Position numbers and translations under genes: made by a program. Source: Bacilli bacterium (lineage in GTDB: Bacteria; Bacillota_I; Bacilli_A; RF39; UBA660). Taken from it: a DNA stretch of 64,000 nucleotides. Every line of letters begins with the position of its first letter. The first letter of the stretch is position 1. The DNA lies in assembly GCA_017511375.1 (NCBI GenBank), contig JAFWKJ010000003.1, positions 1 through 64,000 of the forward strand, given 5' to 3'. Below are positions 1-64,000 of the stretch, in pieces. The notes under the pieces are model-generated. The model was not told the DNA's origin. It was given only the letters and a program-made list of their open reading frames with translations, and ran no database searches.

Positions 1-1
1 A

Positions 2-241
2 AACAAAATGTTTGATTACGGAGGATGTGTATATCCAGAAGGAATGATCACAAGTGATCAACTATTTGCATTCAATCATGATCAAATAGAGAAGATTGTA
101 TACAAAGGATATGAGACAGATGCTCAAAAAGAAATTTCAAAGGTATTAAAAGGCGGATTAGAGCTAAGAGAAAAGAAATTAGCAGAAGCACAAGGAAACC
201 CAGCTGAGCAAGCACCAGTAGCAGATGCAGATGCAATTTAA
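2..241 (+). CDS. DUF4176 family protein, 5' partial
   Basis: The reading frame is open from the window edge, so the start lies outside. The visible part has the typical DUF4176 ending: FDYGGCVYPEG, then an FNHDQIEKIVYKGYE segment, then an Ala/Glu-rich tail. Known DUF4176 members are small cytoplasmic proteins encoded beside WXG100/LXG type VII secretion genes in Firmicutes; their biochemical role is not established. The next gene is a large WXG100-like protein, which fits that context. The family call rests on remembered motif similarity. Confidence 0.7.
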   Translation, partial: NKMFDYGGCVYPEGMITSDQLFAFNHDQIEKIVYKGYETDAQKEISKVLKGGLELREKKLAEAQGNPAEQAPVADADAI

Positions 242-261
242 TAGAAATAGTAAACAAATGT

Positions 262-286
262 AAAGATGGCTATATGCCATCTTTTT
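262..286 (+). terminator. intrinsic terminator after DUF4176 gene
   Basis: AAGATGGC and GCCATCTT pair around a TATAT loop and are followed by a T run. The T run leads straight into the -35 box of the next promoter. Confidence 0.85.
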
Positions 287-288
287 CA

Positions 289-317
289 TTGACTAAATAT
301 CGTATTTTTATTATACT
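289..317 (+). promoter_or_regulatory. sigma-A type promoter for the 390 gene
   Basis: TTGACT and TATACT are separated by 17 bases. The gene start lies about 70 bases downstream and has a GAAGGGAGAG ribosome-binding site. Confidence 0.75.
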
Positions 318-389
318 TGATATAGTAGGTATAGTGTATAAAGATCACCTGGTAGAAGCAAATCATATAGTCTGAAGGGAGAGAAATAT

Positions 390-3296
390 ATGTCATTTTG
401 GAGTTGGTTATTAGGCCGAGACGAAAAAGAAGCAGATGTATATGCAAATTATGATAAAGTTGCGGAGGTTACGAGTGAAATTCGAACAATTGCCACGAAA
501 TCAGTAGGAGATGCACAAGATCAAATATATTCTGCTTTAAACCAATTAAACTCAGTAAATGGATTAAAAGAATATGTTGGTGCCATAACCATTAGTAACT
601 ATGATTCTTTTTTCGATTCTGTAACAACGACTATAAATGGAATTGCAGATACCATGGAAGGCAAGGCGGAAGACATAAAAGCATATGAAGAGAGTCCTTG
701 GTATACAAAAGTTGCTAGTACAGTTTCTATGGGACTTTGTAAGGTTGGAGAAGGATTGTTGTCCGTAGTAGAAGATCTTGGTGATGGAGTTGTTTCCTTA
801 GTAGGATGGATTGCTCCAAAAGATTCTGGCCTTGAAAACTTGTGTACAGACTTTGTAAAGAAAGAATGGTCACACGATGCCTTCAATTTTTATTATAATA
901 GTGAATTTGCAAAAGCAAGTGCCTTTACCGAAGACAGCGCCATTGCTGGTGGATTTAAGTTAGTAGGAAAGACAGTTGGTTACTTATATGCCGGTGGAGC
1001 TATTGCTGGTGCAGCTTCTTCTGCTTTAGGATCTGTTGGAGGAGTCGTCGGCAAAGTAGTAGGCGCCGCGGGAAAACTGGCATCCAGTACAACTTGGGGG
1101 GCAACAGCAGCTGGTTTCGTAGGTGGTTTAGGAAGTGGAACCGAAGCAGGATTAAATGCAGGCTTAGATATCAATAGTGCTGCTGCTACAAAAGGTTTAG
1201 CATCTGGAGCTATTCAAGGTGGTTTAGCCTTTGCCGGTGGTAAATTAGGAGAAAAATTAGCAAAAAATGCAGCAATTAAGAGTGCAAAAGCTGGTGTAGA
1301 CGAAGCTGATGATGCTTTAAAATCTGTTAGTGATAGTATTGATGATATTGGAAAACAATTGAAAGATCCAACTATTACAGATGGCATGGCAGATGTAGCT
1401 AAGAATAATTTGGATGATTTATTAGAAGCCCAAGGAAAAGCCATGGCTCAAAAATCAGTAGCAGAAAGTGCACTAGAGTCTGCCAAAAACGCAAGGCTAT
1501 CTGATTTCCAAGGATATAGTGATGCTATTACCAAAGCAGGACAAAGATTTGGAGAATCATCTGTTAATGCAGCCAAATCAGGTGTGACTGCATTAAGAGA
1601 TACTGCTTCAGCTTCTCATGCAATACGCAAGGGAACACTTGATGGAGCCTATAAAACAGATGTAGCCGCTCAATCACAAGCAGTCTTTAAAGAAGATTTA
1701 AAAGTGTTAGCTAAAGAAAACCCAATTGGTCAAACGATAGGAGCTGCAGCTCAAAAAACAGCATCTGGTAGCAAAAATGTTTTGGCATCAGTTAAAGCCA
1801 ATGGTATTAAAGAAACTGTAAAAGATGGTCTTTCATCTGCAGGAGAAACAATTAAAGATACCGCAATGGAAGCAGCTAAACATCCACTTAAAACAATTGG
1901 AGGAGCAGCGGCTACTGTTGCCAAGAATCCAGCTACACCTGGTGTAGCAATGGTAGTTGCAGGTAATAAATTAAGCGAAGTGGTTCAAAATATGGAACCA
2001 ACTACAAAACCAAGAATCGGATCAACGGGTGATGAAGATGGTGGTAATGGTAACGGCGGAGGAAAAGGAAATACAACAAAACATACAGATCCAGTTCCAG
2101 AACCATCTCAAAGCCTATATGCTCCACCTCCAGCAACAACTCCAAAAACAGAAGCTGTAACGCAACCAAATGGTGGTCAAAGTGGATCCGGTGGAACGGG
2201 TGGATCCGGTGGAACGGGTGGATCTGGTGGTGGAAATGGAACCAGAACCGTCAACTATACAGATACAAAACCAATAGGAGGAATCACAAGTCCAGATACT
2301 GGAACGGGTGTTTCAAAAGAAAAAAAGACTACTCCAAAAACATCTGCACCAACGACGGCGCAACCAACAACGGCAACGCCAACGACGGCAACCTCAACAA
2401 CAGTAGCACAAAAATCGGCAGTGCCAACAACGGCAACGCCAACGACGGCAACCTCAACAACAGTAGCACAAAAATCGGCAGTGCCAACGACAGCAATGCC
2501 AACAACGACATCAGGTGGAGGCGGCGGAGGAGGTTCTTCAATCAATACGCAACCAATTCCAACAACAGCTGTTCCAACAATCGATACAACGCCAATTTCA
2601 ACGATTGCAACCCCAACGTTACCAACAATACCAACATCTACAGGAGAAATTTCTACGCTACCAGCCGCTAGTGCGGGAGCAGGAGTAGGTGGTGGTTCAT
2701 ACGATTCTGGAAATGGCTATGCAAGTATAGGATCAGGATTTGGATCTGGATCAGATTCAGGTTCAGGTTCAGGCTCAGATTCAGGTTCATCTGGAACTGT
2801 GGATGATTCAACTCATTCAGGAACAGAATTTGATGGAACTGAATTACCAGATGATTCATTAGTAGCTTCGCTAAGTAGCTTACTTGATGAAACAGATGGT
2901 TCAATTGATGAAATTATAAAAGGAAGCAAATATAGTAGAATTCCAACTACACAAAAACCAATCACTGCTCAAAAAGCAAATGGATCAAGTTCTGTGATTC
3001 CAATTGCTGCAGGATTGAGTGTAGCCTCAGCAGCAGGTCTAGGAGCAAAAGCTTATATCGATCATAAAAAGAATAATGCAACAGGAGAAGACGAGGAATA
3101 CGAGGATGAATACGATGAAGATGATGAATTCCTTGCTGATGGTTGGACAGAAGACTCTGGGGATGAAACAGAAACTTTAGAGGAAGAAGATAATCAAGAT
3201 TTTATCAATCAAGATAAACAAGATGATGATGAATATTATCATACAAGCGAAAGCCCTGTTCCTATTATCGGTACAGAAGAACTAAGTGAATATTAG
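390..3296 (+). CDS. large LXG/WXG100-like protein with C-terminal membrane anchor
   Basis: 968 residues, not matched to a named family. The first ~110 residues are helical and WXG100/LXG-like. A Gly/Ala-rich amphipathic stretch follows (about 190-290), then helical segments to about 540. A low-complexity Gly/Thr/Pro linker runs to about 800 and includes in-frame DNA tandem repeats. Near residue 870-890 is one hydrophobic segment (VIPIAAGLSVASAAGLGAKA), followed by a Lys patch and a very acidic tail. This layout suggests a surface or envelope protein exported by, or part of, a type VII-like system. There is no N-terminal signal peptide and no recognisable C-terminal toxin domain. The DUF4176 gene upstream supports the T7SS link. 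Function is inferred only. Confidence 0.7.
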   Translation: MSFWSWLLGRDEKEADVYANYDKVAEVTSEIRTIATKSVGDAQDQIYSALNQLNSVNGLKEYVGAITISNYDSFFDSVTTTINGIADTMEGKAEDIKAYEESPWYTKVASTVSMGLCKVGEGLLSVVEDLGDGVVSLVGWIAPKDSGLENLCTDFVKKEWSHDAFNFYYNSEFAKASAFTEDSAIAGGFKLVGKTVGYLYAGGAIAGAASSALGSVGGVVGKVVGAAGKLASSTTWGATAAGFVGGLGSGTEAGLNAGLDINSAAATKGLASGAIQGGLAFAGGKLGEKLAKNAAIKSAKAGVDEADDALKSVSDSIDDIGKQLKDPTITDGMADVAKNNLDDLLEAQGKAMAQKSVAESALESAKNARLSDFQGYSDAITKAGQRFGESSVNAAKSGVTALRDTASASHAIRKGTLDGAYKTDVAAQSQAVFKEDLKVLAKENPIGQTIGAAAQKTASGSKNVLASVKANGIKETVKDGLSSAGETIKDTAMEAAKHPLKTIGGAAATVAKNPATPGVAMVVAGNKLSEVVQNMEPTTKPRIGSTGDEDGGNGNGGGKGNTTKHTDPVPEPSQSLYAPPPATTPKTEAVTQPNGGQSGSGGTGGSGGTGGSGGGNGTRTVNYTDTKPIGGITSPDTGTGVSKEKKTTPKTSAPTTAQPTTATPTTATSTTVAQKSAVPTTATPTTATSTTVAQKSAVPTTAMPTTTSGGGGGGGSSINTQPIPTTAVPTIDTTPISTIATPTLPTIPTSTGEISTLPAASAGAGVGGGSYDSGNGYASIGSGFGSGSDSGSGSGSDSGSSGTVDDSTHSGTEFDGTELPDDSLVASLSSLLDETDGSIDEIIKGSKYSRIPTTQKPITAQKANGSSSVIPIAAGLSVASAAGLGAKAYIDHKKNNATGEDEEYEDEYDEDDEFLADGWTEDSGDETETLEEEDNQDFINQDKQDDDEYYHTSESPVPIIGTEELSEY
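2184..2234 (+). repeat. 18-bp in-frame tandem repeat
   Basis: GGATCCGGTGGAACGGGT occurs twice in a row, followed by a diverged third copy. Each unit encodes GSGGTG in the linker of the large surface-type protein. Confidence 0.9.
2364..2483 (+). repeat. 60-bp tandem repeat, two copies
   Basis: Two 60-bp units (2364-2423 and 2424-2483) are identical and are followed by a diverged partial unit. Each encodes a 20-residue Thr/Pro-rich segment of the type PTTATPTTATSTTVAQKSAV. The unit is a multiple of three, so copy-number change would keep the frame. Confidence 0.9.
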
Positions 3297-3304
3297 TAAA
3301 AACT

Positions 3305-3327
3305 AAGAGGGAGGTATCCCTCTTTTT
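3305..3327 (+). terminator. intrinsic terminator
   Basis: AAGAGGGA and TCCCTCTT pair around GGTA, followed by T's, directly after the 3296 stop. Confidence 0.85.
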
Positions 3328-3329
3328 GT

Positions 3330-3358
3330 TTGACTATCATGTATATTTTTACTATAAT
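3330..3358 (+). promoter_or_regulatory. sigma-A type promoter
   Basis: TTGACT and TATAAT with a 17-base spacer. The -35 box begins just after the terminator T run. The 3389 start follows about 30 bases further on. Confidence 0.8.
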
Positions 3359-3388
3359 AATTATGATAAGAGTAATAGGAGGGTACCT

Positions 3389-3886
3389 ATGTCAAAAGTA
3401 GATTGGATCACATGGAAAACAGATCCAAAAGAAATTATAAATCCCAAAAAAATAGAAGAAGAAATAAATGAATATTATCATAACTATGAATCCTATATGA
3501 ATTCCATGGTTTATGATCAACTATATACAGAAATAAAAAGAGGGGGCCTTTCAAAAGAAGCTTTTCATGTTTCTGGTATATCTCCAGCAAATGAAATGGC
3601 TATTGAAATTATTAATGCCATTGATGAAATAAAAGAAACGATGAAACGTCTAATGGATAGTGTGAGAGAAGTAACTGCTAACCAAAAAGAAATAGAAAAA
3701 CGACAACTCATAGATGCAATTGAAGAAAAAATAGAAAAAGAAAAAAAATTACTAGAAGCAGTTGATTCTAACAAAGATATGTCAAATCCAACAGAAACAG
3801 AAAAAAACAAAGAAGATAGAAAATACATTATCAATGACAGAATAAAAAAATTATACGAAAGATTAGATATTGCGAAATCGTTGTAG
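3389..3886 (+). CDS. hypothetical coiled-coil protein of T7SS-like module
   Basis: 165 residues from ATG 3389, chosen because AGGAGGG lies just upstream; the longer open frame would overlap the promoter. It begins MSKVDWITWKTDPKEI and is rich in charged helices, with coiled-coil character from about residue 80 to 165. There is no signal peptide or membrane segment, so it is probably cytoplasmic. It is followed after 12 bases by the acidic-tailed membrane protein and is probably co-transcribed with it. I do not recognise the family; a role as chaperone or partner of the neighbouring secretion-type proteins is a guess from position. Confidence 0.7.
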   Translation: MSKVDWITWKTDPKEIINPKKIEEEINEYYHNYESYMNSMVYDQLYTEIKRGGLSKEAFHVSGISPANEMAIEIINAIDEIKETMKRLMDSVREVTANQKEIEKRQLIDAIEEKIEKEKKLLEAVDSNKDMSNPTETEKNKEDRKYIINDRIKKLYERLDIAKSL

Positions 3887-3898
3887 GAGGATAATGGT

Positions 3899-4732
3899 AT
3901 GAATAAACAAGGACATATTGATTTAGAAAAAATATCTACGAGTATTGATACCCTTTCTTCTATAGAAAATATTATTAATATAGTGGATTTATCGGATAGT
4001 TTTGAAGATATAGAAAAATGTTTTAGACAATTAAATTTTGAACATTCAAACTGTTTAAAATATAAAGATTCTCTATCAACAATTTATGCTGATTTAGAAA
4101 TTGTAAAAAGAAAAACAAATGAATTAGCAGAAGCTTTAAAAAGAACAAAACTAAATTATACGAAAATTAATAGTTTTTCGGATAAGGATATCAAAGAATT
4201 TACTGAAATATATAAAGCAACTCCTGCAAGTGAAGATTTATCAAAATTAGTAGGAACAAAAAACACCTTTAATTTATCTGATTTATCTACCCAAATGGCA
4301 AATCCAGATAATAGTAGTATAACAACTGTTCCTTTACCAGAAACAACCCCTGTTCAGAACAAACCAGTGGATACTCTTCCAATTGGGGTAGCAATCGGCG
4401 CAACAGGAATAGCAGGTTCCATAGGAGCAGTTTTAGTCGATGATGTTTATAGTAAACGTGAAAAATATCATAAAGTGAAGAGTGAAGAAGTTTATTTAGA
4501 AGATTTTAAAGAACCAAAAGAAGAAATCTTAACGGAGACAGAAGAACCTCCTCAAAATACAAAAAAAGAGGGAATAGCTCAAGGACCATATCATGCCGTT
4601 AGATTAGATAGAGAATCAGATCACTATTATGGAAATCAATTGAGTAATATGGATGTCGATGATGAATATGCTTATTTTGATGAAGATGATGATTATGATG
4701 AGGATGATTTTGAAGAAATAGTTGATATTTAA
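3899..4732 (+). CDS. membrane protein with acidic tail, T7SS-like module
   Basis: 277 residues, ribosome-binding site AGGAGG. Residues 1-100 are helical and WXG100-sized. A Thr/Pro linker follows, then one hydrophobic segment (LPIGVAIGATGIAGSIGAVL, about 161-180). The tail ends in a run of Asp and Glu. The order helical head, Thr/Pro linker, single Gly/Ala-rich membrane segment, acidic tail is the same as in the 968-residue protein upstream, so the two are probably a functional or evolutionary pair. No family is recognised. Confidence 0.7.
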   Translation: MNKQGHIDLEKISTSIDTLSSIENIINIVDLSDSFEDIEKCFRQLNFEHSNCLKYKDSLSTIYADLEIVKRKTNELAEALKRTKLNYTKINSFSDKDIKEFTEIYKATPASEDLSKLVGTKNTFNLSDLSTQMANPDNSSITTVPLPETTPVQNKPVDTLPIGVAIGATGIAGSIGAVLVDDVYSKREKYHKVKSEEVYLEDFKEPKEEILTETEEPPQNTKKEGIAQGPYHAVRLDRESDHYYGNQLSNMDVDDEYAYFDEDDDYDEDDFEEIVDI

Positions 4733-4740
4733 GAGAAAAA

Positions 4741-4794
4741 GAGTTATAATTACTTCCAGATGCAGAGAATCTGAGGAGTACTTATAACTTTTTT
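4741..4794 (+). terminator. long hairpin terminator ending T7SS-like module
   Basis: AGTTATAA and TTATAACT form the base, with inner pairing of TACTTCC/GGAGTA and AGAT/ATCT, and then a T run. It is longer than other terminators here. Confidence 0.7.
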
Positions 4795-4796
4795 AA

Positions 4797-4977
4797 TAGA
4801 GAGTTTATGGCAGGTGGAAATAAACAAAAAAGAATAAGGAAGGTAGCAGAGGAGCATGAATTCTGAATGAAGTAAGTTTTCCCGGAGAGATCCGTTATCA
4901 AAAACAAGCTACATATTTTGTAGAAAATAAGGTGGTACCACGAGATTTTCGTCCTTTGGATGATGTCTCGTTTTTTG
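4797..4977 (+). promoter_or_regulatory. T-box riboswitch (Val specifier)
   Basis: The T-box core GGTGGTACCACG lies at 4931-4942. The terminator helix CGAGA/TCTCG with a T run ends at 4977. Upstream, AGAGAG...GGCAGGTGG fits the base of Stem I. The codon GTA at 4872-4874 sits in the GAA-NNN-A context expected of the specifier, so uncharged tRNA-Val would be sensed, matching the valS gene downstream. The 364-base space between the 4732 and 5097 genes holds this element and one tiny ORF. Confidence 0.92.
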
Positions 4978-4993
4978 TTTTAGGAGGGGTATT

Positions 4994-5050
4994 ATGAAGC
5001 AAACTACCAAAACAAAGATTGATTATTACAATCGTAACGTACGAGTCTAG
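4994..5050 (+). CDS. 18-residue leader ORF before valS
   Basis: ATG 4994 has a strong TAGGAGGGG ribosome-binding site 5 bases upstream. The frame encodes MKQTTKTKIDYYNRNVRV and stops at TAG. It lies between the T-box terminator and valS. The last three codons are Val-Arg-Val, so it could act as a leader peptide, but that is speculation. I do not recognise the peptide. Confidence 0.4.
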   Translation: MKQTTKTKIDYYNRNVRV

Positions 5051-5096
5051 ATCTGTGTACGAGTTTTAAGAATGAAATAATAAAGGAGAAGATAGT

Positions 5097-7628
5097 ATGT
5101 TAGATAAAAAATATAATCATTTAGAAGTTGAAAAAGAAAAATATAATAAATGGAAAGAAAAAGGGTATTTTAAAGCAGATAATCAGTCTGATAAAACACC
5201 ATTTTGTATTGTGATTCCACCTCCAAATGTAACAGGGAAATTACATTTAGGACATGCATATGATACAGCAATACAAGATGCAATAGTAAGATATAAAAGA
5301 ATGAAGGGTTTTGATACGTTATGGTTACCTGGAATGGACCATGCCGCAATTTCCACAGAAGCAAAAGTTGTTAAGAAATTAAAAGATGAAGGTATTGATA
5401 AATACGAATATGGAAGAGAAAAATTCTTAAAAGCTTGTTGGGATTGGACACATGAATATGGAGATAGTATTCGTTCCCAATGGGGAGCTTTAGGTCTTTC
5501 AGTGGATTATGACAGAGAACGTTTTACTTTAGATGACGATTTGAATTATGCCGTTAGAAAAGTATTTGTAGACTATTATAATAAGGGGCTAATTTATAGA
5601 GGAGAAAGAATCATAAATTGGGATCCAGCCGCTAAGACAGCCTTATCGAATGAAGAGGTTATTTATAAGGAAGAGAAGAGTGCTTTCTATCACATTAAAT
5701 ACAAATTAGAAGATAGTGAAGAATTCTTAGATGTTGCAACAACTCGTCCAGAGACATTATTTGGAGATACAGCCGTTGCCGTAAATGAAAAAGATAAAAG
5801 ATATAAAAAGTTTGTTGGTAAAAATGTTATTTTACCTCTTATGAATAAACCAATTCCTGTTATTACAGATGAACACGCTGATATGGAAAAAGGAACTGGA
5901 GTTGTTAAAATTACTCCAGCGCATGATCCTAACGACTTTGAAGTAGGAAACAGACATAACTTAGAAAGAATTGTTATCATGAATGATGATGCAACCATGA
6001 ATGAAAATGTTCCAAAGAAATATCAAGGAATGACAAGAGAAGAATGTCGTGAAGAGTGTATTAAAGACTTAAAAGAATTAGGATTACTTTTAGAAATAGA
6101 ACCATTGACACACGAAGTTGGACATAGTGAAAGAACAGATGTTATGGTAGAACCAATGATTAAGGAACAATGGTTCGTTAAAATGGGTCCACTAGCAGAG
6201 AGAGTATTAAAATTTCAGGATAAGAAAGATAAAAAGATTAATTTCGTTCCAAAGAGATTTGAAAAAGTATTAAGACACTGGATGGAAATCTCTTATGACT
6301 GGTGTATTTCTCGACAACTATGGTGGGGACATAGAATTCCTGCATGGTATAAAGATGGAGAAATCTATGTTGGAATGGAAGCTCCAAAAGAAAAAGGTTG
6401 GGTACAAGATGAAGACGTCTTAGATACATGGTTCAGTAGTGCTTTATGGCCATTTTCAACCTTAGGTTGGCCAAAGAAAACAAAAGACTATGAAAGATAT
6501 TTCCCAACAGACTGTTTAGTAACGGGATATGACATTATATTCTTCTGGGTTGCTAGAATGGCATTCCAATCAGAAAGCGTAACAGATAATAGACCATTTA
6601 AAGATTGTATTATTCATGGCCTTATCCGTGACAAACAAGGAAGAAAGATGTCTAAATCATTAGGAAATGGTGTAGATCCATTCGATATGGTAGATAAGTA
6701 TGGAGCAGATTCTTTAAGATACTATCTCACAACAGATGGTGCTATGGGAATGGATTTAAGATTTGATGAAGTAAAATTAACTTCTACTTGGAACTTTATC
6801 AATAAAATTTGGAATGCCTCTAGATTTGTATTAATGAACATAGAGAACCTAAAGGAAATCAAATTAGAGAATTTAAAGAATGAAGACAAATGGATTTTAA
6901 CCGTATTTGAACACACCCTAAAGAGTGTTACAAAACACATGGATAAATATGAATTTAATCTTGCGAGTTCAGAAATCTATGATTTCACATGGAATTATTT
7001 CTGTGACTACTATATTGAAATGGCAAAGTATTCATTAGAAGATACAGCTACACAATCTACATTATGTTATGTTCTAACAGGTATCTTACAAATGCTACAT
7101 CCATTTATGCCTTTTGTAACAGAAGAAATCTATCAAATGTTACCAGTAAAAGAATCTGAATCTATCATGATATCAGAATATCCAAAATATAATAAGAAAT
7201 TAATATTTGATAAGGAATCACAAGCGGTTGCAGATCAAATAGAATTTATCAAAAACTTCAGAAATATAAAAGCAGAAAACAATATTACAAAAGAAATGAA
7301 AGTAATGTTTGATACAGAAGATGATAATGATTTGATTGTTAAAATGTTGAAACTAGAAGACCATCTAGTTAAAAAACCTCTAGGAATCAAAGCTTATAAG
7401 GTATTCTCTAATCGAGTAAAAGCACAAATTTTCTTTGAAAAGATTGAAACAGAGGCAGAAAAATTAGCAAAAGAAGGACAAATCAAAATATTAAAAGAAT
7501 CTATCGCAAGACGTGAAAAATTATTATCAAACGAAAACTATGTTAAAAAAGCGCCTGAAAAAATAGTAGAATTAGATCGAAGAAAACTAGAAGAAGAAAA
7601 GAAGAAATTAGAAGAATTAATGAAATAA
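5097..7628 (+). CDS. valS: valyl-tRNA synthetase
   Basis: Class Ia aminoacyl-tRNA synthetase that charges tRNA-Val in the cytoplasm. 843 residues, near the usual bacterial length. The HIGH-type motif is in NVTGKLHLGHA (about residue 44) and the KMSKS motif is in GRKMSKSLGNG (about residue 515). The editing (CP1) domain lies between them, with ATTRPETLFGDTA. A C-terminal coiled-coil arm ends the protein (VELDRRKLEEEKKKLEELMK). Ribosome-binding site AAAGGAG. Expression should be controlled by the upstream T-box. In B. subtilis valS also lies upstream of the spoIIB-radC-mre region. Confidence 0.98.
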   Translation: MLDKKYNHLEVEKEKYNKWKEKGYFKADNQSDKTPFCIVIPPPNVTGKLHLGHAYDTAIQDAIVRYKRMKGFDTLWLPGMDHAAISTEAKVVKKLKDEGIDKYEYGREKFLKACWDWTHEYGDSIRSQWGALGLSVDYDRERFTLDDDLNYAVRKVFVDYYNKGLIYRGERIINWDPAAKTALSNEEVIYKEEKSAFYHIKYKLEDSEEFLDVATTRPETLFGDTAVAVNEKDKRYKKFVGKNVILPLMNKPIPVITDEHADMEKGTGVVKITPAHDPNDFEVGNRHNLERIVIMNDDATMNENVPKKYQGMTREECREECIKDLKELGLLLEIEPLTHEVGHSERTDVMVEPMIKEQWFVKMGPLAERVLKFQDKKDKKINFVPKRFEKVLRHWMEISYDWCISRQLWWGHRIPAWYKDGEIYVGMEAPKEKGWVQDEDVLDTWFSSALWPFSTLGWPKKTKDYERYFPTDCLVTGYDIIFFWVARMAFQSESVTDNRPFKDCIIHGLIRDKQGRKMSKSLGNGVDPFDMVDKYGADSLRYYLTTDGAMGMDLRFDEVKLTSTWNFINKIWNASRFVLMNIENLKEIKLENLKNEDKWILTVFEHTLKSVTKHMDKYEFNLASSEIYDFTWNYFCDYYIEMAKYSLEDTATQSTLCYVLTGILQMLHPFMPFVTEEIYQMLPVKESESIMISEYPKYNKKLIFDKESQAVADQIEFIKNFRNIKAENNITKEMKVMFDTEDDNDLIVKMLKLEDHLVKKPLGIKAYKVFSNRVKAQIFFEKIETEAEKLAKEGQIKILKESIARREKLLSNENYVKKAPEKIVELDRRKLEEEKKKLEELMK

Positions 7629-7656
7629 AAAGCAGATAAAAACATCTGCTTTTTTT
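7629..7656 (+). terminator. intrinsic terminator of valS
   Basis: AGCAGAT and ATCTGCT pair around AAAAAC, followed by T7. Confidence 0.9.
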
Positions 7657-7756
7657 GAAGGATGAAATAGAAAGTAATTGTTGAATAATATATCGAAAAA
7701 TGATATGATTTATATAGAGTATAATGAGAAGATATCGGATTAAAGCTGGTGAAAAA

Positions 7757-10700
7757 ATGGACAAAAAGAAAGGAATTATTGCTTTTATTAAGTCGAGTAT
7801 TAAACGACTTCCTTTTGTGTGGAAGAAGAAATCTTTTTTAACCCAGAAGGAAGAAATAGAAATCCTTGATTTTAATGAATCGGTAAAATATGAAAAACAG
7901 AGTAAGAAAAAAATTTCATTCATTAAATTAGCAAGTGTTTTCGCCTGCGTGCTTGTATTATTTTTAATCGTATCATCTATGAAAACAGGAACTAACATTA
8001 TAACGAGCGGTGCTAAAAAAGTATTAAATGGATTAGGAATCTATACAGAAGAAGTGAAGAGTGTAGAAATTGAATCATCCGATTATGATGAACCAGGATC
8101 ATGGCACATTGATAAATCGGCCGAATGGATAGGGCCAACGACTGCACAAGTTACTTTCGATGTAAATTCTGTAATAACAACAGAAGAAAAAAATGAAGAT
8201 GTTATATTAGTATTAGACAATTCGGGTTCAATGGATGGTGAAAAATTGCAAAAAGCCATTGACGATTCAAAAGAACTAGTTGAATACTTACTCACTAATT
8301 CACATAATAGAGTTGCGATTATTACCTTTGATACTACTTCAACTATTGTTTCCCCATTTTCAAATGATAAACAATCATTATTAGATGAGTTGAATAATAT
8401 ATTATCCGCTGACTCAACCAACTATTATGCAGCATTAAAAAATGTAGAAACAGTCATGGATGGTTATGTGAAAGAACCTGATAAGGATGTTGTAACATTA
8501 TTCTTAACAGATGGATATCCCAATGTTGAATCCCCAAATCAAGAAGGAGTTTACAGTTCTTTAAAAGATCAATATCCATACATGACAATTAATGGAGTCC
8601 AATATGAAATGGGAACTACTGTCATTGAGGAGATTAAGGCAATAACAGATTATCAGTGGTTAGCCGATTGTTCAACCTTACATAATGTTCTATTTGAAGC
8701 AGTTGTTTCCCCAATAGCATATGATGAATTTGTTATTACAGACTATATCCATGATGATTATTTTAGAATTAATTCAACAGAAGATATTAAAGTGACCAAA
8801 GGAACGGTATCCTTAATAGAAGAATCAGGGGTCCAAAAAATAACATGGAACTTAGGCACAGGTATATATATGACCGGTGGACAGGAAAAAATGACGATAA
8901 AAATATCTTTAAAAGAACAATACATAGAAAGTGAAGGCTTTTATCCAACAAACAAAAAAGAATCCATTGCCTCTAAGTTGCCAAATGAAAATAAAATAAT
9001 AGTCAATAGTACAAATATACCGGTATTAAAGAATGCCTATGAAGTAATTTATGACACAAATACGCCAAGTGATTGTACACTTCCTGAAATTGTAAAAGAG
9101 AAAAAATATATTTATCAAAATGTCTCAAAAAATCCACAAGAATTATCTTGTGAAGGTTATTTGTTTCAAGGGTGGAAAATCGATGAAGAAGATGAAAAAG
9201 ATATAACAAATGTAAATGAAGATGTATTTATAATGCCGAGTCATGATGTGACAATACGTGCAACTTGGACAAAACAATCTATTGAAAAGTCAATGGATGG
9301 AAAAATATATGAAACCACAACATTGTATAAGGTATTACAAGAAGAAGCGGAAGAAGGAATATATGCCAGAGAATATACAGGAGAACATCAGGATAGTATA
9401 GATCCATCCAAATCAACTAAGAAGATATACTATTATTATGGTGATGATGATGAAAAAGGTAATGAAATTTTGGATAGAAACAATGTAATATTTGCGGGTC
9501 AATGTTGGCAAATGATCAGGACGACAGATACTGGTGGCGTTAAAATGATTTATAATGGAGAAGCAGAAAATGATCAGTGCCTAAATACTCGTGGGACACA
9601 TGCAGGATATCAATATATGACTACAACGGATCTAGTTTCTAATTACTGGTATGGAACGGATTATATATATGATAGTAGTACAAAAACATTTAAAGTCAGT
9701 GGTACAACGGAACAAGCAACGTGGAGTGAATCAACTTTTCCTAGACTACAAGGAAAATATACTTGTAAAAAAGAAAATGTTGATGATACATGCACAATAC
9801 TTTATTTAGTTCAAGATTTTTCTACATCAACTAATGCAAAGGTAATACCAATAAATGCTAATTCTCATTATTCACAATTTGGAACTCTACAGTTTAATGA
9901 GAAAGCTTCATCCCTTGCAGACACAGGCTATATGTATAATACTAGATATGATAATAAAGAACGAACAGAATTAACGCTTGATCATGAATATTTATTTTAT
10001 AGTTTTGTTTTATCAAAAAACTATTGGTATGCGCATGAAGTGGCATGGGGAAGTCCGGTCAGAAGAAAATTTAATTTAGTTAATCCTTACAAGATAAGTT
10101 CAACGGCAGATTATCCATCCCTGGAAGGAGAATATACATTTTCTAACAGTTTAAAGACATACACTAACACAACTGTATATTATATCTATAAGGTTAATAA
10201 TTCAAAAATGATTTATATAGAAATGTCAAATTCAAATAAACAAAATGGAGAAGACTATAATGATATATATATATATGGAGATAGTTACACGGATAATGGA
10301 GATGGAACTTATACAATAAACAACCCGTCAACAATTAACAGATGGGAATGGTATACAGATTATTCAAATGTAAAAGTAGGAGATTATTTATGTAAAGATT
10401 CAGGTGGTAGTTGCAGAGAAGTAAGATATATAATGAGGGAAACTGGACCTCTTGCGATGCAATATTATATAGTAAAATCACCTTATAAATTTGCTGAAGG
10501 ATTTACATATGATGAAAACACAGGGCTTTATTCATTAGATGGAGAAAGTGTCACGTTTTGGAATTTTGCTACAAATGCAGAAAAATTAAATAATGCACAT
10601 TATACTTGTTGGAATCAAAATGGTAAATGTAATATGATATATTATATATTTAACCTAAATATAAGTGGTGACAGCGTTATATCACGCTCTATTGAATTAA

Positions 10701-11284
10701 CTAATGGAAAAAGTGTAGAAGATGCTCTAAATGAAATGATTAAGAATCAAGACATCAATGTAACTAGCTCAACTATAAAGATTGGTGTAGATGCGTGGTA
10801 TAAGCATACTTTATTAGATTATGACGATTATATTGAGGATACGATATTTTGTAATAATAGAAGTATAAAGACACAAGGTGGCTGGAATCCAAATGGAGGA
10901 GATATAAATGAAATAATAGAATTCAAAGGAATTGATGAATCAAATGATTTAAGGTGTACAAATATAACGGATAAATTTAGTGTATCAAATCCTAAAGCAA
11001 AACTAACTTATAAAGTTGGTTTGATATCTAGTTCAGAGATGAATATTCTAAATAATCAAGCCATTCGCAAAACAGGAAAATACTATTGGTTAATTTCACC
11101 CTATGGAAGCCTTGCTTCCAAATTTGCAAATTGTCAAACAAACATTAACGGCGCCATAGCTGCTGGAAGCGTTGATAAAACGGATCGTGGTGTGCGTCCC
11201 GCAATTTCCTTAAGACCAGGGCTAGAATTTTGTGAAGGTGATGGAAGTATGGCGAATCCATATATAATTGATACAAATAATTAG
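7757..11284 (+). CDS. von Willebrand factor A surface adhesin
   Basis: 1175 residues from ATG 7757, preferred over ATG 7724 because GGTGA lies just before it. There is a cytoplasmic Lys-rich head of ~50 residues and then one membrane segment (about 58-76). The vWA domain carries the MIDAS motif LVLDNSGSMDG and FLTDGYPN. An InlB/Listeria-Bacteroides beta-repeat follows (YEVIYDT... GWK ... MPSHDVTIRATW). The C-terminal half is long and rich in Tyr and Cys, and ends in a GVRPAISLRPG segment typical of secreted DUF6273-like or formylglycine-type modules. No LPXTG is present. It heads a four-gene surface cluster and may be a tip adhesin anchored by its N-terminal segment. The role is inferred. Confidence 0.8.
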   Translation: MDKKKGIIAFIKSSIKRLPFVWKKKSFLTQKEEIEILDFNESVKYEKQSKKKISFIKLASVFACVLVLFLIVSSMKTGTNIITSGAKKVLNGLGIYTEEVKSVEIESSDYDEPGSWHIDKSAEWIGPTTAQVTFDVNSVITTEEKNEDVILVLDNSGSMDGEKLQKAIDDSKELVEYLLTNSHNRVAIITFDTTSTIVSPFSNDKQSLLDELNNILSADSTNYYAALKNVETVMDGYVKEPDKDVVTLFLTDGYPNVESPNQEGVYSSLKDQYPYMTINGVQYEMGTTVIEEIKAITDYQWLADCSTLHNVLFEAVVSPIAYDEFVITDYIHDDYFRINSTEDIKVTKGTVSLIEESGVQKITWNLGTGIYMTGGQEKMTIKISLKEQYIESEGFYPTNKKESIASKLPNENKIIVNSTNIPVLKNAYEVIYDTNTPSDCTLPEIVKEKKYIYQNVSKNPQELSCEGYLFQGWKIDEEDEKDITNVNEDVFIMPSHDVTIRATWTKQSIEKSMDGKIYETTTLYKVLQEEAEEGIYAREYTGEHQDSIDPSKSTKKIYYYYGDDDEKGNEILDRNNVIFAGQCWQMIRTTDTGGVKMIYNGEAENDQCLNTRGTHAGYQYMTTTDLVSNYWYGTDYIYDSSTKTFKVSGTTEQATWSESTFPRLQGKYTCKKENVDDTCTILYLVQDFSTSTNAKVIPINANSHYSQFGTLQFNEKASSLADTGYMYNTRYDNKERTELTLDHEYLFYSFVLSKNYWYAHEVAWGSPVRRKFNLVNPYKISSTADYPSLEGEYTFSNSLKTYTNTTVYYIYKVNNSKMIYIEMSNSNKQNGEDYNDIYIYGDSYTDNGDGTYTINNPSTINRWEWYTDYSNVKVGDYLCKDSGGSCREVRYIMRETGPLAMQYYIVKSPYKFAEGFTYDENTGLYSLDGESVTFWNFATNAEKLNNAHYTCWNQNGKCNMIYYIFNLNISGDSVISRSIELTNGKSVEDALNEMIKNQDINVTSSTIKIGVDAWYKHTLLDYDDYIEDTIFCNNRSIKTQGGWNPNGGDINEIIEFKGIDESNDLRCTNITDKFSVSNPKAKLTYKVGLISSSEMNILNNQAIRKTGKYYWLISPYGSLASKFANCQTNINGAIAAGSVDKTDRGVRPAISLRPGLEFCEGDGSMANPYIIDTNN

Positions 11285-11309
11285 TTCAAAAAGAAAGGAG
11301 ACGGAAAGG

Positions 11310-13421
11310 TTGAATCATAAGATAAAAAGTAAAATTACAAATTATTTTTTAGCGGACACAAAATCTAAAAAGACTAAACTAGGATTAATCATCTTAGGTG
11401 TAATGGCAACTATATTAGCAATTATCTTTGGTAAAAACATTTTGTCTCCTCTAAAACCACAATTTAGAAGTATTTTATCAACTCTAGAAAATGATGTGGA
11501 AGTTCAACCAAAATCAGAACTCATTTATTACTTAAATATTTCGTATGATGGAGTAGATAAAAATGGTGTTCAATCATCTGATACAACAATTTCTGAGATC
11601 ACAAGTGGAACAATATTCATTGAGGATAAAATACCAGAGGGACTTATATTTATTGACTTTGTTACTACAAACGATGGATCAATTGGAGCCGTCAAAAGAA
11701 GCGATGGCTCACTTTGTACAGGGAAAGTAGTAGATGATACCAACGAAGAAAGTATGAGTGAAGGAGTATGGAACGAAGAGCAAACTGAATATACATATCA
11801 TGGACTTCACTATAATGCAGAAAACAGAACGGTTTCTTTTCAAGTGAAAAATTTAAAAGCTGGCTGTAAATTAACAGTAGGTATTATTACTAAAACTCCA
11901 CCGATAGATGATTCTACAACGCCAGAAAAAGAAACAAGACGAGACTTTTATAATTTTGCAAGCGCAAGAGAAAGAACGTTAACAATTAACTCAAACACAG
12001 TCCATGTGTTTATGGGAGAAGATGAACCAACTATTTACAATGTTATTTATGAATATACGGGTACGGTTCCAGAGAATGCGCCCCTTGCACCAAGTACCTC
12101 TAGTTATATAAAAGGAGCTAAAGTAGGAGTGGCTTCTTCGGTAGAAGTGGAAGGCTACGCTTTTAGCGGATGGGAAACAACAGATGCAACGATATCAAAT
12201 AATTCTTTCTATATGCCAGAACAAGATGTAACATTAAGGGGATCTTTTACCCCCAAAAATAAAAATAGCGTTTCTTATACAATAGAAGGAACTGCACCAG
12301 AAGGATATGTACTTCCAAGAACCAAAGAGTATCCTCCTGGAACAGTAGTAAACGTAGATTCCTTAAAAGAAGGGGATATTATAAATGGATATCGTTTTCT
12401 AGGCTGGGCATCAGAAGATATAACCATTTCGGAAGATAGAGATTTTACGATGCCAGCATCGAATGTTACCTTGGTGGGTAGGTTCGAAGAAGTAACTTAT
12501 CATGTTACTTACCAATTCTACGATGGAGTATTACCTCCAAATGCGGGTGATTATTTACCTGCCCAAAAATCTTATAAACCAGGAGATATTGTTACAATAG
12601 AAGATGTATTAAGAGAACCAGTTGGATATAAATTCTTAGGGTGGTACAAGGAGGAAGAATTTGAAATGCCAGAAGAAGATGTTATTATCTATGGAGAGTG
12701 GCAAATACTAGCAGGAACTTTTGAACCAACAATTTCTAAAACAGTAATAGGGAATAATAATTATTACCGAGTAGGAGATGTAATAAGATTTAAGATAACG
12801 ATTACGAATACAGCAGATTTCCCTATTAAAAATATCATGGTAAAAGAAGATAATGATAATACTACATTTGAATTAGGAGAAGGTTATGAAGTAACTTCTG
12901 ATCATATAGCAACGATAGAATCATTAGCTACAAACGAAAGTATAGATTTATATGCAAGCTATACAGTATTAAAAACAGATCACGGAACCATTTATAATAC
13001 GGCAGAAATAAAAGGAGCCTTAGCAGATAATAATTATCAACTTGAAGATAAGGAATATAAAGGAACAACTTCTTTTAAAATACAATCTCAAATAAAAATA
13101 TGTAAGCAAATAGATGGTTTATATAATGATAATAAATTTCAATTTCATATAACGGGAGTTTCCAATCATTTTGATACATGGGTTGTTCTTGAAAAAGACG
13201 AATGTGAAACAATCTATGTAGATCCTTCTACTTATAAAATAACTGAAATAGTTCCACAAGAATATACAATAAAGAGTATTACAGGATTAACTTCTAATGG
13301 GGAAAATCTTCTAGTGGAGGAGAACAACAATTACATAATTACCTTTACCAATGAATTTGTGAAAAAAGGCTTCTTTCACTCCTTTGGTAGAGTAGAAAAC
13401 AAAGTGGTACAAGGAGGTTAG
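11310..13421 (+). CDS. InlB/SHIRT-repeat surface protein
   Basis: 703 residues from TTG 11310, which has AAAGGAG 9 bases upstream; an alternative TTG at 11268 lies inside the previous gene. One N-terminal membrane segment (LGLIILGVMATILAIIFG). Two beta-rich blocks and three InlB-B/SHIRT-like repeats follow, each with a GYxFxGW core and an MPxxxVTLxG end. Next is a DUF11-like domain (ITITNTADFPIKNIMVKED), then a SpaA/DUF7601-like domain ending IITFTNEF. This composition is typical of Gram-positive pilin-type or adhesin proteins. It starts 25 bases after the vWA gene and sits 4 bases before the next one, so they form one operon. No sorting signal is visible. Confidence 0.8.
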   Translation: MNHKIKSKITNYFLADTKSKKTKLGLIILGVMATILAIIFGKNILSPLKPQFRSILSTLENDVEVQPKSELIYYLNISYDGVDKNGVQSSDTTISEITSGTIFIEDKIPEGLIFIDFVTTNDGSIGAVKRSDGSLCTGKVVDDTNEESMSEGVWNEEQTEYTYHGLHYNAENRTVSFQVKNLKAGCKLTVGIITKTPPIDDSTTPEKETRRDFYNFASARERTLTINSNTVHVFMGEDEPTIYNVIYEYTGTVPENAPLAPSTSSYIKGAKVGVASSVEVEGYAFSGWETTDATISNNSFYMPEQDVTLRGSFTPKNKNSVSYTIEGTAPEGYVLPRTKEYPPGTVVNVDSLKEGDIINGYRFLGWASEDITISEDRDFTMPASNVTLVGRFEEVTYHVTYQFYDGVLPPNAGDYLPAQKSYKPGDIVTIEDVLREPVGYKFLGWYKEEEFEMPEEDVIIYGEWQILAGTFEPTISKTVIGNNNYYRVGDVIRFKITITNTADFPIKNIMVKEDNDNTTFELGEGYEVTSDHIATIESLATNESIDLYASYTVLKTDHGTIYNTAEIKGALADNNYQLEDKEYKGTTSFKIQSQIKICKQIDGLYNDNKFQFHITGVSNHFDTWVVLEKDECETIYVDPSTYKITEIVPQEYTIKSITGLTSNGENLLVEENNNYIITFTNEFVKKGFFHSFGRVENKVVQGG

Positions 13422-13425
13422 TGAA

Positions 13426-14022
13426 ATGAAAAAAATAATGAAAAGAAAATCATTCATCTTTCTCTTTGTACTTCTCGCACTAGGACTTGTAGGAATCACC
13501 TATGCTTATTTATATTCAGAAGTAGTCGTTCCAAATCAGTTTAGAACAATGACCTATCATGTGGAAATAGAAGAGGTTTATAATAATACTTGGGGAACAA
13601 AACAAGTAAGTTTTGTAAATAAAGAAGAAACAAATACACCGGTAGTATTACGAATTAATTATAATGAGTCATGGAGTAAAGAGGAAAATGGTACGAAACT
13701 AATTCTAGATAATAATATTAATGGAGAAAATGCTGTTACAAAAAATTGGACAACAGCCTTCACTCAGGATTTTATAGAAGGCGGAGATGGATGGTATTAC
13801 TATAAGAAAGTTTTAAATGCAAAAGAATCTGTTCAAGTCCTTAATTCTATTGAATTAAAAGAAAACTTGATCAGTACTTCTCCCTATTATAATGAATACA
13901 AGTCATATACTTATGAACTAGATTTTAACTTTGAAGCTATTCAAGCTAAAACGAATGCTATTTCAGAAATATGGGGAAAGACTGCAACCATTACGGGAGA
14001 AAATGTAGCATGGACATTCTAA
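13426..14022 (+). CDS. SipW-type signal peptide matrix protein (TasA/BsaA-like)
   Basis: 198 residues. The N-terminus, MKRKSFIFLFVLLALGLVGI followed by TYAYL, is a SipW-dependent type signal peptide as found in TasA/CalY/BsaA biofilm matrix proteins. The mature part is beta-rich. It is spaced 4 bases from the previous stop and 18 from the next gene. It is probably exported and assembled into surface fibres; this rests on the signal peptide and context. No SipW peptidase gene is visible in the window. Confidence 0.7.
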   Translation: MKKIMKRKSFIFLFVLLALGLVGITYAYLYSEVVVPNQFRTMTYHVEIEEVYNNTWGTKQVSFVNKEETNTPVVLRINYNESWSKEENGTKLILDNNINGENAVTKNWTTAFTQDFIEGGDGWYYYKKVLNAKESVQVLNSIELKENLISTSPYYNEYKSYTYELDFNFEAIQAKTNAISEIWGKTATITGENVAWTF

Positions 14023-14040
14023 AAAAATAAGGAGGTTTGT

Positions 14041-14682
14041 ATGAAAAAAGTTTTATTACTAATAATGGCTTTTGTATTAAGTATCACATTTGTACAAGCA
14101 AAAGAAAACAAACTATATTTTAAAGAAACAGGAAATAGATTATATTATGAAAGCAAGTTGACAGATGAAGATTTTTTCATGAAACATGTTGAAATGACAC
14201 CAGGAGATTCTTTCACAGATGAGCTAACAATAGAAAACAAAACAAAAGAAGAGTTTACGCTGTATTTTAAAATTGCACCTAGACAACAAAGTGTGGAAGC
14301 AGATGAATTGTTAGATAACATTAATATGAAAATCAAATTAGATGGAGATACTATCTATGAAGGGAAGGCAAAAGGATTAGATTATAAAGACCAAGGGGTA
14401 AATCTACAAGATGCAATTCTAATTGGAAAGATGACACCCTCTAAAGAGTCTAAAATGGTGGTAGAAACAGAATTGTCAGAATACTATGATAATACAGATT
14501 ATAATGATTTTTCATACATTGATTGGAAATTCTATGCTCAATTTGATAATGAGGATGCAAAAGAAATTATTGAAGTGCCAAACACATTCAAGAATCAATC
14601 TCCTTATATAGTGATTATTTCTATCATTATGATTGCACTGGGAGTAGGAATAGTAACAAGTGCTATGAAAAAGAAAAAATAG
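14041..14682 (+). CDS. anchored surface protein with VPNT-type C-terminus
   Basis: 213 residues. Cleavable signal peptide (MKKVLLLIMAFVLSITFVQA). The mature domain is beta-rich and TasA-like, with MTPGDSFTDELTIENKT, a segment common in SipW-dependent proteins. The C-terminus has VPNTF, a hydrophobic helix of ~20 residues and a KKKK tail, the layout of a sortase sorting signal with a non-LPXTG motif. It ends the four-gene surface operon, before a terminator. Plain membrane anchoring is the alternative. Confidence 0.75.
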   Translation: MKKVLLLIMAFVLSITFVQAKENKLYFKETGNRLYYESKLTDEDFFMKHVEMTPGDSFTDELTIENKTKEEFTLYFKIAPRQQSVEADELLDNINMKIKLDGDTIYEGKAKGLDYKDQGVNLQDAILIGKMTPSKESKMVVETELSEYYDNTDYNDFSYIDWKFYAQFDNEDAKEIIEVPNTFKNQSPYIVIISIIMIALGVGIVTSAMKKKK

Positions 14683-14702
14683 GCTATTAAGGCCTATTTT
14701 TT
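14679..14702 (+). terminator. intrinsic terminator of surface operon
   Basis: ATAGGC and GCCTAT pair around TATTAAG, then T6. It overlaps the stop codon of the last gene. Confidence 0.8.
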
Positions 14703-14778
14703 ATTGGATAAAGGGAAAGGTTGAAAGAGGTGTGTTTATATATTAGAAAAAGAAAATAGAAATTCATCCTCTTATTAA

Positions 14779-14807
14779 TAGACAAAACCGTTTCTAAGCG
14801 TTATAAT
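14779..14807 (+). promoter_or_regulatory. promoter of the polytopic membrane protein gene
   Basis: TAGACA and TATAAT are separated by 17 bases, 26 bases before the ATG. Confidence 0.65.
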
Positions 14808-14832
14808 AATAGTATCATAGGAGAGTGGTGCT

Positions 14833-17049
14833 ATGGATGCAGAAAGAAAATTATTTAAAATAGCCGGTATTTTATACGGAATCATGGGTGTTCTTTTTCT
14901 TGGAATCCCATCATATGGTATTTTCCTAATCGTTTGTGGAATTTATTTTTATGCCCAATCAAATGAATCAGAAGATACGATTTATAAAAATAGAGTATTC
15001 CATTATATATTAGCTGTTGCGGGCATGACTAATTTAGTTGGATCTATCTTAGTTTTTATAGCCCAAGATGGGGTAGGAAGATATAAAAGAGGTACAAATG
15101 GTATCAATGCACCTCCTAAAATAATATATAAAAGAGACAAAGAATCTATAAAAATAGACCTTTTAATAAAACTAGGTGTAGCAATGGTGTTTGTTGCGGG
15201 ATTATTATTTGCAACGACTTCATGGCATTTTATTAACGACTATGTAAAAGCATTTGGACTTATTTCTTTTGGTGTTATATTCTTAGTATTATCATTCTTC
15301 ACGGAGTCAAAATTAAAATTATATCGCTCTGCCTATATGTATTGGTTATTAAGTTTATCCTTATTTCTATTAACAATAGTAGGGGTCTTATATTTCGGAA
15401 TTTTTGGAGAATATTTATCTTTTGCAGGAGCAGGAAAACACCTTGCTTATGCCATTGTATTCTACACAGCAGCAGGATTTATACTAACAACATACTTTAA
15501 ATATCCAAAAAATGTTTTATTATTCTTCTGTTGTGGAGCTGTATTAATAGCTATCTCATACACCTTAAAATATGCAAATTTATCACAGATGACAAATGTA
15601 ACGATTATTTCTATCATTGTAATGGTATTAAACTTTATTAATAAAAAACAAGGAGCTATTAATACCTTTAGTAAAATTATTTCATATCTATTATTTGGAG
15701 CAATCATAACAGTAGGAACAGATAATAATATAGAAGGATTAATTGCTTGTTTAATCAATATTATTAATTTGAATTATTTAACATGGATTGATAAAAAGAA
15801 AGATGAATCAACGATCAATGTATTAATTACCTATGCACTAATTATTATTGCTTTCCTAAAATTCACAGACTTGGGAGATTTCAATTATAGTACGATTGCA
15901 TTTGTAAGTACAGCCTATACGCTAGGTATCATTGGCAATATAATTCCTACCAAGAAGAGCACAAAAAGAATTAGTACTTGTGTCTATACTTGTATTATGC
16001 TTAGCTTATTTGTAGGAGCTGTTCAAAGCCATGAATTAGCAAATATCATAGCTAGTTTAAGTATTCCGGTTGTTTTCTTAGGAACAAACTGGATTATCAA
16101 AAGAGGAATATTTAACGTTGAACCATGGAAATTTGCTAACTGTATTCAACCTTTCATTCTATTTATGTTAGTAGAAGGAATCATTTTCAGTGTAGATATT
16201 ACGATTTCAAAAGTTTATGTATATGCCTTCTTATCCATACTCTATACAATTATGCATTGTTTATCTCGGGATAGTTTTGATAGAGGAATTATTGAAGTCT
16301 ATACCATGTTTGCTATAGTAGCAGGCTTAGAATTCAAAATAGAGTCAACAGAGTTATTTGCTAGCATCATGTTAATTGTAACAAGTCTTTATATATTCTC
16401 TAGATTTTATTTAGAACATGATGAAAAGAGTGGGGCTTCATATACTAAATTAATTATTTCTTATTTATTGTTATTAACAAGTTTATATTTACCATTTGTC
16501 CATTATAATGTTTTAAATTTATCATACTGGATTACATCATTAAGTTATATGGCTTTAATTGCTTGTATTCTACCATTTATTAAAAATGAGTGGCTTAAGA
16601 AGACTACTTATATTTATTTTTTAGTTCCACTAACATATTTGTTCCAACAGCCACAAGTAGATTTCAATATACAACTAGTATTACAAAGTTTCGAAAAAAT
16701 ATATCTAGTATTCTTATTTATCAAGTTCTTTATTAAAGATGCATCGTTAAGAAATATTATATTGATTATTGGAATTATTGTAAGTTGTTATCAACCATTC
16801 TTTGTACAAAGTGTATATACAGGAATGTATATTGGTATATTAGCTATTATTTTAATTATTGCGGGATATAAAAAGGATGATGCCTATCCAATCTTCGTTA
16901 CAGGTATTGTGATGATAGCAGCAACCATTATCTATTATCTAAAAGAGGTATGGAAAATATTACCATTCTGGTTATATCTATTAGTGGGAGGATTATTATT
17001 CATTTTCTTCGCAACATATAAAGAACTACAAAAACAAAAATCAAAATAA
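14833..17049 (+). CDS. large polytopic membrane protein
   Basis: 738 residues, nearly all hydrophobic; about 20 membrane helices by eye, with short polar loops. Only one larger polar loop is obvious, after the first three helices (about residues 83-112, with RYKRGTNGINAPPKIIYKRD). Ribosome-binding site AGGAGAG. No transporter signature or ATPase motif is recognised, so it is left unnamed. It has its own promoter and terminator and sits between the surface operon and the spoIIB-like gene, a place that in B. subtilis lies between valS and radC. Confidence 0.75.
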   Translation: MDAERKLFKIAGILYGIMGVLFLGIPSYGIFLIVCGIYFYAQSNESEDTIYKNRVFHYILAVAGMTNLVGSILVFIAQDGVGRYKRGTNGINAPPKIIYKRDKESIKIDLLIKLGVAMVFVAGLLFATTSWHFINDYVKAFGLISFGVIFLVLSFFTESKLKLYRSAYMYWLLSLSLFLLTIVGVLYFGIFGEYLSFAGAGKHLAYAIVFYTAAGFILTTYFKYPKNVLLFFCCGAVLIAISYTLKYANLSQMTNVTIISIIVMVLNFINKKQGAINTFSKIISYLLFGAIITVGTDNNIEGLIACLINIINLNYLTWIDKKKDESTINVLITYALIIIAFLKFTDLGDFNYSTIAFVSTAYTLGIIGNIIPTKKSTKRISTCVYTCIMLSLFVGAVQSHELANIIASLSIPVVFLGTNWIIKRGIFNVEPWKFANCIQPFILFMLVEGIIFSVDITISKVYVYAFLSILYTIMHCLSRDSFDRGIIEVYTMFAIVAGLEFKIESTELFASIMLIVTSLYIFSRFYLEHDEKSGASYTKLIISYLLLLTSLYLPFVHYNVLNLSYWITSLSYMALIACILPFIKNEWLKKTTYIYFLVPLTYLFQQPQVDFNIQLVLQSFEKIYLVFLFIKFFIKDASLRNIILIIGIIVSCYQPFFVQSVYTGMYIGILAIILIIAGYKKDDAYPIFVTGIVMIAATIIYYLKEVWKILPFWLYLLVGGLLFIFFATYKELQKQKSK

Positions 17050-17073
17050 GTCTCATAGAGACTTATTTTTTTT
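17045..17073 (+). terminator. intrinsic terminator
   Basis: AATAAGTCTC and GAGACTTATT pair around ATA, followed by a T run. Confidence 0.9.
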
Positions 17074-17121
17074 CGACATTTTTTTCCTAAATAATTCAGT
17101 ATGATAAGAACAGGTGAAAAA

Positions 17122-17553
17122 ATGAAAAAGACATTACTAACAAGCTTATTACTCATGATCATAGGATTTATTCTAGGAAATAAAATAGAAATTAAAAAAA
17201 ACTTTCCTGAAAAATATTATTTTCTCCAGGAGGGGGTCTATAAAAATGATAATATTTTTGAAGAAAATGTTACGGATATTAGTAAAAAGGTATTAGAGTA
17301 TAGAAACAATCAAATATATGTGTATATAGGAATCACAAAAGATAAGAAGGTTGCGGAAAAAATATCTAAAATATATCAAAGTAATCATATTCCTATAAAG
17401 ATAGAAGAAGTATGGTTACAAAATGAAGAATTTCGTATTAACATTGAACAACTAGATTTATTAATAAAAAAGACTTCTAATTTTGATGAAGTGACAAAAA
17501 TAGAAGAAGTTGCTTTAGCAAGTTATGAAGAAATATTAAAATCTAGGGAATAA
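17122..17553 (+). CDS. membrane-anchored SPOR-like protein, SpoIIB-position
   Basis: 143 residues from ATG 17122 (GGTGA just upstream). It has one N-terminal membrane helix (TLLTSLLLMIIGFILG), then ~65 residues with the pattern of a SPOR domain (YFLQEGVYKN, IYVYIGITKDKKVAEKIS, a short helix, then a strand). SPOR domains bind glycan strands at septa. In B. subtilis, spoIIB, which encodes a SPOR protein acting at the sporulation septum, lies just before maf-radC, and here the next gene is radC. SpoIIB equivalence is inference from position and fold pattern. Confidence 0.65.
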   Translation: MKKTLLTSLLLMIIGFILGNKIEIKKNFPEKYYFLQEGVYKNDNIFEENVTDISKKVLEYRNNQIYVYIGITKDKKVAEKISKIYQSNHIPIKIEEVWLQNEEFRINIEQLDLLIKKTSNFDEVTKIEEVALASYEEILKSRE

Positions 17554-17568
17554 TATAAAAGGGGGAAT

Positions 17569-18252
17569 ATGAGTAAATATACAATGAAAGAAATTCCGTT
17601 AGAGGAAAGACCTAGAGAACGATGTAAAGAAGTAGGGATAGAAAATCTTACAAATAAAGAATTATTATCTATTCTCTTAAAAACAGGTTTAAAAAATAAA
17701 AATGTAAGTGAACTATCCTTAGAATTATTAAAGAAATATTCTTTAGAAGAATTAAAAGATATATCATTGAGTGAACTAATGACCATCAAAGGAATAGGGG
17801 AAGTAAAAGCAATAGAATTATTAGCCTCTATCGAATTAGGAAAAAGAGTATTGTTAAGCAAGAATAACAAAGAAAAATTAGATAATCCAGGAGCCATCTG
17901 GAAAGATTCTCAAAAAATATTTTATGGTAAAAAACAAGAACTATTTGTTTGTTATTATTTTAATACAAAACAAGAACTTATCAGCCATAAAATCATATAT
18001 ATGGGAACAATCAACCAATCAGTTACCCATACGAGAGAAGTGTTTAAAGAAGCTTATAAATTAAGTGCAAGTAGTATTGTCTGTTTGCATAATCATCCAT
18101 CCAATGATGTTACACCTAGTAAACAAGATATTACATTTACCAATGCCTTGGTACAAACAGGAAAAATACAAGGGATTCCCGTTGTAGATCATATTATAGT
18201 AGGAAATGACAAATATTATAGTTTTTATGAAGATAATCAAATCAAGAATTGA
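17569..18252 (+). CDS. radC: RadC family JAB/MPN protein
   Basis: 227 residues. Helix-hairpin-helix-like N-terminal part (LMTIKGIGEVKAIELLAS), then the JAMM domain with the metal motif LHNHPSNDVTPSKQD and DHIIVG. Ribosome-binding site GGGGG. RadC proteins are widespread. The old DNA-repair assignment is doubtful and the true substrate is not known. It lies directly before mreC, as in the Bacillus radC-mreB-mreC-mreD order, but mreB is missing here. Confidence 0.95.
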   Translation: MSKYTMKEIPLEERPRERCKEVGIENLTNKELLSILLKTGLKNKNVSELSLELLKKYSLEELKDISLSELMTIKGIGEVKAIELLASIELGKRVLLSKNNKEKLDNPGAIWKDSQKIFYGKKQELFVCYYFNTKQELISHKIIYMGTINQSVTHTREVFKEAYKLSASSIVCLHNHPSNDVTPSKQDITFTNALVQTGKIQGIPVVDHIIVGNDKYYSFYEDNQIKN

Positions 18253-18287
18253 ATGTAGTGTTGTTTTATAATATAATGAAATAGAGA

Positions 18288-19082
18288 GTGATAATATGTA
18301 TAAAAGAAAAAAAAGAAAAAAAGCCAATTGTTATATTGGCTATCATCATAACCTTATTTGTATTACTAACAATATCGTTGTTATTTCAAAATAATGGGAA
18401 TCACAAAAATAATCTCTTAAAAGAAATTGCTATGGGAATTAACAAAGTATTAATGATCCCATCTTCTTCTAAAGGAAAAGAAACAAATCAGAATGAAAGT
18501 TATCTGATTCAAAAGAATGTGAACACGGCTTTGCAAGAAGAAATAAAAGAATTGAAAGAAATGTTAGAATTAAATAAGACACTAACAGAATATGTACCAA
18601 TAAACGCAACCATTCTTTCTAGAAATAAAAGTTATTGGTTTAATACAATTACCATTGATAAAGGAACTTCTTCTGGGATTGAAGAAAACATGGCGGTTGT
18701 AACAAAAAATGGTTTTGTAGGAAAAATCACCAAAGCCTATAGGAATAGTAGTGAAGTAAAACTAATTACATCCGATGATATTAATTTTAAAGTAGGAGTC
18801 ACAGTAAGAACCAACGGAATGGATCATTATGCCATTATGAATGGTTATGATTTAGAAAAAAATGAAATGATTATCACAGGTATCGATAAAACAACGGCTA
18901 TTAATAAAGGGGATGTTGTCTTAACAAGTGGATTAGGAGAAATGTTTCCTGCAGGGATCTATATTGGTGAGGTAGAACAAATAGAAAGTGACAAATATAA
19001 TTTAAGTAAAATATTGTATGTAAAAACAAAACAAAATTTTAACGACATGCACTATGTAACAGTATTGAAGGTGAAATCATGA
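18288..19082 (+). CDS. mreC: rod shape-determining protein MreC (start uncertain)
   Basis: About 264 residues: one N-terminal membrane helix (PIVILAIIITLFVLLTISLL), a coiled coil (about 75-95) and the MreC beta domain (NKSYWFNTITIDKGTSSGIE, VVTKNGFVGKI, GDVVLTSGLGEMFPAGIYIG). It scaffolds elongation-phase peptidoglycan synthesis in the envelope. Only GTG 18288 is in frame and it lacks a good ribosome-binding site. ATG 18296 has GAGAGTGATAAT before it and would give MYKRKK, but it is out of frame by one base across an A8/A7 tract. A one-base loss there, or slippage, is likely. It overlaps mreD by 4 bases. Confidence 0.92.
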   Translation: MIICIKEKKEKKPIVILAIIITLFVLLTISLLFQNNGNHKNNLLKEIAMGINKVLMIPSSSKGKETNQNESYLIQKNVNTALQEEIKELKEMLELNKTLTEYVPINATILSRNKSYWFNTITIDKGTSSGIEENMAVVTKNGFVGKITKAYRNSSEVKLITSDDINFKVGVTVRTNGMDHYAIMNGYDLEKNEMIITGIDKTTAINKGDVVLTSGLGEMFPAGIYIGEVEQIESDKYNLSKILYVKTKQNFNDMHYVTVLKVKS

Positions 19083-19585
19083 TTCCCTATATTATTATGA
19101 TTTTATCCTTACTATTAGATGGTTTTCTTACGAATCACTTACCATATTTAGTAAACAACTTGTCTTTACTCACGCCTTTATTAACACTGATATCTATCTT
19201 GATAATATTTCCATTTTATCAAAAAAATCATAGAAAATATTTTATTACAGTATTTATTTTAGGAATTATATATGATTTGTTTTATACAGATTTAATATTC
19301 TTTAATGCCGTATTATTTTTAATCATTGCCTGGATAAATGTTAAAGTTCAAAGATGGACGACCCCTAACGCCCTTAACTTATTACTGCAAGCCATAGGAA
19401 TGATTATTCTTTATGAATCCTTCACAGGGATTATACTATATGCTTATAATATGGTTCCTGTAACGATTGATAAAGTCTTTTATAAAATAACGCATAGTCT
19501 ATTATTAAATATTGTCTATGTAGAATTATTGTATTTTATTATTAAGATCATACCAAAGAAGTATAAAAAAATAAGTATTAATTAG
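19079..19585 (+). CDS. mreD: rod shape-determining protein MreD
   Basis: 168 residues with about five membrane helices; MreD is typically 160-175 residues. The start overlaps the mreC stop (ATGA), a usual mreCD arrangement. The sequence LGIIYDLFYTDLIFFNAVLF is characteristic of MreD. It works with MreC in the membrane elongation complex. A terminator overlaps its end. Confidence 0.88.
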   Translation: MIPYIIMILSLLLDGFLTNHLPYLVNNLSLLTPLLTLISILIIFPFYQKNHRKYFITVFILGIIYDLFYTDLIFFNAVLFLIIAWINVKVQRWTTPNALNLLLQAIGMIILYESFTGIILYAYNMVPVTIDKVFYKITHSLLLNIVYVELLYFIIKIIPKKYKKISIN

Positions 19586-19600
19586 AATACTTATTTTTTT
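19570..19600 (+). terminator. intrinsic terminator of mreD
   Basis: AATAAGTATT and AATACTTATT pair around six bases, then T5. It spans the mreD stop codon and separates the mre genes from the spoIVF-like pair. Confidence 0.88.
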
Positions 19601-19626
19601 TATACATAAAATAGACTGGTGATAAG

Positions 19627-20142
19627 ATGCAAGAAAAATTAGTATTAAAGAAATCAGTAAAAAAGTTATTATGGACAATCATTTTTATTTTGGTTGGAAT
19701 GATTATTACAAAACAAAATCCAGAGTTAAAGGCAAAGATAGAAGAGGCTATTTATAAGAAAAGTATTCCTATGATGAATTTAAAAAACAAATATAATAAA
19801 TTTTTTTCCTGGAAAAAAGAGGAAGAAGTACAAAGCGTAGCTGCAGAAAAAATACAAAGTAAAAAAGAAGAAAAAACAGACACGGGAGTAAAACTAACAG
19901 TGAAGTCACAACAACCAATCCCTATGTTAGAAAGTGGAATCATTATATTAATGGATAATCATACAATTATAGTGGAACAAATTGATGGGGTAACCGCAAC
20001 CTACCAAAATATAGAAATAAAGAATTATAAATTATATGATTATTTGGAAAAAGGAGAGTATTTAGGAGAAGCATCTAGCGAGGAAATATTCATTTCATTT
20101 TCTAAAGAAGGAAGTTATTACGACTATAAAAACTATCTTTAA
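19627..20142 (+). CDS. SpoIVFA-like protein with degenerate M23 domain
   Basis: 171 residues. N-terminal membrane helix (LLWTIIFILVGMIIT), a charged linker (about 60-85), then a LytM-like fold without the zinc ligands (NHTIIVEQIDGVTATYQNI, LEKGEYLGEA). In B. subtilis SpoIVFA holds the protease SpoIVFB inactive in the forespore outer membrane, until cleavage releases it. The next gene is a SpoIVFB-type M50 protease, which supports the name. The similarity is by pattern, not by strict identity, so the symbol is left empty. Confidence 0.75.
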   Translation: MQEKLVLKKSVKKLLWTIIFILVGMIITKQNPELKAKIEEAIYKKSIPMMNLKNKYNKFFSWKKEEEVQSVAAEKIQSKKEEKTDTGVKLTVKSQQPIPMLESGIIILMDNHTIIVEQIDGVTATYQNIEIKNYKLYDYLEKGEYLGEASSEEIFISFSKEGSYYDYKNYL

Positions 20143-20164
20143 AATACATCCATTACTATATAGT

Positions 20165-20872
20165 ATGGCATTTATCTCTATGTTAATAGGAATATATAAA
20201 GAGTTTATTATCATGTTTGTACTCATTGTAATTCACGAATGTGGACATCTTTTATGTGCAAAGAAAATGGGAATTTCAACTAAAAATATTATAATATATC
20301 CATTAGGAGGAATCTGCCAATTAGAGATGGATATCAATGAAAACCCGAAAGTAGAACTATTAATCCTCTTGATGGGTCCCATCTTTCAATGGATTGCTTA
20401 TTTTTTATTAGTGTTTCTTTTAAAAGATAAAGAATTCATAAAAGAAATTCATTATGGAATATTAAGTTTTAACTTACTACCCATTTATCCTTTAGATGGT
20501 GGTAGAATTACCAATATCATTGTGAATCATTTTGCTTCCTATAGAAAATCTTTTAAGATATCTATTATTATCAGTTACCTTTGTACTGCTTTTATTTTGT
20601 TTAGTCAAACAAAAATAAGCATTAATATCATAATCCTATATAGTGTATTAATGTTTCTTATTCGTAAAGAAGAAATGAAAAAGGATCTATATTTTCATAA
20701 GTTTATATTAGAAAGATTATTAAAAAAATATAAGTATAAAAAAACCATAATTATTGATAATATAAAAGAGATGTATCGTTATAAAAACAATATAATCAAA
20801 GAGGGAAATACACTTATTTCAGAGAAAGATTATCTCTTTTCAAAATATGAAAAAATTAGTAAAAATTATTGA
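20165..20872 (+). CDS. spoIVFB: site-2 protease of SpoIVFB type (M50)
   Basis: Intramembrane zinc protease that in B. subtilis cleaves pro-sigma-K. The zinc site is VIHECGHLL near the start and the third ligand motif is YPLDGGRI (about residue 113); four to six membrane helices follow. 235 residues from ATG 20165. However, the upstream codons (from about 20117) encode IKTIFKIHPLLYS in frame, which resembles the KIHxHP segment at the SpoIVFB N-terminus, and no ATG, GTG or TTG lies there. The true start may therefore be ATT 20117 or another rare codon, with GAAGGAAG upstream. It would then overlap the spoIVFA-like gene. Confidence 0.88.
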   Translation: MAFISMLIGIYKEFIIMFVLIVIHECGHLLCAKKMGISTKNIIIYPLGGICQLEMDINENPKVELLILLMGPIFQWIAYFLLVFLLKDKEFIKEIHYGILSFNLLPIYPLDGGRITNIIVNHFASYRKSFKISIIISYLCTAFILFSQTKISINIIILYSVLMFLIRKEEMKKDLYFHKFILERLLKKYKYKKTIIIDNIKEMYRYKNNIIKEGNTLISEKDYLFSKYEKISKNY

Positions 20873-20897
20873 CTTTAAAAGTATGCTTTGCTATAAT
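20869..20897 (+). promoter_or_regulatory. consensus sigma-A promoter of tRNA-Ala
   Basis: TTGACT and TATAAT with a 17-base spacer, about 33 bases before the tRNA. The -35 box overlaps the end of spoIVFB. Confidence 0.9.
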
Positions 20898-20929
20898 TCA
20901 ATTACTGGTGTGAAATACCATCAGACATT

Positions 20930-21005
20930 GGGGCATTAGCTCAGCTGGGAGAGCGCCACGTTTGCACCGTGGAGGTCAGCGGTTCGATCCCGCTATGCTC
21001 CACCA
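20930..21005 (+). tRNA. tRNA-Ala (anticodon TGC)
   Basis: 76 bases. Acceptor stem GGGGCAT/ATGCTCC with one G-T pair, D arm with AGCTCAGCTGGGAGAGC, anticodon stem CCACG/CGTGG with loop TTTGCAC, T arm with GGTTCGATCC. The CCA end is encoded. A promoter precedes it and a terminator follows. Confidence 0.98.
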
Positions 21006-21013
21006 TTAAGAGT

Positions 21014-21042
21014 AAAAAAAGACTTGAAAAAGTCTTTTTTTT
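21014..21042 (+). terminator. intrinsic terminator of tRNA-Ala
   Basis: AAAAAGACTT and AAGTCTTTTT form a hairpin with a T run. Confidence 0.92.
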
Positions 21043-21117
21043 GTATAGTTTAGCTGTAAATCTATAAAAAAAACGTCGAAATAATTGTAGTAGTGGAAAG
21101 AATGTGATAATATAACT

Positions 21118-21234
21118 TATGAACGAATATAGTAGTTCAATTGTCTACTTTCATTTATTATCTTAGTCATTTATCACGCGTTTGATCAAGATTATAAGTA
21201 TTCGTTTAGAAGAACAATAGTTCTTCTTTTTTTT
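21118..21234 (+). ncRNA. candidate structured RNA or leader before bacteriocin operon
   Basis: The ends pair (AACGAATA 21122-21129 with TATTCGTT 21199-21206) and enclose two hairpins (AGTAG/CTACT 21131-21149; ATCTT/AAGAT 21160-21192), giving a possible three-way junction. One base later comes a perfect 8-bp intrinsic terminator, AGAAGAAC/GTTCTTCT plus T7. A weak promoter-like TTGTAG with TAATAT lies at 21085-21113. It matches no family I know. It could be a small RNA or a riboswitch-like attenuator for the exporter gene. The structure was drawn by eye. Confidence 0.45.
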
Positions 21235-21298
21235 ACAAAAAAAGTGTGGTTCTTTCAAAAATATCGGAATAATATGAGTGGAGGCGAAAGTAATCACT

Positions 21299-23380
21299 GT
21301 GAAAGTTGTATTGCAAGATGGGATGAAAGACTGTGGTGTTTGTTGTCTCTTATCTATTATAAGGTTCTATGGAGGAGAAGTGCCTAAAGAATACTTAAGA
21401 GATTTAACAAACACAACCAAAGAAGGAGTATCCTTATTTAACTTGCAAGAAGCATCGAGAAAAATAGGTTTTGATGCCAATGGGTTAACTGGTAAATTAG
21501 AAGATATATCAGAAAACAATTTGCCCTGTATAGCCCATATTAATATGAATAATAATCGTAAACATTTTGTTGTTTTATATAAAATAGATAGGATAAAACA
21601 ACAAGTCACGATTATGGATCCTGCAAGAGGAAAAAGAACACTTTCTTTTTCAGAATATCATTTACTATCAAGCAATTATTATTTGTTTTTAAAACCCAAA
21701 AAGAAAATTCCCATATTAAAGAAAAAAAACATCGTATACCACAATATAAAAAAAATACTAATCGACAACAAAAAAATATTCATTTTCATTTTTCTATTAA
21801 CAACAAATTATTTCATATTAAATATTATAACTTCTTTTCATTTTAAGTACCTAATTGAGTACGCAATAAATTATAATGTATCCAATAATCTTTTAACAAT
21901 AAGTATAGGAATGTCACTTATATGTGTGTTAAAAAACTGTATGAATTGTATAAGGGGTATTTTATTAAATAAATGGAGTTCTCTTTTTTCTTTAAACATA
22001 ACAACTTTTACTTATGAACAAATACTTTTGCTTCCATATCTCTATTTTAAAAATAGAACGAATGGGGAAATCATATCAAGATTTCAAGATTTAAATACCA
22101 TTAGAGATTATATAACCAGTTTTTTTTCTACGATCACAACAGACTTATTATCTTGTATGATTTTTTTATACATCATGTGGAAATATAACAAGACATTATC
22201 ACTTATAGTAAATGGAATGCTTTTACTGAGTGCCATATATATAATTTTAATTGCTAAACAAAAAAGGAAACAAATTAAAAAAGTCAAAATGGGTGAAGAT
22301 GTAATAAATTCTTATATTATTCAAGGAATCAATAATGTAGACACTATAAAAAGTAGTCACATGGAAAAAAGATTAATTGATAAATTTGAAATAAATTATA
22401 AAGGCCTACAAGAAAAAGTTTATGAATATTGTACATCTTTAGAATTAGAAAAAAATCTGAAAGATAATTTAAAAGATATTATGTTATTACTTTTATATGG
22501 AGTAGGGAGTTACTTTGTGATTAGTAATAAGATATCATTAAGTAGTTTAATCATTTATCATTCTTTTGTAAGTTACTACAGTTCTAGTTTTTCTAATCTA
22601 TTATATTTAATGAGTAATTATCAATCCTTTCGATTAACATTAGATAGAGTAGAAGAACTATTTATGATAGAAAAAGAAGACTTTAAAAATAGTTATTTTT
22701 TTCTTCCCTATACCTTGGAGGGACCTATTTCTATCAAAAATTTAAATTATAAACAAGGAACGAAACAGTTATTTGATCATTTGTCATTAGAAATCAAACA
22801 AGGCGAAAAAATACTATTAAGTGGTGAAAGTGGTTGTGGAAAATCTACATTAGTTAAAATGATGATGAGATATATTCAAACGGATTATGGAGTGATTCAA
22901 CTAGCAGGAATCGATATCAATCATTATCATCTTCAAAACATAAGAACAAACATTACCTATATCACTAGTAATGAATATTTGTTTCAAGATACCATTAAGA
23001 ATAATATCTGTTTATACCAAGAAGTAGAGGAAGAAAAAATGAATCGAATTTGTGAAATGTGTTGCGTAAACGAGTTACTAAATAATAAAGGGTTAACGCT
23101 AGAATCTATTATTGAAGAAAATGGTTTTGATTTAAGTAATGGAGAAAGACAAAGAATCATTCTTGCGAGAAGTCTAATCAGAAATACAAACATTTATATT
23201 TTGGATGAAGCCTTAGCACAAATTGATATTCAAAGAGAGAAAAAAATACTAGAAGAATTATTTGATTATTTAAAAGAAAAAACAGTTATTATTATTTCTC
23301 ATCGATTTAATAATAAAAAACTATTTGATAGAGTATTAAAATTAGAGAAGGGGAAAATCATTGAAAAAAAGAAAATATGA
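21299..23380 (+). CDS. bacteriocin ABC exporter with C39 peptidase
   Basis: 693 residues from GTG 21299; the start is uncertain because GGAGG lies 14 bases away and GTG 21278 is the other option. The N-terminal C39 protease has the active Cys in QDGMKDCGVCC, the His in KHFVVLYKI and Asp in MDPARG; it cuts double-glycine leaders. About five membrane helices are seen by eye (residues 155-440; six are usual in the family). The ATPase has Walker A GESGCGKST, signature LSNGERQR, Walker B IYILDEA and ISHR. The enzyme trims and exports the peptides encoded just downstream. The accessory gene overlaps its end by 20 bases. Confidence 0.95.
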   Translation: MKVVLQDGMKDCGVCCLLSIIRFYGGEVPKEYLRDLTNTTKEGVSLFNLQEASRKIGFDANGLTGKLEDISENNLPCIAHINMNNNRKHFVVLYKIDRIKQQVTIMDPARGKRTLSFSEYHLLSSNYYLFLKPKKKIPILKKKNIVYHNIKKILIDNKKIFIFIFLLTTNYFILNIITSFHFKYLIEYAINYNVSNNLLTISIGMSLICVLKNCMNCIRGILLNKWSSLFSLNITTFTYEQILLLPYLYFKNRTNGEIISRFQDLNTIRDYITSFFSTITTDLLSCMIFLYIMWKYNKTLSLIVNGMLLLSAIYIILIAKQKRKQIKKVKMGEDVINSYIIQGINNVDTIKSSHMEKRLIDKFEINYKGLQEKVYEYCTSLELEKNLKDNLKDIMLLLLYGVGSYFVISNKISLSSLIIYHSFVSYYSSSFSNLLYLMSNYQSFRLTLDRVEELFMIEKEDFKNSYFFLPYTLEGPISIKNLNYKQGTKQLFDHLSLEIKQGEKILLSGESGCGKSTLVKMMMRYIQTDYGVIQLAGIDINHYHLQNIRTNITYITSNEYLFQDTIKNNICLYQEVEEEKMNRICEMCCVNELLNNKGLTLESIIEENGFDLSNGERQRIILARSLIRNTNIYILDEALAQIDIQREKKILEELFDYLKEKTVIIISHRFNNKKLFDRVLKLEKGKIIEKKKI

Positions 23381-23771
23381 GAGAATGATAGGGACCTTTA
23401 TCTTATCTATTGTGTTATGGATAGTAGAAATCATACTATTATTAGAATTTTTTCAATACAAAATCACAAAATATAATCAACTAACCATGATGATAACAAG
23501 TAAAAATGAGGGAATGATTGTAATAGAAAAAAAGAAAAAAAATGAATTATATAAGAATGCAACTCTCTATTGGAACAATCAAAAGATACCATATGAGATA
23601 TTGGAAGAAACAAAACTAGAAGATCATCAATATGTACAACTTCGCATAAAACTAAAATGGAAACAGAATAAAACAAATGAAATCATAAATATTTCAGTTA
23701 AAGATAAAAAAATAAGTATGGTGGATGGAATCATAAATAGTTGGGATGGTGATAAAAATAATAAAAGTTGA
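23361..23771 (+). CDS. small membrane accessory protein of bacteriocin exporter
   Basis: 136 residues from TTG 23361, with GAGAAGGGG upstream. One N-terminal membrane helix (MIGTFILSIVLWIVEIILLL), then an extracytoplasmic beta-rich domain of ~90 residues. It overlaps the exporter and the first peptide gene. The topology and place match short HlyD/LcnD-like accessory factors of class II bacteriocin exporters, though it is far shorter than a full membrane fusion protein. Function is inferred from context. Confidence 0.7.
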   Translation: MKKRKYERMIGTFILSIVLWIVEIILLLEFFQYKITKYNQLTMMITSKNEGMIVIEKKKKNELYKNATLYWNNQKIPYEILEETKLEDHQYVQLRIKLKWKQNKTNEIINISVKDKKISMVDGIINSWDGDKNNKS

Positions 23772-23904
23772 TGATACACAAATGGAAAAGATCAAAGGAG
23801 GTTCAGTTCCCTATGTTTGGATAGGAATTGCAGTCGCAGCTCTTATCATATTTTTATCAGGCGTAGTTGATGGCATTGCAAATCCAAAGGCGTGTGGATC
23901 ATGA
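23749..23904 (+). CDS. double-glycine leader bacteriocin precursor 1
   Basis: 51 residues from GTG 23749, too short for many gene callers. The leader is MIKIIKVDDTQMEKIKGG, with hydrophobic residues spaced as in class II leaders and GG before the cut. The mature part of 33 residues begins SVPYVWIGIAVAALIIFLSG, is strongly hydrophobic and ends with one Cys (KACGS). It overlaps the accessory gene and joins the next peptide gene through ATGA. The C39 exporter should process it. The weak ribosome-binding site suggests translational coupling. Confidence 0.75.
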   Translation: MIKIIKVDDTQMEKIKGGSVPYVWIGIAVAALIIFLSGVVDGIANPKACGS

Positions 23905-24074
23905 GAGAAATAAAAGAGGAAACATTAGAGGAAATAAAAGGAGGAGACTCCTATGTAACAGGACCAGTCATTAATGCAATTGTAAATATTATTAAGCTTG
24001 TCAGAGATGCAGGTTATGATTTGGGATCTGGATTTAGAAGAATGGCGGAAGGAGAAATATGTCCGTTAGAATAA
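23901..24074 (+). CDS. double-glycine leader bacteriocin precursor 2
   Basis: 57 residues from ATG 23901, which overlaps the previous stop. The leader is MREIKEETLEEIKGG. The mature part of 42 residues has an amphipathic helix (VINAIVNIIKLVRDAGYDLG), then SGFRRM and a C-terminal Cys, similar to lactobin/cerein-type class II peptides with a LGS-IRR motif. Paired with the hydrophobic peptide before it, it may form a two-component bacteriocin. That pairing is inference. Longer starts at 23892 (GTG) are less likely. Confidence 0.78.
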   Translation: MREIKEETLEEIKGGDSYVTGPVINAIVNIIKLVRDAGYDLGSGFRRMAEGEICPLE

Positions 24075-24217
24075 AAGAGGGGGTAAGAATCGCAAAAAAC
24101 GTTGTAATAACGTATATTACACTACCTTTCGTACCGTTAATCATTAAGTTTTTTTTACAAATTGGAAAAAATGTAGGTTATTTTATCAAAAATCTCTATT
24201 TTTTCGTTGTAAAGTAA
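24059..24217 (+). CDS. small basic membrane peptide, candidate immunity protein
   Basis: 52 residues from ATG 24059, with AAGGAGAA before it, overlapping the previous gene by 16 bases. It starts MSVRIKEGVRIAKNVVITYI and continues with one or two hydrophobic stretches containing Lys (LPFVPLIIKFFLQIG, YFIKNLYFFVV). There is no double-glycine leader. Small basic membrane proteins at the end of bacteriocin operons are often immunity proteins; a leaderless bacteriocin is the other possibility. Confidence 0.5.
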   Translation: MSVRIKEGVRIAKNVVITYITLPFVPLIIKFFLQIGKNVGYFIKNLYFFVVK

Positions 24218-24236
24218 CAAAAATGTCGAAAAACGG

Positions 24237-24265
24237 TTGAAAATAATGATTTATTTTGTTATAAT
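24237..24265 (+). promoter_or_regulatory. sigma-A promoter of rpsU
   Basis: TTGAAA and TATAAT with a 17-base spacer, 35 bases before the rpsU ATG. Confidence 0.85.
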
Positions 24266-24300
24266 TCATTTTAGTTAAAGCGAAGGGAGGGAAAAAGTAG

Positions 24301-24504
24301 ATGGCAACTAAAGTAACTGTTAGAGGTAATCTTGATCAAGCTCTAAGAAAGTTCAAACAAAAAGTAGCAAGAGACGGTGTCCCTTCTGAATGGAAAAAAC
24401 GTGAAGCATATGATAAACCAGGGGTTAAGAGAAGAGCGGCTAAAAAAGAAGGTATTAAAAATACGAGAAAAAGAGATAGAGCCAATCGAAGTAGAGATAA
24501 TTAA
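24301..24504 (+). CDS. rpsU: 30S ribosomal protein S21
   Basis: 67 residues. It has the S21 pattern: VTVRGNLDQALRKFKQKVAR, the WKKREAYDKPGVKRR segment and a basic tail. It binds the 16S rRNA 3' region on the small subunit. Ribosome-binding site GGGAGGG. In B. subtilis rpsU precedes yqeY, as here except that two surface protein genes are inserted between them. Confidence 0.95.
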   Translation: MATKVTVRGNLDQALRKFKQKVARDGVPSEWKKREAYDKPGVKRRAAKKEGIKNTRKRDRANRSRDN

Positions 24505-24531
24505 AAAGAACTGTAAACAGTTCTTTTTTTT
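24503..24531 (+). terminator. intrinsic terminator of rpsU
   Basis: AAAGAACTGT and ACAGTTCTTT pair, then T's. Nearly the same hairpin recurs at 25680 and 32716. Confidence 0.9.
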
Positions 24532-24541
24532 GTTCATTTTA

Positions 24542-24569
24542 TTGACTATTGTACACGATAAAATATACA
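24542..24569 (+). promoter_or_regulatory. promoter of first duplicated surface gene
   Basis: TTGACT and TATACA with a 16-base spacer, just after the rpsU terminator. Confidence 0.6.
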
Positions 24570-24591
24570 ATTAATATAGGAGAGTGGTGCT

Positions 24592-25649
24592 ATGAGAAAG
24601 AAGAAAAAAACCCCTTATTAATCATAGTATTATTGGTCTTAGCCATAGGAATTGGTTATGCTTACTTAAATTCTAATCTAGCACTGAATGGTTCTACAGG
24701 AATAAGTGGTAATGAATGGGATGTGCATTTTGAATCCCTAACTTATACTAAATCTGCTGGAACTACCTGTACTCAAACTCCAAGAATAGATCCAAATAAT
24801 AACACAAAATTTATATATAATTGTTCCTTTGATCTTCCTGGAGACTATATAGAAATCACAGTCAATGCTGTAAATGATGGTACAATCGATGCCATGATTA
24901 ATGATGCTAGAGAGAGCATAAATGGAGTAGAATTTGGAGATGTCCCTTATTATTTTTTGACTGAAATTACATACAATGATGGGATTTTGTTTAATTATTA
25001 TCAAACATTACCAGCCAATGCAACTCATACCTTAGTATTCCATATGGGATATGATCAAAATATTAATCCAGATGAATTGCCAGATACAGATGACTCTGTC
25101 GATATAGAATTGGAAATCATTTATACACAAGCAGATGAGAATGCTGTTCCAAGGACACGTGAAATATATACATGCAACAACAAAGCACAGGATAACATTG
25201 AATTTCAAATTGGTAACATGATACCTGATAATGCTACAACATATAATACTCTGCAGGAATTAGTAAATGAAACAGGACAAAATATATTTGTAAAACATGT
25301 GATGGCAGGGCCATCAATCCAAAAGAGTATGGTTGGGATTATGATAGATGGAACTCCTCAATACATAGAAGGAGGAATTTATTGGGAAAATGATCCTCTT
25401 ACAGGAATGGAACGTCAAAATCCCAATAAAACTATACTCGAAGAAATGGCGTATGAAAATGGATGGACATGTGATTCAACAAGTATCCAATTTGGTTGTG
25501 GTATATTCAACGATGGCGCAAACAATTATATGTTAATTATAAATTTAAATGACGGACTTGCTGCCGTAGCTAAAAGAGGATATTGTTGTGCGATAGAAGC
25601 AGATGGAAAATCTTACTGTTTCGAAAACACACTAATTTTCGGACCTTAA
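24592..25649 (+). CDS. SipW-type surface protein, copy 1, frame broken at start
   Basis: About 353 residues if the frame is restored. The natural ATG 24592 has the same context (AGGAGAGTGGTGCT) as copy 2, but its frame stops after nine codons; the protein frame is reached only by adding one A in the A7 tract at 24604-24610. The rest is intact: hydrophobic signal (LLIIVLLVLAIGIGYAYL), NGSTGISGNEWDVHFE and a Cys-containing secreted domain ending IFGP. It shares its promoter layout and first ~55 residues with copy 2 but diverges later. It may be phase-variable, slippage-read, a recent pseudogene or a sequencing error. Confidence 0.75.
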
Positions 25650-25679
25650 ATGACAAGCGTTCAACAAAAAAGAACACAT

Positions 25680-25706
25680 AAAAGAACTGTAAATAGTTCT
25701 TTTTTT
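25680..25706 (+). terminator. intrinsic terminator of surface copy 1
   Basis: AAAAGAACT and AGTTCTTTT pair around GTAAAT, followed by T's; close to the rpsU terminator sequence. Confidence 0.85.
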
Positions 25707-25718
25707 CTGTCCGTTTCA

Positions 25719-25748
25719 TTGACTAAAAAGGAGAATAAGAGTATATAT
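25719..25748 (+). promoter_or_regulatory. promoter of second duplicated surface gene
   Basis: TTGACT and TATATT, 18-base spacer, placed after the terminator as for copy 1. Confidence 0.55.
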
Positions 25749-25768
25749 TAATATAGGAGAGTGGTGCT

Positions 25769-26830
25769 ATGAGAAAGAAAAAAAACACCCGATTAATCAT
25801 AGTATTATTAGTATTAGCCATAGGAATTGGTTATGCTTACTTAAATTCTAATCTAGCACTGAATGGTTCTACAGGAATAAGTGGTAATGAATGGGATGTA
25901 CACTTTGAAAACCTAATCTCTACAAAGTCGTCTGGGACCACTTGTACTAATTATCCAACAATTGATTCAACCGATACGACAACAATAACTTATAATTGCA
26001 CCTTTAATCAACCAGGCGATTACATAGAAATGACAGTAGATGCGGTAAACGCTGGAACAATAGATGCAATGATTAGCGACGAAATATTTCGAGTAAATGG
26101 AAATGATAATCCATCATTGCCATCCTACTTCGATACATCATGTAGATATGGAGATGGAGTTTTTGTTGATTTAGGACAGACACTACCAGCAAATTCCCAA
26201 CAAACATATAAGATTAGAATTACATATAATCCGAATGCATCAGAATTACCAACGACAGATCAAACTTTTAGTGTAGAAGCGGGATTAGTATATGCACAAG
26301 TCGATGAAAATGCAGTTCCACGGACTTCAGAAGTATATGTTGTAAATGATTATGCGGAAGATCAAACAGAATTTGTTATTGGTGAGTATTTCCCCGATAA
26401 TATTACTACCTATAGTAGTGCTCAGAATCTAGTGACAGCGACAGGAAAAACGGTATTCTTAAAGTTAGGACTTTCAGGACATAGGATTCAAACTACAACA
26501 GTGGGAATGATGATCAATAATACGGCGTATTACTTTCAAGAAGGAATACCAGAAGAAGATCCATACACAGGAAACTATCGAAGTACGTATTATGCCATCA
26601 ATAAAGCTAATATGGAAAATTGGAAAACTACAATTAGTTTTACTTGCGAAGAAACAAATACAGATAATGGCAAACAATATTCCTGTGCTGATAGTACACA
26701 AGTTAATCAGATTGAAACATGGTTATTTTTGGTAGAAAAAGGAAGTGTTTCTATTTTAAAAGAAGGAAATATATGTGCTGCAGGAGAAGGGCGTTCTTTA
26801 TGCACTTCTTCTGTTGATACTTTACCATAA
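25769..26830 (+). CDS. SipW-type surface protein, copy 2
   Basis: 353 residues, intact. N-terminus MRKKKNTR followed by LIIVLLVLAIGIGYAYL, a SipW-dependent type signal sequence, then NGSTGISGNEWDVHFE. The mature region has several Cys and beta-rich segments (GDYIEMTVDAVNAGTIDAMI, YAQVDENAVPRTSEVY). It is probably secreted or retained at the surface as a matrix-type protein. The last third differs from copy 1. No anchoring signal is visible at the C-terminus. Confidence 0.8.
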   Translation: MRKKKNTRLIIVLLVLAIGIGYAYLNSNLALNGSTGISGNEWDVHFENLISTKSSGTTCTNYPTIDSTDTTTITYNCTFNQPGDYIEMTVDAVNAGTIDAMISDEIFRVNGNDNPSLPSYFDTSCRYGDGVFVDLGQTLPANSQQTYKIRITYNPNASELPTTDQTFSVEAGLVYAQVDENAVPRTSEVYVVNDYAEDQTEFVIGEYFPDNITTYSSAQNLVTATGKTVFLKLGLSGHRIQTTTVGMMINNTAYYFQEGIPEEDPYTGNYRSTYYAINKANMENWKTTISFTCEETNTDNGKQYSCADSTQVNQIETWLFLVEKGSVSILKEGNICAAGEGRSLCTSSVDTLP

Positions 26831-26875
26831 TAATTCTAACAAAATATTGTATAATAAGGAAAAGAAGATGAAAAT

Positions 26876-27313
26876 ATGATAGAACAATTAGAAAAAGATA
26901 TGATAGAAGCAATGAAAGCTCAAGAAAAAGAAAGATTAACCGTAATACGTATGGTTAAAGCAGCTTTAAAACAAGAACAAATTGATCATAAAAAAGAAAT
27001 AAATGATGAATTACTAATTGACGTTGTAAATAAACAAATAAAAATGAGAAAAGATTCTATTACAGAATTTGAAAAAGGTGGAAGACAAGATCTAGTGGAT
27101 GCAACTCAAAAAGAGATAGATGTTTTACTTAATTACCTTCCAGAACAACTTTCAACTGAAGAAGTAGAAAAAATAATTGATGACATTTTTGCCGAAGTAA
27201 AACCAGAAGGTCAAAAAGACATGGGAAAAGTAATGAAAGAAGCTCAAGCAAAATTAAAAGGAAAAGCAGACATGAAAGAAGTTTCCACCATGATAAGAGA
27301 AAAATTACAGTAA
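26876..27313 (+). CDS. yqeY: GatB/YqeY domain protein
   Basis: 145 residues, the usual length. MIEQLEKDMIEAMKAQEKER, IRMVKAALKQEQIDHKKE and YLPEQLSTEEVEKIIDDIF match the helical YqeY family, related to the tRNA-binding tail of GatB. In Firmicutes it follows rpsU. The precise role is not settled. A terminator follows. Confidence 0.95.
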   Translation: MIEQLEKDMIEAMKAQEKERLTVIRMVKAALKQEQIDHKKEINDELLIDVVNKQIKMRKDSITEFEKGGRQDLVDATQKEIDVLLNYLPEQLSTEEVEKIIDDIFAEVKPEGQKDMGKVMKEAQAKLKGKADMKEVSTMIREKLQ

Positions 27314-27315
27314 AG

Positions 27316-27341
27316 AAAAGGACTAGAAAAAGTCCTTTTTT
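27316..27341 (+). terminator. intrinsic terminator of yqeY
   Basis: AAAAGGACT and AGTCCTTTT pair, then T's. Confidence 0.88.
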
Positions 27342-27365
27342 ATTTGGAAAAAACATATCATAATA

Positions 27366-27617
27366 ATGGTGATTGTTCTGAAAACAATAAAAGAATGGGT
27401 AAAGGAAAATCCTTTTAAAATGATTGTGGAGGAAGATAGAATCTATATAAATCAGTTTCAAAGAATGATTATTTTGGAAGAAAATCATATTTGTTTTAGC
27501 ACACTTCATAAAAAGATACATATTTATGGCAAAGAGTTAAAAACAAAGAAACTAGTAGAACAAGAAATCTTACTAACAGGAATCATTAATAGAATAGAGG
27601 TAGAAGATGCAAGATAG
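27366..27617 (+). CDS. yqfC: sporulation protein YqfC (YabP/YqfC family)
   Basis: 83 residues. Pattern of the YabP/YqfC family (ILEENHICFSTLHKKIHIYG, ILLTGIINRIEVED). In B. subtilis it is made in the mother cell during sporulation and is paired with yqfD, which follows here with an 11-base overlap. The start is uncertain: ATG 27366 lacks a ribosome-binding site, and the GGTGA at 27369 would suit a start near 27378 (CTG). Confidence 0.8.
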   Translation: MVIVLKTIKEWVKENPFKMIVEEDRIYINQFQRMIILEENHICFSTLHKKIHIYGKELKTKKLVEQEILLTGIINRIEVEDAR

Positions 27618-28728
27618 AATTAAAGTACGAGTCTTTGTGAGAAGACCAAATCATCTCCTCCAAAAACTAATTCCAGAAATGAACTTATATGAAATAAAAC
27701 AAGAAAAAGATTATTTAGAGATAATAATAGATAATAAGGATTATGAAAAACTTAAAAAAATGAAAACAATCAAAGAATTACAAATCATAGATTATTATGG
27801 TGTTTATAAAATAAAGAATAAATTTCAAAAATATAAGATATTAGGATTAAGTATTGTAATAGGGATTCTATTAAATGTTTTTTTATCAAAGTTTATTTTT
27901 AAAATAGAAATAAAAACTCCAAATCAAGAATTAAAAGAATATGTAAAAAAGGAATTGTATCAATTAGGTTTTAAACCTTTCACCTTCAAGAAAGATGTAA
28001 AAGAAATTACTCAAATCAAAAAAGAACTCTTGTTAAAAGATAGGATAGAGTGGTTAGAGATAGAAGAAAAAGGAACAAAATATATAGTCACAATAGAGGA
28101 AAAAAAGAAGCAAAAGGAAAAGACTTGCACGATAAGAAACATAGTTTCAAAAAAGAAAGCCATTATTAGAAGTATTCAGGCATCAAACGGAGAAATCCTC
28201 AAAAAGAAAAATGATTACGTAGAAAAAGGTGAAATCCTAATCAGTGGAGAAATACACAATAAAGAAGATATCGTATCCAATCAGTGTGCTAAAGGGAAAG
28301 TCCTAGGAGAAACTTGGTATCGAGTAAAAGTAGAAATACCACAAGTCATAACAAAACAAAACAAAAAAGAAAACTATAAGTGGAAAATTAAAATAGGAAA
28401 GGATCAGAAAGAACCGAATAACTGGGTAATAAAAAAAGAGTATTCAATCGTTAAAAGTAATATATATCCTTTCCAAATAAGTGTTTTATACCTACAAGAA
28501 GTGAAAATTAGGACAAAAGAATTAACATTAGAAAAGGTAGATAAGGAAGCCTATCAAAAAGCAGAAAAAATCATAAACTCCTATTTTCAAAAGAAACCTA
28601 CTATAATCAGGAAAAAAGTTTTGAAAAAGAGCCTAAAAAATAGTAAAATAATAGTAGATGTATTTTTCGCAATTGAAGAAGACATAACTTCTTATCAAGC
28701 AATACAAGAAGAAAAAAAGGAGGAATAA
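27607..28728 (+). CDS. yqfD: sporulation protein YqfD
   Basis: 373 residues, close to the B. subtilis length. Cytoplasmic N-terminal part, one membrane helix (ILGLSIVIGILLNVFLSKFI, about 79-98), then a large extracytoplasmic domain with RIEWLEIEEKGTKYIVTIEE and EILIS. Known YqfD is needed in the mother cell for spore development and is the partner of YqfC. No catalytic motif is known. Together with spoIVFA/spoIVFB it points to sporulation genes in this genome. Confidence 0.88.
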   Translation: MQDRIKVRVFVRRPNHLLQKLIPEMNLYEIKQEKDYLEIIIDNKDYEKLKKMKTIKELQIIDYYGVYKIKNKFQKYKILGLSIVIGILLNVFLSKFIFKIEIKTPNQELKEYVKKELYQLGFKPFTFKKDVKEITQIKKELLLKDRIEWLEIEEKGTKYIVTIEEKKKQKEKTCTIRNIVSKKKAIIRSIQASNGEILKKKNDYVEKGEILISGEIHNKEDIVSNQCAKGKVLGETWYRVKVEIPQVITKQNKKENYKWKIKIGKDQKEPNNWVIKKEYSIVKSNIYPFQISVLYLQEVKIRTKELTLEKVDKEAYQKAEKIINSYFQKKPTIIRKKVLKKSLKNSKIIVDVFFAIEEDITSYQAIQEEKKEE

Positions 28729-28729
28729 A

Positions 28730-29332
28730 ATGCTGGGACCATTATCAGACACACTACATGGAGTTGTTAATTTTACTTGGCCAATGTTAATCATATCTAT
28801 CGTGATTATGGTTTCTGTTAGATTAACATATTTAATTAAGGCAAAAGAGAAAATAGTAATCTATAAAGAATTACTAATGCTTTGTTTTGCCATTTATATT
28901 TTATGTCTATTCCAAGTGGTGACGTTTCAAGATGATGTGACATGGTCCAGTAATAACTTTATTCCTTTTAAAGAAATAATGAGATACAGTATTACTCATC
29001 GTTTGTTTTGGAAAAACGTAGTAGGAAATATGATTATGTTTTTACCATTTGGTTTCTTTATTAGTTATTATCTAAGAGTAGAAAAAATTAATTTAATATT
29101 GTTATTAACTTTAATCGCATCAATTGCTGTAGAGTTTGTACAAATGTGTATTGGAAGAGTATTTGATGTAGATGATATTATCCTAAATCTCTTAGGAGGG
29201 ACAGTAGGTTTTTTAATCTATAACACATTACGTACGATTGGAAATAAGTTCCCCAAAGTATTTCATAATGAATGGGTATTAAATATAGGAGCCGTATTAG
29301 CTTTAGTGGGATTATTTATTTTACTAATATAG
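28730..29332 (+). CDS. VanZ family membrane protein
   Basis: 200 residues, about five helices. VanZ motifs: NFIPFKEI, NVVGNMIMFLPFGFF, AVEFVQMCIGRVFDVDDIILN and LLGGTVGF. VanZ proteins influence glycopeptide sensitivity or lipid-carrier traits; the reaction is not known. It occupies the place held by phoH and yqfF in B. subtilis, between yqfD and ybeY. Confidence 0.9.
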   Translation: MLGPLSDTLHGVVNFTWPMLIISIVIMVSVRLTYLIKAKEKIVIYKELLMLCFAIYILCLFQVVTFQDDVTWSSNNFIPFKEIMRYSITHRLFWKNVVGNMIMFLPFGFFISYYLRVEKINLILLLTLIASIAVEFVQMCIGRVFDVDDIILNLLGGTVGFLIYNTLRTIGNKFPKVFHNEWVLNIGAVLALVGLFILLI

Positions 29333-29340
29333 GAGGAAAA

Positions 29341-29799
29341 ATGAGCAGTAACATAGAATTATTTGTTCAAGTAGAAGAAGAAATAGAAGAATTAGACACA
29401 GTAAAAAAGGTTTTAATGAGTGCTATTGAAAAAGAAAAATTGGAAAATGTTTCATTTAATTTAATTATTGTAGATAATAATTATATTCATGAGTTGAATA
29501 AGACATATCGTCATATAGATAGACCAACAGATGTAATTACATTTGCTTTAGAAGATGAAGATACAATTGTTTTACCAGGAAAGGAAAGAATCCTAGGCGA
29601 TATCTATATTTCCATTGATAAAGCAAGAGAACAAGCCAAAGAATATGGACATTCTCTTTTAAGAGAATTATCCTTTTTGGCAGCCCATGGTTTTTATCAT
29701 TTGTTAGGATATGATCATATGACAGAAGAAGATGAAAAAGTAATGTTTGCGAAACAAGAGGAGGTTTTAGAATCCTATGGAATCAGAAGAGAGAGTTAG
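29341..29799 (+). CDS. ybeY: endoribonuclease YbeY
   Basis: 152 residues from ATG 29341 (AGGAGG upstream). The zinc motif is in AAHGFYHLLGYDH, and RPTDVITFAL is a second family signature. It takes part in 16S rRNA maturation and ribosome quality control. It overlaps dgkA by 23 bases. Confidence 0.96.
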   Translation: MSSNIELFVQVEEEIEELDTVKKVLMSAIEKEKLENVSFNLIIVDNNYIHELNKTYRHIDRPTDVITFALEDEDTIVLPGKERILGDIYISIDKAREQAKEYGHSLLRELSFLAAHGFYHLLGYDHMTEEDEKVMFAKQEEVLESYGIRRES

Positions 29800-30199
29800 A
29801 GTAAAAGTAAAGAAAAGATTAGGAATTGATCATAAGAGATTAGCCAATAGTTTTAAATATGCATGGCAAGGTATCATTCAATCTTATAAAGGAGAACAAA
29901 ACTTAAAAATACATACCTTTATCGCAATCTTAGTAATTGTATTTGGTTTCTTCTTAAAGATTAGTTATACAGAATGGCTTACTTGTTTAATCTTAATTGG
30001 ACTTGTACTAATGGCAGAGTTTATTAATACAGCCATTGAGTATGTGGTCGACTTAGCATCTCCTGAGGTTCATCCTCTAGCCAAAGCAGCCAAAGATACA
30101 GCAAGCGCAGGAGTACTTATGATGGCCATTATTTCCGCCATTATTGGATTAATTATCTTTATTCCAAAACTAATTGATTTTATTGGAGGTTATTTATGA
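29777..30199 (+). CDS. dgkA: diacylglycerol/undecaprenol kinase
   Basis: 140 residues, integral membrane. A cytoplasmic N-terminal ~45 residues, three to four helices, and catalytic signatures MAEFINTAIEYVVDLASPE and HPLAKAAKDTASAGVL. In Gram-positives this family phosphorylates undecaprenol for cell-wall carrier recycling. It overlaps ybeY and, by four bases, cdd. Confidence 0.94.
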   Translation: MESEERVRVKVKKRLGIDHKRLANSFKYAWQGIIQSYKGEQNLKIHTFIAILVIVFGFFLKISYTEWLTCLILIGLVLMAEFINTAIEYVVDLASPEVHPLAKAAKDTASAGVLMMAIISAIIGLIIFIPKLIDFIGGYL

Positions 30200-30585
30200 T
30201 AGAAAGACTAATGAAACTGGCAGAAAACTCATATAGTCCATATTCACATTATAGGGTAGCAACCATTGTTATTATGAAAGATGGTACAGAGTTTAAAGGA
30301 GTCAATGTAGAAAACGCAGCCTATGGTTCTTCTATATGTTCTGAAAGAAGTGCTATTTTAGCGGCTATTTCAAATGGCTATAAAAAAGGAGACTTTAAAG
30401 AATTACATTGTCTATGTGCTGACAGTAACAGAGTAAGTACAAGCTGTTTTGCTTGTAGACAAGTCATTTCAGAATTGTTTGATAAAGATGTTAATTTATA
30501 TTTTTATGCAAATACAGGAGAGACAAAAGTATATAAAGTAAGTGAACTATGTCCATATCCATTTGGAGAGGATGATCTTCAGTGA
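30196..30585 (+). CDS. cdd: cytidine deaminase
   Basis: 129 residues. Zinc site: ENAAYGSSICSERSAIL and SCFACRQVISE, the tetrameric Cys-type Cdd seen in Bacillus. Start overlaps dgkA, stop overlaps era. It deaminates cytidine to uridine in pyrimidine salvage. Confidence 0.95.
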   Translation: MIERLMKLAENSYSPYSHYRVATIVIMKDGTEFKGVNVENAAYGSSICSERSAILAAISNGYKKGDFKELHCLCADSNRVSTSCFACRQVISELFDKDVNLYFYANTGETKVYKVSELCPYPFGEDDLQ

Positions 30586-31472
30586 AATGTGGATTTGTCA
30601 GTATTGTAGGTAGACCTAATGTTGGGAAGAGTACCTTGTTGAATTCTATTCTAGGAATGAAACTTGCAATTACATCTAATGTTTCAGGTACCACAAGAAA
30701 TGTAATTAATGGTATTTATAATGATGATGATTCTCAAATTATCTTTGTAGATACTCCAGGGATTCATAAACCAAATGATAAATTAGGGAATTTATTAAAT
30801 AAAAAGGCCTATAATAATACAGAAGGAGTAGATGTAATTCTATTTTTAGTAGATATTTCTAAAGGATTTGGTAAAGGAGATAGATTCATCTTAGAAAGAC
30901 TAAAAGAGAAAGGAATTCCTATCTATCTATTATTAAATAAAATTGATCTAGTAAAAAATAAAGAAAACCTATTAAAAGAGATTGATGATTTAAAGAATGA
31001 ATTTGATTTTAAAGAAATCATTCCAATTTCTGCTAAGAAAGAGGATAATATAAAGGTACTAATAGATTGCTTAAAGAAAGATTTGCCAGAAATGGATAAA
31101 ATCTATTCAGAAGAAGAATTAACCAATGTAACAACTAGATTTATTATGGCTGAATTTGTAAGAGAAAAAGTATTAGAATTAACACATGATGAAATTCCCC
31201 ATACGGTAACTTGTTATACAGAAAACTATGAGGAAGATGACCAGATAGTTCATATTCAGGTGTTAATTGTAGTAGATCGAGATAATATTAAAAAGATTAT
31301 TATTGGAAAACAAGGTTCTATGTTAAAAGAAATTGGTTCTAGAGCTAGACATGATATGGAAAAATTTCTTGGAAAAAAGGTATTTTTAGAGACCTATGTT
31401 AAAACACTAAAAAATTGGAGAGAACAAGAAAAGTACTTTATAGAACTAGGTTTAAAAGACGAAGATGAATAA
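30582..31472 (+). CDS. era: GTPase Era
   Basis: 296 residues from GTG 30582. G1 GRPNVGKST, G3 DTPGIH, G4 NKID and a C-terminal KH domain (IIIGKQGSMLKEIGSRARHD). It binds the 16S rRNA 3' end in 30S assembly. The order cdd-era-yqzL-recO matches B. subtilis. Confidence 0.97.
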   Translation: MKCGFVSIVGRPNVGKSTLLNSILGMKLAITSNVSGTTRNVINGIYNDDDSQIIFVDTPGIHKPNDKLGNLLNKKAYNNTEGVDVILFLVDISKGFGKGDRFILERLKEKGIPIYLLLNKIDLVKNKENLLKEIDDLKNEFDFKEIIPISAKKEDNIKVLIDCLKKDLPEMDKIYSEEELTNVTTRFIMAEFVREKVLELTHDEIPHTVTCYTENYEEDDQIVHIQVLIVVDRDNIKKIIIGKQGSMLKEIGSRARHDMEKFLGKKVFLETYVKTLKNWREQEKYFIELGLKDEDE

Positions 31473-31513
31473 AAAACAAAAAGAATCACCACTATATTAA
31501 TAGAGGTGATTTT

Positions 31514-31600
31514 ATGAATGAAAAAATACTATGGGAATTATTTAAAAGAACCGGTGACATTAAGTATTATAATTTACTAATGAAGATAAAAAAGAAGTGA
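31514..31600 (+). CDS. yqzL: YqzL-like 28-residue protein
   Basis: Tiny gene, ATG 31514 with GAGGTGA upstream, stop TGA. It reads MNEKILWELFKRTGDIKYYN and ends LLMKIKKK. The W-x-LF-x-x-TG-x-I-x-Y-x-L-L pattern is that of YqzL, which lies between era and recO in B. subtilis. Function is unknown. TGA as a stop here supports the standard code. Confidence 0.75.
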   Translation: MNEKILWELFKRTGDIKYYNLLMKIKKK

Positions 31601-31604
31601 GAGT

Positions 31605-32345
31605 ATGAAAATAGAAAGCTTTGAGGGTATTATTCTAAGCGAAACGAATTATAGTGAATCTAGTAAAATTCTAAATGTTTTGACAAATACACATGGCCTA
31701 ATTGGCGTCATGTCAAAAGGCTGCAGAAACATGAAGAGTAAACTACGTGGGGTGAGCCGAAAACTGATTTATGGAACACTACATGTTTACTATAAGGAAA
31801 AAGGTCTATCTACTTTGATTGGAGTAGATGTGAAGAACTCTTTTTCAAAGACTATGATGGATTTAGAAAAAATATCCTATGCTTCTTTTATTTTAGATTT
31901 AACTCACCAGGTATTAAAACAAAATGATAGTGAAGAAATATTTGAACTACTAAAAAATGTTTTATTAAAAATAGAGGAAGGGCTTCCTCCTTTACCTTTA
32001 ACAAATATTTTAGAATTAAAGCTTCTTGATTATTTAGGAGTAGCTCCTAATTTAGATTCTTGTTGTCATTGTGGATCTACCAAAGAAATTGTAACGCTAT
32101 CTTCTGAACAAGGGGGATATATATGCAAAGACTGTTATGACAACGAACCATTAGTAAGTGAAAAAACTATTAAAATGATACGAATGTATTATTATGTAGA
32201 TATCGCAAGCATTTCGAAACTACAAGTGAGTGAGGATGTTACAAAAGAAATCAATGCTTTTTTAGATGACTATTATGAAAGGTTTACAGGACTTTATTTA
32301 AAAAGTAAAAGTTTTATAAATAAAGTAAATCAGTTAAAGAGTTAA
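31605..32345 (+). CDS. recO: DNA repair protein RecO
   Basis: 246 residues, normal length. N-terminal OB fold (MKIESFEGIILSETNYSESS), helical middle and the zinc finger CxHC...CKDC (CCHCGSTKEI and CKDC). It loads RecA with RecR in gap repair. Four bases separate it from yqzL. The glycyl-tRNA synthetase genes that often follow are absent. Confidence 0.96.
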   Translation: MKIESFEGIILSETNYSESSKILNVLTNTHGLIGVMSKGCRNMKSKLRGVSRKLIYGTLHVYYKEKGLSTLIGVDVKNSFSKTMMDLEKISYASFILDLTHQVLKQNDSEEIFELLKNVLLKIEEGLPPLPLTNILELKLLDYLGVAPNLDSCCHCGSTKEIVTLSSEQGGYICKDCYDNEPLVSEKTIKMIRMYYYVDIASISKLQVSEDVTKEINAFLDDYYERFTGLYLKSKSFINKVNQLKS

Positions 32346-32399
32346 AAAGAAAAACTTTCATTTTCCTCTAAAATACGTTATAATGTTTTTGGTGAGAAT

Positions 32400-32714
32400 A
32401 TGAATTATATGGAATACATCATAATTGCATTTGTAATGATTATTATTTTATTTGCTGTAATTAAAGCAACGAAGAAAGATGCAGGATTAGATTTTAATAA
32501 ATTAGTAGAATTATTAGGGGGAAAAGATAACATTATATCTACAGAAACCAATATGTCTAGATTTAAAGTAACACTAAAAGATGTTTCAAAAGCAAATAAA
32601 GAGGGAATTCAAAAACTAGGAGCTAAAGGGATTGTGGAAATAGACAATCAATTAAAAATAATATTAGGTTCCGAGTCAAAGCAATTAAAAAAGTATATTG
32701 ATGAAATAAGATAA
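32400..32714 (+). CDS. membrane-anchored PTS EIIB-like protein lacking the active Cys
   Basis: 104 residues. One N-terminal membrane helix (YIIIAFVMIIILFAVI), then an EIIB fold of the glucose/sucrose family (LVELLGGKDNIISTETNMSR, LGAKGIVEIDNQLKIILG). The phosphocysteine normally found in the NCITRLR motif is replaced (ETNMSRFK), so it cannot take part in phosphotransfer as usual. It is alone, with no EIIC nearby. A regulatory or sugar-phosphate sensing role is possible but unproven. Confidence 0.75.
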   Translation: MNYMEYIIIAFVMIIILFAVIKATKKDAGLDFNKLVELLGGKDNIISTETNMSRFKVTLKDVSKANKEGIQKLGAKGIVEIDNQLKIILGSESKQLKKYIDEIR

Positions 32715-32715
32715 G

Positions 32716-32743
32716 AAAAGAACTGTAAAAACAGTTCTTTTTT
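32716..32743. terminator. bidirectional terminator
   Basis: AAAAGAACTGT and ACAGTTCTTTT hairpin with T's on one strand and A's on the other, between convergent genes. It is the third copy of this hairpin type in the window. Confidence 0.85.
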
Positions 32744-32960
32744 AATAATAATAGTAATTGTTGTTGGAACAATTAGGACATGATGGATAGGTTGGATAAG
32801 GATAAACAGGATACATTGGCATTGGATAATATTGATTTTGTTGATTGTTCTGACTAATTCCATATCCTAGGGCTGTACCCGCAACGCCACCTAATAAAAA
32901 AGGTGCTAATAAGAATCTTTCATCTTCAGGATTATAATAATTTGGATATTGATTGATCAT
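32742..32960 (-). CDS. small Tyr/Pro/Asn-rich protein
   Basis: 72 residues from ATG 32960 on the minus strand, with GAGGAGG upstream. It begins MINQYPNYYNPEDERFLLAP, has a short Gly/Ala hydrophobic segment (FLLGGVAGTALGYGI) and ends in YPMPMYPVYPYP repeats, Cys-x-x-Cys and NNNYYYY. The composition resembles small coat or surface-layer proteins of spore formers. No family is recognised. Confidence 0.7.
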   Translation of the reverse strand: MINQYPNYYNPEDERFLLAPFLLGGVAGTALGYGISQNNQQNQYYPMPMYPVYPYPTYPSCPNCSNNNYYYY

Positions 32961-33065
32961 AAAAACCTCCTCATAATATTCTATACAAATCAAAGGATTT
33001 TGTTATCTATACTGGTAAAAGATAGAAATATGAGTTATAATTTAGACAGAAAAAGAGGGATGATT

Positions 33066-33779
33066 ATGGAAAGACTACAAAAAGTAATTGCGGAATCAGG
33101 TTATACGTCTAGAAGAAAAGCAGAAGAATTAATTGTACAAGGCAAAGTTAAAGTAAATGGAAAAATAGTAACAGAATTAGGTACCAAAGTATCTGATAAA
33201 GATGAAATAGAAATAGAGAATAAAATTCTATCAAAAGAAGCAAAAGAATATTATTTATTAAACAAGCCTAGAGGGATGATTACATCCACAGATGATGATA
33301 AAAATAGAAGAGTAGTAACGGAATTAATTCCAACCCAAGCAAGAATATATCCAGTTGGAAGATTAGATTATGATACAACAGGAGTTCTATTACTTACCAA
33401 TGACGGAGAGTTTGCCAATATCATGATGCATCCTAAAAGCAGAGTGGATAAAGTATATCTCGCAAAATTAGAAGGAATCATCAAAGGAGAACAAATCAAT
33501 AAGTTAAAAAAGGGAATTGAAATTGATCATGTGAAGGTAATCCCATCTCGTGTAAAATTAAAAAAAATAAACAGTGAGTCCAATACCTGTATGGTAGAGA
33601 TTGTGATTCATGAAGGAAAGAATCATCAAGTAAAAAGAATGTTTGAAGCGGTAGGATTCCATGTTGAAAAATTAAAAAGAGAACGAATGGGTATTTTCAC
33701 AACAGAAGGATTAAAATCAGGGGAATATCGGAAACTGACTCCTAAAGAAGTGGCTATCGTCTATAGTTTAAAGAAATAA
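33066..33779 (+). CDS. rluB: rRNA pseudouridine synthase, RluB/RsuA family
   Basis: 237 residues from ATG 33066 (GAGGG upstream). N-terminal S4 domain (MERLQKVIAESGYTSRRKAE), then the catalytic motif GRLDYDTTGVLLLTNDG with Asp and the KNHQVKRMFEAVG segment. It converts a specific uridine in 23S rRNA. Exact site specificity within the family is assumed. Confidence 0.92.
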   Translation: MERLQKVIAESGYTSRRKAEELIVQGKVKVNGKIVTELGTKVSDKDEIEIENKILSKEAKEYYLLNKPRGMITSTDDDKNRRVVTELIPTQARIYPVGRLDYDTTGVLLLTNDGEFANIMMHPKSRVDKVYLAKLEGIIKGEQINKLKKGIEIDHVKVIPSRVKLKKINSESNTCMVEIVIHEGKNHQVKRMFEAVGFHVEKLKRERMGIFTTEGLKSGEYRKLTPKEVAIVYSLKK

Positions 33780-33806
33780 AAAAAGGAATATTAAATTCCT
33801 TTTTTA
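33778..33806. terminator. bidirectional terminator between rluB and ferredoxin
   Basis: AAAAAAGGAAT and ATTCCTTTTTT pair; both strands carry T runs. Confidence 0.88.
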
Positions 33807-33998
33807 TTATTCTGTTTCAACAATGGCACCAGTAGGGCAAGTTTCAATAGCATCCTTTGCCTCTTGAACTTTATCTTCTGGAACAGTTTCTACTTTTGCA
33901 GTAGATAATCCTTCATCATTGATTTCAAATAGGTCATCTGCAACTGAAGTACAAGCACCACATCCAATGCAAGCTTCATGATTTACTTTAACTTTCAT
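33807..33998 (-). CDS. ferredoxin (4Fe-4S)
   Basis: 63 residues. One cluster motif: CIGCGAC near the start and a distal CPTGAI. Acidic, with typical Fer family length. It carries electrons in the cytoplasm. A ribosome-binding site AAGGAAGG lies upstream on the minus strand. Confidence 0.94.
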   Translation of the reverse strand: MKVKVNHEACIGCGACTSVADDLFEINDEGLSTAKVETVPEDKVQEAKDAIETCPTGAIVETE

Positions 33999-34141
33999 TT
34001 TTGTACCTTCCTTTCATGTTTATTATAACGAAAAAGAAAGAGCAGGTAAAGACCTTTTTTCTTGGAAATCGTAAAGTCGAAATAAATCTTCTTTTGTTTT
34101 ATAGACAAATGTGGTAAACTTATAATAAGAGGGTGATTCTT

Positions 34142-35173
34142 ATGAGACGAATGGACCGATATAATGAGGGAGACACCAATAGATTAAATCGTATGGAAAA
34201 AAACCAAGATTTATATCAAGATATTGTGAATAATCCCAAAGTAGCAAATATTACGGATGTATCGAATGTAAATGCCTATGAACTATCATCTCCACAAGAA
34301 GGTAAAGCATCAAGAGAATCATACCAACAGATGAAAAAATATGGAGACTTTGAAGAAGTACCAAGAGTAAAAAAAGAATTAGATGATATTAATTACTTAT
34401 ATCAAAAAAAAGAAAAGAAAGTATATGATATTAACAGTGTACTAGAAGAAGCTAGAAAGAATAGACAAGAAAAAGATGAATTAGAAGAAAAAAGAAAATT
34501 AAAATATACAAGTTACAATGTTTTTTCTGGTATCAATCTAGAAGAATTGGCAAAGTATCGTGAAGAAAAGAAGAAGAGAGAAAAAACTCCACAAGAGAAA
34601 GAAATTCACAATTTAATGGATACCATTGCTTCTAAAACATTAGCAGGAGAAATATCTAAAGAAGAAACAGTAGAACTATTAAGTGATTTGATGGCAACTA
34701 ATATTTTAGATAAGGTGGTACCTGCTGATGAGATTGGTGGAGACCCAAATGAAGAACCTCAAATCATTGCAACACAAACGGTAATGATTGAAGAAACAAG
34801 AGAGCAACCTACGGTGCCTGTTCCAGTGGAAGCAACGCAAACAATAGCACCTCCACCAACAGAAGAGCCTCCAACAACCGTAGCGCCTGTTCAACCAGAG
34901 ACTATCCAAATTGCTGTACAACCAGACACAACGACTAACACAATATCAACGCAAGAAATTGTGCCACCACCACCAGCTTCAGACACCCAAGAAAACAAAA
35001 CACTAGATACAGACTTCTTTACGAAGAGTATGGATCTTTCTACAAAAGACTTAGAAATGGCAGATGACTTTGAAGAAAAAGGCATTCCAACCTTCGCTAA
35101 AGTCTTAATTGTATTGCTAATAATATCTATCTTAGTGGTAGGGGCCTATTTTGTTTATTTAAAGTTAAAATAA
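34142..35173 (+). CDS. tail-anchored protein with Pro/Thr linker
   Basis: 343 residues from ATG 34142 (GAGGGTGA). Charged helical N-terminal 190 residues, a Thr/Pro/Glu-rich linker (about 215-285), and one C-terminal membrane helix (TFAKVLIVLLIISILVVGAY). It looks like a tail-anchored membrane protein with a large cytoplasmic part. No family is recognised. The helical part carries no catalytic motif I know. Confidence 0.7.
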   Translation: MRRMDRYNEGDTNRLNRMEKNQDLYQDIVNNPKVANITDVSNVNAYELSSPQEGKASRESYQQMKKYGDFEEVPRVKKELDDINYLYQKKEKKVYDINSVLEEARKNRQEKDELEEKRKLKYTSYNVFSGINLEELAKYREEKKKREKTPQEKEIHNLMDTIASKTLAGEISKEETVELLSDLMATNILDKVVPADEIGGDPNEEPQIIATQTVMIEETREQPTVPVPVEATQTIAPPPTEEPPTTVAPVQPETIQIAVQPDTTTNTISTQEIVPPPPASDTQENKTLDTDFFTKSMDLSTKDLEMADDFEEKGIPTFAKVLIVLLIISILVVGAYFVYLKLK

Positions 35174-35177
35174 TCGA

Positions 35178-35208
35178 GAGAAAGTTGTTCAACTTTTTCT
35201 TTTTTTTT
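35178..35208 (+). terminator. intrinsic terminator
   Basis: GAAAAGTTGAACAACTTTTTC-type pairing (AGAAAGTTG/CAACTTTTTCT) followed by T's. Confidence 0.75.
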
Positions 35209-35241
35209 GGTATGATATTACTAAGAGTGGTGAAGCAAAAA

Positions 35242-36057
35242 ATGAATACAAAATTTATAGTAAATGACTACGCACTAATATGGAATTTATTGTTTCAAGC
35301 ATCTATTAGTGATACAATCTCAAAGATGAAAGCAAAACTTTGGGAAACATATAGAAATGAATATAATGAAACATTTAAAGATAAAATGGCTATTATGAGG
35401 GATTATAAGAATTTTATTCCTAATAATGATACAATTTATAATAATGTTTTAGAGGATAAATATTATGAACGTCTAAAAAAACAAGCAGAGAAATATCGTA
35501 TGGAAGTAATGAAATTATGGGATGCTCATAAAAAAGAAGCCAATCAACTCATGGAAAAAGTGGTAAGAATAAAAATCCCAGAATATACTTTTTTTATTGT
35601 GAATAAAGAACTTGGTCTCATTGATCATCCTACAAATGGTAGTATGGTATTAGGAAAGAGCATTGATCCAAAGAATCCGTATATGATTTTATATGAGATT
35701 ATGATGAATATTGTGATGAATAACATAAAGGTATATGAGGAAGAAGTAAAAGATTTTAAAAAAGCAATCGTGGAACTTGCTGTTTTAAATGAATATGCTA
35801 CGAATTTAAATAAAAGGAGTTGTTATCTAAGTGGAAATCCAAAACTACTTACCTTAAAAAGATGGATATATCCATATTGGTTAATGTATTTGGGTGTTCC
35901 AAAAGAAGATTTCCCAACTTATATGAAAAGAGATAAAATATCTTTTGATATGATTAAATATCCTTATGAAAAAGAGTTAAAGAAAATGAATCTAGAAGAG
36001 TTTATTGACTTCTGCATTAGAAATCAAAAATATATTATCCGCGAACCAAAACTTTAG
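35242..36057 (+). CDS. hypothetical protein before polC
   Basis: 271 residues from ATG 35242 (GTGGTGA upstream). Soluble, no signal peptide. It begins MNTKFIVNDYALIWNLLFQA, is helical and rich in Lys, Tyr and Asp, and has YTFFIVNKELGLIDHP in the middle. The gene ends 22 bases before polC, so they may be co-transcribed. No family is recognised; no known motif is seen. Confidence 0.7.
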   Translation: MNTKFIVNDYALIWNLLFQASISDTISKMKAKLWETYRNEYNETFKDKMAIMRDYKNFIPNNDTIYNNVLEDKYYERLKKQAEKYRMEVMKLWDAHKKEANQLMEKVVRIKIPEYTFFIVNKELGLIDHPTNGSMVLGKSIDPKNPYMILYEIMMNIVMNNIKVYEEEVKDFKKAIVELAVLNEYATNLNKRSCYLSGNPKLLTLKRWIYPYWLMYLGVPKEDFPTYMKRDKISFDMIKYPYEKELKKMNLEEFIDFCIRNQKYIIREPKL

Positions 36058-36079
36058 AAGACAGAAAGCAGGGGGATTT

Positions 36080-39000
36080 ATGGAAGAAAAAATCAAAATA
36101 TTGTGTGACAAAATAAATATTGGAGAAGAATCTTTCCAATATTTTAATGATGCCAAAATATTAAAAATTAAAGTAAATCCCAAAACAAAAAGTTGGAATA
36201 TTTATATAGAGAAACAAGAACTATTACCTGTAGAAGTATTACAAGAAGTAGAAGAAAAAAAGAAACTATTAGATGAAAATGCAAAAAGCATAGAGTTCGT
36301 TTTTGAAATTAAAAACAAAGATTTAGAAATTTATAAATCTTATTATGAAAACTATTTATTAAATAGATTAAAGAAAGATCTAAAGGTAACGGCAATCTAT
36401 CAAGAATGTATGAAGATAGAAGATGATCAACTAAAGTTAGTTGTATCCAATGAAAGTGAAAAAGAAACGTTAGAAAAAACACTCCCAACCATCAATAAGT
36501 TTTATGAACAAATGGGTTATCAAAATCCAATAGATATTGAAGTAGAAGAAACAGAAAGTGTACTAGAAAAAGTGCAAAAAGAATTGATAGAGGAGGTCAA
36601 TCAACTAGAACCAAAACCGGAAAAGAAAGAGAAAAAGAGTGAAGACACGTCGAAAGAAAAAAAACAATACAAAAGAGAAGCGGTTGATGAAAATAACATC
36701 ATTGGAAGAGGAATCAAAGAAGAACCAATTAAAATAAAAACCATTATTGGAGAAGATAATAATGTGGTAATAGAAGCCAAATGTTTTGGTACAGACTTTT
36801 TTGAGTCCCCTAAGACAGATTTTAAAATCATTACCTTAAAACTAACGGATTATTCAGATAGTATTTATTCCAAGGTGTTTGTTCGAGATAAAGAGGAATA
36901 TCAAAGATTAACACAAGAATTGAAAGCAGGAAACTGGTATAAAATTAGAGGAGCCTCTGTCAATGATAAATACTCTAAGGAATTAGTCATTAATGCAAGA
37001 GATATAATAAAAATTGATTCCAAAGATTCAAGTCGAAAAGATACATCAGAGGAAAAGAGAGTAGAACTTCATTGCCATACAAAAATGAGTCAAATGGATG
37101 GAGTGGCAGATGAAGTAGATGTTGTAAAAACTGCTATGAAGTTTGGAATGAAATCTGTTGCTATTACAGATCATAATGGCGTACAAGGGTTCCCACATGT
37201 ATTTAGTTTTGTAACAGATCATAATAAAAATTTGAAAGAAGGAGAAGAACCTTTTAAAGCAATTTATGGAGCAGAATTAACGATGATAGATGATTCTGTC
37301 GATATTGTTACAAGACCAAATGATGAAGTAATGTTAGATCAAACTTTTGTTGTTTTTGACTTTGAAACAACAGGATTCAATGCTGGGGGAGCAGACTCTA
37401 TTATTGAAATTGGAGCTGTTAAAATCAAAAACGGTGAAATCATAGAAAAATATGATGAACTAATTAATCCAGGAAGACCTCTACCAGATAAGATTACAGA
37501 AATAACAAATATTACAGATGAAATGTTAAAAGATAAAGACACGGAAGAAAACGCAGTCAAAAAGTTTATTGAATGGTTTGGAGATTGTCCTATGGTTGCC
37601 CATAACGCCAAATTTGATGTTTCCTTCCTAGAAATGGCCTATAAAAAATATGAGTTAGGGACTTTTAAAAACCCAGTAATTGATACATTGGAATTGTCAA
37701 GAACGCTAGATAATAATTATGCAAGACATTCGTTATCTGCCTTAGTAAAACGTTATGATGTACCATGGGATGAGTCTTCCCATCATAGAGGAGATTATGA
37801 TGCCGAAGGAACGGCTTTAGTATTTCATAAAATGCTAAAGAAATTATCTAATCGTAATATTGAAGTAATGTCTGATTTAGATAAATTAGTAGATAAATCT
37901 GAAATACATAAATATGGACGTGCGCATCATATTAATCTATTAGTACAGAATAAAAGAGGCTTAAAAAATTTATTCAAACTTATTTCTCTTGCAAATACAA
38001 CTTATTTATATAAGACACCACGTATTTTAAGAAGTGTAATAGAAGAACATAGAGAAGGCATATTAGTAGGTAGTGGTTGTTATGAAAGTGAAGTATGGAA
38101 TCAAGCAAAATCAAAAAGTGATGATGAATTATCAAACATCATTCGTTTCTATGATTATGTAGAAGTACAACCAGTAGAATGCTATGATCATTTAATTCAA
38201 ACAAGTGATTTTGCCTCTCCTGCAGAAGTCATGGCTAATATTGAAAAAATAATAAGAGTAACTAAAGAAGCAGGAAAAATAATTGTCGCAACAGGAGATG
38301 TACATCATATCAATCCAGAAGATAAAATCTTTAGAGAAATTATCGTTAATCAAAAAGTACCAGGAGGAGGAAGACATCCTCTTGCAAAAGGAGATATCAA
38401 AGAAATTCCATCGAATCATTTTAGAACGACAGACGAAATGTTAGAAAATTTTGAATTTTTAGGAAAAGATCTTGCTCATGAAATTGTAATTGAAAATACA
38501 AACTTAATTGCTGATATGTGTGAGATTGTAGAAGTAATCATCGATACGGGAGGAATTCCATTCTCTCCAAGAGTAAAATCAGATGATGGAGAAAGTTATC
38601 TAGACTGTCCTGTCGTAGTAACAGAGCTAGTTTATACGAAAGCGAAAGATTGGTATGGAGAACCCCTTCCTTATATGATTGAAGAGAGAATTGCCACAGA
38701 ATTATATGGAGATATTGTTTATAAAATCATTTGTGAAAAATATAAAGATAAAAAACTATCAGAAGAAGAGTTTGAAAAGAAAGTACATAAAGAACTACAT
38801 GATGAAATTTTAAAAGGATCAGACAACATCAAAAAAATGGTAAGAGACTATGTCATAAAAACAACAGAAGAAGAACTAGATGAAAAAGCCCTAGAGAAAA
38901 AAGTAAAGAAGACTCTAGGAGGAGTCATAGGTGGAGGATTTGATCCTATCTACTTAATCTCACAAAGACTTGTTAAGCACTCAAATGACGAAGGTTACTT

Positions 39001-40714
39001 AGTAGGTTCTCGTGGTTCTGTAGGTTCAAGTTTCGTAGCTACCATGATGGGAATTACAGAAGTAAATCCTCTCGCAGCTCATTACCGTTGTGAAAAGTGT
39101 AAACTAAGTATCTTTGAGGATGAGGAAGGAAAACCACTAGGAGCCACTTACTCCTCAGGATTTGATCTTCCAGATCACAACTGTCCAAAATGTAAGATAC
39201 CAATGATTAAAGATGGACAAGATATGCCATTTGCTACATTCTTAGGATTTAATGCAGATAAAGTACCTGATATTGATTTGAACTTCTCGGATTTAAATCA
39301 AGCATCAGCTCATGCATATACCAAAGTATTATTCGGAGAAAACAATGTTTATCGTGCAGGTACCATTGGTACAGTAGCAGATAAGACAGCCTTCGGATTT
39401 GTAAAAGGTTATTTTGAAGATAAACAAATTAATGATGTAAGGACTGCAGAAATTGAAAGACTGGCAATTGGATGTACTGGAGTAAAACGTACAACGGGAC
39501 AACATCCAGGAGGAATTGTTGTTATTCCAGACTATATGGAAGTATCTGATTTTACCCCTTATCAATATCCAGCAGAAGATGCAACGGCAGAATGGAAAAC
39601 CACACACTTTGATTATCACTCAATTGATCAATGTTTATTAAAACTAGATATTTTAGGACATAGTGATCCTACGCAATTGCGTTTAATTCAAAATCAATCA
39701 GGCACAGATATTTTAAAAGTACCATTAGATGATAAAGATACGATGTCAATCTTTACTTCTACCAAAGTATTAGGCGTAACAAATGAACAAATAATGTGTC
39801 CAACAGGAACATTAGGAATTCCCGAATTCGGAACTCCATTTACCATTTCTTTAGTAGAAGATACAAAACCAACAACTTTTGCCGAGCTTGTTAAAATATC
39901 AGGATTGTCTCACGGAACAGATGTATGGTTAGGAAATGCCCAAGATTTAATTAAAAATAATATAGTTCCATTTAAAGAAACAATTGGCTGTCGTGATGAT
40001 ATTATGGTTTATTTAATGTATCATGGATTGGAACCAATCAAAGCATTTAAAATAATGGAATTTGTTCGTAAAGGAAGAGCCTCTAAACCAAAAGATAAGG
40101 AACAATGGCAAGAGTATGAACAACTAATGAAAGACGCTAATATTCCAGATTGGTTTATTGGATCTTGTGCTAAAATTAAATATATGTTCCCCAAAGCACA
40201 TGCAGCAGCCTATGTTATATCTGCTTTCCGTATCGCATGGTATAAGGTTCATATGCCAGTATATTTCTATGCCTCATGGTTGACTTCTAAGGCAACAGAT
40301 GTAGATGTTGAGAATATGATTAAAGGATACAATGCTATTAAAGCAAGAATAGAAGATATAGGTTCAAAAGGATATGAAGCAACAAACAAAGAAAATGGAC
40401 AGGCTGAATCCTTAAAAGTATCACTAGAAGCTACAGCCCGTGGTATAAAATTCTTGCCAGTAGATTTATACAAGAGTGATGCCACCGTATGGGTAGTAAA
40501 AAATGATACAGAAATCTATCCACCATTTAACGCGATTGAAGGTTTAGGAGACACAGTTGCAAAGAATATCGTAGTGGAAAGAGATAAAGGTAAATTCTTA
40601 AGTATAGAAGATGTACAAAAAAGAGCCAAGATATCTCAAACTCTGATTGATAAGATGAAAGAAATGGGAATTTTAAAAGATCTACCAGATTCTAATCAAT
40701 TATCATTGTTTTAA
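36080..40714 (+). CDS. polC: DNA polymerase III PolC-type alpha subunit
   Basis: 1544 residues from ATG 36080 (AGGGGG). Order: N-terminal domain, OB fold, PHP domain (VELHCHTKMSQMDG), DEDDh exonuclease inserted in the PHP (VFDFETTGFNAGG, MVAHNAKFDVSFLE), zinc knuckle (CEKCKL, CPKC), polymerase active site (PDIDLNFSDLN), fingers and C-terminal helix-hairpin-helix. It is the main replicative polymerase of low-GC Firmicutes, with built-in proofreading. Length is slightly above the B. subtilis enzyme. Confidence 0.98.
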   Translation: MEEKIKILCDKINIGEESFQYFNDAKILKIKVNPKTKSWNIYIEKQELLPVEVLQEVEEKKKLLDENAKSIEFVFEIKNKDLEIYKSYYENYLLNRLKKDLKVTAIYQECMKIEDDQLKLVVSNESEKETLEKTLPTINKFYEQMGYQNPIDIEVEETESVLEKVQKELIEEVNQLEPKPEKKEKKSEDTSKEKKQYKREAVDENNIIGRGIKEEPIKIKTIIGEDNNVVIEAKCFGTDFFESPKTDFKIITLKLTDYSDSIYSKVFVRDKEEYQRLTQELKAGNWYKIRGASVNDKYSKELVINARDIIKIDSKDSSRKDTSEEKRVELHCHTKMSQMDGVADEVDVVKTAMKFGMKSVAITDHNGVQGFPHVFSFVTDHNKNLKEGEEPFKAIYGAELTMIDDSVDIVTRPNDEVMLDQTFVVFDFETTGFNAGGADSIIEIGAVKIKNGEIIEKYDELINPGRPLPDKITEITNITDEMLKDKDTEENAVKKFIEWFGDCPMVAHNAKFDVSFLEMAYKKYELGTFKNPVIDTLELSRTLDNNYARHSLSALVKRYDVPWDESSHHRGDYDAEGTALVFHKMLKKLSNRNIEVMSDLDKLVDKSEIHKYGRAHHINLLVQNKRGLKNLFKLISLANTTYLYKTPRILRSVIEEHREGILVGSGCYESEVWNQAKSKSDDELSNIIRFYDYVEVQPVECYDHLIQTSDFASPAEVMANIEKIIRVTKEAGKIIVATGDVHHINPEDKIFREIIVNQKVPGGGRHPLAKGDIKEIPSNHFRTTDEMLENFEFLGKDLAHEIVIENTNLIADMCEIVEVIIDTGGIPFSPRVKSDDGESYLDCPVVVTELVYTKAKDWYGEPLPYMIEERIATELYGDIVYKIICEKYKDKKLSEEEFEKKVHKELHDEILKGSDNIKKMVRDYVIKTTEEELDEKALEKKVKKTLGGVIGGGFDPIYLISQRLVKHSNDEGYLVGSRGSVGSSFVATMMGITEVNPLAAHYRCEKCKLSIFEDEEGKPLGATYSSGFDLPDHNCPKCKIPMIKDGQDMPFATFLGFNADKVPDIDLNFSDLNQASAHAYTKVLFGENNVYRAGTIGTVADKTAFGFVKGYFEDKQINDVRTAEIERLAIGCTGVKRTTGQHPGGIVVIPDYMEVSDFTPYQYPAEDATAEWKTTHFDYHSIDQCLLKLDILGHSDPTQLRLIQNQSGTDILKVPLDDKDTMSIFTSTKVLGVTNEQIMCPTGTLGIPEFGTPFTISLVEDTKPTTFAELVKISGLSHGTDVWLGNAQDLIKNNIVPFKETIGCRDDIMVYLMYHGLEPIKAFKIMEFVRKGRASKPKDKEQWQEYEQLMKDANIPDWFIGSCAKIKYMFPKAHAAAYVISAFRIAWYKVHMPVYFYASWLTSKATDVDVENMIKGYNAIKARIEDIGSKGYEATNKENGQAESLKVSLEATARGIKFLPVDLYKSDATVWVVKNDTEIYPPFNAIEGLGDTVAKNIVVERDKGKFLSIEDVQKRAKISQTLIDKMKEMGILKDLPDSNQLSLF

Positions 40715-40738
40715 AACACGTAGTGATACGTGTTTTTT
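40713..40738 (+). terminator. intrinsic terminator of polC
   Basis: AAACACGTA and TACGTGTTT pair around GTGA, with T's. Confidence 0.88.
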
Positions 40739-40764
40739 TGTGATATAATGAAACCGGTGATTCT

Positions 40765-41628
40765 ATGAATGGAGTAATTGTTATCAATAAACCAAAAGGG
40801 ATAACTTCTTTTGATGTAGTGCATACAATTAGTAAGGAACTAGGTATCAAAAAAGTGGGACATACAGGAACACTAGATCCTCTAGCAGAAGGAGTATTAG
40901 TTGTTTGTATAGGAGAAGCAACCAAAATAGTGGAGTTATTGACGGCCTATGATAAAGAATATGTTGCCCAAGTAAAATTAGGAATTCAAACAGATAGTTA
41001 TGATAGTGAAGGAAATATATTAGATACCAAAGAGGTTCCTAAAAACTTACCTATAAAAGAAGTACTACAATCTTTTCAAAAAACTTATATGCAGGAAGTA
41101 CCTATTTATTCGGCCGTAAAAGTAAAGGGAAAAAAACTATATGAGTATGCAAGAAACAATATAGAAGTAGAATTACCTAAAAAAGAAGTAACTATAAAAA
41201 AGATTGAACTATTAGAAAAAAAAGAAGATACCTTTACCATGAAAGCAGAAGTGACAAAAGGTTGTTATATCAGAAGTTTAATTAATGATATTGGAAAAGA
41301 ATTAGGTACTTATGCCATAATGACATCTCTATTAAGAACGAGACAAGGAAACATATCCTTAGAAGAGGCATGTACTTTAGAGGAATTTAAACAGGGAAAA
41401 TACAAGATGCAATCTATAGAAGAAGTATTAAATATTCCAAAAGTGATAGTAGACTCCTCTCTAGCATTTAAAATAAAAAATGGAGTAAAAATAGATAATA
41501 TTTGGAACATCCAAGATAAAGTATTAATGAAAGATCAAGAAAATCATTTGTTAGGAATTTATGAATGCGATGAAAATAAATTAAAAGTATGGAAAAATTT
41601 TTCACAAGAAAAAGAAAAAGAACAATAA
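40765..41628 (+). CDS. truB: tRNA pseudouridine-55 synthase
   Basis: 287 residues. Catalytic Asp in HTGTLDPLAEGVLVVCIGEATK; KPKGITSFDVV near the start; GCYIRSLINDIG later. It makes the T-loop pseudouridine in tRNA. Ribosome-binding site GGTGA. In B. subtilis truB lies after rbfA; here it lies at the other end of the nusA-infB block. Confidence 0.96.
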   Translation: MNGVIVINKPKGITSFDVVHTISKELGIKKVGHTGTLDPLAEGVLVVCIGEATKIVELLTAYDKEYVAQVKLGIQTDSYDSEGNILDTKEVPKNLPIKEVLQSFQKTYMQEVPIYSAVKVKGKKLYEYARNNIEVELPKKEVTIKKIELLEKKEDTFTMKAEVTKGCYIRSLINDIGKELGTYAIMTSLLRTRQGNISLEEACTLEEFKQGKYKMQSIEEVLNIPKVIVDSSLAFKIKNGVKIDNIWNIQDKVLMKDQENHLLGIYECDENKLKVWKNFSQEKEKEQ

Positions 41629-41635
41629 AAAACAT

Positions 41636-41663
41636 TTGTAAAATCAAAAAATTGTGTTATAAT
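41636..41663 (+). promoter_or_regulatory. promoter of rimP-nusA-infB operon
   Basis: TTGTAA and TATAAT with a 16-base spacer, about 60 bases before rimP. Confidence 0.7.
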
Positions 41664-41674
41664 ACAAACTGAAA

Positions 41675-41700
41675 GGAGTGGGAAAGAGATTTACCCACTC
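41675..41700 (+). promoter_or_regulatory. leader hairpin upstream of rimP
   Basis: GAGTGGG and CCCACTC form a 7-bp stem around an 11-base loop, between promoter and rimP and without a long T run. It is likely an RNA leader structure of the nusA operon. Its role is not shown by sequence. Confidence 0.6.
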
Positions 41701-41723
41701 TTATTATTTGTAGGAGGTGACGT

Positions 41724-41975
41724 ATGAGAGAGCAAGTCTCAAGTCTAGTAAATGATTCTATAAAGGAGTTAAATGTCTTTGTAGAAGATGCATTCGTAAG
41801 TACAGAAGAAGGGAAAAAAATATTTAATATCGTCCTTGATAGTGAGGAGGTAATAGACTTGAACAAAGTAACAGAAGCCTCAAGAATAATCAATAAAATA
41901 ATGGATGAAAATAATAGTTTATTAAAGGATATTGATGAACTAGATATTTATTCAAAAGAGAAGGGAGAGAAGTAA
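41724..41975 (+). CDS. short RimP-like protein (N-terminal domain only)
   Basis: 83 residues. Position directly before nusA and the pattern IKELNVFVEDAF, IFNIVLDSEEVIDLNKVTEA match the N-terminal half of RimP, a 30S maturation factor usually ~150 residues. The LEVSSPGLDRPL junction and the C-terminal SH3-like domain are missing. The stop is 4 bases before nusA. It is either a reduced RimP or a remnant; assignment depends mostly on position. Confidence 0.7.
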   Translation: MREQVSSLVNDSIKELNVFVEDAFVSTEEGKKIFNIVLDSEEVIDLNKVTEASRIINKIMDENNSLLKDIDELDIYSKEKGEK

Positions 41976-41979
41976 AAAA

Positions 41980-43197
41980 ATGAACGGAAAGGAATTTAAA
42001 GCAGCCTTAGACAATATTGTTAAAGAAAAAGATATTGATCCAGAAGTAGTATATAGTGCCATGGAGTTAGCACTTACATCTGCTTATAAAAAGAATTTTA
42101 ATTCAAAAACAAATGTAAAAGTTTTATTTGATCGTGAGACAGGTGAAATAAAAGTATATTCTTATTTGACCGTTGTACCTGATGATAAAATGACAAAAGA
42201 AGAATATGAAGATGCATTATTTGAAAAATATGCAGAAGATGAAGACTTAGATACTAAGCAAGAAGAACCAGTGGAAGCAGAAACGGAAGGAGAAGAAAGA
42301 GAAGGAGCAGAAGAGAAAAAAGAAGAACAAATTTCATTCTTCAATCCGGAAACAGAAATCAAATTAAGTGATGCAAAGAAAATAGACAAGAAATTAGAAG
42401 TAGGAGACACCATTGATACAGAAGTGACACCAAAAGATTTTGGACGTGTAGCTACTTCAACAGCAAAACAAGTAGTAACACAAAAAATTAGAGAAGCTGA
42501 AAGAAACAGTATCATGGAAGAATATGGAGATAAACAAGATGAATTACTAATCGGAACAGTGGCTCTAGAAGATACAGATAACTATTTTATTGATTTAGGA
42601 AGAACGAATGGAATCTTACCTAAAAAAGATTGTATCCCCGGAGAAAAAATTGAAATGGGATCTCAAATTAAAGTATATGTATCAAAAGTAGATAATAATG
42701 GAAAAAGTTTATTAATCTTACTAAGTAGAGCTCATTATGGATTTGTAAAAAGATTATTTGAACTTGAAATTCCCGAAATCAATGATGGAACAGTAATGAT
42801 TTATAGTGTTGCGAGAGATCCAGGAAACAGAAGTAAAGTAGCAGTTTACTCTGAAAATTCAAATGTAGATCCAATTGGAGCATGTATTGGAGAAAAAGGA
42901 TCAAGAATTTCAAGAATTATCAATGAATTACATGGAGAAAAATTAGATGTTGTAAGATATGATCCAGATCCAGCTGTATTTATTGAAAATGCATTGTCTC
43001 CTGCCAAAAACATAACAGTAGCTATCACAGATCCTAAAAAGTTAGAAGCTATGGTTATTGCAGATGGAGATAATTTCTCATTAGCTATTGGTAAAAAGGG
43101 ACAGAATGCTCGTCTTGCAACAAGATTAACAAAATTCAAGAAAATTGATATTAAGACAACAGAACAAGCAAGAGAAGCAGGCATTAACTTTAGATAG
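41980..43197 (+). CDS. nusA: transcription factor NusA
   Basis: 405 residues. N-terminal domain (MNGKEFKAALDNIVKEKDID), with an unusual acidic insert (about 85-115). The S1 domain and two KH domains follow (IGACIGEKGSRISRIINELH, GDNFSLAIGKKGQNARLATR). It binds RNA polymerase in elongation, pausing and antitermination. The start follows rimP by 4 bases with GGAGAG upstream. Confidence 0.97.
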   Translation: MNGKEFKAALDNIVKEKDIDPEVVYSAMELALTSAYKKNFNSKTNVKVLFDRETGEIKVYSYLTVVPDDKMTKEEYEDALFEKYAEDEDLDTKQEEPVEAETEGEEREGAEEKKEEQISFFNPETEIKLSDAKKIDKKLEVGDTIDTEVTPKDFGRVATSTAKQVVTQKIREAERNSIMEEYGDKQDELLIGTVALEDTDNYFIDLGRTNGILPKKDCIPGEKIEMGSQIKVYVSKVDNNGKSLLILLSRAHYGFVKRLFELEIPEINDGTVMIYSVARDPGNRSKVAVYSENSNVDPIGACIGEKGSRISRIINELHGEKLDVVRYDPDPAVFIENALSPAKNITVAITDPKKLEAMVIADGDNFSLAIGKKGQNARLATRLTKFKKIDIKTTEQAREAGINFR

Positions 43198-43206
43198 GAG
43201 GATCCT

Positions 43207-43470
43207 ATGAAAGTAAAAAAAATACCATTAAGAACCTGTGTGGTAACAAAAGAATCTCTACCTAAAAAGGAATTATTAAGAATTGTAAGGACTCCTTATG
43301 GAACAGTAGAAGTAGATGAAACTGGAAAGTTAAATGGTAGAGGAGCATATATTAAAAAGGACTTAAATGTTTTAGAACAAGCCAAGAAGACAAAGATTCT
43401 TGAAAAGAGACTAGAATGTCCTGTTGAAGAAAGTGTATACGAAGAAATAAAAAATAGTATAGAAAAGTGA
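43207..43470 (+). CDS. ylxR: YlxR family RNA-binding protein
   Basis: 87 residues. RTCVVTKESLPKKELLRIV and GRGAYIKKD are the YlxR pattern, always between nusA and infB. AGGAGG upstream. The B. subtilis ylxQ gene that usually follows is absent. Confidence 0.93.
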   Translation: MKVKKIPLRTCVVTKESLPKKELLRIVRTPYGTVEVDETGKLNGRGAYIKKDLNVLEQAKKTKILEKRLECPVEESVYEEIKNSIEK

Positions 43471-43480
43471 GGTGGAAACT

Positions 43481-45616
43481 ATGATGACTTTAGAAGATTA
43501 TGCAAGTGACGTAGGAAAGACAATTGAAGAGATCATGGCATTATGTGATAAAGTAGGAATCAATTATGAAGATGAAAGTTCATTACTAGATGATGTAAGT
43601 ATTACTCTATTGGATAACGAACTACAAGACGCCGAAGATTATGTAGAAGGCGATATAGAAGATCTTGAAGAAAAAAGATTGGAAGAAGAAGTAGAAGATA
43701 AAGCCGAAGAATTAGCATACAATACAAAAATAGATTTAGAAACAACTTCTTTCACCAAAGTAAAACCAAAAAATGCAACCAAACAAGAAAATAATAAAAA
43801 AGATTTCCAAAAAGAAAGAAAAAAGATTTATAAACATAGAGAAAAATTACAAAGTAATGAAATCCCTCAAGATGAAAACGTAATATTATACAAAAAAGGA
43901 ATGACAGTAACAGAGTTGGCCGAAAAATTAGAAGTAGCACCTGTTGAATTAGTAAAGAAACTAATGGGATTAGGTGTCATGGCAGGAATCAATCAATCCA
44001 TTGATTATGATTCGGCTGAAGTGATTACTTCTGAATACGATAAAGTGTTAAAGAAAGAAGAAACAGCAGATATTTCTAATTTTGAGAATTATGAAATAGA
44101 AGACCGAAAAGAAGATTTAGAAGAAAGACCTCCAGTCGTTACCATTATGGGTCACGTAGATCATGGAAAAACAACATTACTAGATGCGATTAGAAATACA
44201 GATGTTGTTGCCGGAGAAGCCGGAGGAATTACCCAAGCAATTGGAGCTTACTCTGTAAAATGTAATGGAAAACTTATTACCTTTATTGATACACCAGGAC
44301 ACGCTGCTTTCACAGAAATGAGAGCACGTGGAGCTTCTATTACCGATATTGTAATTATCATTGTAGCTGCAGATGATGGAATCATGCCACAAACAGTAGA
44401 AGCAATTGATCATGCAAAAGCTGCAGGAGTTCCTATTATTGTGGCAATCAATAAAATAGATAAACCAGATGCGAATGTAGAAAGAATTATGACTGCTTTA
44501 GTAGAAAATGGTCTTACTCCTGAAGAGTGGGGTGGAAATATTATTGTCAATAAGATTTCTGCTAAGACCGGTCAAGGAATTGATGAATTATTAGAAAATA
44601 TTTTATTAGTAGCTGAAATGCAAGAATATAAAGCCAATCCAAATCGATATGCTTCAGGAACAGTCATTGAATCTAGAAAAGATAGTAAGGTAGGTTCTGT
44701 CGCAACCCTTCTTATTCAAAATGGAACTCTTCGTTTAGGAGATCCAATTGTTATAGGAAACTTCTATGGAAAAGTTAGAACCTTAAAAGATGACAAAGGT
44801 AATAATATTGTAGAAGCCAAACCATCTATTCCAGTAGAAGTAACCGGTATTTCAGAAATACCAAGTGCTGGAGATAAATTTATGGCGTTCGAATCAGAAA
44901 AACAAGCAAAAGATATTGCTCACGAAAGAACATTAAGAAGCAAAGAAGAAGACAGTAATTTCAGTGGAATGACATTAGAAGATTTATTTGGAAGAATCAA
45001 AGAAGGACAAAAAGAAATTAATGTAATCTTAAAAGCCGACGTAAATGGTTCTTTAGAAGCAGTTAAAAATGCCTTAGAAAAAATCAATGTAGAAGGAGTT
45101 AAAGTATCCGTTATTCGTGGCGGAGTAGGAGCTATTACAGAAAGTGATGTTGTTCTTGCCAGTGCTTCCCATGCAATTATTATCGGTTTTAACGTACGTG
45201 GAAACACATCTACCATGGATACGGCAAAGCAATACGGAATTGATATTAAAACCTATGATATTATTTATAAAGTAGTAGAAGATGTAGAAAATGCCATGAA
45301 AGGAATGTTAGAACCAGAATTTGAAGAAAAAGTTCTAGGTACAGCCGAAATAAGACAAATCTTTAAATTTTCTAAAATTGGTTTAATTGCAGGATGCCAT
45401 GTAACGAGCGGAGTTATTAAAAATAATTTGAAAGCTAGAATTATTAGAGATGACATTATTGTATACAATGGTTCTGTAAGTTCCCTACAACATGAAAAAG
45501 ATCAAGTAAAAGAAGTAAAAAAAGACATGGATTGTGGTATGACCTTAGAAAACTGTCAAGACTATAAAGAAGGAGACATCATCGAAGTATACGAACTAGT
45601 AGAAGTAAAGAGATAA
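43481..45616 (+). CDS. infB: translation initiation factor IF-2
   Basis: 711 residues from ATG 43481 (GAGGTGG upstream; the GTG at 43472 lies inside that site). Acidic N-terminal region, IF2-N (YKKGMTVTELAEKLEVAPVE), GTPase with GHVDHGKTT, DTPGHAAF and NKIDKPD, then the C-terminal domains. It brings initiator tRNA to the 30S subunit. The usual long N-terminal domain is modest in size. Confidence 0.97.
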   Translation: MMTLEDYASDVGKTIEEIMALCDKVGINYEDESSLLDDVSITLLDNELQDAEDYVEGDIEDLEEKRLEEEVEDKAEELAYNTKIDLETTSFTKVKPKNATKQENNKKDFQKERKKIYKHREKLQSNEIPQDENVILYKKGMTVTELAEKLEVAPVELVKKLMGLGVMAGINQSIDYDSAEVITSEYDKVLKKEETADISNFENYEIEDRKEDLEERPPVVTIMGHVDHGKTTLLDAIRNTDVVAGEAGGITQAIGAYSVKCNGKLITFIDTPGHAAFTEMRARGASITDIVIIIVAADDGIMPQTVEAIDHAKAAGVPIIVAINKIDKPDANVERIMTALVENGLTPEEWGGNIIVNKISAKTGQGIDELLENILLVAEMQEYKANPNRYASGTVIESRKDSKVGSVATLLIQNGTLRLGDPIVIGNFYGKVRTLKDDKGNNIVEAKPSIPVEVTGISEIPSAGDKFMAFESEKQAKDIAHERTLRSKEEDSNFSGMTLEDLFGRIKEGQKEINVILKADVNGSLEAVKNALEKINVEGVKVSVIRGGVGAITESDVVLASASHAIIIGFNVRGNTSTMDTAKQYGIDIKTYDIIYKVVEDVENAMKGMLEPEFEEKVLGTAEIRQIFKFSKIGLIAGCHVTSGVIKNNLKARIIRDDIIVYNGSVSSLQHEKDQVKEVKKDMDCGMTLENCQDYKEGDIIEVYELVEVKR

Positions 45617-45634
45617 AGATTAGGAAGTGATAGG

Positions 45635-45976
45635 ATGACAAATGTGAAAATAGAACGATTAAATCATACATATCAAGAAGAAATAAGCACAATCTTGATG
45701 AGAGAAATCAAAGATCAAGATATCAAGTTTGTCACGATAACAGGGGTCGAGGTAACGAGTGATTTGAGTTTTGCTAAAGTATATTACACTGTATTAGATC
45801 AAACCAAAAAAGACTCTACGCAAAAAGCCTTAGAAAAAGCATCATCTTTTATTCGTACGAGATTGGCAGATAAAGTAGAAATACGTCATACTCCAGAATT
45901 ACACTTTATCTATGACAAATCAATCGCTTATGGAGAACATATCGAAGAAATCATAAAAGAAATCAATGAAAAATAA
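45635..45976 (+). CDS. rbfA: ribosome-binding factor A
   Basis: 113 residues. RLNHTYQEEISTILMREIKD, VTSDLSFAKVYYTVL and RHTPELHFIYDKSI are RbfA signatures. It aids 30S maturation. It follows infB by 18 bases as the last gene of the block. Confidence 0.95.
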   Translation: MTNVKIERLNHTYQEEISTILMREIKDQDIKFVTITGVEVTSDLSFAKVYYTVLDQTKKDSTQKALEKASSFIRTRLADKVEIRHTPELHFIYDKSIAYGEHIEEIIKEINEK

Positions 45977-45997
45977 TAAAACATTGAGGAGTTTATT

Positions 45998-46564
45998 ATG
46001 AAAAAGAAGCAATTAGAAACAGAATATAATGATTGTTGGATTTATGTTTTATTACTGACAACCTTAACAATTCTTATTCAATCCCTAAAAAGCTATACCA
46101 TTACGATAAAAGGTTGTGCCATCAGTTATAATATATTTTTAATACCAGGAATCTATTATTTAACGAATTTTATTTGTAAAAAATATGATTATAAAAAATC
46201 CGTGGCAGCGATTGCCATCTCAGGAGTAGCCTTCGTTGGCTTTATGGTGGCTATGGAATTTGCTCTTGGTAGAGGAATTGTATTATCCAACTTAGTAGGG
46301 GATTTTTGTGGATATGTTGTGAGTCAATTTGTCAATCTCATGATTTATGTATTTATCATGAACAATACAAGAAGCCCATTTATTTTAATTTATTTAAACT
46401 ACTTGTTTTCTATTATTGTTTATTACATGATTTATACATTGATTTATTTAAATTTAGTTATTCTAGATGGATACTGGTTAAAATACTTCATCACAATAGG
46501 TATAGAAGTCGTATTGTGTTTTCCAGTAGCTTTGATAGATAAGCATACAAAAAGAGGAAGATAA
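45998..46564 (+). CDS. six-helix membrane protein, possibly VUT/YhhQ-like
   Basis: 188 residues with five or six membrane helices. ISYNIFLIPGIYYLTNFICK and the Gly-rich helix with VGDFCGYVVSQF bear a faint likeness to VUT/YhhQ queuosine-precursor transporters, but the diagnostic motifs are not clear. Own ribosome-binding site TGAGGAG. Confidence 0.6.
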   Translation: MKKKQLETEYNDCWIYVLLLTTLTILIQSLKSYTITIKGCAISYNIFLIPGIYYLTNFICKKYDYKKSVAAIAISGVAFVGFMVAMEFALGRGIVLSNLVGDFCGYVVSQFVNLMIYVFIMNNTRSPFILIYLNYLFSIIVYYMIYTLIYLNLVILDGYWLKYFITIGIEVVLCFPVALIDKHTKRGR

Positions 46565-46579
46565 TTCCTCTTTTTTTAT
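46556..46579. terminator. bidirectional terminator
   Basis: AGAGGAA and TTCCTCT pair around GATAA with a T run, between convergent genes. Confidence 0.8.
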
Positions 46580-47265
46580 AAGGCTAATAAAATGAGTATT
46601 AAGACAAATAGATTATGAAACATGTGAAAAAACATAGAAGTGAATATCGTATCGGTTTTATAATAAGCAAGAGCAAAGGCACCACCTAGGGCTCCATAAG
46701 GAATCACATATAACCAATCTATCCATGTTTTTGCCATCCCATAAACATGGGCGGTTCCAAAAAACAAAAAGGATAAGAGTACAAAAACAATCGGATTAGA
46801 AAAAACATCTTTTAACGTTTTTCGAAAGACAAACTCTTCGATAAAGGGAGCCATGAGACATACATTAATACCCATGAGAATTGGAAGAGCATGAATTAAA
46901 CTACGCACAACAATTTCATTATTGGCACCTTCTGCATGAAAAACAGTAGTTAAAATAGAATTGGATAGAAACATAATAATTAAACCAGCAATCCAGCAGG
47001 CAAAACCGGTATCTAAGTTTGTACGAATCTTTTTAAGAAAAATAGAAAACTCTCTTTGAATATCGTTTTTATACATACATAGAATAATAAACAAAATAAT
47101 AAAATCTGAAAATAAAGATAAATACACAGCCAAACGAGTATTTCCTTGATATTGATTTATATCTGCATGAAATATTATAAAAGGTAAATATTGAAAAGCA
47201 ATCGAACTAAAATATAAGAAAAGTAGCATACTACTACGAATAATCACGCTGATTTTATCTCTCAT
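46576..47265 (-). CDS. CPBP intramembrane metalloprotease
   Basis: 229 residues from ATG 47265 on the minus strand, with GGTGA upstream. About seven helices. Motif 1 is EEFVFRKTL, motif 2 FGTAHVYG, and the last His motif is FFHMFHN. Type II CAAX-prenyl protease-like (Abi) proteins act on membrane proteins and sometimes protect against bacteriocins. It is transcribed alone against its neighbours. Confidence 0.9.
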   Translation of the reverse strand: MRDKISVIIRSSMLLFLYFSSIAFQYLPFIIFHADINQYQGNTRLAVYLSLFSDFIILFIILCMYKNDIQREFSIFLKKIRTNLDTGFACWIAGLIIMFLSNSILTTVFHAEGANNEIVVRSLIHALPILMGINVCLMAPFIEEFVFRKTLKDVFSNPIVFVLLSFLFFGTAHVYGMAKTWIDWLYVIPYGALGGAFALAYYKTDTIFTSMFFHMFHNLFVLILILLAL

Positions 47266-47444
47266 AGATATCACCAAATATAAAATAACATAGAAAAGAA
47301 GAGAAAGAAAGAGTAGAAAAGGAAATCACCTGTCTAGTTTACTTGGAAAAAGAAGATGGTTTGATTAATTATCTAACCTATGTTAAAATAAAGATAGATA
47401 CTTGGATGATAGATAGGAAGGCAAAAGAAGTAGAGCAAAATCCC

Positions 47445-47473
47445 TTGCATTTTACCAAACCAAGTAGTATAAT
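47445..47473 (+). promoter_or_regulatory. promoter of rpsO
   Basis: TTGCAT and TATAAT, 17-base spacer. About 80 bases of leader follow, including CTACC/GGTAG pairing (47484-47500). The rest of 47266-47444 shows no gene I can support. Confidence 0.75.
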
Positions 47474-47556
47474 ACAAATTGCTTACCTCAACCAGGTAGA
47501 TAGAATTTCCGACTTTTTACTTAGTTGTGGTGAATTGAAAGAAAGGAAGTGTAAGA

Positions 47557-47826
47557 ATGGCTTTAACAAAAGAAGAAAAAGCAAAAATCATTAAAGATTT
47601 CGCTAAGAGTGCAAATGATACTGGTTCTGCAGAAGTTCAAATTGCAATTTTATCAAAAGAAATTGATGAATTAACAGAACATTTAAAAGTTCACACTCAC
47701 GATTTCCATTCACGTAGAGGATTATTAAAGAAAGTTGGACAACGTAGAAATATGTTACAATATTTAGCAAAAAGAGATATCCAAAGTTATCGTGAAGTTA
47801 TTAAAAAATTAGGTTTAAGAAAGTAG
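47557..47826 (+). CDS. rpsO: 30S ribosomal protein S15
   Basis: 89 residues, the standard length. [37 protein letters not shown] and Y...[11 protein letters not shown] match S15. It binds 16S rRNA and often represses its own translation. AAAGGAAG upstream. pnp follows, as in many bacteria. Confidence 0.97.
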
Positions 47827-47852
47827 ACACTGTTTTTGTGTCTATTTTTTTT
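47826..47852 (+). terminator. intrinsic terminator of rpsO
   Basis: AGACACTG... TGTGTCT pairs and is followed by T8. Confidence 0.8.
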
Positions 47853-47869
47853 GAAAAAGAGAGGTATTT

Positions 47870-50047
47870 ATGAAGAAAAAGGTGTATGAATTAGATTTTT
47901 ATGGAAGAAAAATTATTGTGGAGAATGGAGAATTAGCTAAGCAAGCAGATGGAGCAGTTTTAGTGCGTTACAATGATACGGTAATTTTAACAGCAGCTGT
48001 TGTTTCCAAAAATGTTAACTTACTAAGTGACTTCTTCCCACTAACAGTAAATTATCAAGAAAAATTATATTCAGTAGGAAAAATCCCAGGCGGATTTATT
48101 AAAAGAGAAGGTAGACCAAGTGAGGCAGCTACACTGGCAGCAAGAATGATTGATAGACCTATGCGTCCATTATTCCCAGAAGGATTTAAGAATGAAGTGC
48201 AGATTATTTCAACTGTTTTATCAGTAGATCAAGATTGTTCTCCTGAATTAACAGCCATGCTTGCTTCATCTTTAGCTGTATCTATTTCGAAAATTCCATT
48301 CAATGGACCAATTGCAGGAGTAAAAGTAGGAAGAGTAGATGGTAAGTTTATCATTAACCCAACACCAGAAGAGTGTGAAGTATCAGAATTAGAATTAACG
48401 GTTGCAGGTACAAAAGACGCTATTAATATGGTTGAGTCTTCTGCCAAACAAGTATCAGAAGATGTTATGTTAGAAGCTTTGATGTTTGGACATAAAGCAA
48501 TCAAGGAACTAATCAAATTCCAAGAGAAGATTATTAAGGATATTGGAGAAGAAAAAATGGAATATGAAACTCTTACTCCAGAACCTGAATTAATAGAAAG
48601 AATTACAGGATTAGTTACGAAGAAAATGGATAAAGCATTACGTATTAAAGATAAACTAGAAAAGTATGCTGCCATTGATGCCATCAAAGAAGAAATGAAT
48701 GATTTATTTACAAGTGAATATGAAGATTCTATGAAAGAAGATGAATTAAAAGAATTACTTGTAAAAGTACAGATGGTTGTATCAGATATTGAATATCAAT
48801 TATTTAGAAGTATTGTGGTAAAAGAAGGTAAAAGAGCAGATGGAAGAAAGATGGATGAAATTAGACCACTTTCTACAGATATTGATTTACTTCCAAGAAC
48901 ACATGGTTCTGCTTTATTCACAAGAGGAGAAACACAAGCCTTATCTATCACAACACTAGGAGCTTTAAATGAACATCAAATTATTGATGGATTAGGATTA
49001 GAAGATCAAAAGAGATTTATGTTACATTATAACTTCCCACAATTCTCTGTAGGAGAAACAGGAAGATATGGAGCTCCAGGAAGACGTGAAATTGGTCATG
49101 GTGCCTTAGGAGAAAAAGCGTTAGCACAAGTAATTCCTACAGAAGAAGAGTTCCCATATACTATCAGAGTAGTATCTGAAATACTAGAATCAAATGGATC
49201 AAGTTCTCAAGCAAGTATTTGTGCAGGATGTATGTCTTTAATGGCTGCGGGTGTTCCAATTAAAGCTCCAGTAGCAGGAATTGCCATGGGATTAATTACA
49301 CATGAAGATGATTATACAATCCTAACAGACATTCAAGGAATGGAAGATCATTTAGGAGATATGGACTTTAAAGTAGCAGGTACAGAAGAAGGTATTACGG
49401 CACTTCAAATGGATATTAAAATAAGTGGTATTACAGAAGAGATTCTAAAGGAAGCTTTAGCGCAAGCAAAGAAAGCAAGATTAGAAATCTTGAAAGTAAT
49501 TAAGAAACAAATTAAAGAACCACGTCCAGAAGTTTCAGAATATGCTCCAAAGATGGAAACATTTATGATTAACCCTGCTAAGATTAAGGATGTAATTGGT
49601 AAGGGCGGAGAAATGATTACTAAGATTATTTGTGAAGCATCTAACGTAACAGAAGTAACCAATATAAATGCTGTAAAAGTAGAATTAGAAGATGATGGAC
49701 GCGTAATTATTTATCACTCAGATAGAAACATTATCAATAGAACTCGTGAAATGATTGAAGAAATTGTTCGAGAAGTAGAAGTAGGAAAAATTTATGAAGC
49801 AAAAGTTGTAAAAGTAGAAGACTTCGGATGTTTCGTACAATTATGGCCTGGATGCGAAGGAATGGTACACGTATCACAACTTGCTCATGAAAGAGTAGAA
49901 AAAGCAGGAGACGTTGTATCTGTTGGAGACGAAATAATCGTCAAAGCACTAGGATTAGACAAAAAAGGTAGACAAAACTTTTCAAGAAAAGATGCTCTTC
50001 CAGCACCAAAAGAAAAGAAAAAAGAAAAAGCTAAAATAGAAGAATAG
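47870..50047 (+). CDS. pnp: polyribonucleotide nucleotidyltransferase (PNPase)
   Basis: 725 residues. Two RNase PH domains ([44 protein letters not shown]), KH domain ([14 protein letters not shown]) and S1 domain ([20 protein letters not shown]). It degrades RNA 3' to 5' with phosphate in the cytoplasm. Ribosome-binding site AGAGAGG. A Lys-rich tail ends the protein. Confidence 0.98.
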
Positions 50048-50067
50048 ATTAATTCTATCTTCTTTTT
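50037..50067 (+). terminator. intrinsic terminator of pnp
   Basis: GAAGAATAGA and TCTATCTTC pair around TTAAT and are followed by T5. Confidence 0.75.
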
Positions 50068-50120
50068 GCTTTTCTAAAAAAACTATGTTAGAATAAAAAA
50101 CTATCAAAGGGAGGATTTGG

Positions 50121-50486
50121 ATGGAATTATTACGAGGATTAATAAAATGGATTATTTTAGCAATTCTTTTCATTATTGTTATTGTATTGATTGTGAAATT
50201 TGCAAATAAAACTACAAAAAGCAATAGTCAAAAGAAAGAGACAACCGTAAATGTTGTAGAAAACAATCATGTTGATTCAGTAGAAGAATCAACTGCAGAA
50301 ACAACAGAAGAAGATTCAACAACAGAAGAAGAGGACGATGACCTAGAACCAATACAAGATACTTTAACAGTAAATTCTCCAGATACTGCAAGTTCAGGAA
50401 CAAGAGAGACGTTCTTAGGAATCTTAATCACATGTGGTGGTCTCATTTATATTCGAAGAAATAAAATAAAAGAAGAGAACTCATAA
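50121..50486 (+). CDS. small surface protein with possible sorting signal
   Basis: 121 residues. N-terminal membrane helix (WIILAILFIIVIVLIVKFA), an acidic Thr/Glu-rich middle, then NSPDTAS, a hydrophobic segment (FLGILITCGGLIYI) and RRNKIKEEN. The end looks like a sortase signal with an unusual motif. It may be a membrane-anchored or wall-linked small protein. No family is recognised. Confidence 0.65.
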   Translation: MELLRGLIKWIILAILFIIVIVLIVKFANKTTKSNSQKKETTVNVVENNHVDSVEESTAETTEEDSTTEEEDDDLEPIQDTLTVNSPDTASSGTRETFLGILITCGGLIYIRRNKIKEENS

Positions 50487-50503
50487 AAGAGTTCTTTTTT
50501 CAT
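50478..50503 (+). terminator. intrinsic terminator
   Basis: AGAACTC and GAGTTCT pair around ATAAAA, then T's; it overlaps the stop of the previous gene. Confidence 0.8.
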
Positions 50504-50522
50504 ATAATGGATTAGGTGGATT

Positions 50523-51362
50523 ATGAAACAAATCAAGAAATATGTATTATTAATCATATTTTTATTCAGTAGTTTTTATTTCACAAATCAAGAAATATTA
50601 ACTATGAGAGATAAAGATGAAATAATGAAACAAATTGATAAAAATAGTGAAAAATATACAATAGCTTCTATAGATGCTATCGTATCTGAAAAAACGATAG
50701 TACCTGGTGTAAAAGGACAAATGGTAGATCGAGAAAAAAGCTATAATAAAATGAAACAATATGGTAATTATAATGAAACTTTAACAGTTATGAAAGAAGT
50801 AGAACCTAATATATCTATAGATTCTTATTATGATAAATATATAGAAAAAGGAAATAATCAAAAAAGAAGAATTGCCTTAGTCTTTCCTATTACAGACGAA
50901 GAAATGATGAAAAAAATACTCATGATTTTAAAAAGAGAAAAGATAAGAGGAACTTTTTTTATAGATGGGAATCAAATAGATGATTTAGTTTTATTTATAA
51001 AAAAATATACCAATCATGAATATGAATTATTATCTTTTGAAGGAGAATATAATCCCTATTATATAAAAACAGCAGAGACCTATTTAGAAAACATCACAAA
51101 AAAAGAAACGAAGTATTGTTATACAGAAGAAGATAATAAAAAACTATTAAATATCTGTGGAAAAAACAAGCATCATACAATTCAACCCAAATTAGTTTTA
51201 TCTAAAGATCTAACTTATCAAGTAAAGAACCAGTTAGAAAATGGATTAATCCTTTCTATCCATTTAAATGATAATCATCTAGATGAATTATCTATCATGA
51301 TCAATTATATAAAAACAAAAGGATATCAATTTGAAACATTAGATGAATTATTAAAAGAATAA
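50523..51362 (+). CDS. degenerate polysaccharide deacetylase-like protein
   Basis: 279 residues. N-terminal signal or anchor (YVLLIIFLFSSFYFTNQ), ~90-residue linker, then a NodB-like fold: RIALVFPITDEEMMKKILMI, KIRGTFFIDGNQI, ENGLILSIHLNDNHLDELSI, KGYQFETLDELL. The catalytic Asp motif (TFDD) and the His-x-x-x-His zinc site are not conserved (ALVFPI), so it is probably inactive or has another role. Such inactive homologues are known in spore formers; the role here is unknown. Confidence 0.75.
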   Translation: MKQIKKYVLLIIFLFSSFYFTNQEILTMRDKDEIMKQIDKNSEKYTIASIDAIVSEKTIVPGVKGQMVDREKSYNKMKQYGNYNETLTVMKEVEPNISIDSYYDKYIEKGNNQKRRIALVFPITDEEMMKKILMILKREKIRGTFFIDGNQIDDLVLFIKKYTNHEYELLSFEGEYNPYYIKTAETYLENITKKETKYCYTEEDNKKLLNICGKNKHHTIQPKLVLSKDLTYQVKNQLENGLILSIHLNDNHLDELSIMINYIKTKGYQFETLDELLKE

Positions 51363-51394
51363 AAAAATATAGTAACAATTACTATATTTTTATA
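51359..51394. terminator. bidirectional terminator
   Basis: AAAAATATAGTAA and TTACTATATTTTT pair between convergent genes. Confidence 0.8.
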
Positions 51395-52727
51395 TACCTA
51401 GAAATACTCCTGCAATTTTAAAGTAAATTAAGAGAGAACAAGCATCCACAATCGTTGTGATAAAAGGACTTGCCATGACTGCTGGGTCAAAGCCTATTTT
51501 TTTAGCAAGAATAGGGAGAGAACAACCAACAAATTTAGCAAAGACAATTGTCATAAGCAAAGTGCTACATACAACTCCCGCAATCGGAAGGGTTACACGA
51601 TCAATGACCATAAGTTTTACAAAGTTTGCAAGAGAAAGGGTAATACCACAAAGTAGGGCAACTCTAATTTCTTTCCACATTACTTTAAAAGTATCATGAA
51701 ATTCAATTTCATCTAGAGACAAACTACGAATAACAGAGACACTGGCTTGACTTCCTGCATTTCCTCCAGAATCCATCAACATAGGAATAAAAGAGGTAAG
51801 AATTACATAAGTAGCAAGAGCTTTCTCAAAATGAGTTATGATACTACCTGTAAAAGTAGCACTAATCATCAAAAGTAATAACCAAGGAATTCTCTTTTTC
51901 CAAGTTTCAAGAACGCCGGTCTTCATATAAGATTTATCTGTTGGAGTGATAGCGGCCATCTTTTCGATATCTTCTGTTGCTTCTTCCTCCATAATATCGA
52001 TAACATCATCAACGGTAATAATTCCTACTAAACGCCTTTCGGAATCCACAACTGGTAAAGTGCTATAATCATAATCTTGGAAGATATTGGCAACTTCTTC
52101 TTGATCCATTTGTGTTGTTAGGACATGTTCAGACTCTTCCATAATATCATCAATTAAAGTATCTGGTTCATTGATCAATAAATCTTTTACACTAACAAAA
52201 CCAAGAAGAGTACGATCTTTATCCGTAATAAAACAAGAATCATAAGATACAAAATCATCTTTTTGTTTACGAATTCTTCCAATGGATTGTTCAATCGTAA
52301 GGCCCTTTTTTAAATGAATATACTCCATTGCCATTAAAGAACCCGCCGAATTATCAGGATACTTTAATAACTTATTAATATCAGCACGTGTTTCTTTATC
52401 AACGTTAGATAGTAGTCGAGAAACCATGACAGCAGGCATCTCTTCAAATAAGTCGGCGGCATCATCCGTAAACATATCCTCGATAATGGCTTTGGCTTCA
52501 TCTTTTGTAAGAGAAGAAATTAAATTTCTTTGAACCTCTTCATCCATATTAACAAAAACATCACTTGCAATATCTTTAGGAAGTAAACGAAAGACTTGAA
52601 TCAATTGTTTTTCAGGCAAGTCTTCAATCAAAGAAGCAATATCAAATTCATTCATTTCTGATAATAGTTTTTTTACCTCACTTCTTTTCCTTGCTTCTAG
52701 TAATTCTTGCAATGTTTCTAGTTCCAT
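51390..52727 (-). CDS. mgtE: magnesium transporter MgtE
   Basis: 445 residues from ATG 52727 on the minus strand (AAAGGATG upstream). Order: N domain with repeated LP-x-x-x-x helical hairpins (LIEDLPEKQLIQVFRLLP), two CBS domains (VSVKDLLINEPDTLI, VVDSERRLVGIITVDDVIDI), then five membrane helices with the Mg2+ pore motif PMLMDSGGNAGSQASVSVIR. Cytoplasmic domains sense Mg2+ and gate the channel. Confidence 0.97.
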   Translation of the reverse strand: MELETLQELLEARKRSEVKKLLSEMNEFDIASLIEDLPEKQLIQVFRLLPKDIASDVFVNMDEEVQRNLISSLTKDEAKAIIEDMFTDDAADLFEEMPAVMVSRLLSNVDKETRADINKLLKYPDNSAGSLMAMEYIHLKKGLTIEQSIGRIRKQKDDFVSYDSCFITDKDRTLLGFVSVKDLLINEPDTLIDDIMEESEHVLTTQMDQEEVANIFQDYDYSTLPVVDSERRLVGIITVDDVIDIMEEEATEDIEKMAAITPTDKSYMKTGVLETWKKRIPWLLLLMISATFTGSIITHFEKALATYVILTSFIPMLMDSGGNAGSQASVSVIRSLSLDEIEFHDTFKVMWKEIRVALLCGITLSLANFVKLMVIDRVTLPIAGVVCSTLLMTIVFAKFVGCSLPILAKKIGFDPAVMASPFITTIVDACSLLIYFKIAGVFLGI

Positions 52728-52829
52728 AAGAATCACATCCTTTTATTTCTCTGACTTTTTTATATCACAGATTATTACAAAAATAAATATAAAATAGGAT
52801 AATTGACACATGAAAATGAAAAGAGAGGA

Positions 52830-52858
52830 TTGTATTTTTGCTTTCTTTTTTGTATACT
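52830..52858 (+). promoter_or_regulatory. promoter of metK
   Basis: TTGTAT and TATACT with a 17-base spacer, directly upstream of the SAM riboswitch. Confidence 0.8.
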
Positions 52859-52883
52859 AAGATTGTAAATAAATTTATTATTA

Positions 52884-53020
52884 CCTTATCAAGAGAGATT
52901 GAGAGAACAGGCTCTATGAAATCCAGCAACCCATTTAAGTTGGGTGCTAAATCCTGCGGTATAACCGGAAGATGAGTTTTATAAAAAAGCATTCTAGGTT
53001 ATAGAATGCTTTTCTTTTTA
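52884..53020 (+). promoter_or_regulatory. SAM-I (S-box) riboswitch with terminator
   Basis: Core signatures CTTATCAAGAGAGATTGAG, AGGCTCTATGAAATCCAGCA, AAGTTGGGTGCTAAATCCTG and AGATGAG (52884-52976). The terminator helix AAGCATTCTA/TAGAATGCTT with T's lies at 52986-53018. Bound SAM should end transcription before metK. The 315 bases between mgtE and metK are filled by this and its promoter. Confidence 0.96.
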
Positions 53021-53042
53021 AGGTAACAAGAAGGAGGAGTAT

Positions 53043-54185
53043 ATGAAAAAATTATTTACAAGTGAAATGGTTTGCGAAGGGCATCCTGATAAACTATGTG
53101 ATCAGATATCTGATTCTATCCTAGATGAATATTTAAAACATGATGAGAATGCAAGAGTAGCTGTAGAAACAGCTGTTAGTAGTAAAAGGGTCTTTATTTT
53201 TGGAGAAGTAACAAGTACCTATTCCTGTGATGTAGAGCGTATTGCTAGGGATGTGATCATTCGAGTGGGTTATGATCGAGATGAATTGGGTTTTAATGGA
53301 AACACCATCCCAATTCTTATAGACATTCATGAACAATCCCCTGATATCTCAAGAGGAGTAAATCGTGAAGAAATTGGGGCCGGAGATCAAGGAATCATGT
53401 TTGGATATGCTTGTTCGGAAACAGAGGAATATTTACCACTATGTTATGTATTATCCAGTAAACTAGCAAAAAGGAGTAAAGAAGTAAGAGAAGAAAAAAT
53501 ATTACCATACTTGAGACCAGATGGAAAAATGCAAGTAACAGTAGAGTACAAAGATAATAAACCATTTCGAGTAGACACCATAGTCATTTCTCTACAACAT
53601 GAGGATACAATTACACATGAAAAATTAGAAGAAGATATAAAGAAAGAAATCATAGAAAAAACAATTGATAAGTCTTTGTTGAAAGACACAAAGTATCTCA
53701 TTAATCCAACAGGAAGATTTGTAATTGGAGGGCCTTATGGAGACTCGGGTTTAACAGGCCGTAAGATTGTAGTAGATACCTATGGAGGATATGCAAGACA
53801 CGGCGGAGGGGCTTTTAGTGGAAAAGACTACACAAAGGTGGATCGTTCTGCTGCCTATTATGCACGATATGTTTGTAAAAACCTTGTTGCTAGTAAAATA
53901 TGTAGTGAATGTATGATAGAAGTTGGATATGCAATTGGAGTTTCAAAACCGGTAAGTATTTCAATCAATACCTTTGGAACTAGCTCTTATTCAGAGGAAT
54001 ACATTCTACAACTAATAGACAGCTTATTTGATTTTAGACCAGATGCCATTATAGAACAGTTTGACATGAAACACATGTGTTATCATGAATTATCTTCTTT
54101 TGGACATTTTGGAAGAAAAACAAGTCCTTTTGAACAACTAGATAAAGTACAGGAGATTAAAAAATATATCAAAGAACATTCTTAA
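53043..54185 (+). CDS. metK: S-adenosylmethionine synthetase
   Basis: 380 residues. Signatures: SEMVCEGHPDKLCDQISD (ATP/phosphate loop), GAGDQGIMFGYA, GPYGDSGLTGRKIVVDTYGG and GGGAFSGKD. It makes SAM from methionine and ATP. Ribosome-binding site AAGGAGGAG. Controlled by the S-box upstream, so the enzyme's own product represses it. Confidence 0.98.
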   Translation: MKKLFTSEMVCEGHPDKLCDQISDSILDEYLKHDENARVAVETAVSSKRVFIFGEVTSTYSCDVERIARDVIIRVGYDRDELGFNGNTIPILIDIHEQSPDISRGVNREEIGAGDQGIMFGYACSETEEYLPLCYVLSSKLAKRSKEVREEKILPYLRPDGKMQVTVEYKDNKPFRVDTIVISLQHEDTITHEKLEEDIKKEIIEKTIDKSLLKDTKYLINPTGRFVIGGPYGDSGLTGRKIVVDTYGGYARHGGGAFSGKDYTKVDRSAAYYARYVCKNLVASKICSECMIEVGYAIGVSKPVSISINTFGTSSYSEEYILQLIDSLFDFRPDAIIEQFDMKHMCYHELSSFGHFGRKTSPFEQLDKVQEIKKYIKEHS

Positions 54186-54200
54186 AGGAATGTTTTTTTG
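54178..54200 (+). terminator. intrinsic terminator of metK
   Basis: ACATTCTT and AGGAATGT pair across the stop codon, with T7. Confidence 0.78.
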
Positions 54201-54228
54201 ATATAATGAAAGTAGAGGAGGAACTAAT

Positions 54229-54534
54229 ATGAATCCATATTCTATTTTAATGTTAATATTTGGGGCTTGTATTTTTCTTTATGGAGCATGTGTTATGGTG
54301 GATAAGCATCCATTAATACCAAAATATTATAAGAAAACCATTACGAAAAGCTATCGATTTTATATTGGAAAAACACTAATGTTAGTAAGTTGTTCTCCTA
54401 TTCTTAGTGCACTAATAGCTTGTTTGGGAACATCCACATTTATTACAATATTATCTATTATTACATTGATAGCATCTTTTATATTACTAATGTATATTGC
54501 GACACATAAGTTTAAAGGAAATAATGAGGAATAA
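54229..54534 (+). CDS. small membrane protein
   Basis: 101 residues, three membrane helices by eye (PYSILMLIFGACIFLYGACV; MLVSCSPILSALIACLGTS; FITILSIITLIASFILLMYI). It resembles DUF3784-type small membrane proteins in length and topology, but this is only a likeness. Ribosome-binding site AGAGGAGG. Its stop is two bases before tag. Confidence 0.6.
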   Translation: MNPYSILMLIFGACIFLYGACVMVDKHPLIPKYYKKTITKSYRFYIGKTLMLVSCSPILSALIACLGTSTFITILSIITLIASFILLMYIATHKFKGNNEE

Positions 54535-54536
54535 TC

Positions 54537-55076
54537 ATGAATAGATGTCGTTGGTGTAATGAAAAAAATCCCACATATGTCACTTATCATGATTGTGAAT
54601 GGGGGATTTTAAAATTAGATGATTCGTACTTGTTTGAAATGCTACTATTAGAGTCTTTTCAAGCTGGTTTATCTTGGGAATGCATTTTAAATAAAAGAGA
54701 AAATTTTAAAGAATCATTTGATCATTTTAATTGGAATATAATTGCAAAATACAATCAAAAAAAAATAGATGAATTGATGAAGAATCAAGGAATTATTCGG
54801 AATAAAAGAAAAATAGAATCCACTATCAATAATGCCAAAATCTTTCAAGAAATCTTAGAAGAATTCGGAAGTTTTGAAACATATCTACGTTCTTTTTGGA
54901 ATGGGAAGATTATAAAAGAAAACGATAAAACGACAAACGAATTATCAGATAAAATATCAAACGATTTACAAAAAAGAGGTATGAAGTTTGTAGGAAGCAC
55001 AATCATCTATTCTTATTTACAAGCGATTGGAATCATTTCTTCTCATGAAGACACATGTGATTGGAGGTTAAAATGA
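54537..55076 (+). CDS. tag: DNA-3-methyladenine glycosylase I
   Basis: 179 residues. RCRWCNEKNPTYVTYHDCEW with the N-terminal zinc Cys/His, LFEMLLLESFQAGLSWECIL, and the C-terminal zinc part SSHEDTCDW. It removes 3-methyladenine from DNA. Stop overlaps the next start (ATGA). TGA is used as stop. Confidence 0.95.
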   Translation: MNRCRWCNEKNPTYVTYHDCEWGILKLDDSYLFEMLLLESFQAGLSWECILNKRENFKESFDHFNWNIIAKYNQKKIDELMKNQGIIRNKRKIESTINNAKIFQEILEEFGSFETYLRSFWNGKIIKENDKTTNELSDKISNDLQKRGMKFVGSTIIYSYLQAIGIISSHEDTCDWRLK

Positions 55077-55630
55077 TAGAACGATTAGAGACAAAACATT
55101 TAGTCTTGCGAAAAGCTGAGCCAAAAGACCTCGAACCAATTTGGAAAAACGTTTGGAGTCAGGAAGAACTAACACAAATGATGCTATGGGAAGTCACGAC
55201 TACGAAAGAAGAAGCAAAAGCAAGACTAGAGAGAACAATCAAATATCAAAAAGAGTATCCAGCTTTCTTTGTATGTTTAAAAGAAACAGATGAGCCAATC
55301 GGTTTTGCCGGAGTTAGAAAAATAGTAGGAAAAGACTATGAGGAGACAGGAATTTGTATTGCGAAAGAACACCAAGGGAAAGGATATGCGAAAGAAGTAG
55401 TACAGGCTTTAAAAAAACTCATCTTTGAAGATTTAGATGGTAATAAATTTATTTATGGTTGTTTTCAAGAAAATGATAGAAGCAGGAAAGTATGTCTAGC
55501 CTTAGGCTTTAAATATATGTGTACCCAAGAAAAAGTACGAGAACGAGACCAATACAAACATAAAACGGACTACTATTCTTTTACAAGACAAATGTATGAA
55601 GAAGAAATCAAATCATCGAAGAATGATTAA
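55073..55630 (+). CDS. GNAT family N-acetyltransferase
   Basis: 185 residues from ATG 55073 (GGAGG upstream), overlapping tag by four bases. RimJ/RimL-like GNAT fold: MIERLETKHLVLRKAEPKD, GFAGVRKIVG, and the acetyl-CoA loop EHQGKGYAKEVVQALKK. The substrate is not evident. Confidence 0.93.
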   Translation: MIERLETKHLVLRKAEPKDLEPIWKNVWSQEELTQMMLWEVTTTKEEAKARLERTIKYQKEYPAFFVCLKETDEPIGFAGVRKIVGKDYEETGICIAKEHQGKGYAKEVVQALKKLIFEDLDGNKFIYGCFQENDRSRKVCLALGFKYMCTQEKVRERDQYKHKTDYYSFTRQMYEEEIKSSKND

Positions 55631-55659
55631 TGAAATCTACGATTGTAGATTTTTTTTTG
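55631..55659 (+). terminator. intrinsic terminator
   Basis: AAATCTACGATTGTAGATTT hairpin followed by T7. Confidence 0.82.
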
Positions 55660-55758
55660 AAAAAAAACATACGATAAAGAAGAAAAAGATAGAAAAATAA
55701 AAGGTTTTGTGTTATAATAATGAACTGAAATTTTATGTCTTAGTAAAGGAGGTGTATT

Positions 55759-58071
55759 ATGAGTTCGAATAATGAAATGTATTTATCCATGGGGACAACA
55801 GAAATATGTAATATTTTAAAACCTATGATGAAAGGATTATATAAACAATTTCAAAGTAGTCTTTTGAGTGAAGAAGAATTTATAAAAATTGTTTTGGAAT
55901 CTATCGATTATTCAAAAAAGAATTATGATCACTCAAAATCATTTCAAGATTATTTAGTAGAGCAGATAAAAAATAATATCAACAAGCAAATACATCCTAG
56001 TAAAACAGAACCAGATAATAACTATAAATTGATATGTGCATTTATCTCCAAAAATGAGAAAGAAATCAATACAGGGGATCAAGCCGCAGTGTTTATGAAA
56101 AGAATAAGTGATTTCATGGAACTAAACAACATCCAACCAGATTTGAACTTCGTAATAGATCTACTTGAAAAGAATAAACAGCTAAAAGATATTGTTAAAA
56201 AAGTATTTGAAAAGTATGCAAGTTTAATAAAAAAAGGAAACATGGATCAAGTGTTAAATGATGAGACAAGCATGCTTATGATGGAAGCTTACTGTGTAAT
56301 TGAAAGAATTACAATAGAAGAATCACTAGATGAATTTGTTTTTATAGATAATAAAGAACTTAACGATAGTTATAGATTATATATAAAAGATATTGGAGAT
56401 CAACCACTTCTTACTTTTGACGAAGAACAGGAATTAATGGTCAAAATAAAACAAGGCGATAAAAAAGCAAGAGAAGAACTTGCTCAAAGAAACTTAAGAT
56501 TAGTAGTTAGTATTGCCAAAAAATATATGGGAAGAGGGCTTCCACTAATGGATTTAATCCAAGAAGGAAACTTAGGTTTATTAACTTCTATTGATAAATT
56601 TGATGAAAAAAAGGGATTTAAATTTTCTACTTATGCAACATGGTGGATTAGACAAAGAATAAAAAGATCCATTGCCGACACAGCAAGAGTTGTTAGACTT
56701 CCTGTCCATGTACATGAAAAAGTGAATTACATAAGTAGATTATCAACAGAATTAGAAAAAGAATTGAAGAGAACTCCAACATCAGAGGAAATTGCAAAAG
56801 AGATGAATTTGCCTGTTCAAACAATTAATCAATATCTTAAATTACAAGAAGGAGCCGTAAGTCTTCATACTTTAATTGGGGATGATCGTGATACAGAATT
56901 GGAAGAATTTATTTCTTCTGATGAAGATACTCCAGAAGAAGTTTTAACAGGACAACTTCTTCCAGAACAAGTGATGAAGTTTGTGAATGAATGCAAATTA
57001 TCAGATAGAGAAAGAGAAATATTGACACTAAGATTTGGATTAGATGGAAAAGACCCAATGACCCTAGAAGAAGTAGGAAGGTATTACAACCTTACAAGAG
57101 AGAGAGTAAGACAATTAGAAGCAAAGGCTATGAGAAAGTTAAGATGCTCACCAAAAGTAAAAGAACTAGCTTCTTTCTTACCATTCCAACAAAAAGCGTT
57201 ATCAAACTTGGAAGAGTTTAGAGAAAAGTATAGTGATCCAAATAATAGAACAAAATCGTTTTATTCTGATAGAAAAAAGGACATTAGTCATGCACCTAGA
57301 CCTATTAAAACAATTTATGAGTACTTTAGCGATTATACAAAAGAGCAAGTTGATGAAGTAATTGAAATGCTGTCTGATAAAGAGAAGGCATCTGCTATAC
57401 TAAGAGTAGATCCTAACTGTGATGATATGACTAGACGAAAAATTTTAAGAACAGAAAATAACTACTATTATAATGTAGTAATTCCTAAAATGAAAAGAAT
57501 TATGAATCGATTATTTACAGTAGAAAATAATCAAATAGAAGAGCAAATTCCAAGGGAACCAGCATCAGTAGAGCAAACACAAGTTGTAGAAATAGAAAAA
57601 CAATCAACAACAGAACAAATTTTAGTTGTGGAAGATAAAGAGATTGGAGATGAATCAGTATCAATGGAAAACCGTCAAGAAAGTAATTCAACCTCATCAA
57701 CAGGGGGACAAATATACTTCAACTCTACGATTACGAAAGATGATTATGTGATCCTTCGCGATTTATTAAAATCTACGACATTTGTGGATATGTTAAAAAC
57801 AAAATCGATTGCAGAAGCTGTGGTTATTTCCTTAAGATTTGGACTAGTTAATGGTAAATGCTTTTCAGTAGAATCTATCTCTAACTTCTTAAATATTAGT
57901 CAGGGAGATATTCGAGATATGATTCAACAATTGTTAGAATCTTACAATGAAAAAATCAATGAAATTAGAATGCGTGCAGCTGCATCAACAATCGAAGAAA
58001 AAGGTGTACAATTTGTAAAACGTCCACCATTACCAACAAATGATAATGATAGTTCTGACACAGAAGAATAA
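55759..58071 (+). CDS. rpoD: RpoD-like sigma-70 factor with extra C-terminal modules
   Basis: 770 residues, about twice the usual size. An extra helical N-terminal part (1-203), then region 1.2 (YRLYIKDIGDQPLLTFDEEQ), region 2 with RNLRLVVSIAKKY, DLIQEGNLGLL and TYATWWIRQRIKRSIADTAR, region 3, and region 4.2 ending near 465 (TLEEVGRYYNLTRERVRQLE). Beyond it lie ~305 residues, including two segments that echo region 4 (about 515-586 and 652-735). It is the best primary sigma factor candidate here, but region 2.4 differs somewhat from the strict RpoD sequence and dnaG is not adjacent, so an alternative role cannot be excluded. Ribosome-binding site AAAGGAGGTG. Confidence 0.9.
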   Translation: MSSNNEMYLSMGTTEICNILKPMMKGLYKQFQSSLLSEEEFIKIVLESIDYSKKNYDHSKSFQDYLVEQIKNNINKQIHPSKTEPDNNYKLICAFISKNEKEINTGDQAAVFMKRISDFMELNNIQPDLNFVIDLLEKNKQLKDIVKKVFEKYASLIKKGNMDQVLNDETSMLMMEAYCVIERITIEESLDEFVFIDNKELNDSYRLYIKDIGDQPLLTFDEEQELMVKIKQGDKKAREELAQRNLRLVVSIAKKYMGRGLPLMDLIQEGNLGLLTSIDKFDEKKGFKFSTYATWWIRQRIKRSIADTARVVRLPVHVHEKVNYISRLSTELEKELKRTPTSEEIAKEMNLPVQTINQYLKLQEGAVSLHTLIGDDRDTELEEFISSDEDTPEEVLTGQLLPEQVMKFVNECKLSDREREILTLRFGLDGKDPMTLEEVGRYYNLTRERVRQLEAKAMRKLRCSPKVKELASFLPFQQKALSNLEEFREKYSDPNNRTKSFYSDRKKDISHAPRPIKTIYEYFSDYTKEQVDEVIEMLSDKEKASAILRVDPNCDDMTRRKILRTENNYYYNVVIPKMKRIMNRLFTVENNQIEEQIPREPASVEQTQVVEIEKQSTTEQILVVEDKEIGDESVSMENRQESNSTSSTGGQIYFNSTITKDDYVILRDLLKSTTFVDMLKTKSIAEAVVISLRFGLVNGKCFSVESISNFLNISQGDIRDMIQQLLESYNEKINEIRMRAAASTIEEKGVQFVKRPPLPTNDNDSSDTEE

Positions 58072-58116
58072 TGGTAATGGAAGATGTTTAAACTTAAGAA
58101 GTATAAAAAAGAATTA

Positions 58117-58149
58117 TGGGAGAAAGGGTAGAAGCCAATCTCCTTTTTT
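58117..58149 (+). terminator. probable terminator of sigma factor gene
   Basis: GGGAGA and TCTCC pair over a 15-17 base loop, then T6. Less regular than the others. Confidence 0.5.
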
Positions 58150-58197
58150 GTTATAATAAAAACTAATTAGGATATTCTTTGCAAGGGAGGAATAAGA

Positions 58198-59424
58198 ATG
58201 GATAAGTATTTAGAAAAAGCATTAAAACTAGAAAGAAAAAGGCAAGAAGAAAATATTGAACTAATTGCATCCGAAAATTATGTATCAAAAGATGTTTTAA
58301 AACTACAAGGGAGTATTTTAACCAATAAATATGCAGAAGGATATTCCGGGAAAAGATATTATGGTGGTTGTGAAAACATTGATATGTTTGAAACAAAAGC
58401 CATTGAGTATTTAAAAGAATTATTTGGTTGTAAATATGCGAATGTACAACCCCATAGTGGATCTAGTGCTAACTTTGCTGTATACAGAGCCTTACTTAAT
58501 CATGGCGATAAAGTGATGGGTATGGATTTAAATCATGGGGGACATTTAACCCATGGATATAAACTAAATTTTAGTGGAGTAGACTATGAAATTGTCAGTT
58601 ACGGAGTAGATCCTAAAACAGAAGAAATAGATTATGAAGCTGTAAAAGAACTAGCTCTAAAAGAAAAACCAAAAATGATTATTGCGGGAGCTTCTGCTTA
58701 TTCTAGAACGATTGATTTTAAGAAGTTTAGAGAAATATGCGATCTAATTGGGGCTTACCTATTTGTAGATATGGCCCATATTGCAGGTCTAGTAGCAGCA
58801 GGTCTCCATCCATCTCCTATTCCCTATGCAGATGTTGTTACTTCTACCACCCATAAGACTTTACGTGGACCACGCGGTGGAATCATTTTGACAAATAATG
58901 AAGAACTTGCCAAGAAAATAGATAAAGTAGTTTTTCCTGGAATACAAGGAGGACCACTCATGCATGTAATTGGTGCCAAAGCAGAGTGCTTCTATGAGGC
59001 CCTTCAACCAGAATTTAGGAAATACCAAAAACAAGTATTAAAAAATATAAATGCTATGAGCAATGAATTTAAAAAATTAGGTTATCACATCATTAGCGGA
59101 GGAACAGACAATCATTTAATACTATTAGATGTGAAACAAGGAGCCTCTATCACAGGAAGAGACGCCGAAAAACTATTAGATCGTATTCATATAACGGTTA
59201 ATAAAAACACCATTCCAAATGAAACAGAAAAGCCAATGGTAGCAAGTGGAATTCGTATAGGCTCTCCTGCCATGACAAGTAGAGGATTAAAAGAAAAAGA
59301 TTTTATAGAAATAGCTCAAATTATTGATAAGACATTTAAAAATAGAGAGAAAGAAGAAGAGTTAGAGAAATTATCTAAACAAGTAATATCTATTACGAAA
59401 AAGTATCCATTATGGTATGAATAG
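58198..59424 (+). CDS. glyA: serine hydroxymethyltransferase
   Basis: 408 residues. [20 protein letters not shown] near the start, the PLP lysine in [14 protein letters not shown] (about residue 226), and [14 protein letters not shown]. It links serine to glycine and C1-tetrahydrofolate. Ribosome-binding site GGGAGG. Length is typical. Confidence 0.98.
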
Positions 59425-59489
59425 AGTGTTTGACTTTTATAAAAGATTTTTATTATAATGAATATAATGAAGGAGAATGATTTTACCAT

Positions 59490-59915
59490 ATGAAGCAAAT
59501 AAATGGGAAGGAAGATTTCCTTGACTCAACACAACAAAAAAGAATAAGAGAAATGAGTGAAGTAGACGTATTTAGCGAAGCACTTCATAACAATGAAATG
59601 TATGATATTTCATGGATATTACTACCAGATTGTTATGCAATAAAACTATATGATTATCTCTTGAGATTAGTAGAGTTAGAAAACGTGAAAGGGGAAGTAA
59701 AAAAACCTCAACGTTTAAAAAAGATAAAAGATATATTATTGAAATTAGAATTATTACCTTCTGTCCAACAACACATATGGGAAATAACTCCTACCGAACA
59801 AGACGCAGAAATTGATGCCATGGTTGCCTTAGTAGAAGAAAAACAAAAACTAAGGAAAATGGGACCTGTTAGAAAATATATTTATCAAAAACAAAAGGAG
59901 AAAAAATCAAAATAA
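59490..59915 (+). CDS. hypothetical helical protein
   Basis: 141 residues. It begins MKQINGKEDFLDSTQQKRIR, is mostly helical and ends in a basic tail. There is no signal peptide and no known motif. The gene lies 65 bases after glyA and 45 before the kinase-like gene. Family not recognised. Confidence 0.65.
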   Translation: MKQINGKEDFLDSTQQKRIREMSEVDVFSEALHNNEMYDISWILLPDCYAIKLYDYLLRLVELENVKGEVKKPQRLKKIKDILLKLELLPSVQQHIWEITPTEQDAEIDAMVALVEEKQKLRKMGPVRKYIYQKQKEKKSK

Positions 59916-59937
59916 CTATAATTTTTCTCTTTTTTAT
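59914..59937 (+). terminator. weak terminator-like hairpin
   Basis: GAGAAAAA (59898-59905) and TTTTTCTC (59923-59930) pair over 17 bases, then T6. Modest quality. Confidence 0.4.
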
Positions 59938-59960
59938 TAGAAAAACATAGAGGTGTTAAA

Positions 59961-60704
59961 ATGAGTGGAAATAGTTATAAGGAAATATTTGATTCTGTAA
60001 AAGAATATAAAGATCCTAGTAAGTATCTAAGTGAACTAGTAAATCTTATGAGTCAAATCTTATTTGATAGAGATTTATTTGTAAAAAACTCTGATAATAT
60101 AGAAGAACGATTAGCTTTCTTCAAAGCCTTACAACAAAAAATGGAAGAAACCTACTATCAATATAGATCAAGAAATCCAGAGGCGCAAAACATTATACAG
60201 GAAATTGAATTTGTGGGATCAGGTCATACCCATCTTGCCTTTAGAATTGGAGATATGGTTTTAAAGGTTGGGAAAAGTAAAAACCAGTGGACAAGTAGTA
60301 TGATAGAAAAATATCGTGATTATCCTTGCCTTATTCCTGTATTATTTGATAAGAGTTTTAAGATAGCCGATGGAGAATACTATTCGATGCAAATTGCTCC
60401 TATGGTTGATACAAGTCAAATAGAGGAAGAAGAGGTATATACTTCTTACAAAACATTAAGAAATTATGGATATATTTGGAATGATCCTTTACCAGAAAAT
60501 ACAGGAAAAATGATGAGTGATTATGACTTTAATGGTCATCATTATCAAAAGGGGGATTTAGTCATTATCGACTTAGAAGACATTGCCTATGTAGGAGAAG
60601 AGACATCCGAAGAAGTATTAGAAGAAATATCTATGATGTCTTATAATAGAAAGACATATGTCTACGAATCAAGATATCTAGAAGAAAAAGGAAAAGCAAA
60701 ATAG
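59961..60704 (+). CDS. kinase-fold (phosphotransferase-like) protein
   Basis: 247 residues. A helical N-terminal ~75 residues, then a protein-kinase-like pattern: Gly loop and Lys in VGSGHTHLAFRIGDMVLKVG, a catalytic-loop-like YIWNDPLPENTGKM (Asp then Asn), and VIIDLEDI in the place of DFG. The fold assignment is by motif spacing. Substrate unknown. It is close to ybaK (11 bases) and may form an operon with it. Confidence 0.65.
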   Translation: MSGNSYKEIFDSVKEYKDPSKYLSELVNLMSQILFDRDLFVKNSDNIEERLAFFKALQQKMEETYYQYRSRNPEAQNIIQEIEFVGSGHTHLAFRIGDMVLKVGKSKNQWTSSMIEKYRDYPCLIPVLFDKSFKIADGEYYSMQIAPMVDTSQIEEEEVYTSYKTLRNYGYIWNDPLPENTGKMMSDYDFNGHHYQKGDLVIIDLEDIAYVGEETSEEVLEEISMMSYNRKTYVYESRYLEEKGKAK

Positions 60705-60715
60705 GAGGGATTGAA

Positions 60716-61186
60716 ATGTCATTTACAAAGGCAAAGAATGATTTGAAAAAGAAAGGATTAGAAGATAGGATTTTGACATTTAACGTTTCATCTGCCACCG
60801 TAAAAGACGCTGCCATTGCGATTGGATGTGAAGAAGATGAGATTGCAAAGTCTTTATCTTTTTTAATAGAGGATAAACCGATACTCATCATTGTATCAGG
60901 ATCCTCTAAAATAGATAATAGTAAATATAAGCAGGAATTTCATACGAAAGCCAAAATGATTCCTTTTGAACAAGTGGAAGTATTAATTGGTCATGCTGCT
61001 GGAGGCGTTTGCCCTTTTGGAATCAATGAGGGAATTGATGTTTATATGGATGAATCATTAAAGAATCATAAAATTATCTATCCTGCCTGTGGAGATGCAA
61101 AAAGTGCTGTAAAACTATCTTTAGGAGAATTAGAACAAGCCTCTCATCCATTGAAGTGGGTAGATGTATGTAAAAGACCAGAATAA
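60716..61186 (+). CDS. ybaK: YbaK/EbsC family aminoacyl-tRNA deacylase
   Basis: 156 residues. Typical features: SSATVKDAAIAIGCEEDEIA, KSLSFLIEDKPILIIVSGSS, VEVLIGHAAGGVCPFG. It clears Cys mischarged on tRNA-Pro (YbaK) or related tRNA errors. Ribosome-binding site AGGAGGG. Placed 11 bases after the kinase-fold gene. Confidence 0.92.
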   Translation: MSFTKAKNDLKKKGLEDRILTFNVSSATVKDAAIAIGCEEDEIAKSLSFLIEDKPILIIVSGSSKIDNSKYKQEFHTKAKMIPFEQVEVLIGHAAGGVCPFGINEGIDVYMDESLKNHKIIYPACGDAKSAVKLSLGELEQASHPLKWVDVCKRPE

Positions 61187-61198
61187 ATAGGATAAGAT

Positions 61199-61438
61199 AT
61201 GAAAGAAGAATTAATAAAAAATATTGAAAAATTACACACAACCAAACTAGGAGAAGTGCGAATTCAAAAGAATTTAAATCTATCAGATACAAATGTTGTG
61301 AATACTATAAAAAATATAATTCTAAAAAGAGAGTGTAAAATAAATCAAAAAGGAAAAAATATATATTGTGAAACAAAAGATATCATCCTTACGATTAATA
61401 AGAATAATTTTTGTATCATCACAGCACATAAAAAATAA
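61199..61438 (+). CDS. DUF3781 family protein
   Basis: 79 residues. MKEELIKNIEKLHTTKLGEV, NTIKNIILKRECKI and ILTINKNNFCIITAHK match the DUF3781 pattern as I recall it. Function unknown. Ribosome-binding site AGGATAAG. It follows ybaK by 12 bases and precedes the HAD gene by 11. Confidence 0.75.
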   Translation: MKEELIKNIEKLHTTKLGEVRIQKNLNLSDTNVVNTIKNIILKRECKINQKGKNIYCETKDIILTINKNNFCIITAHKK

Positions 61439-61449
61439 GGAGAGAGATT

Positions 61450-62082
61450 ATGTCAAAAAAAGCAATTTTATTTGATCTAGATGGAACCTTATGGGATTCT
61501 ACTAAACAAACAGTTATTTCCTTTCATAGAATTATAAAAGAAAAGAATATAGAGTTTATATCAGAAGAAAGAATTAAAAACAATTTTGGAAATAACAAAG
61601 AAGAAACAATTAAAAACCTTTTTCCTAATCTTTCCTATCAAGAAGGAGAAAAACTATTAAATGAAATAGATGAAGATATCATCAAAAATCTAAATATGAG
61701 TTGCGATTGTATTTATGAAGGGGTCAAAGAGGTTTTAGAAAAACTTCACAAAGATTATCAATTGTTTATTATCACAAATAATTCTCATAAGACCTATATT
61801 GAAGCCTTCCTAAAAGGAGGAAACTTTTCAAATTTTTTCAAGGATTATATTGCCGCCTCCGCTATTCCTATTTCCAAAAGTGAGGCAATTAAAAAACTCA
61901 TGAATGAGAATGAGATAGAAAAAGGTATTTATGTAGGAGATACCAAAAAGGATAGAGATGCAGCCAAAGCAGCAAACGTACCATTCATTCAGTGCTTGTA
62001 TGGCTTTGGAGAGGACTTAAAGGAAATATATAAAATTGATAATATACAAGAATTGCCAGAATGTATTAAAAAAATAGGATAA
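61450..62082 (+). CDS. HAD family phosphatase (phosphoglycolate phosphatase type)
   Basis: 210 residues. Motif I FDLDGTLWDS, motif II ITNNSHKTYIE, motif III region SKSEAIKKLM, motif IV VGDTKKDRDAAKAA. Subfamily I phosphatase with a helical cap. The physiological substrate is not evident. AAGGAGAGA upstream. Confidence 0.92.
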   Translation: MSKKAILFDLDGTLWDSTKQTVISFHRIIKEKNIEFISEERIKNNFGNNKEETIKNLFPNLSYQEGEKLLNEIDEDIIKNLNMSCDCIYEGVKEVLEKLHKDYQLFIITNNSHKTYIEAFLKGGNFSNFFKDYIAASAIPISKSEAIKKLMNENEIEKGIYVGDTKKDRDAAKAANVPFIQCLYGFGEDLKEIYKIDNIQELPECIKKIG

Positions 62083-62099
62083 ATAATCTTATTTTTTTT
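62069..62099 (+). terminator. intrinsic terminator of HAD gene
   Basis: AAAAATAGGAT and ATCTTATTTTT pair around the stop, with a T run. Confidence 0.65.
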
Positions 62100-62185
62100 A
62101 TGGCAAAAGCATAGATAATATGTTCGAATAACATAAAAAATTGAATAATATAAGTAGTTAATAAAAGCATAAAGGGGGAATGCAT

Positions 62186-62866
62186 ATGGACAATAAATTA
62201 GCAACAATCACAAATCTTTTTGAAGGAAAGGAAATAAGAAGCATCTGGGGCTCTGAAAAGGAAGATTACTATTTCAGTGTGGTTGATGTAATTACTATAT
62301 TAGCTGAGCCTGTTGACTCTAGTGATTATTGGACAACATTAAAGAGAAGTCTTTTAATAGAAGAGAAAAGTGAACTTCCGACAAATTGTCGGAGGTTGAA
62401 GATGAAAGCTAAAGATGGAAAACTAAGAGAAACTGATACACTAGATACAACAGGAATTTTTAAATTGATTGAATCTATTCCATCTCCAAAAGCAGAACCA
62501 TTCAAAGTGTGGTTGGCTAAATTAGATAGAGAAAAAGTCGATGAAGTATTTGATCCTTCCAAAGGCATTGATCAAATGATAGATTTTTATTTAAAAGAAG
62601 GATATTCTTTGCAATGGATTGAAACTAGAATTAAAGCAATGATTGCTCGTAAAAAACTTACTAATACATGGAAGGAAAACGGAGTTAGTGATGGTGTTGA
62701 ATATGCTATTCTTACGAATGATATTTATAAAGAATGGTCTGGAATGACTGCACAGGAATATAAATCATATAAAGGTATTTGAAAGGAAAATTTAAGAGAC
62801 AACATGACGGATTTAGAAGTCGCCATTGATGACCAGAAACTATTAGAGAAAAAACAATTATTTTAG
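62186..62866 (+). pseudogene. Bro-N/antirepressor-type protein, truncated by internal stop
   Basis: ATG 62186 with AAGGGGG upstream opens a Bro-N type frame (IRSIWGSEKEDYYFSVVDVI, WTTLKRSLLIEE) of 198 residues. A TGA at 62780-62782 interrupts it after SYKGI; the frame goes on with KENLRDNMTDLEVAI, a segment that in intact homologues continues from YKGLKKENL, and ends at TAG 62866. Intact relatives are ~270 residues, so the end is also lost. Such genes are prophage- or DinD-like. It is a decayed mobile remnant. Confidence 0.8.
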
Positions 62867-62898
62867 ATATGATATAATGAATATAGGAAGTGATGTGA

Positions 62899-63459
62899 AT
62901 GAAAAAAATAACTTATGTAACAGGCAATTGGGCAAAAATAGCAAGTGCCAAACAAGCTTTAGAACCATTAGGATATGAAATTGATAATATTAAAATGGAA
63001 ACACCAGAAATTCAAGCTGACGATGTAACGGAAGTTTCTAAATATTCAGCAAAATGGGCTGCTGAAAAATTAAATATACCTGTTTTGAAAAATGATTCCG
63101 GTTTGTTTGTTAATGGATTAAAAGGATTTCCTGGAGTTTATACTCACTATGCTGATGATACAATTGGTGTTGATGGACTTCTTAAATTAATGGAAGGTAT
63201 GGAAGATAGAAGTGCATATTTTAAAGAATCAATTTCGTATTGCGAACCAGGAAAAGAACCAATTGTGTTCGAAGGATTAACTCAAGGAAAGATTGATGTT
63301 AAAAAATCAGGAACACATGGATGGAGTTGGGATTTTGTATTCATTCCTGAAGGTGAAGATAAAACATTAGGTTGTTTTCCAGATGAAGAAAGATGGAATT
63401 TTTGGAGTATGGATGCATATAGAGATTTAGCCAAATTCTTGAATGAAAAAGAAAAATAA
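62899..63459 (+). CDS. rdgB: non-canonical purine NTP pyrophosphatase (RdgB/HAM1)
   Basis: 186 residues. ITYVTGNWAKIASAKQALEP, the catalytic KNDSGLFVNGLKGFPGVYTH and SWDFVFIPEG, EERWNFWSMDAYRDLAKFL. It hydrolyses ITP, dITP and XTP to monophosphates. A -10-like TATAAT lies just upstream. Confidence 0.9.
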   Translation: MKKITYVTGNWAKIASAKQALEPLGYEIDNIKMETPEIQADDVTEVSKYSAKWAAEKLNIPVLKNDSGLFVNGLKGFPGVYTHYADDTIGVDGLLKLMEGMEDRSAYFKESISYCEPGKEPIVFEGLTQGKIDVKKSGTHGWSWDFVFIPEGEDKTLGCFPDEERWNFWSMDAYRDLAKFLNEKEK

Positions 63460-63695
63460 ATGAGATCGTAATATTTTGACATTACGATTAGCCATATGAC
63501 CTGGATACTTGTATGATTTTTTTGATAAGAATATTGTTTTTTTAGTAATTTTTGACGAGGAATTGAGGAGTTGGTAACGCATAGTCAAACCCGTATATAA
63601 AAAGTAGTTAAAAGTGTTCAAGAAATAAATAATCTTCCAAATTCTTAGATTTCAAAAATTTATGATATAATTATATATGAAAGAAGGTTGATAAA

Positions 63696-64000
63696 ATGTC
63701 AATATATGATTATTCTATAGTAGATAGAAATGGTAAAGAAATTAATTTAAAAAGATATAAAGAAAAAGTATTAATAATAGTTAATACAGCTACTGGTTGT
63801 GGATTTACTCCTCAGTATGAAGGATTAGAAAAACTATATAAAAAATATCATGATAAAGGATTAGAGATAATTGATATTCCTTGTAATCAATTTGGGAATC
63901 AAGCACCAGGTACTGATGATGAGATACATGAATTTTGTGCATTAAAATATAATACATCATTTGATCAATTTACTAAGGCAGATGTTAATGGTGAAAATGA
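63696..64000 (+). CDS. glutathione peroxidase family protein, 3' partial
   Basis: The frame runs off the window end; 101 residues are visible. MSIYDYSIVDRNGKEINLKR, then the active site NTATGCGFTPQYEGL with Cys (no selenocysteine TGA), and IPCNQFGNQAPG. It detoxifies peroxides, probably with thioredoxin. The 236 bases before it show no supported gene. Confidence 0.93.
   Translation, partial: MSIYDYSIVDRNGKEINLKRYKEKVLIIVNTATGCGFTPQYEGLEKLYKKYHDKGLEIIDIPCNQFGNQAPGTDDEIHEFCALKYNTSFDQFTKADVNGEN

Follow-up and report, generated by a model that had tools for sequence, protein, structure and literature searches.

A near-fixed C39 exporter locus encoding a conserved, class IIb-like peptide pair and a look-alike third peptide in an RF39 bacterial family

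The window analyzed here is a stretch of 64,000 nucleotides from a Bacilli bacterium, a gut inhabitant with a small genome (GTDB order RF39, family UBA660; contig JAFWKJ010000003.1, positions 1 to 64,000). It carries the gene of a C39-peptidase ABC exporter, followed by an accessory gene and three tiny overlapping genes, here called pep1, pep2 and pep3:

20930-21002: tRNA-Ala, upstream of the exporter
21278..23380, + strand: C39-peptidase ABC exporter (PCAT, 700 aa), matching PF03412 (111 bits), PF00664 and PF00005, with orthologues in the genus and the family
23361..23771, + strand: accessory gene, 136 aa, with an N-terminal TM helix and weak similarity to NF045999
23746..23904, + strand: pep1, 52 aa, a 19-aa double-glycine leader and a 33-aa core (family alignments, pN/pS)
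23901..24074, + strand: pep2, 57 aa, a 15-aa double-glycine leader and a 42-aa core (family alignments, pN/pS, family scan)
24059..24217, + strand: pep3, 52 aa, leaderless, candidate immunity or decoy peptide (recurrence after pep2, likeness to pep2)
24301..24504, + strand: ribosomal protein bS21 (TIGR00030, 51 bits; synteny), a conserved downstream neighbour outside the system
29344..31472, + strand: ybeY-dgkA-cdd-era cluster (synteny), context only, the downstream neighbourhood common to mycoplasma C39 exporters

The accessory gene and pep1 overlap by 23 bases (counted from the GTG codon), pep1 and pep2 by 4 (ATGA), and pep2 and pep3 by 16. Translation of pep1 starts at the ATG at 23746 or at the next codon, a GTG at 23749, while pep2 starts with ATG. 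The initial annotation had described three tiny overlapping ORFs behind a C39 exporter, and all three are indeed present, with the leaders as read (ending MEKIKGG in pep1 and LEEIKGG in pep2) and a leaderless third peptide of 52 residues. It let the locus begin at 23749, where the GTG lies, but an ATG precedes it by one codon; it singled out the first and third peptides as being under 60 residues, a length that all three stay below; and its gene order was correct, but it did not mention the accessory ORF that separates the exporter from the peptides. Each mature peptide of the window has a single Cys near its C-terminus. In Rfam, nothing was found beyond the upstream tRNA. Inserted between bS21 and yqeY, at 24549-26830, is a tandem pair of paralogues that start almost alike at the N-terminus (LIIVLLVLAIGIGYAYLNSNLALNGSTGISGNEWDVHFE). 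The natural ATG of the first paralogue (about 24592, ahead of an A run) is out of frame with the remainder, which points to a frameshift, caused by slippage or by an error in the assembly.

The exporter contains a peptidase domain (DCG Cys, KHF His, MDP Asp), a TM domain and an ATPase domain according to Pfam. Against TIGR01193 (peptide cleavage/export ABC transporter) it reached 355.6 bits over the full length, below the cut-off of 523.85; judged by its domain make-up it is a C39-peptidase ABC exporter despite this score. Its match to NF045998 (Mbov_0121 exporter) was 305.4 bits, also below the cut-off (500), and synteny and the exporter tree put it near Mbov_0121-type exporters. The accessory protein matched NF045999 (MAG1140 family) with 17.4 bits across the full length (cut-off 35); 7 of 13 members matched weakly in this comparison. 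Aligning the accessory family with the mycoplasma accessories by hhalign gave no match, the mycoplasma set itself aligning poorly. A fold model of low confidence (mean pLDDT 57.6) suggests that the accessory protein consists of one N-terminal TM helix and a small, probably beta-rich domain. Gap analysis placed the gene in 12 of 20 loci from distant genera and showed it to be absent from the other 8; its linkage to pep3 was not significant (p = 0.17; 20 loci).

As the ORFs are short, overlapping and situated in AT-rich DNA, we considered that they could be chance or spurious frames. With a model built from 24 diverse members, pep2 was detected in 268 of the family's 291 GTDB genomes, which represent 144 of 150 genera; among the 206 family genomes with a completeness of 90% or more, 196 had it (95%). 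When 395 genomes from across the class were sampled, full-length hits to the pep2 model were confined to the window's family, and the partial matches outside it fell almost entirely on the leader; the pep1 model showed the same family-restricted distribution. The order exporter, (accessory), pep1, pep2 was kept in 20/20 distant-genus loci while the surroundings varied; at L062, one of these loci, pep1 is separated from the accessory gene by other genes. A single-peptide contig scan yielded two loci. Within the window's genus the exporter was found in 32 of 39 genomes and pep2 in 31, both together in 31, and the sole congener with only the exporter stops at a contig edge. In the seven congeners lacking both, the YqeY orthologue was unassembled or located less than 600 bases from the contig start, so that these absences look like assembly gaps; gene loss was rejected for them, as the absence coincides with unassembled DNA.

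Substitution patterns in the genus agree with this picture. For the cores, pN/pS was 0.40 for pep1 and 0.37 for pep2, and below 1 in all 351 genome pairs for each, by which measure both are under purifying selection; for pep3 it was 0.64, and below 1 in 100 of 105 pairs. The invariant GG, GxxxG and Cys columns likewise speak against spurious frames, which pN/pS and the presence in 268/291 family genomes refute for pep1 and pep2. By this sequence evidence pep1, pep2 and pep3 are real genes, and what is left for an accidental origin of the frames is negligible.

The pep1 core is a hydrophobic stretch of 33 aa, SVPYVWIGIAVAALIIFLSGVVDGIANPKACGS, with GxxxG and a C-terminal Cys, and the pep2 core an amphipathic one of 42 aa, DSYVTGPVINAIVNIIKLVRDAGYDLGSGFRRMAEGEICPLE, with GxxxG, RR and a C-terminal Cys. 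In a set of 88 unique pairs, 86 pep1 cores and 88 pep2 cores contain GxxxG. No partner in any of the 88 pairs lacks Cys, and in 73 pairs both partners have exactly one; since these loci were gathered with the pep2 model, the figures for pep2 motifs are partly built in. Alignments across the family revealed invariant or near-invariant GG, F, GxxxG, P and C columns in pep1 and GG, GxxxG, RR and C columns in pep2. The window pep2 fits the family-wide model with E = 2e-23. One Cys per partner is compatible with an intermolecular disulfide. Divergent forms were seen as well: at L133 (genome G082) pep1 has no C-terminal Cys and an extra GG-leader ORF follows pep2, and the loci of G203 hold more than one pep2-like match in tandem.

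Comparison with known families gave near misses for pep1. The window pep1 scored 20.1 bits against TIGR03949 (lactobin A/cerein 7B), narrowly below the cut-off of 21.5, which the pep1 of several relatives exceeded with up to 32.3 bits; against NF038034 (lactococcin G-beta/enterocin 1071B) it scored 24.4 bits (cut-off 37). No above-cut-off family match was obtained for the window pep2 and pep3. Hits of a PDB sequence search were due to chance or covered the leader alone, the latter in PCAT1 substrate peptides and in carnobacteriocin B2. The fold model of pep2 was of low confidence (mean pLDDT 57.9), as were the helices predicted in it. The core strings did not occur in the literature searched, and the publications combining RF39 with bacteriocins concern other subjects, as far as titles and abstracts tell.

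The third peptide has a cationic N-terminus and one TM stretch, followed by a G-x3-G-x3-K/R motif that resembles pep2. ORFs of this type (39-60 aa, one hydrophobic stretch, then G-x3-G-x2/3-R/K), starting 16 or 13 bases before the end of the pep2 stop codon, were detected in a scan of the downstream DNA after 42-43 of 88 pep2 genes, compared to 4 of 187 control gene ends. They are missing at roughly every second locus of the family, one clade of the window's genus among these, with pep1 and pep2 intact there, and several genomes carry truncated copies or have lost them. Conservation of all three peptides together with the exporter in relatives, which the initial annotation had named as support for its claim, was thus borne out family-wide for pep1 and pep2, and for pep3 in only about half of the loci.

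A model of the pep2 core gave the pep3 sequences a mean of 6.1 bits and a maximum of 19.5, while 200 shuffles scored -2.9 ± 0.6 bits and none exceeded -1.4. The two families also aligned in register by hhalign (77%, E = 2e-5). The likeness sits in the C-terminal half of pep3, as can be seen at one locus (L088), where pep3 reads ...GKYIGTNIRYIAEGRIC and pep2 ...GRSLGTAIRRVAGNNLCPL. Going by these scores, pep3 looks like a pep2 core on a membrane anchor in place of the export leader. It is best read as a candidate immunity or decoy peptide, by analogy with known systems.

We also followed the history of the exporter. Mean identity within the genus is 54% for the pep1 core, 62% for the pep2 core, 61% for the exporter and 35% for the accessory protein, and the peptide cores evolve no faster than the exporter. 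Exporter identity tracks that of Era within the genus (r = 0.40, Mantel p = 0.0005), as does that of YqeY (r = 0.43); the divergence of pep2 does not track Era (r = 0.07), nor does that of Cdd or DgkA. Downstream of the exporter, ybeY (with dgkA, cdd and era where the contig reaches) is found in 20/20 long loci of the genus and in 6/20 distant ones. The same exporter-ybeY neighbourhood was present at 15/15 loci of two mycoplasma/spiroplasma-like, TGA-reading families (f4, f15) and of family f13, one of these loci (L178) having a split exporter gene, and it was absent at 5/5 other exporters of the class. The exporter tree, (f1,(f13,(f15,f4))), recovers every family as monophyletic, with moderate support (0.73) for the joint clade. 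From the correlation with Era and the tree, the exporter is inherited vertically; the shared neighbourhood together with the tree makes an ancestral exporter locus probable.

No GG-peptide was found within 14 kb around the f13 exporters (L177, L180-L183), each of which lies directly upstream of ybeY. The f4/f15 loci (L107-L110, L113-L118, L208-L219) hold a conserved GG-leader peptide, e.g., MEKLNTNQKREVVGGKGVTGALLNGIGSIAKGVSDLF..., unlinked to the exporter; it was present in 30 of 38 genomes of these families, and a C39 exporter in every one of the 38. These unlinked peptides are candidate C39 substrates. A second orphan GG-leader peptide (MRKLSDNELNEVEGGEAITITAIMAVLAVALVAVICYRLFMSS...GGFKFTW) occurs in f7 and f18 (L111, 5782-5970; L112, 1151-1330), flanked by radC and by what looks like a gene for valyl-tRNA synthetase. 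No GG-peptide candidate was said to exist for transporter 0401, the C39 transporter of JCVI-syn3A, and likewise in other mycoplasmas (PMC6609329); this transporter is a possible orthologue of the Mbov_0121-type exporters. Tentatively, and with the odds rather against it, the findings could be joined into one history, in which an export locus with a core function descends from the common ancestor of the window's family, the mycoplasmas and f13. Its cargo would be the Cys-bearing pair here, often with a membrane-anchored, pep2-like third peptide, and an overlooked, conserved, unlinked GG-leader peptide in mycoplasmas.

Class IIb bacteriocins are defined by two peptides that are both needed for killing, at about equal amounts, and a dedicated membrane immunity protein is expected to be encoded beside them. 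The locus has two adjacent genes for different small peptides, GG leaders with a C39 exporter, and GxxxG in each peptide, a motif considered common to class IIb peptides in general (PMC8538875). As the dedicated immunity protein, pep3 would be suitable in the window and in roughly half of the loci; the others lack it. We favour, with a probability of about 0.58, a class IIb-like two-peptide bacteriocin cassette that would have turned into a core locus of the family, with pep3 providing immunity by mimicry. The exporter would cut both precursors after GG and export them together, as leaders and domain suggest. Outside the cell, the hydrophobic pep1 and the amphipathic pep2 would pair as helices via GxxxG, perhaps locked by their C-terminal cysteines, and by class IIb precedent the paired peptides may insert into the membranes of close relatives and make them leaky. 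Translation of pep3 is probably coupled to that of pep2 through the overlap; because it has no leader, pep3 would stay in the producer membrane, where its C-terminal half may act as a decoy that engages pep1 or the receptor.

The idea of a new two-component bacteriocin, already raised in the initial annotation, thus gains from the GG-leader pair with GxxxG, the C39 exporter, the one-TM third ORF and relatives that pass TIGR03949, and loses from the sub-cut-off score of the window pep1 and the near-fixed locus. Bacteriocins are usually patchy, mobile, diverse and fast-moving. A nearly fixed locus whose cores evolve no faster than the exporter, and which often lacks pep3 while the pair is intact, argues against the bacteriocin reading, and the near-fixation makes a conserved non-killing role a serious rival. 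The pair might act on cells of the producer's own kind, as a pheromone, in controlled lysis or as an envelope or adhesion factor, or on a host, with pep3 tuning it, the bacteriocin look stemming from shared ancestry of leader and exporter. Such a role would suit the near-universal, single-copy presence (144/150 genera) and an exporter whose synteny and vertical descent extend to mycoplasmas and f13; the lineages, about half of all, in which the pair persists with no pep3 leave further room for it. A precedent exists in the Nap peptides of Neisseria gonorrhoeae, bacteriocin-like peptides that drive autolysis and for which antimicrobial activity could not be detected (PMC11798529). We nevertheless regard it as rather unlikely, since two GxxxG peptides with a small one-TM third ORF form the class IIb layout, the pep1 of relatives pass a class IIb model, and no gene for a sensor kinase or receptor was noticed beside the peptides in the loci read.

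An alternative confined to pep3 takes pep1 and pep2 as described and sees in pep3 either a further membrane peptide, part of the complex or its anchor, or a duplicate of pep2 in decay. Its pN/pS of 0.64 indicates weaker constraint than the 0.40 and 0.37 of the pair, and copies are truncated or lost in several genomes; the recurring position, start register (-16/-13), TM stretch and GxxxG-R motif (about 42/88 against 4/187 in controls) speak against it, and we hold this alternative to be unlikely.

The best reading is thus a new class IIb-like peptide family, encoded in a core locus together with a third, look-alike peptide. Near-fixation, vertical inheritance, synteny with mycoplasmas and the likeness of pep3 to pep2, all seen in sequence comparisons, go beyond the initial annotation. 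What is unusual is the near-fixation across 144 of the 150 sampled genera, together with the deep history of the exporter. As the family spans at least 150 genera and about 95% of its near-complete genomes carry the two-peptide system, most of these bacteria, small as their genomes are, presumably need what it does. Lineages lacking pep3, of which there are many, constitute a natural experiment. The exporter position common to mycoplasmas bears on a puzzle stated for the C39 transporter that the minimal cell JCVI-syn3A retains, for which no GG-peptide substrate was said to exist (PMC6609329).

Among known systems, the Mbov_0121/MAG1140 loci of mycoplasmas (NF045998/NF045999) resemble the locus in that a C39 exporter precedes ybeY-(dgkA)-cdd-era and is often accompanied by a TM accessory, but the window proteins fall below both cut-offs and no peptide pair was seen beside the mycoplasma exporters. 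The TIGR03949 and NF038034 families align with the pep1 leader and part of its core, several relatives lying above the TIGR03949 cut-off; they differ in that the window pep1 stays below both cut-offs and pep2 passes neither, and in the conserved DG...P..C tail. Carnobacteriocin XY is likewise a class IIb pair with a tiny peptide encoded directly downstream of cbnXY, the 42-aa one-TM immunity peptide CbnZ, and BrcI, EnkIaz and AbpIM are further class IIb immunity peptides of 52-55 aa (PMC6957408). Unlike pep1 and pep2, CbnXY has no Cys (PMC10100652) and is not known as a fixed family-wide locus. Similar to the arrangement proposed here is gallocin A of Streptococcus gallolyticus (gllA2-gllA1-gip), with two GG-leader peptides and a small immunity peptide, GIP, encoded by the third gene, which was modelled as a mimic of the gallocin peptides and cannot be deleted alone (PMC10100652). 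Gallocin is quorum-regulated, while no regulator was seen here, and its peptides each form an intramolecular disulfide from two Cys, whereas one Cys each is usual here, so that the pair is not gallocin A-like in this respect. Immunity by mimicry was proposed for gallocin from structure models; the likeness of pep2 and pep3 adds natural evidence for it, based on sequence similarity across many genera.
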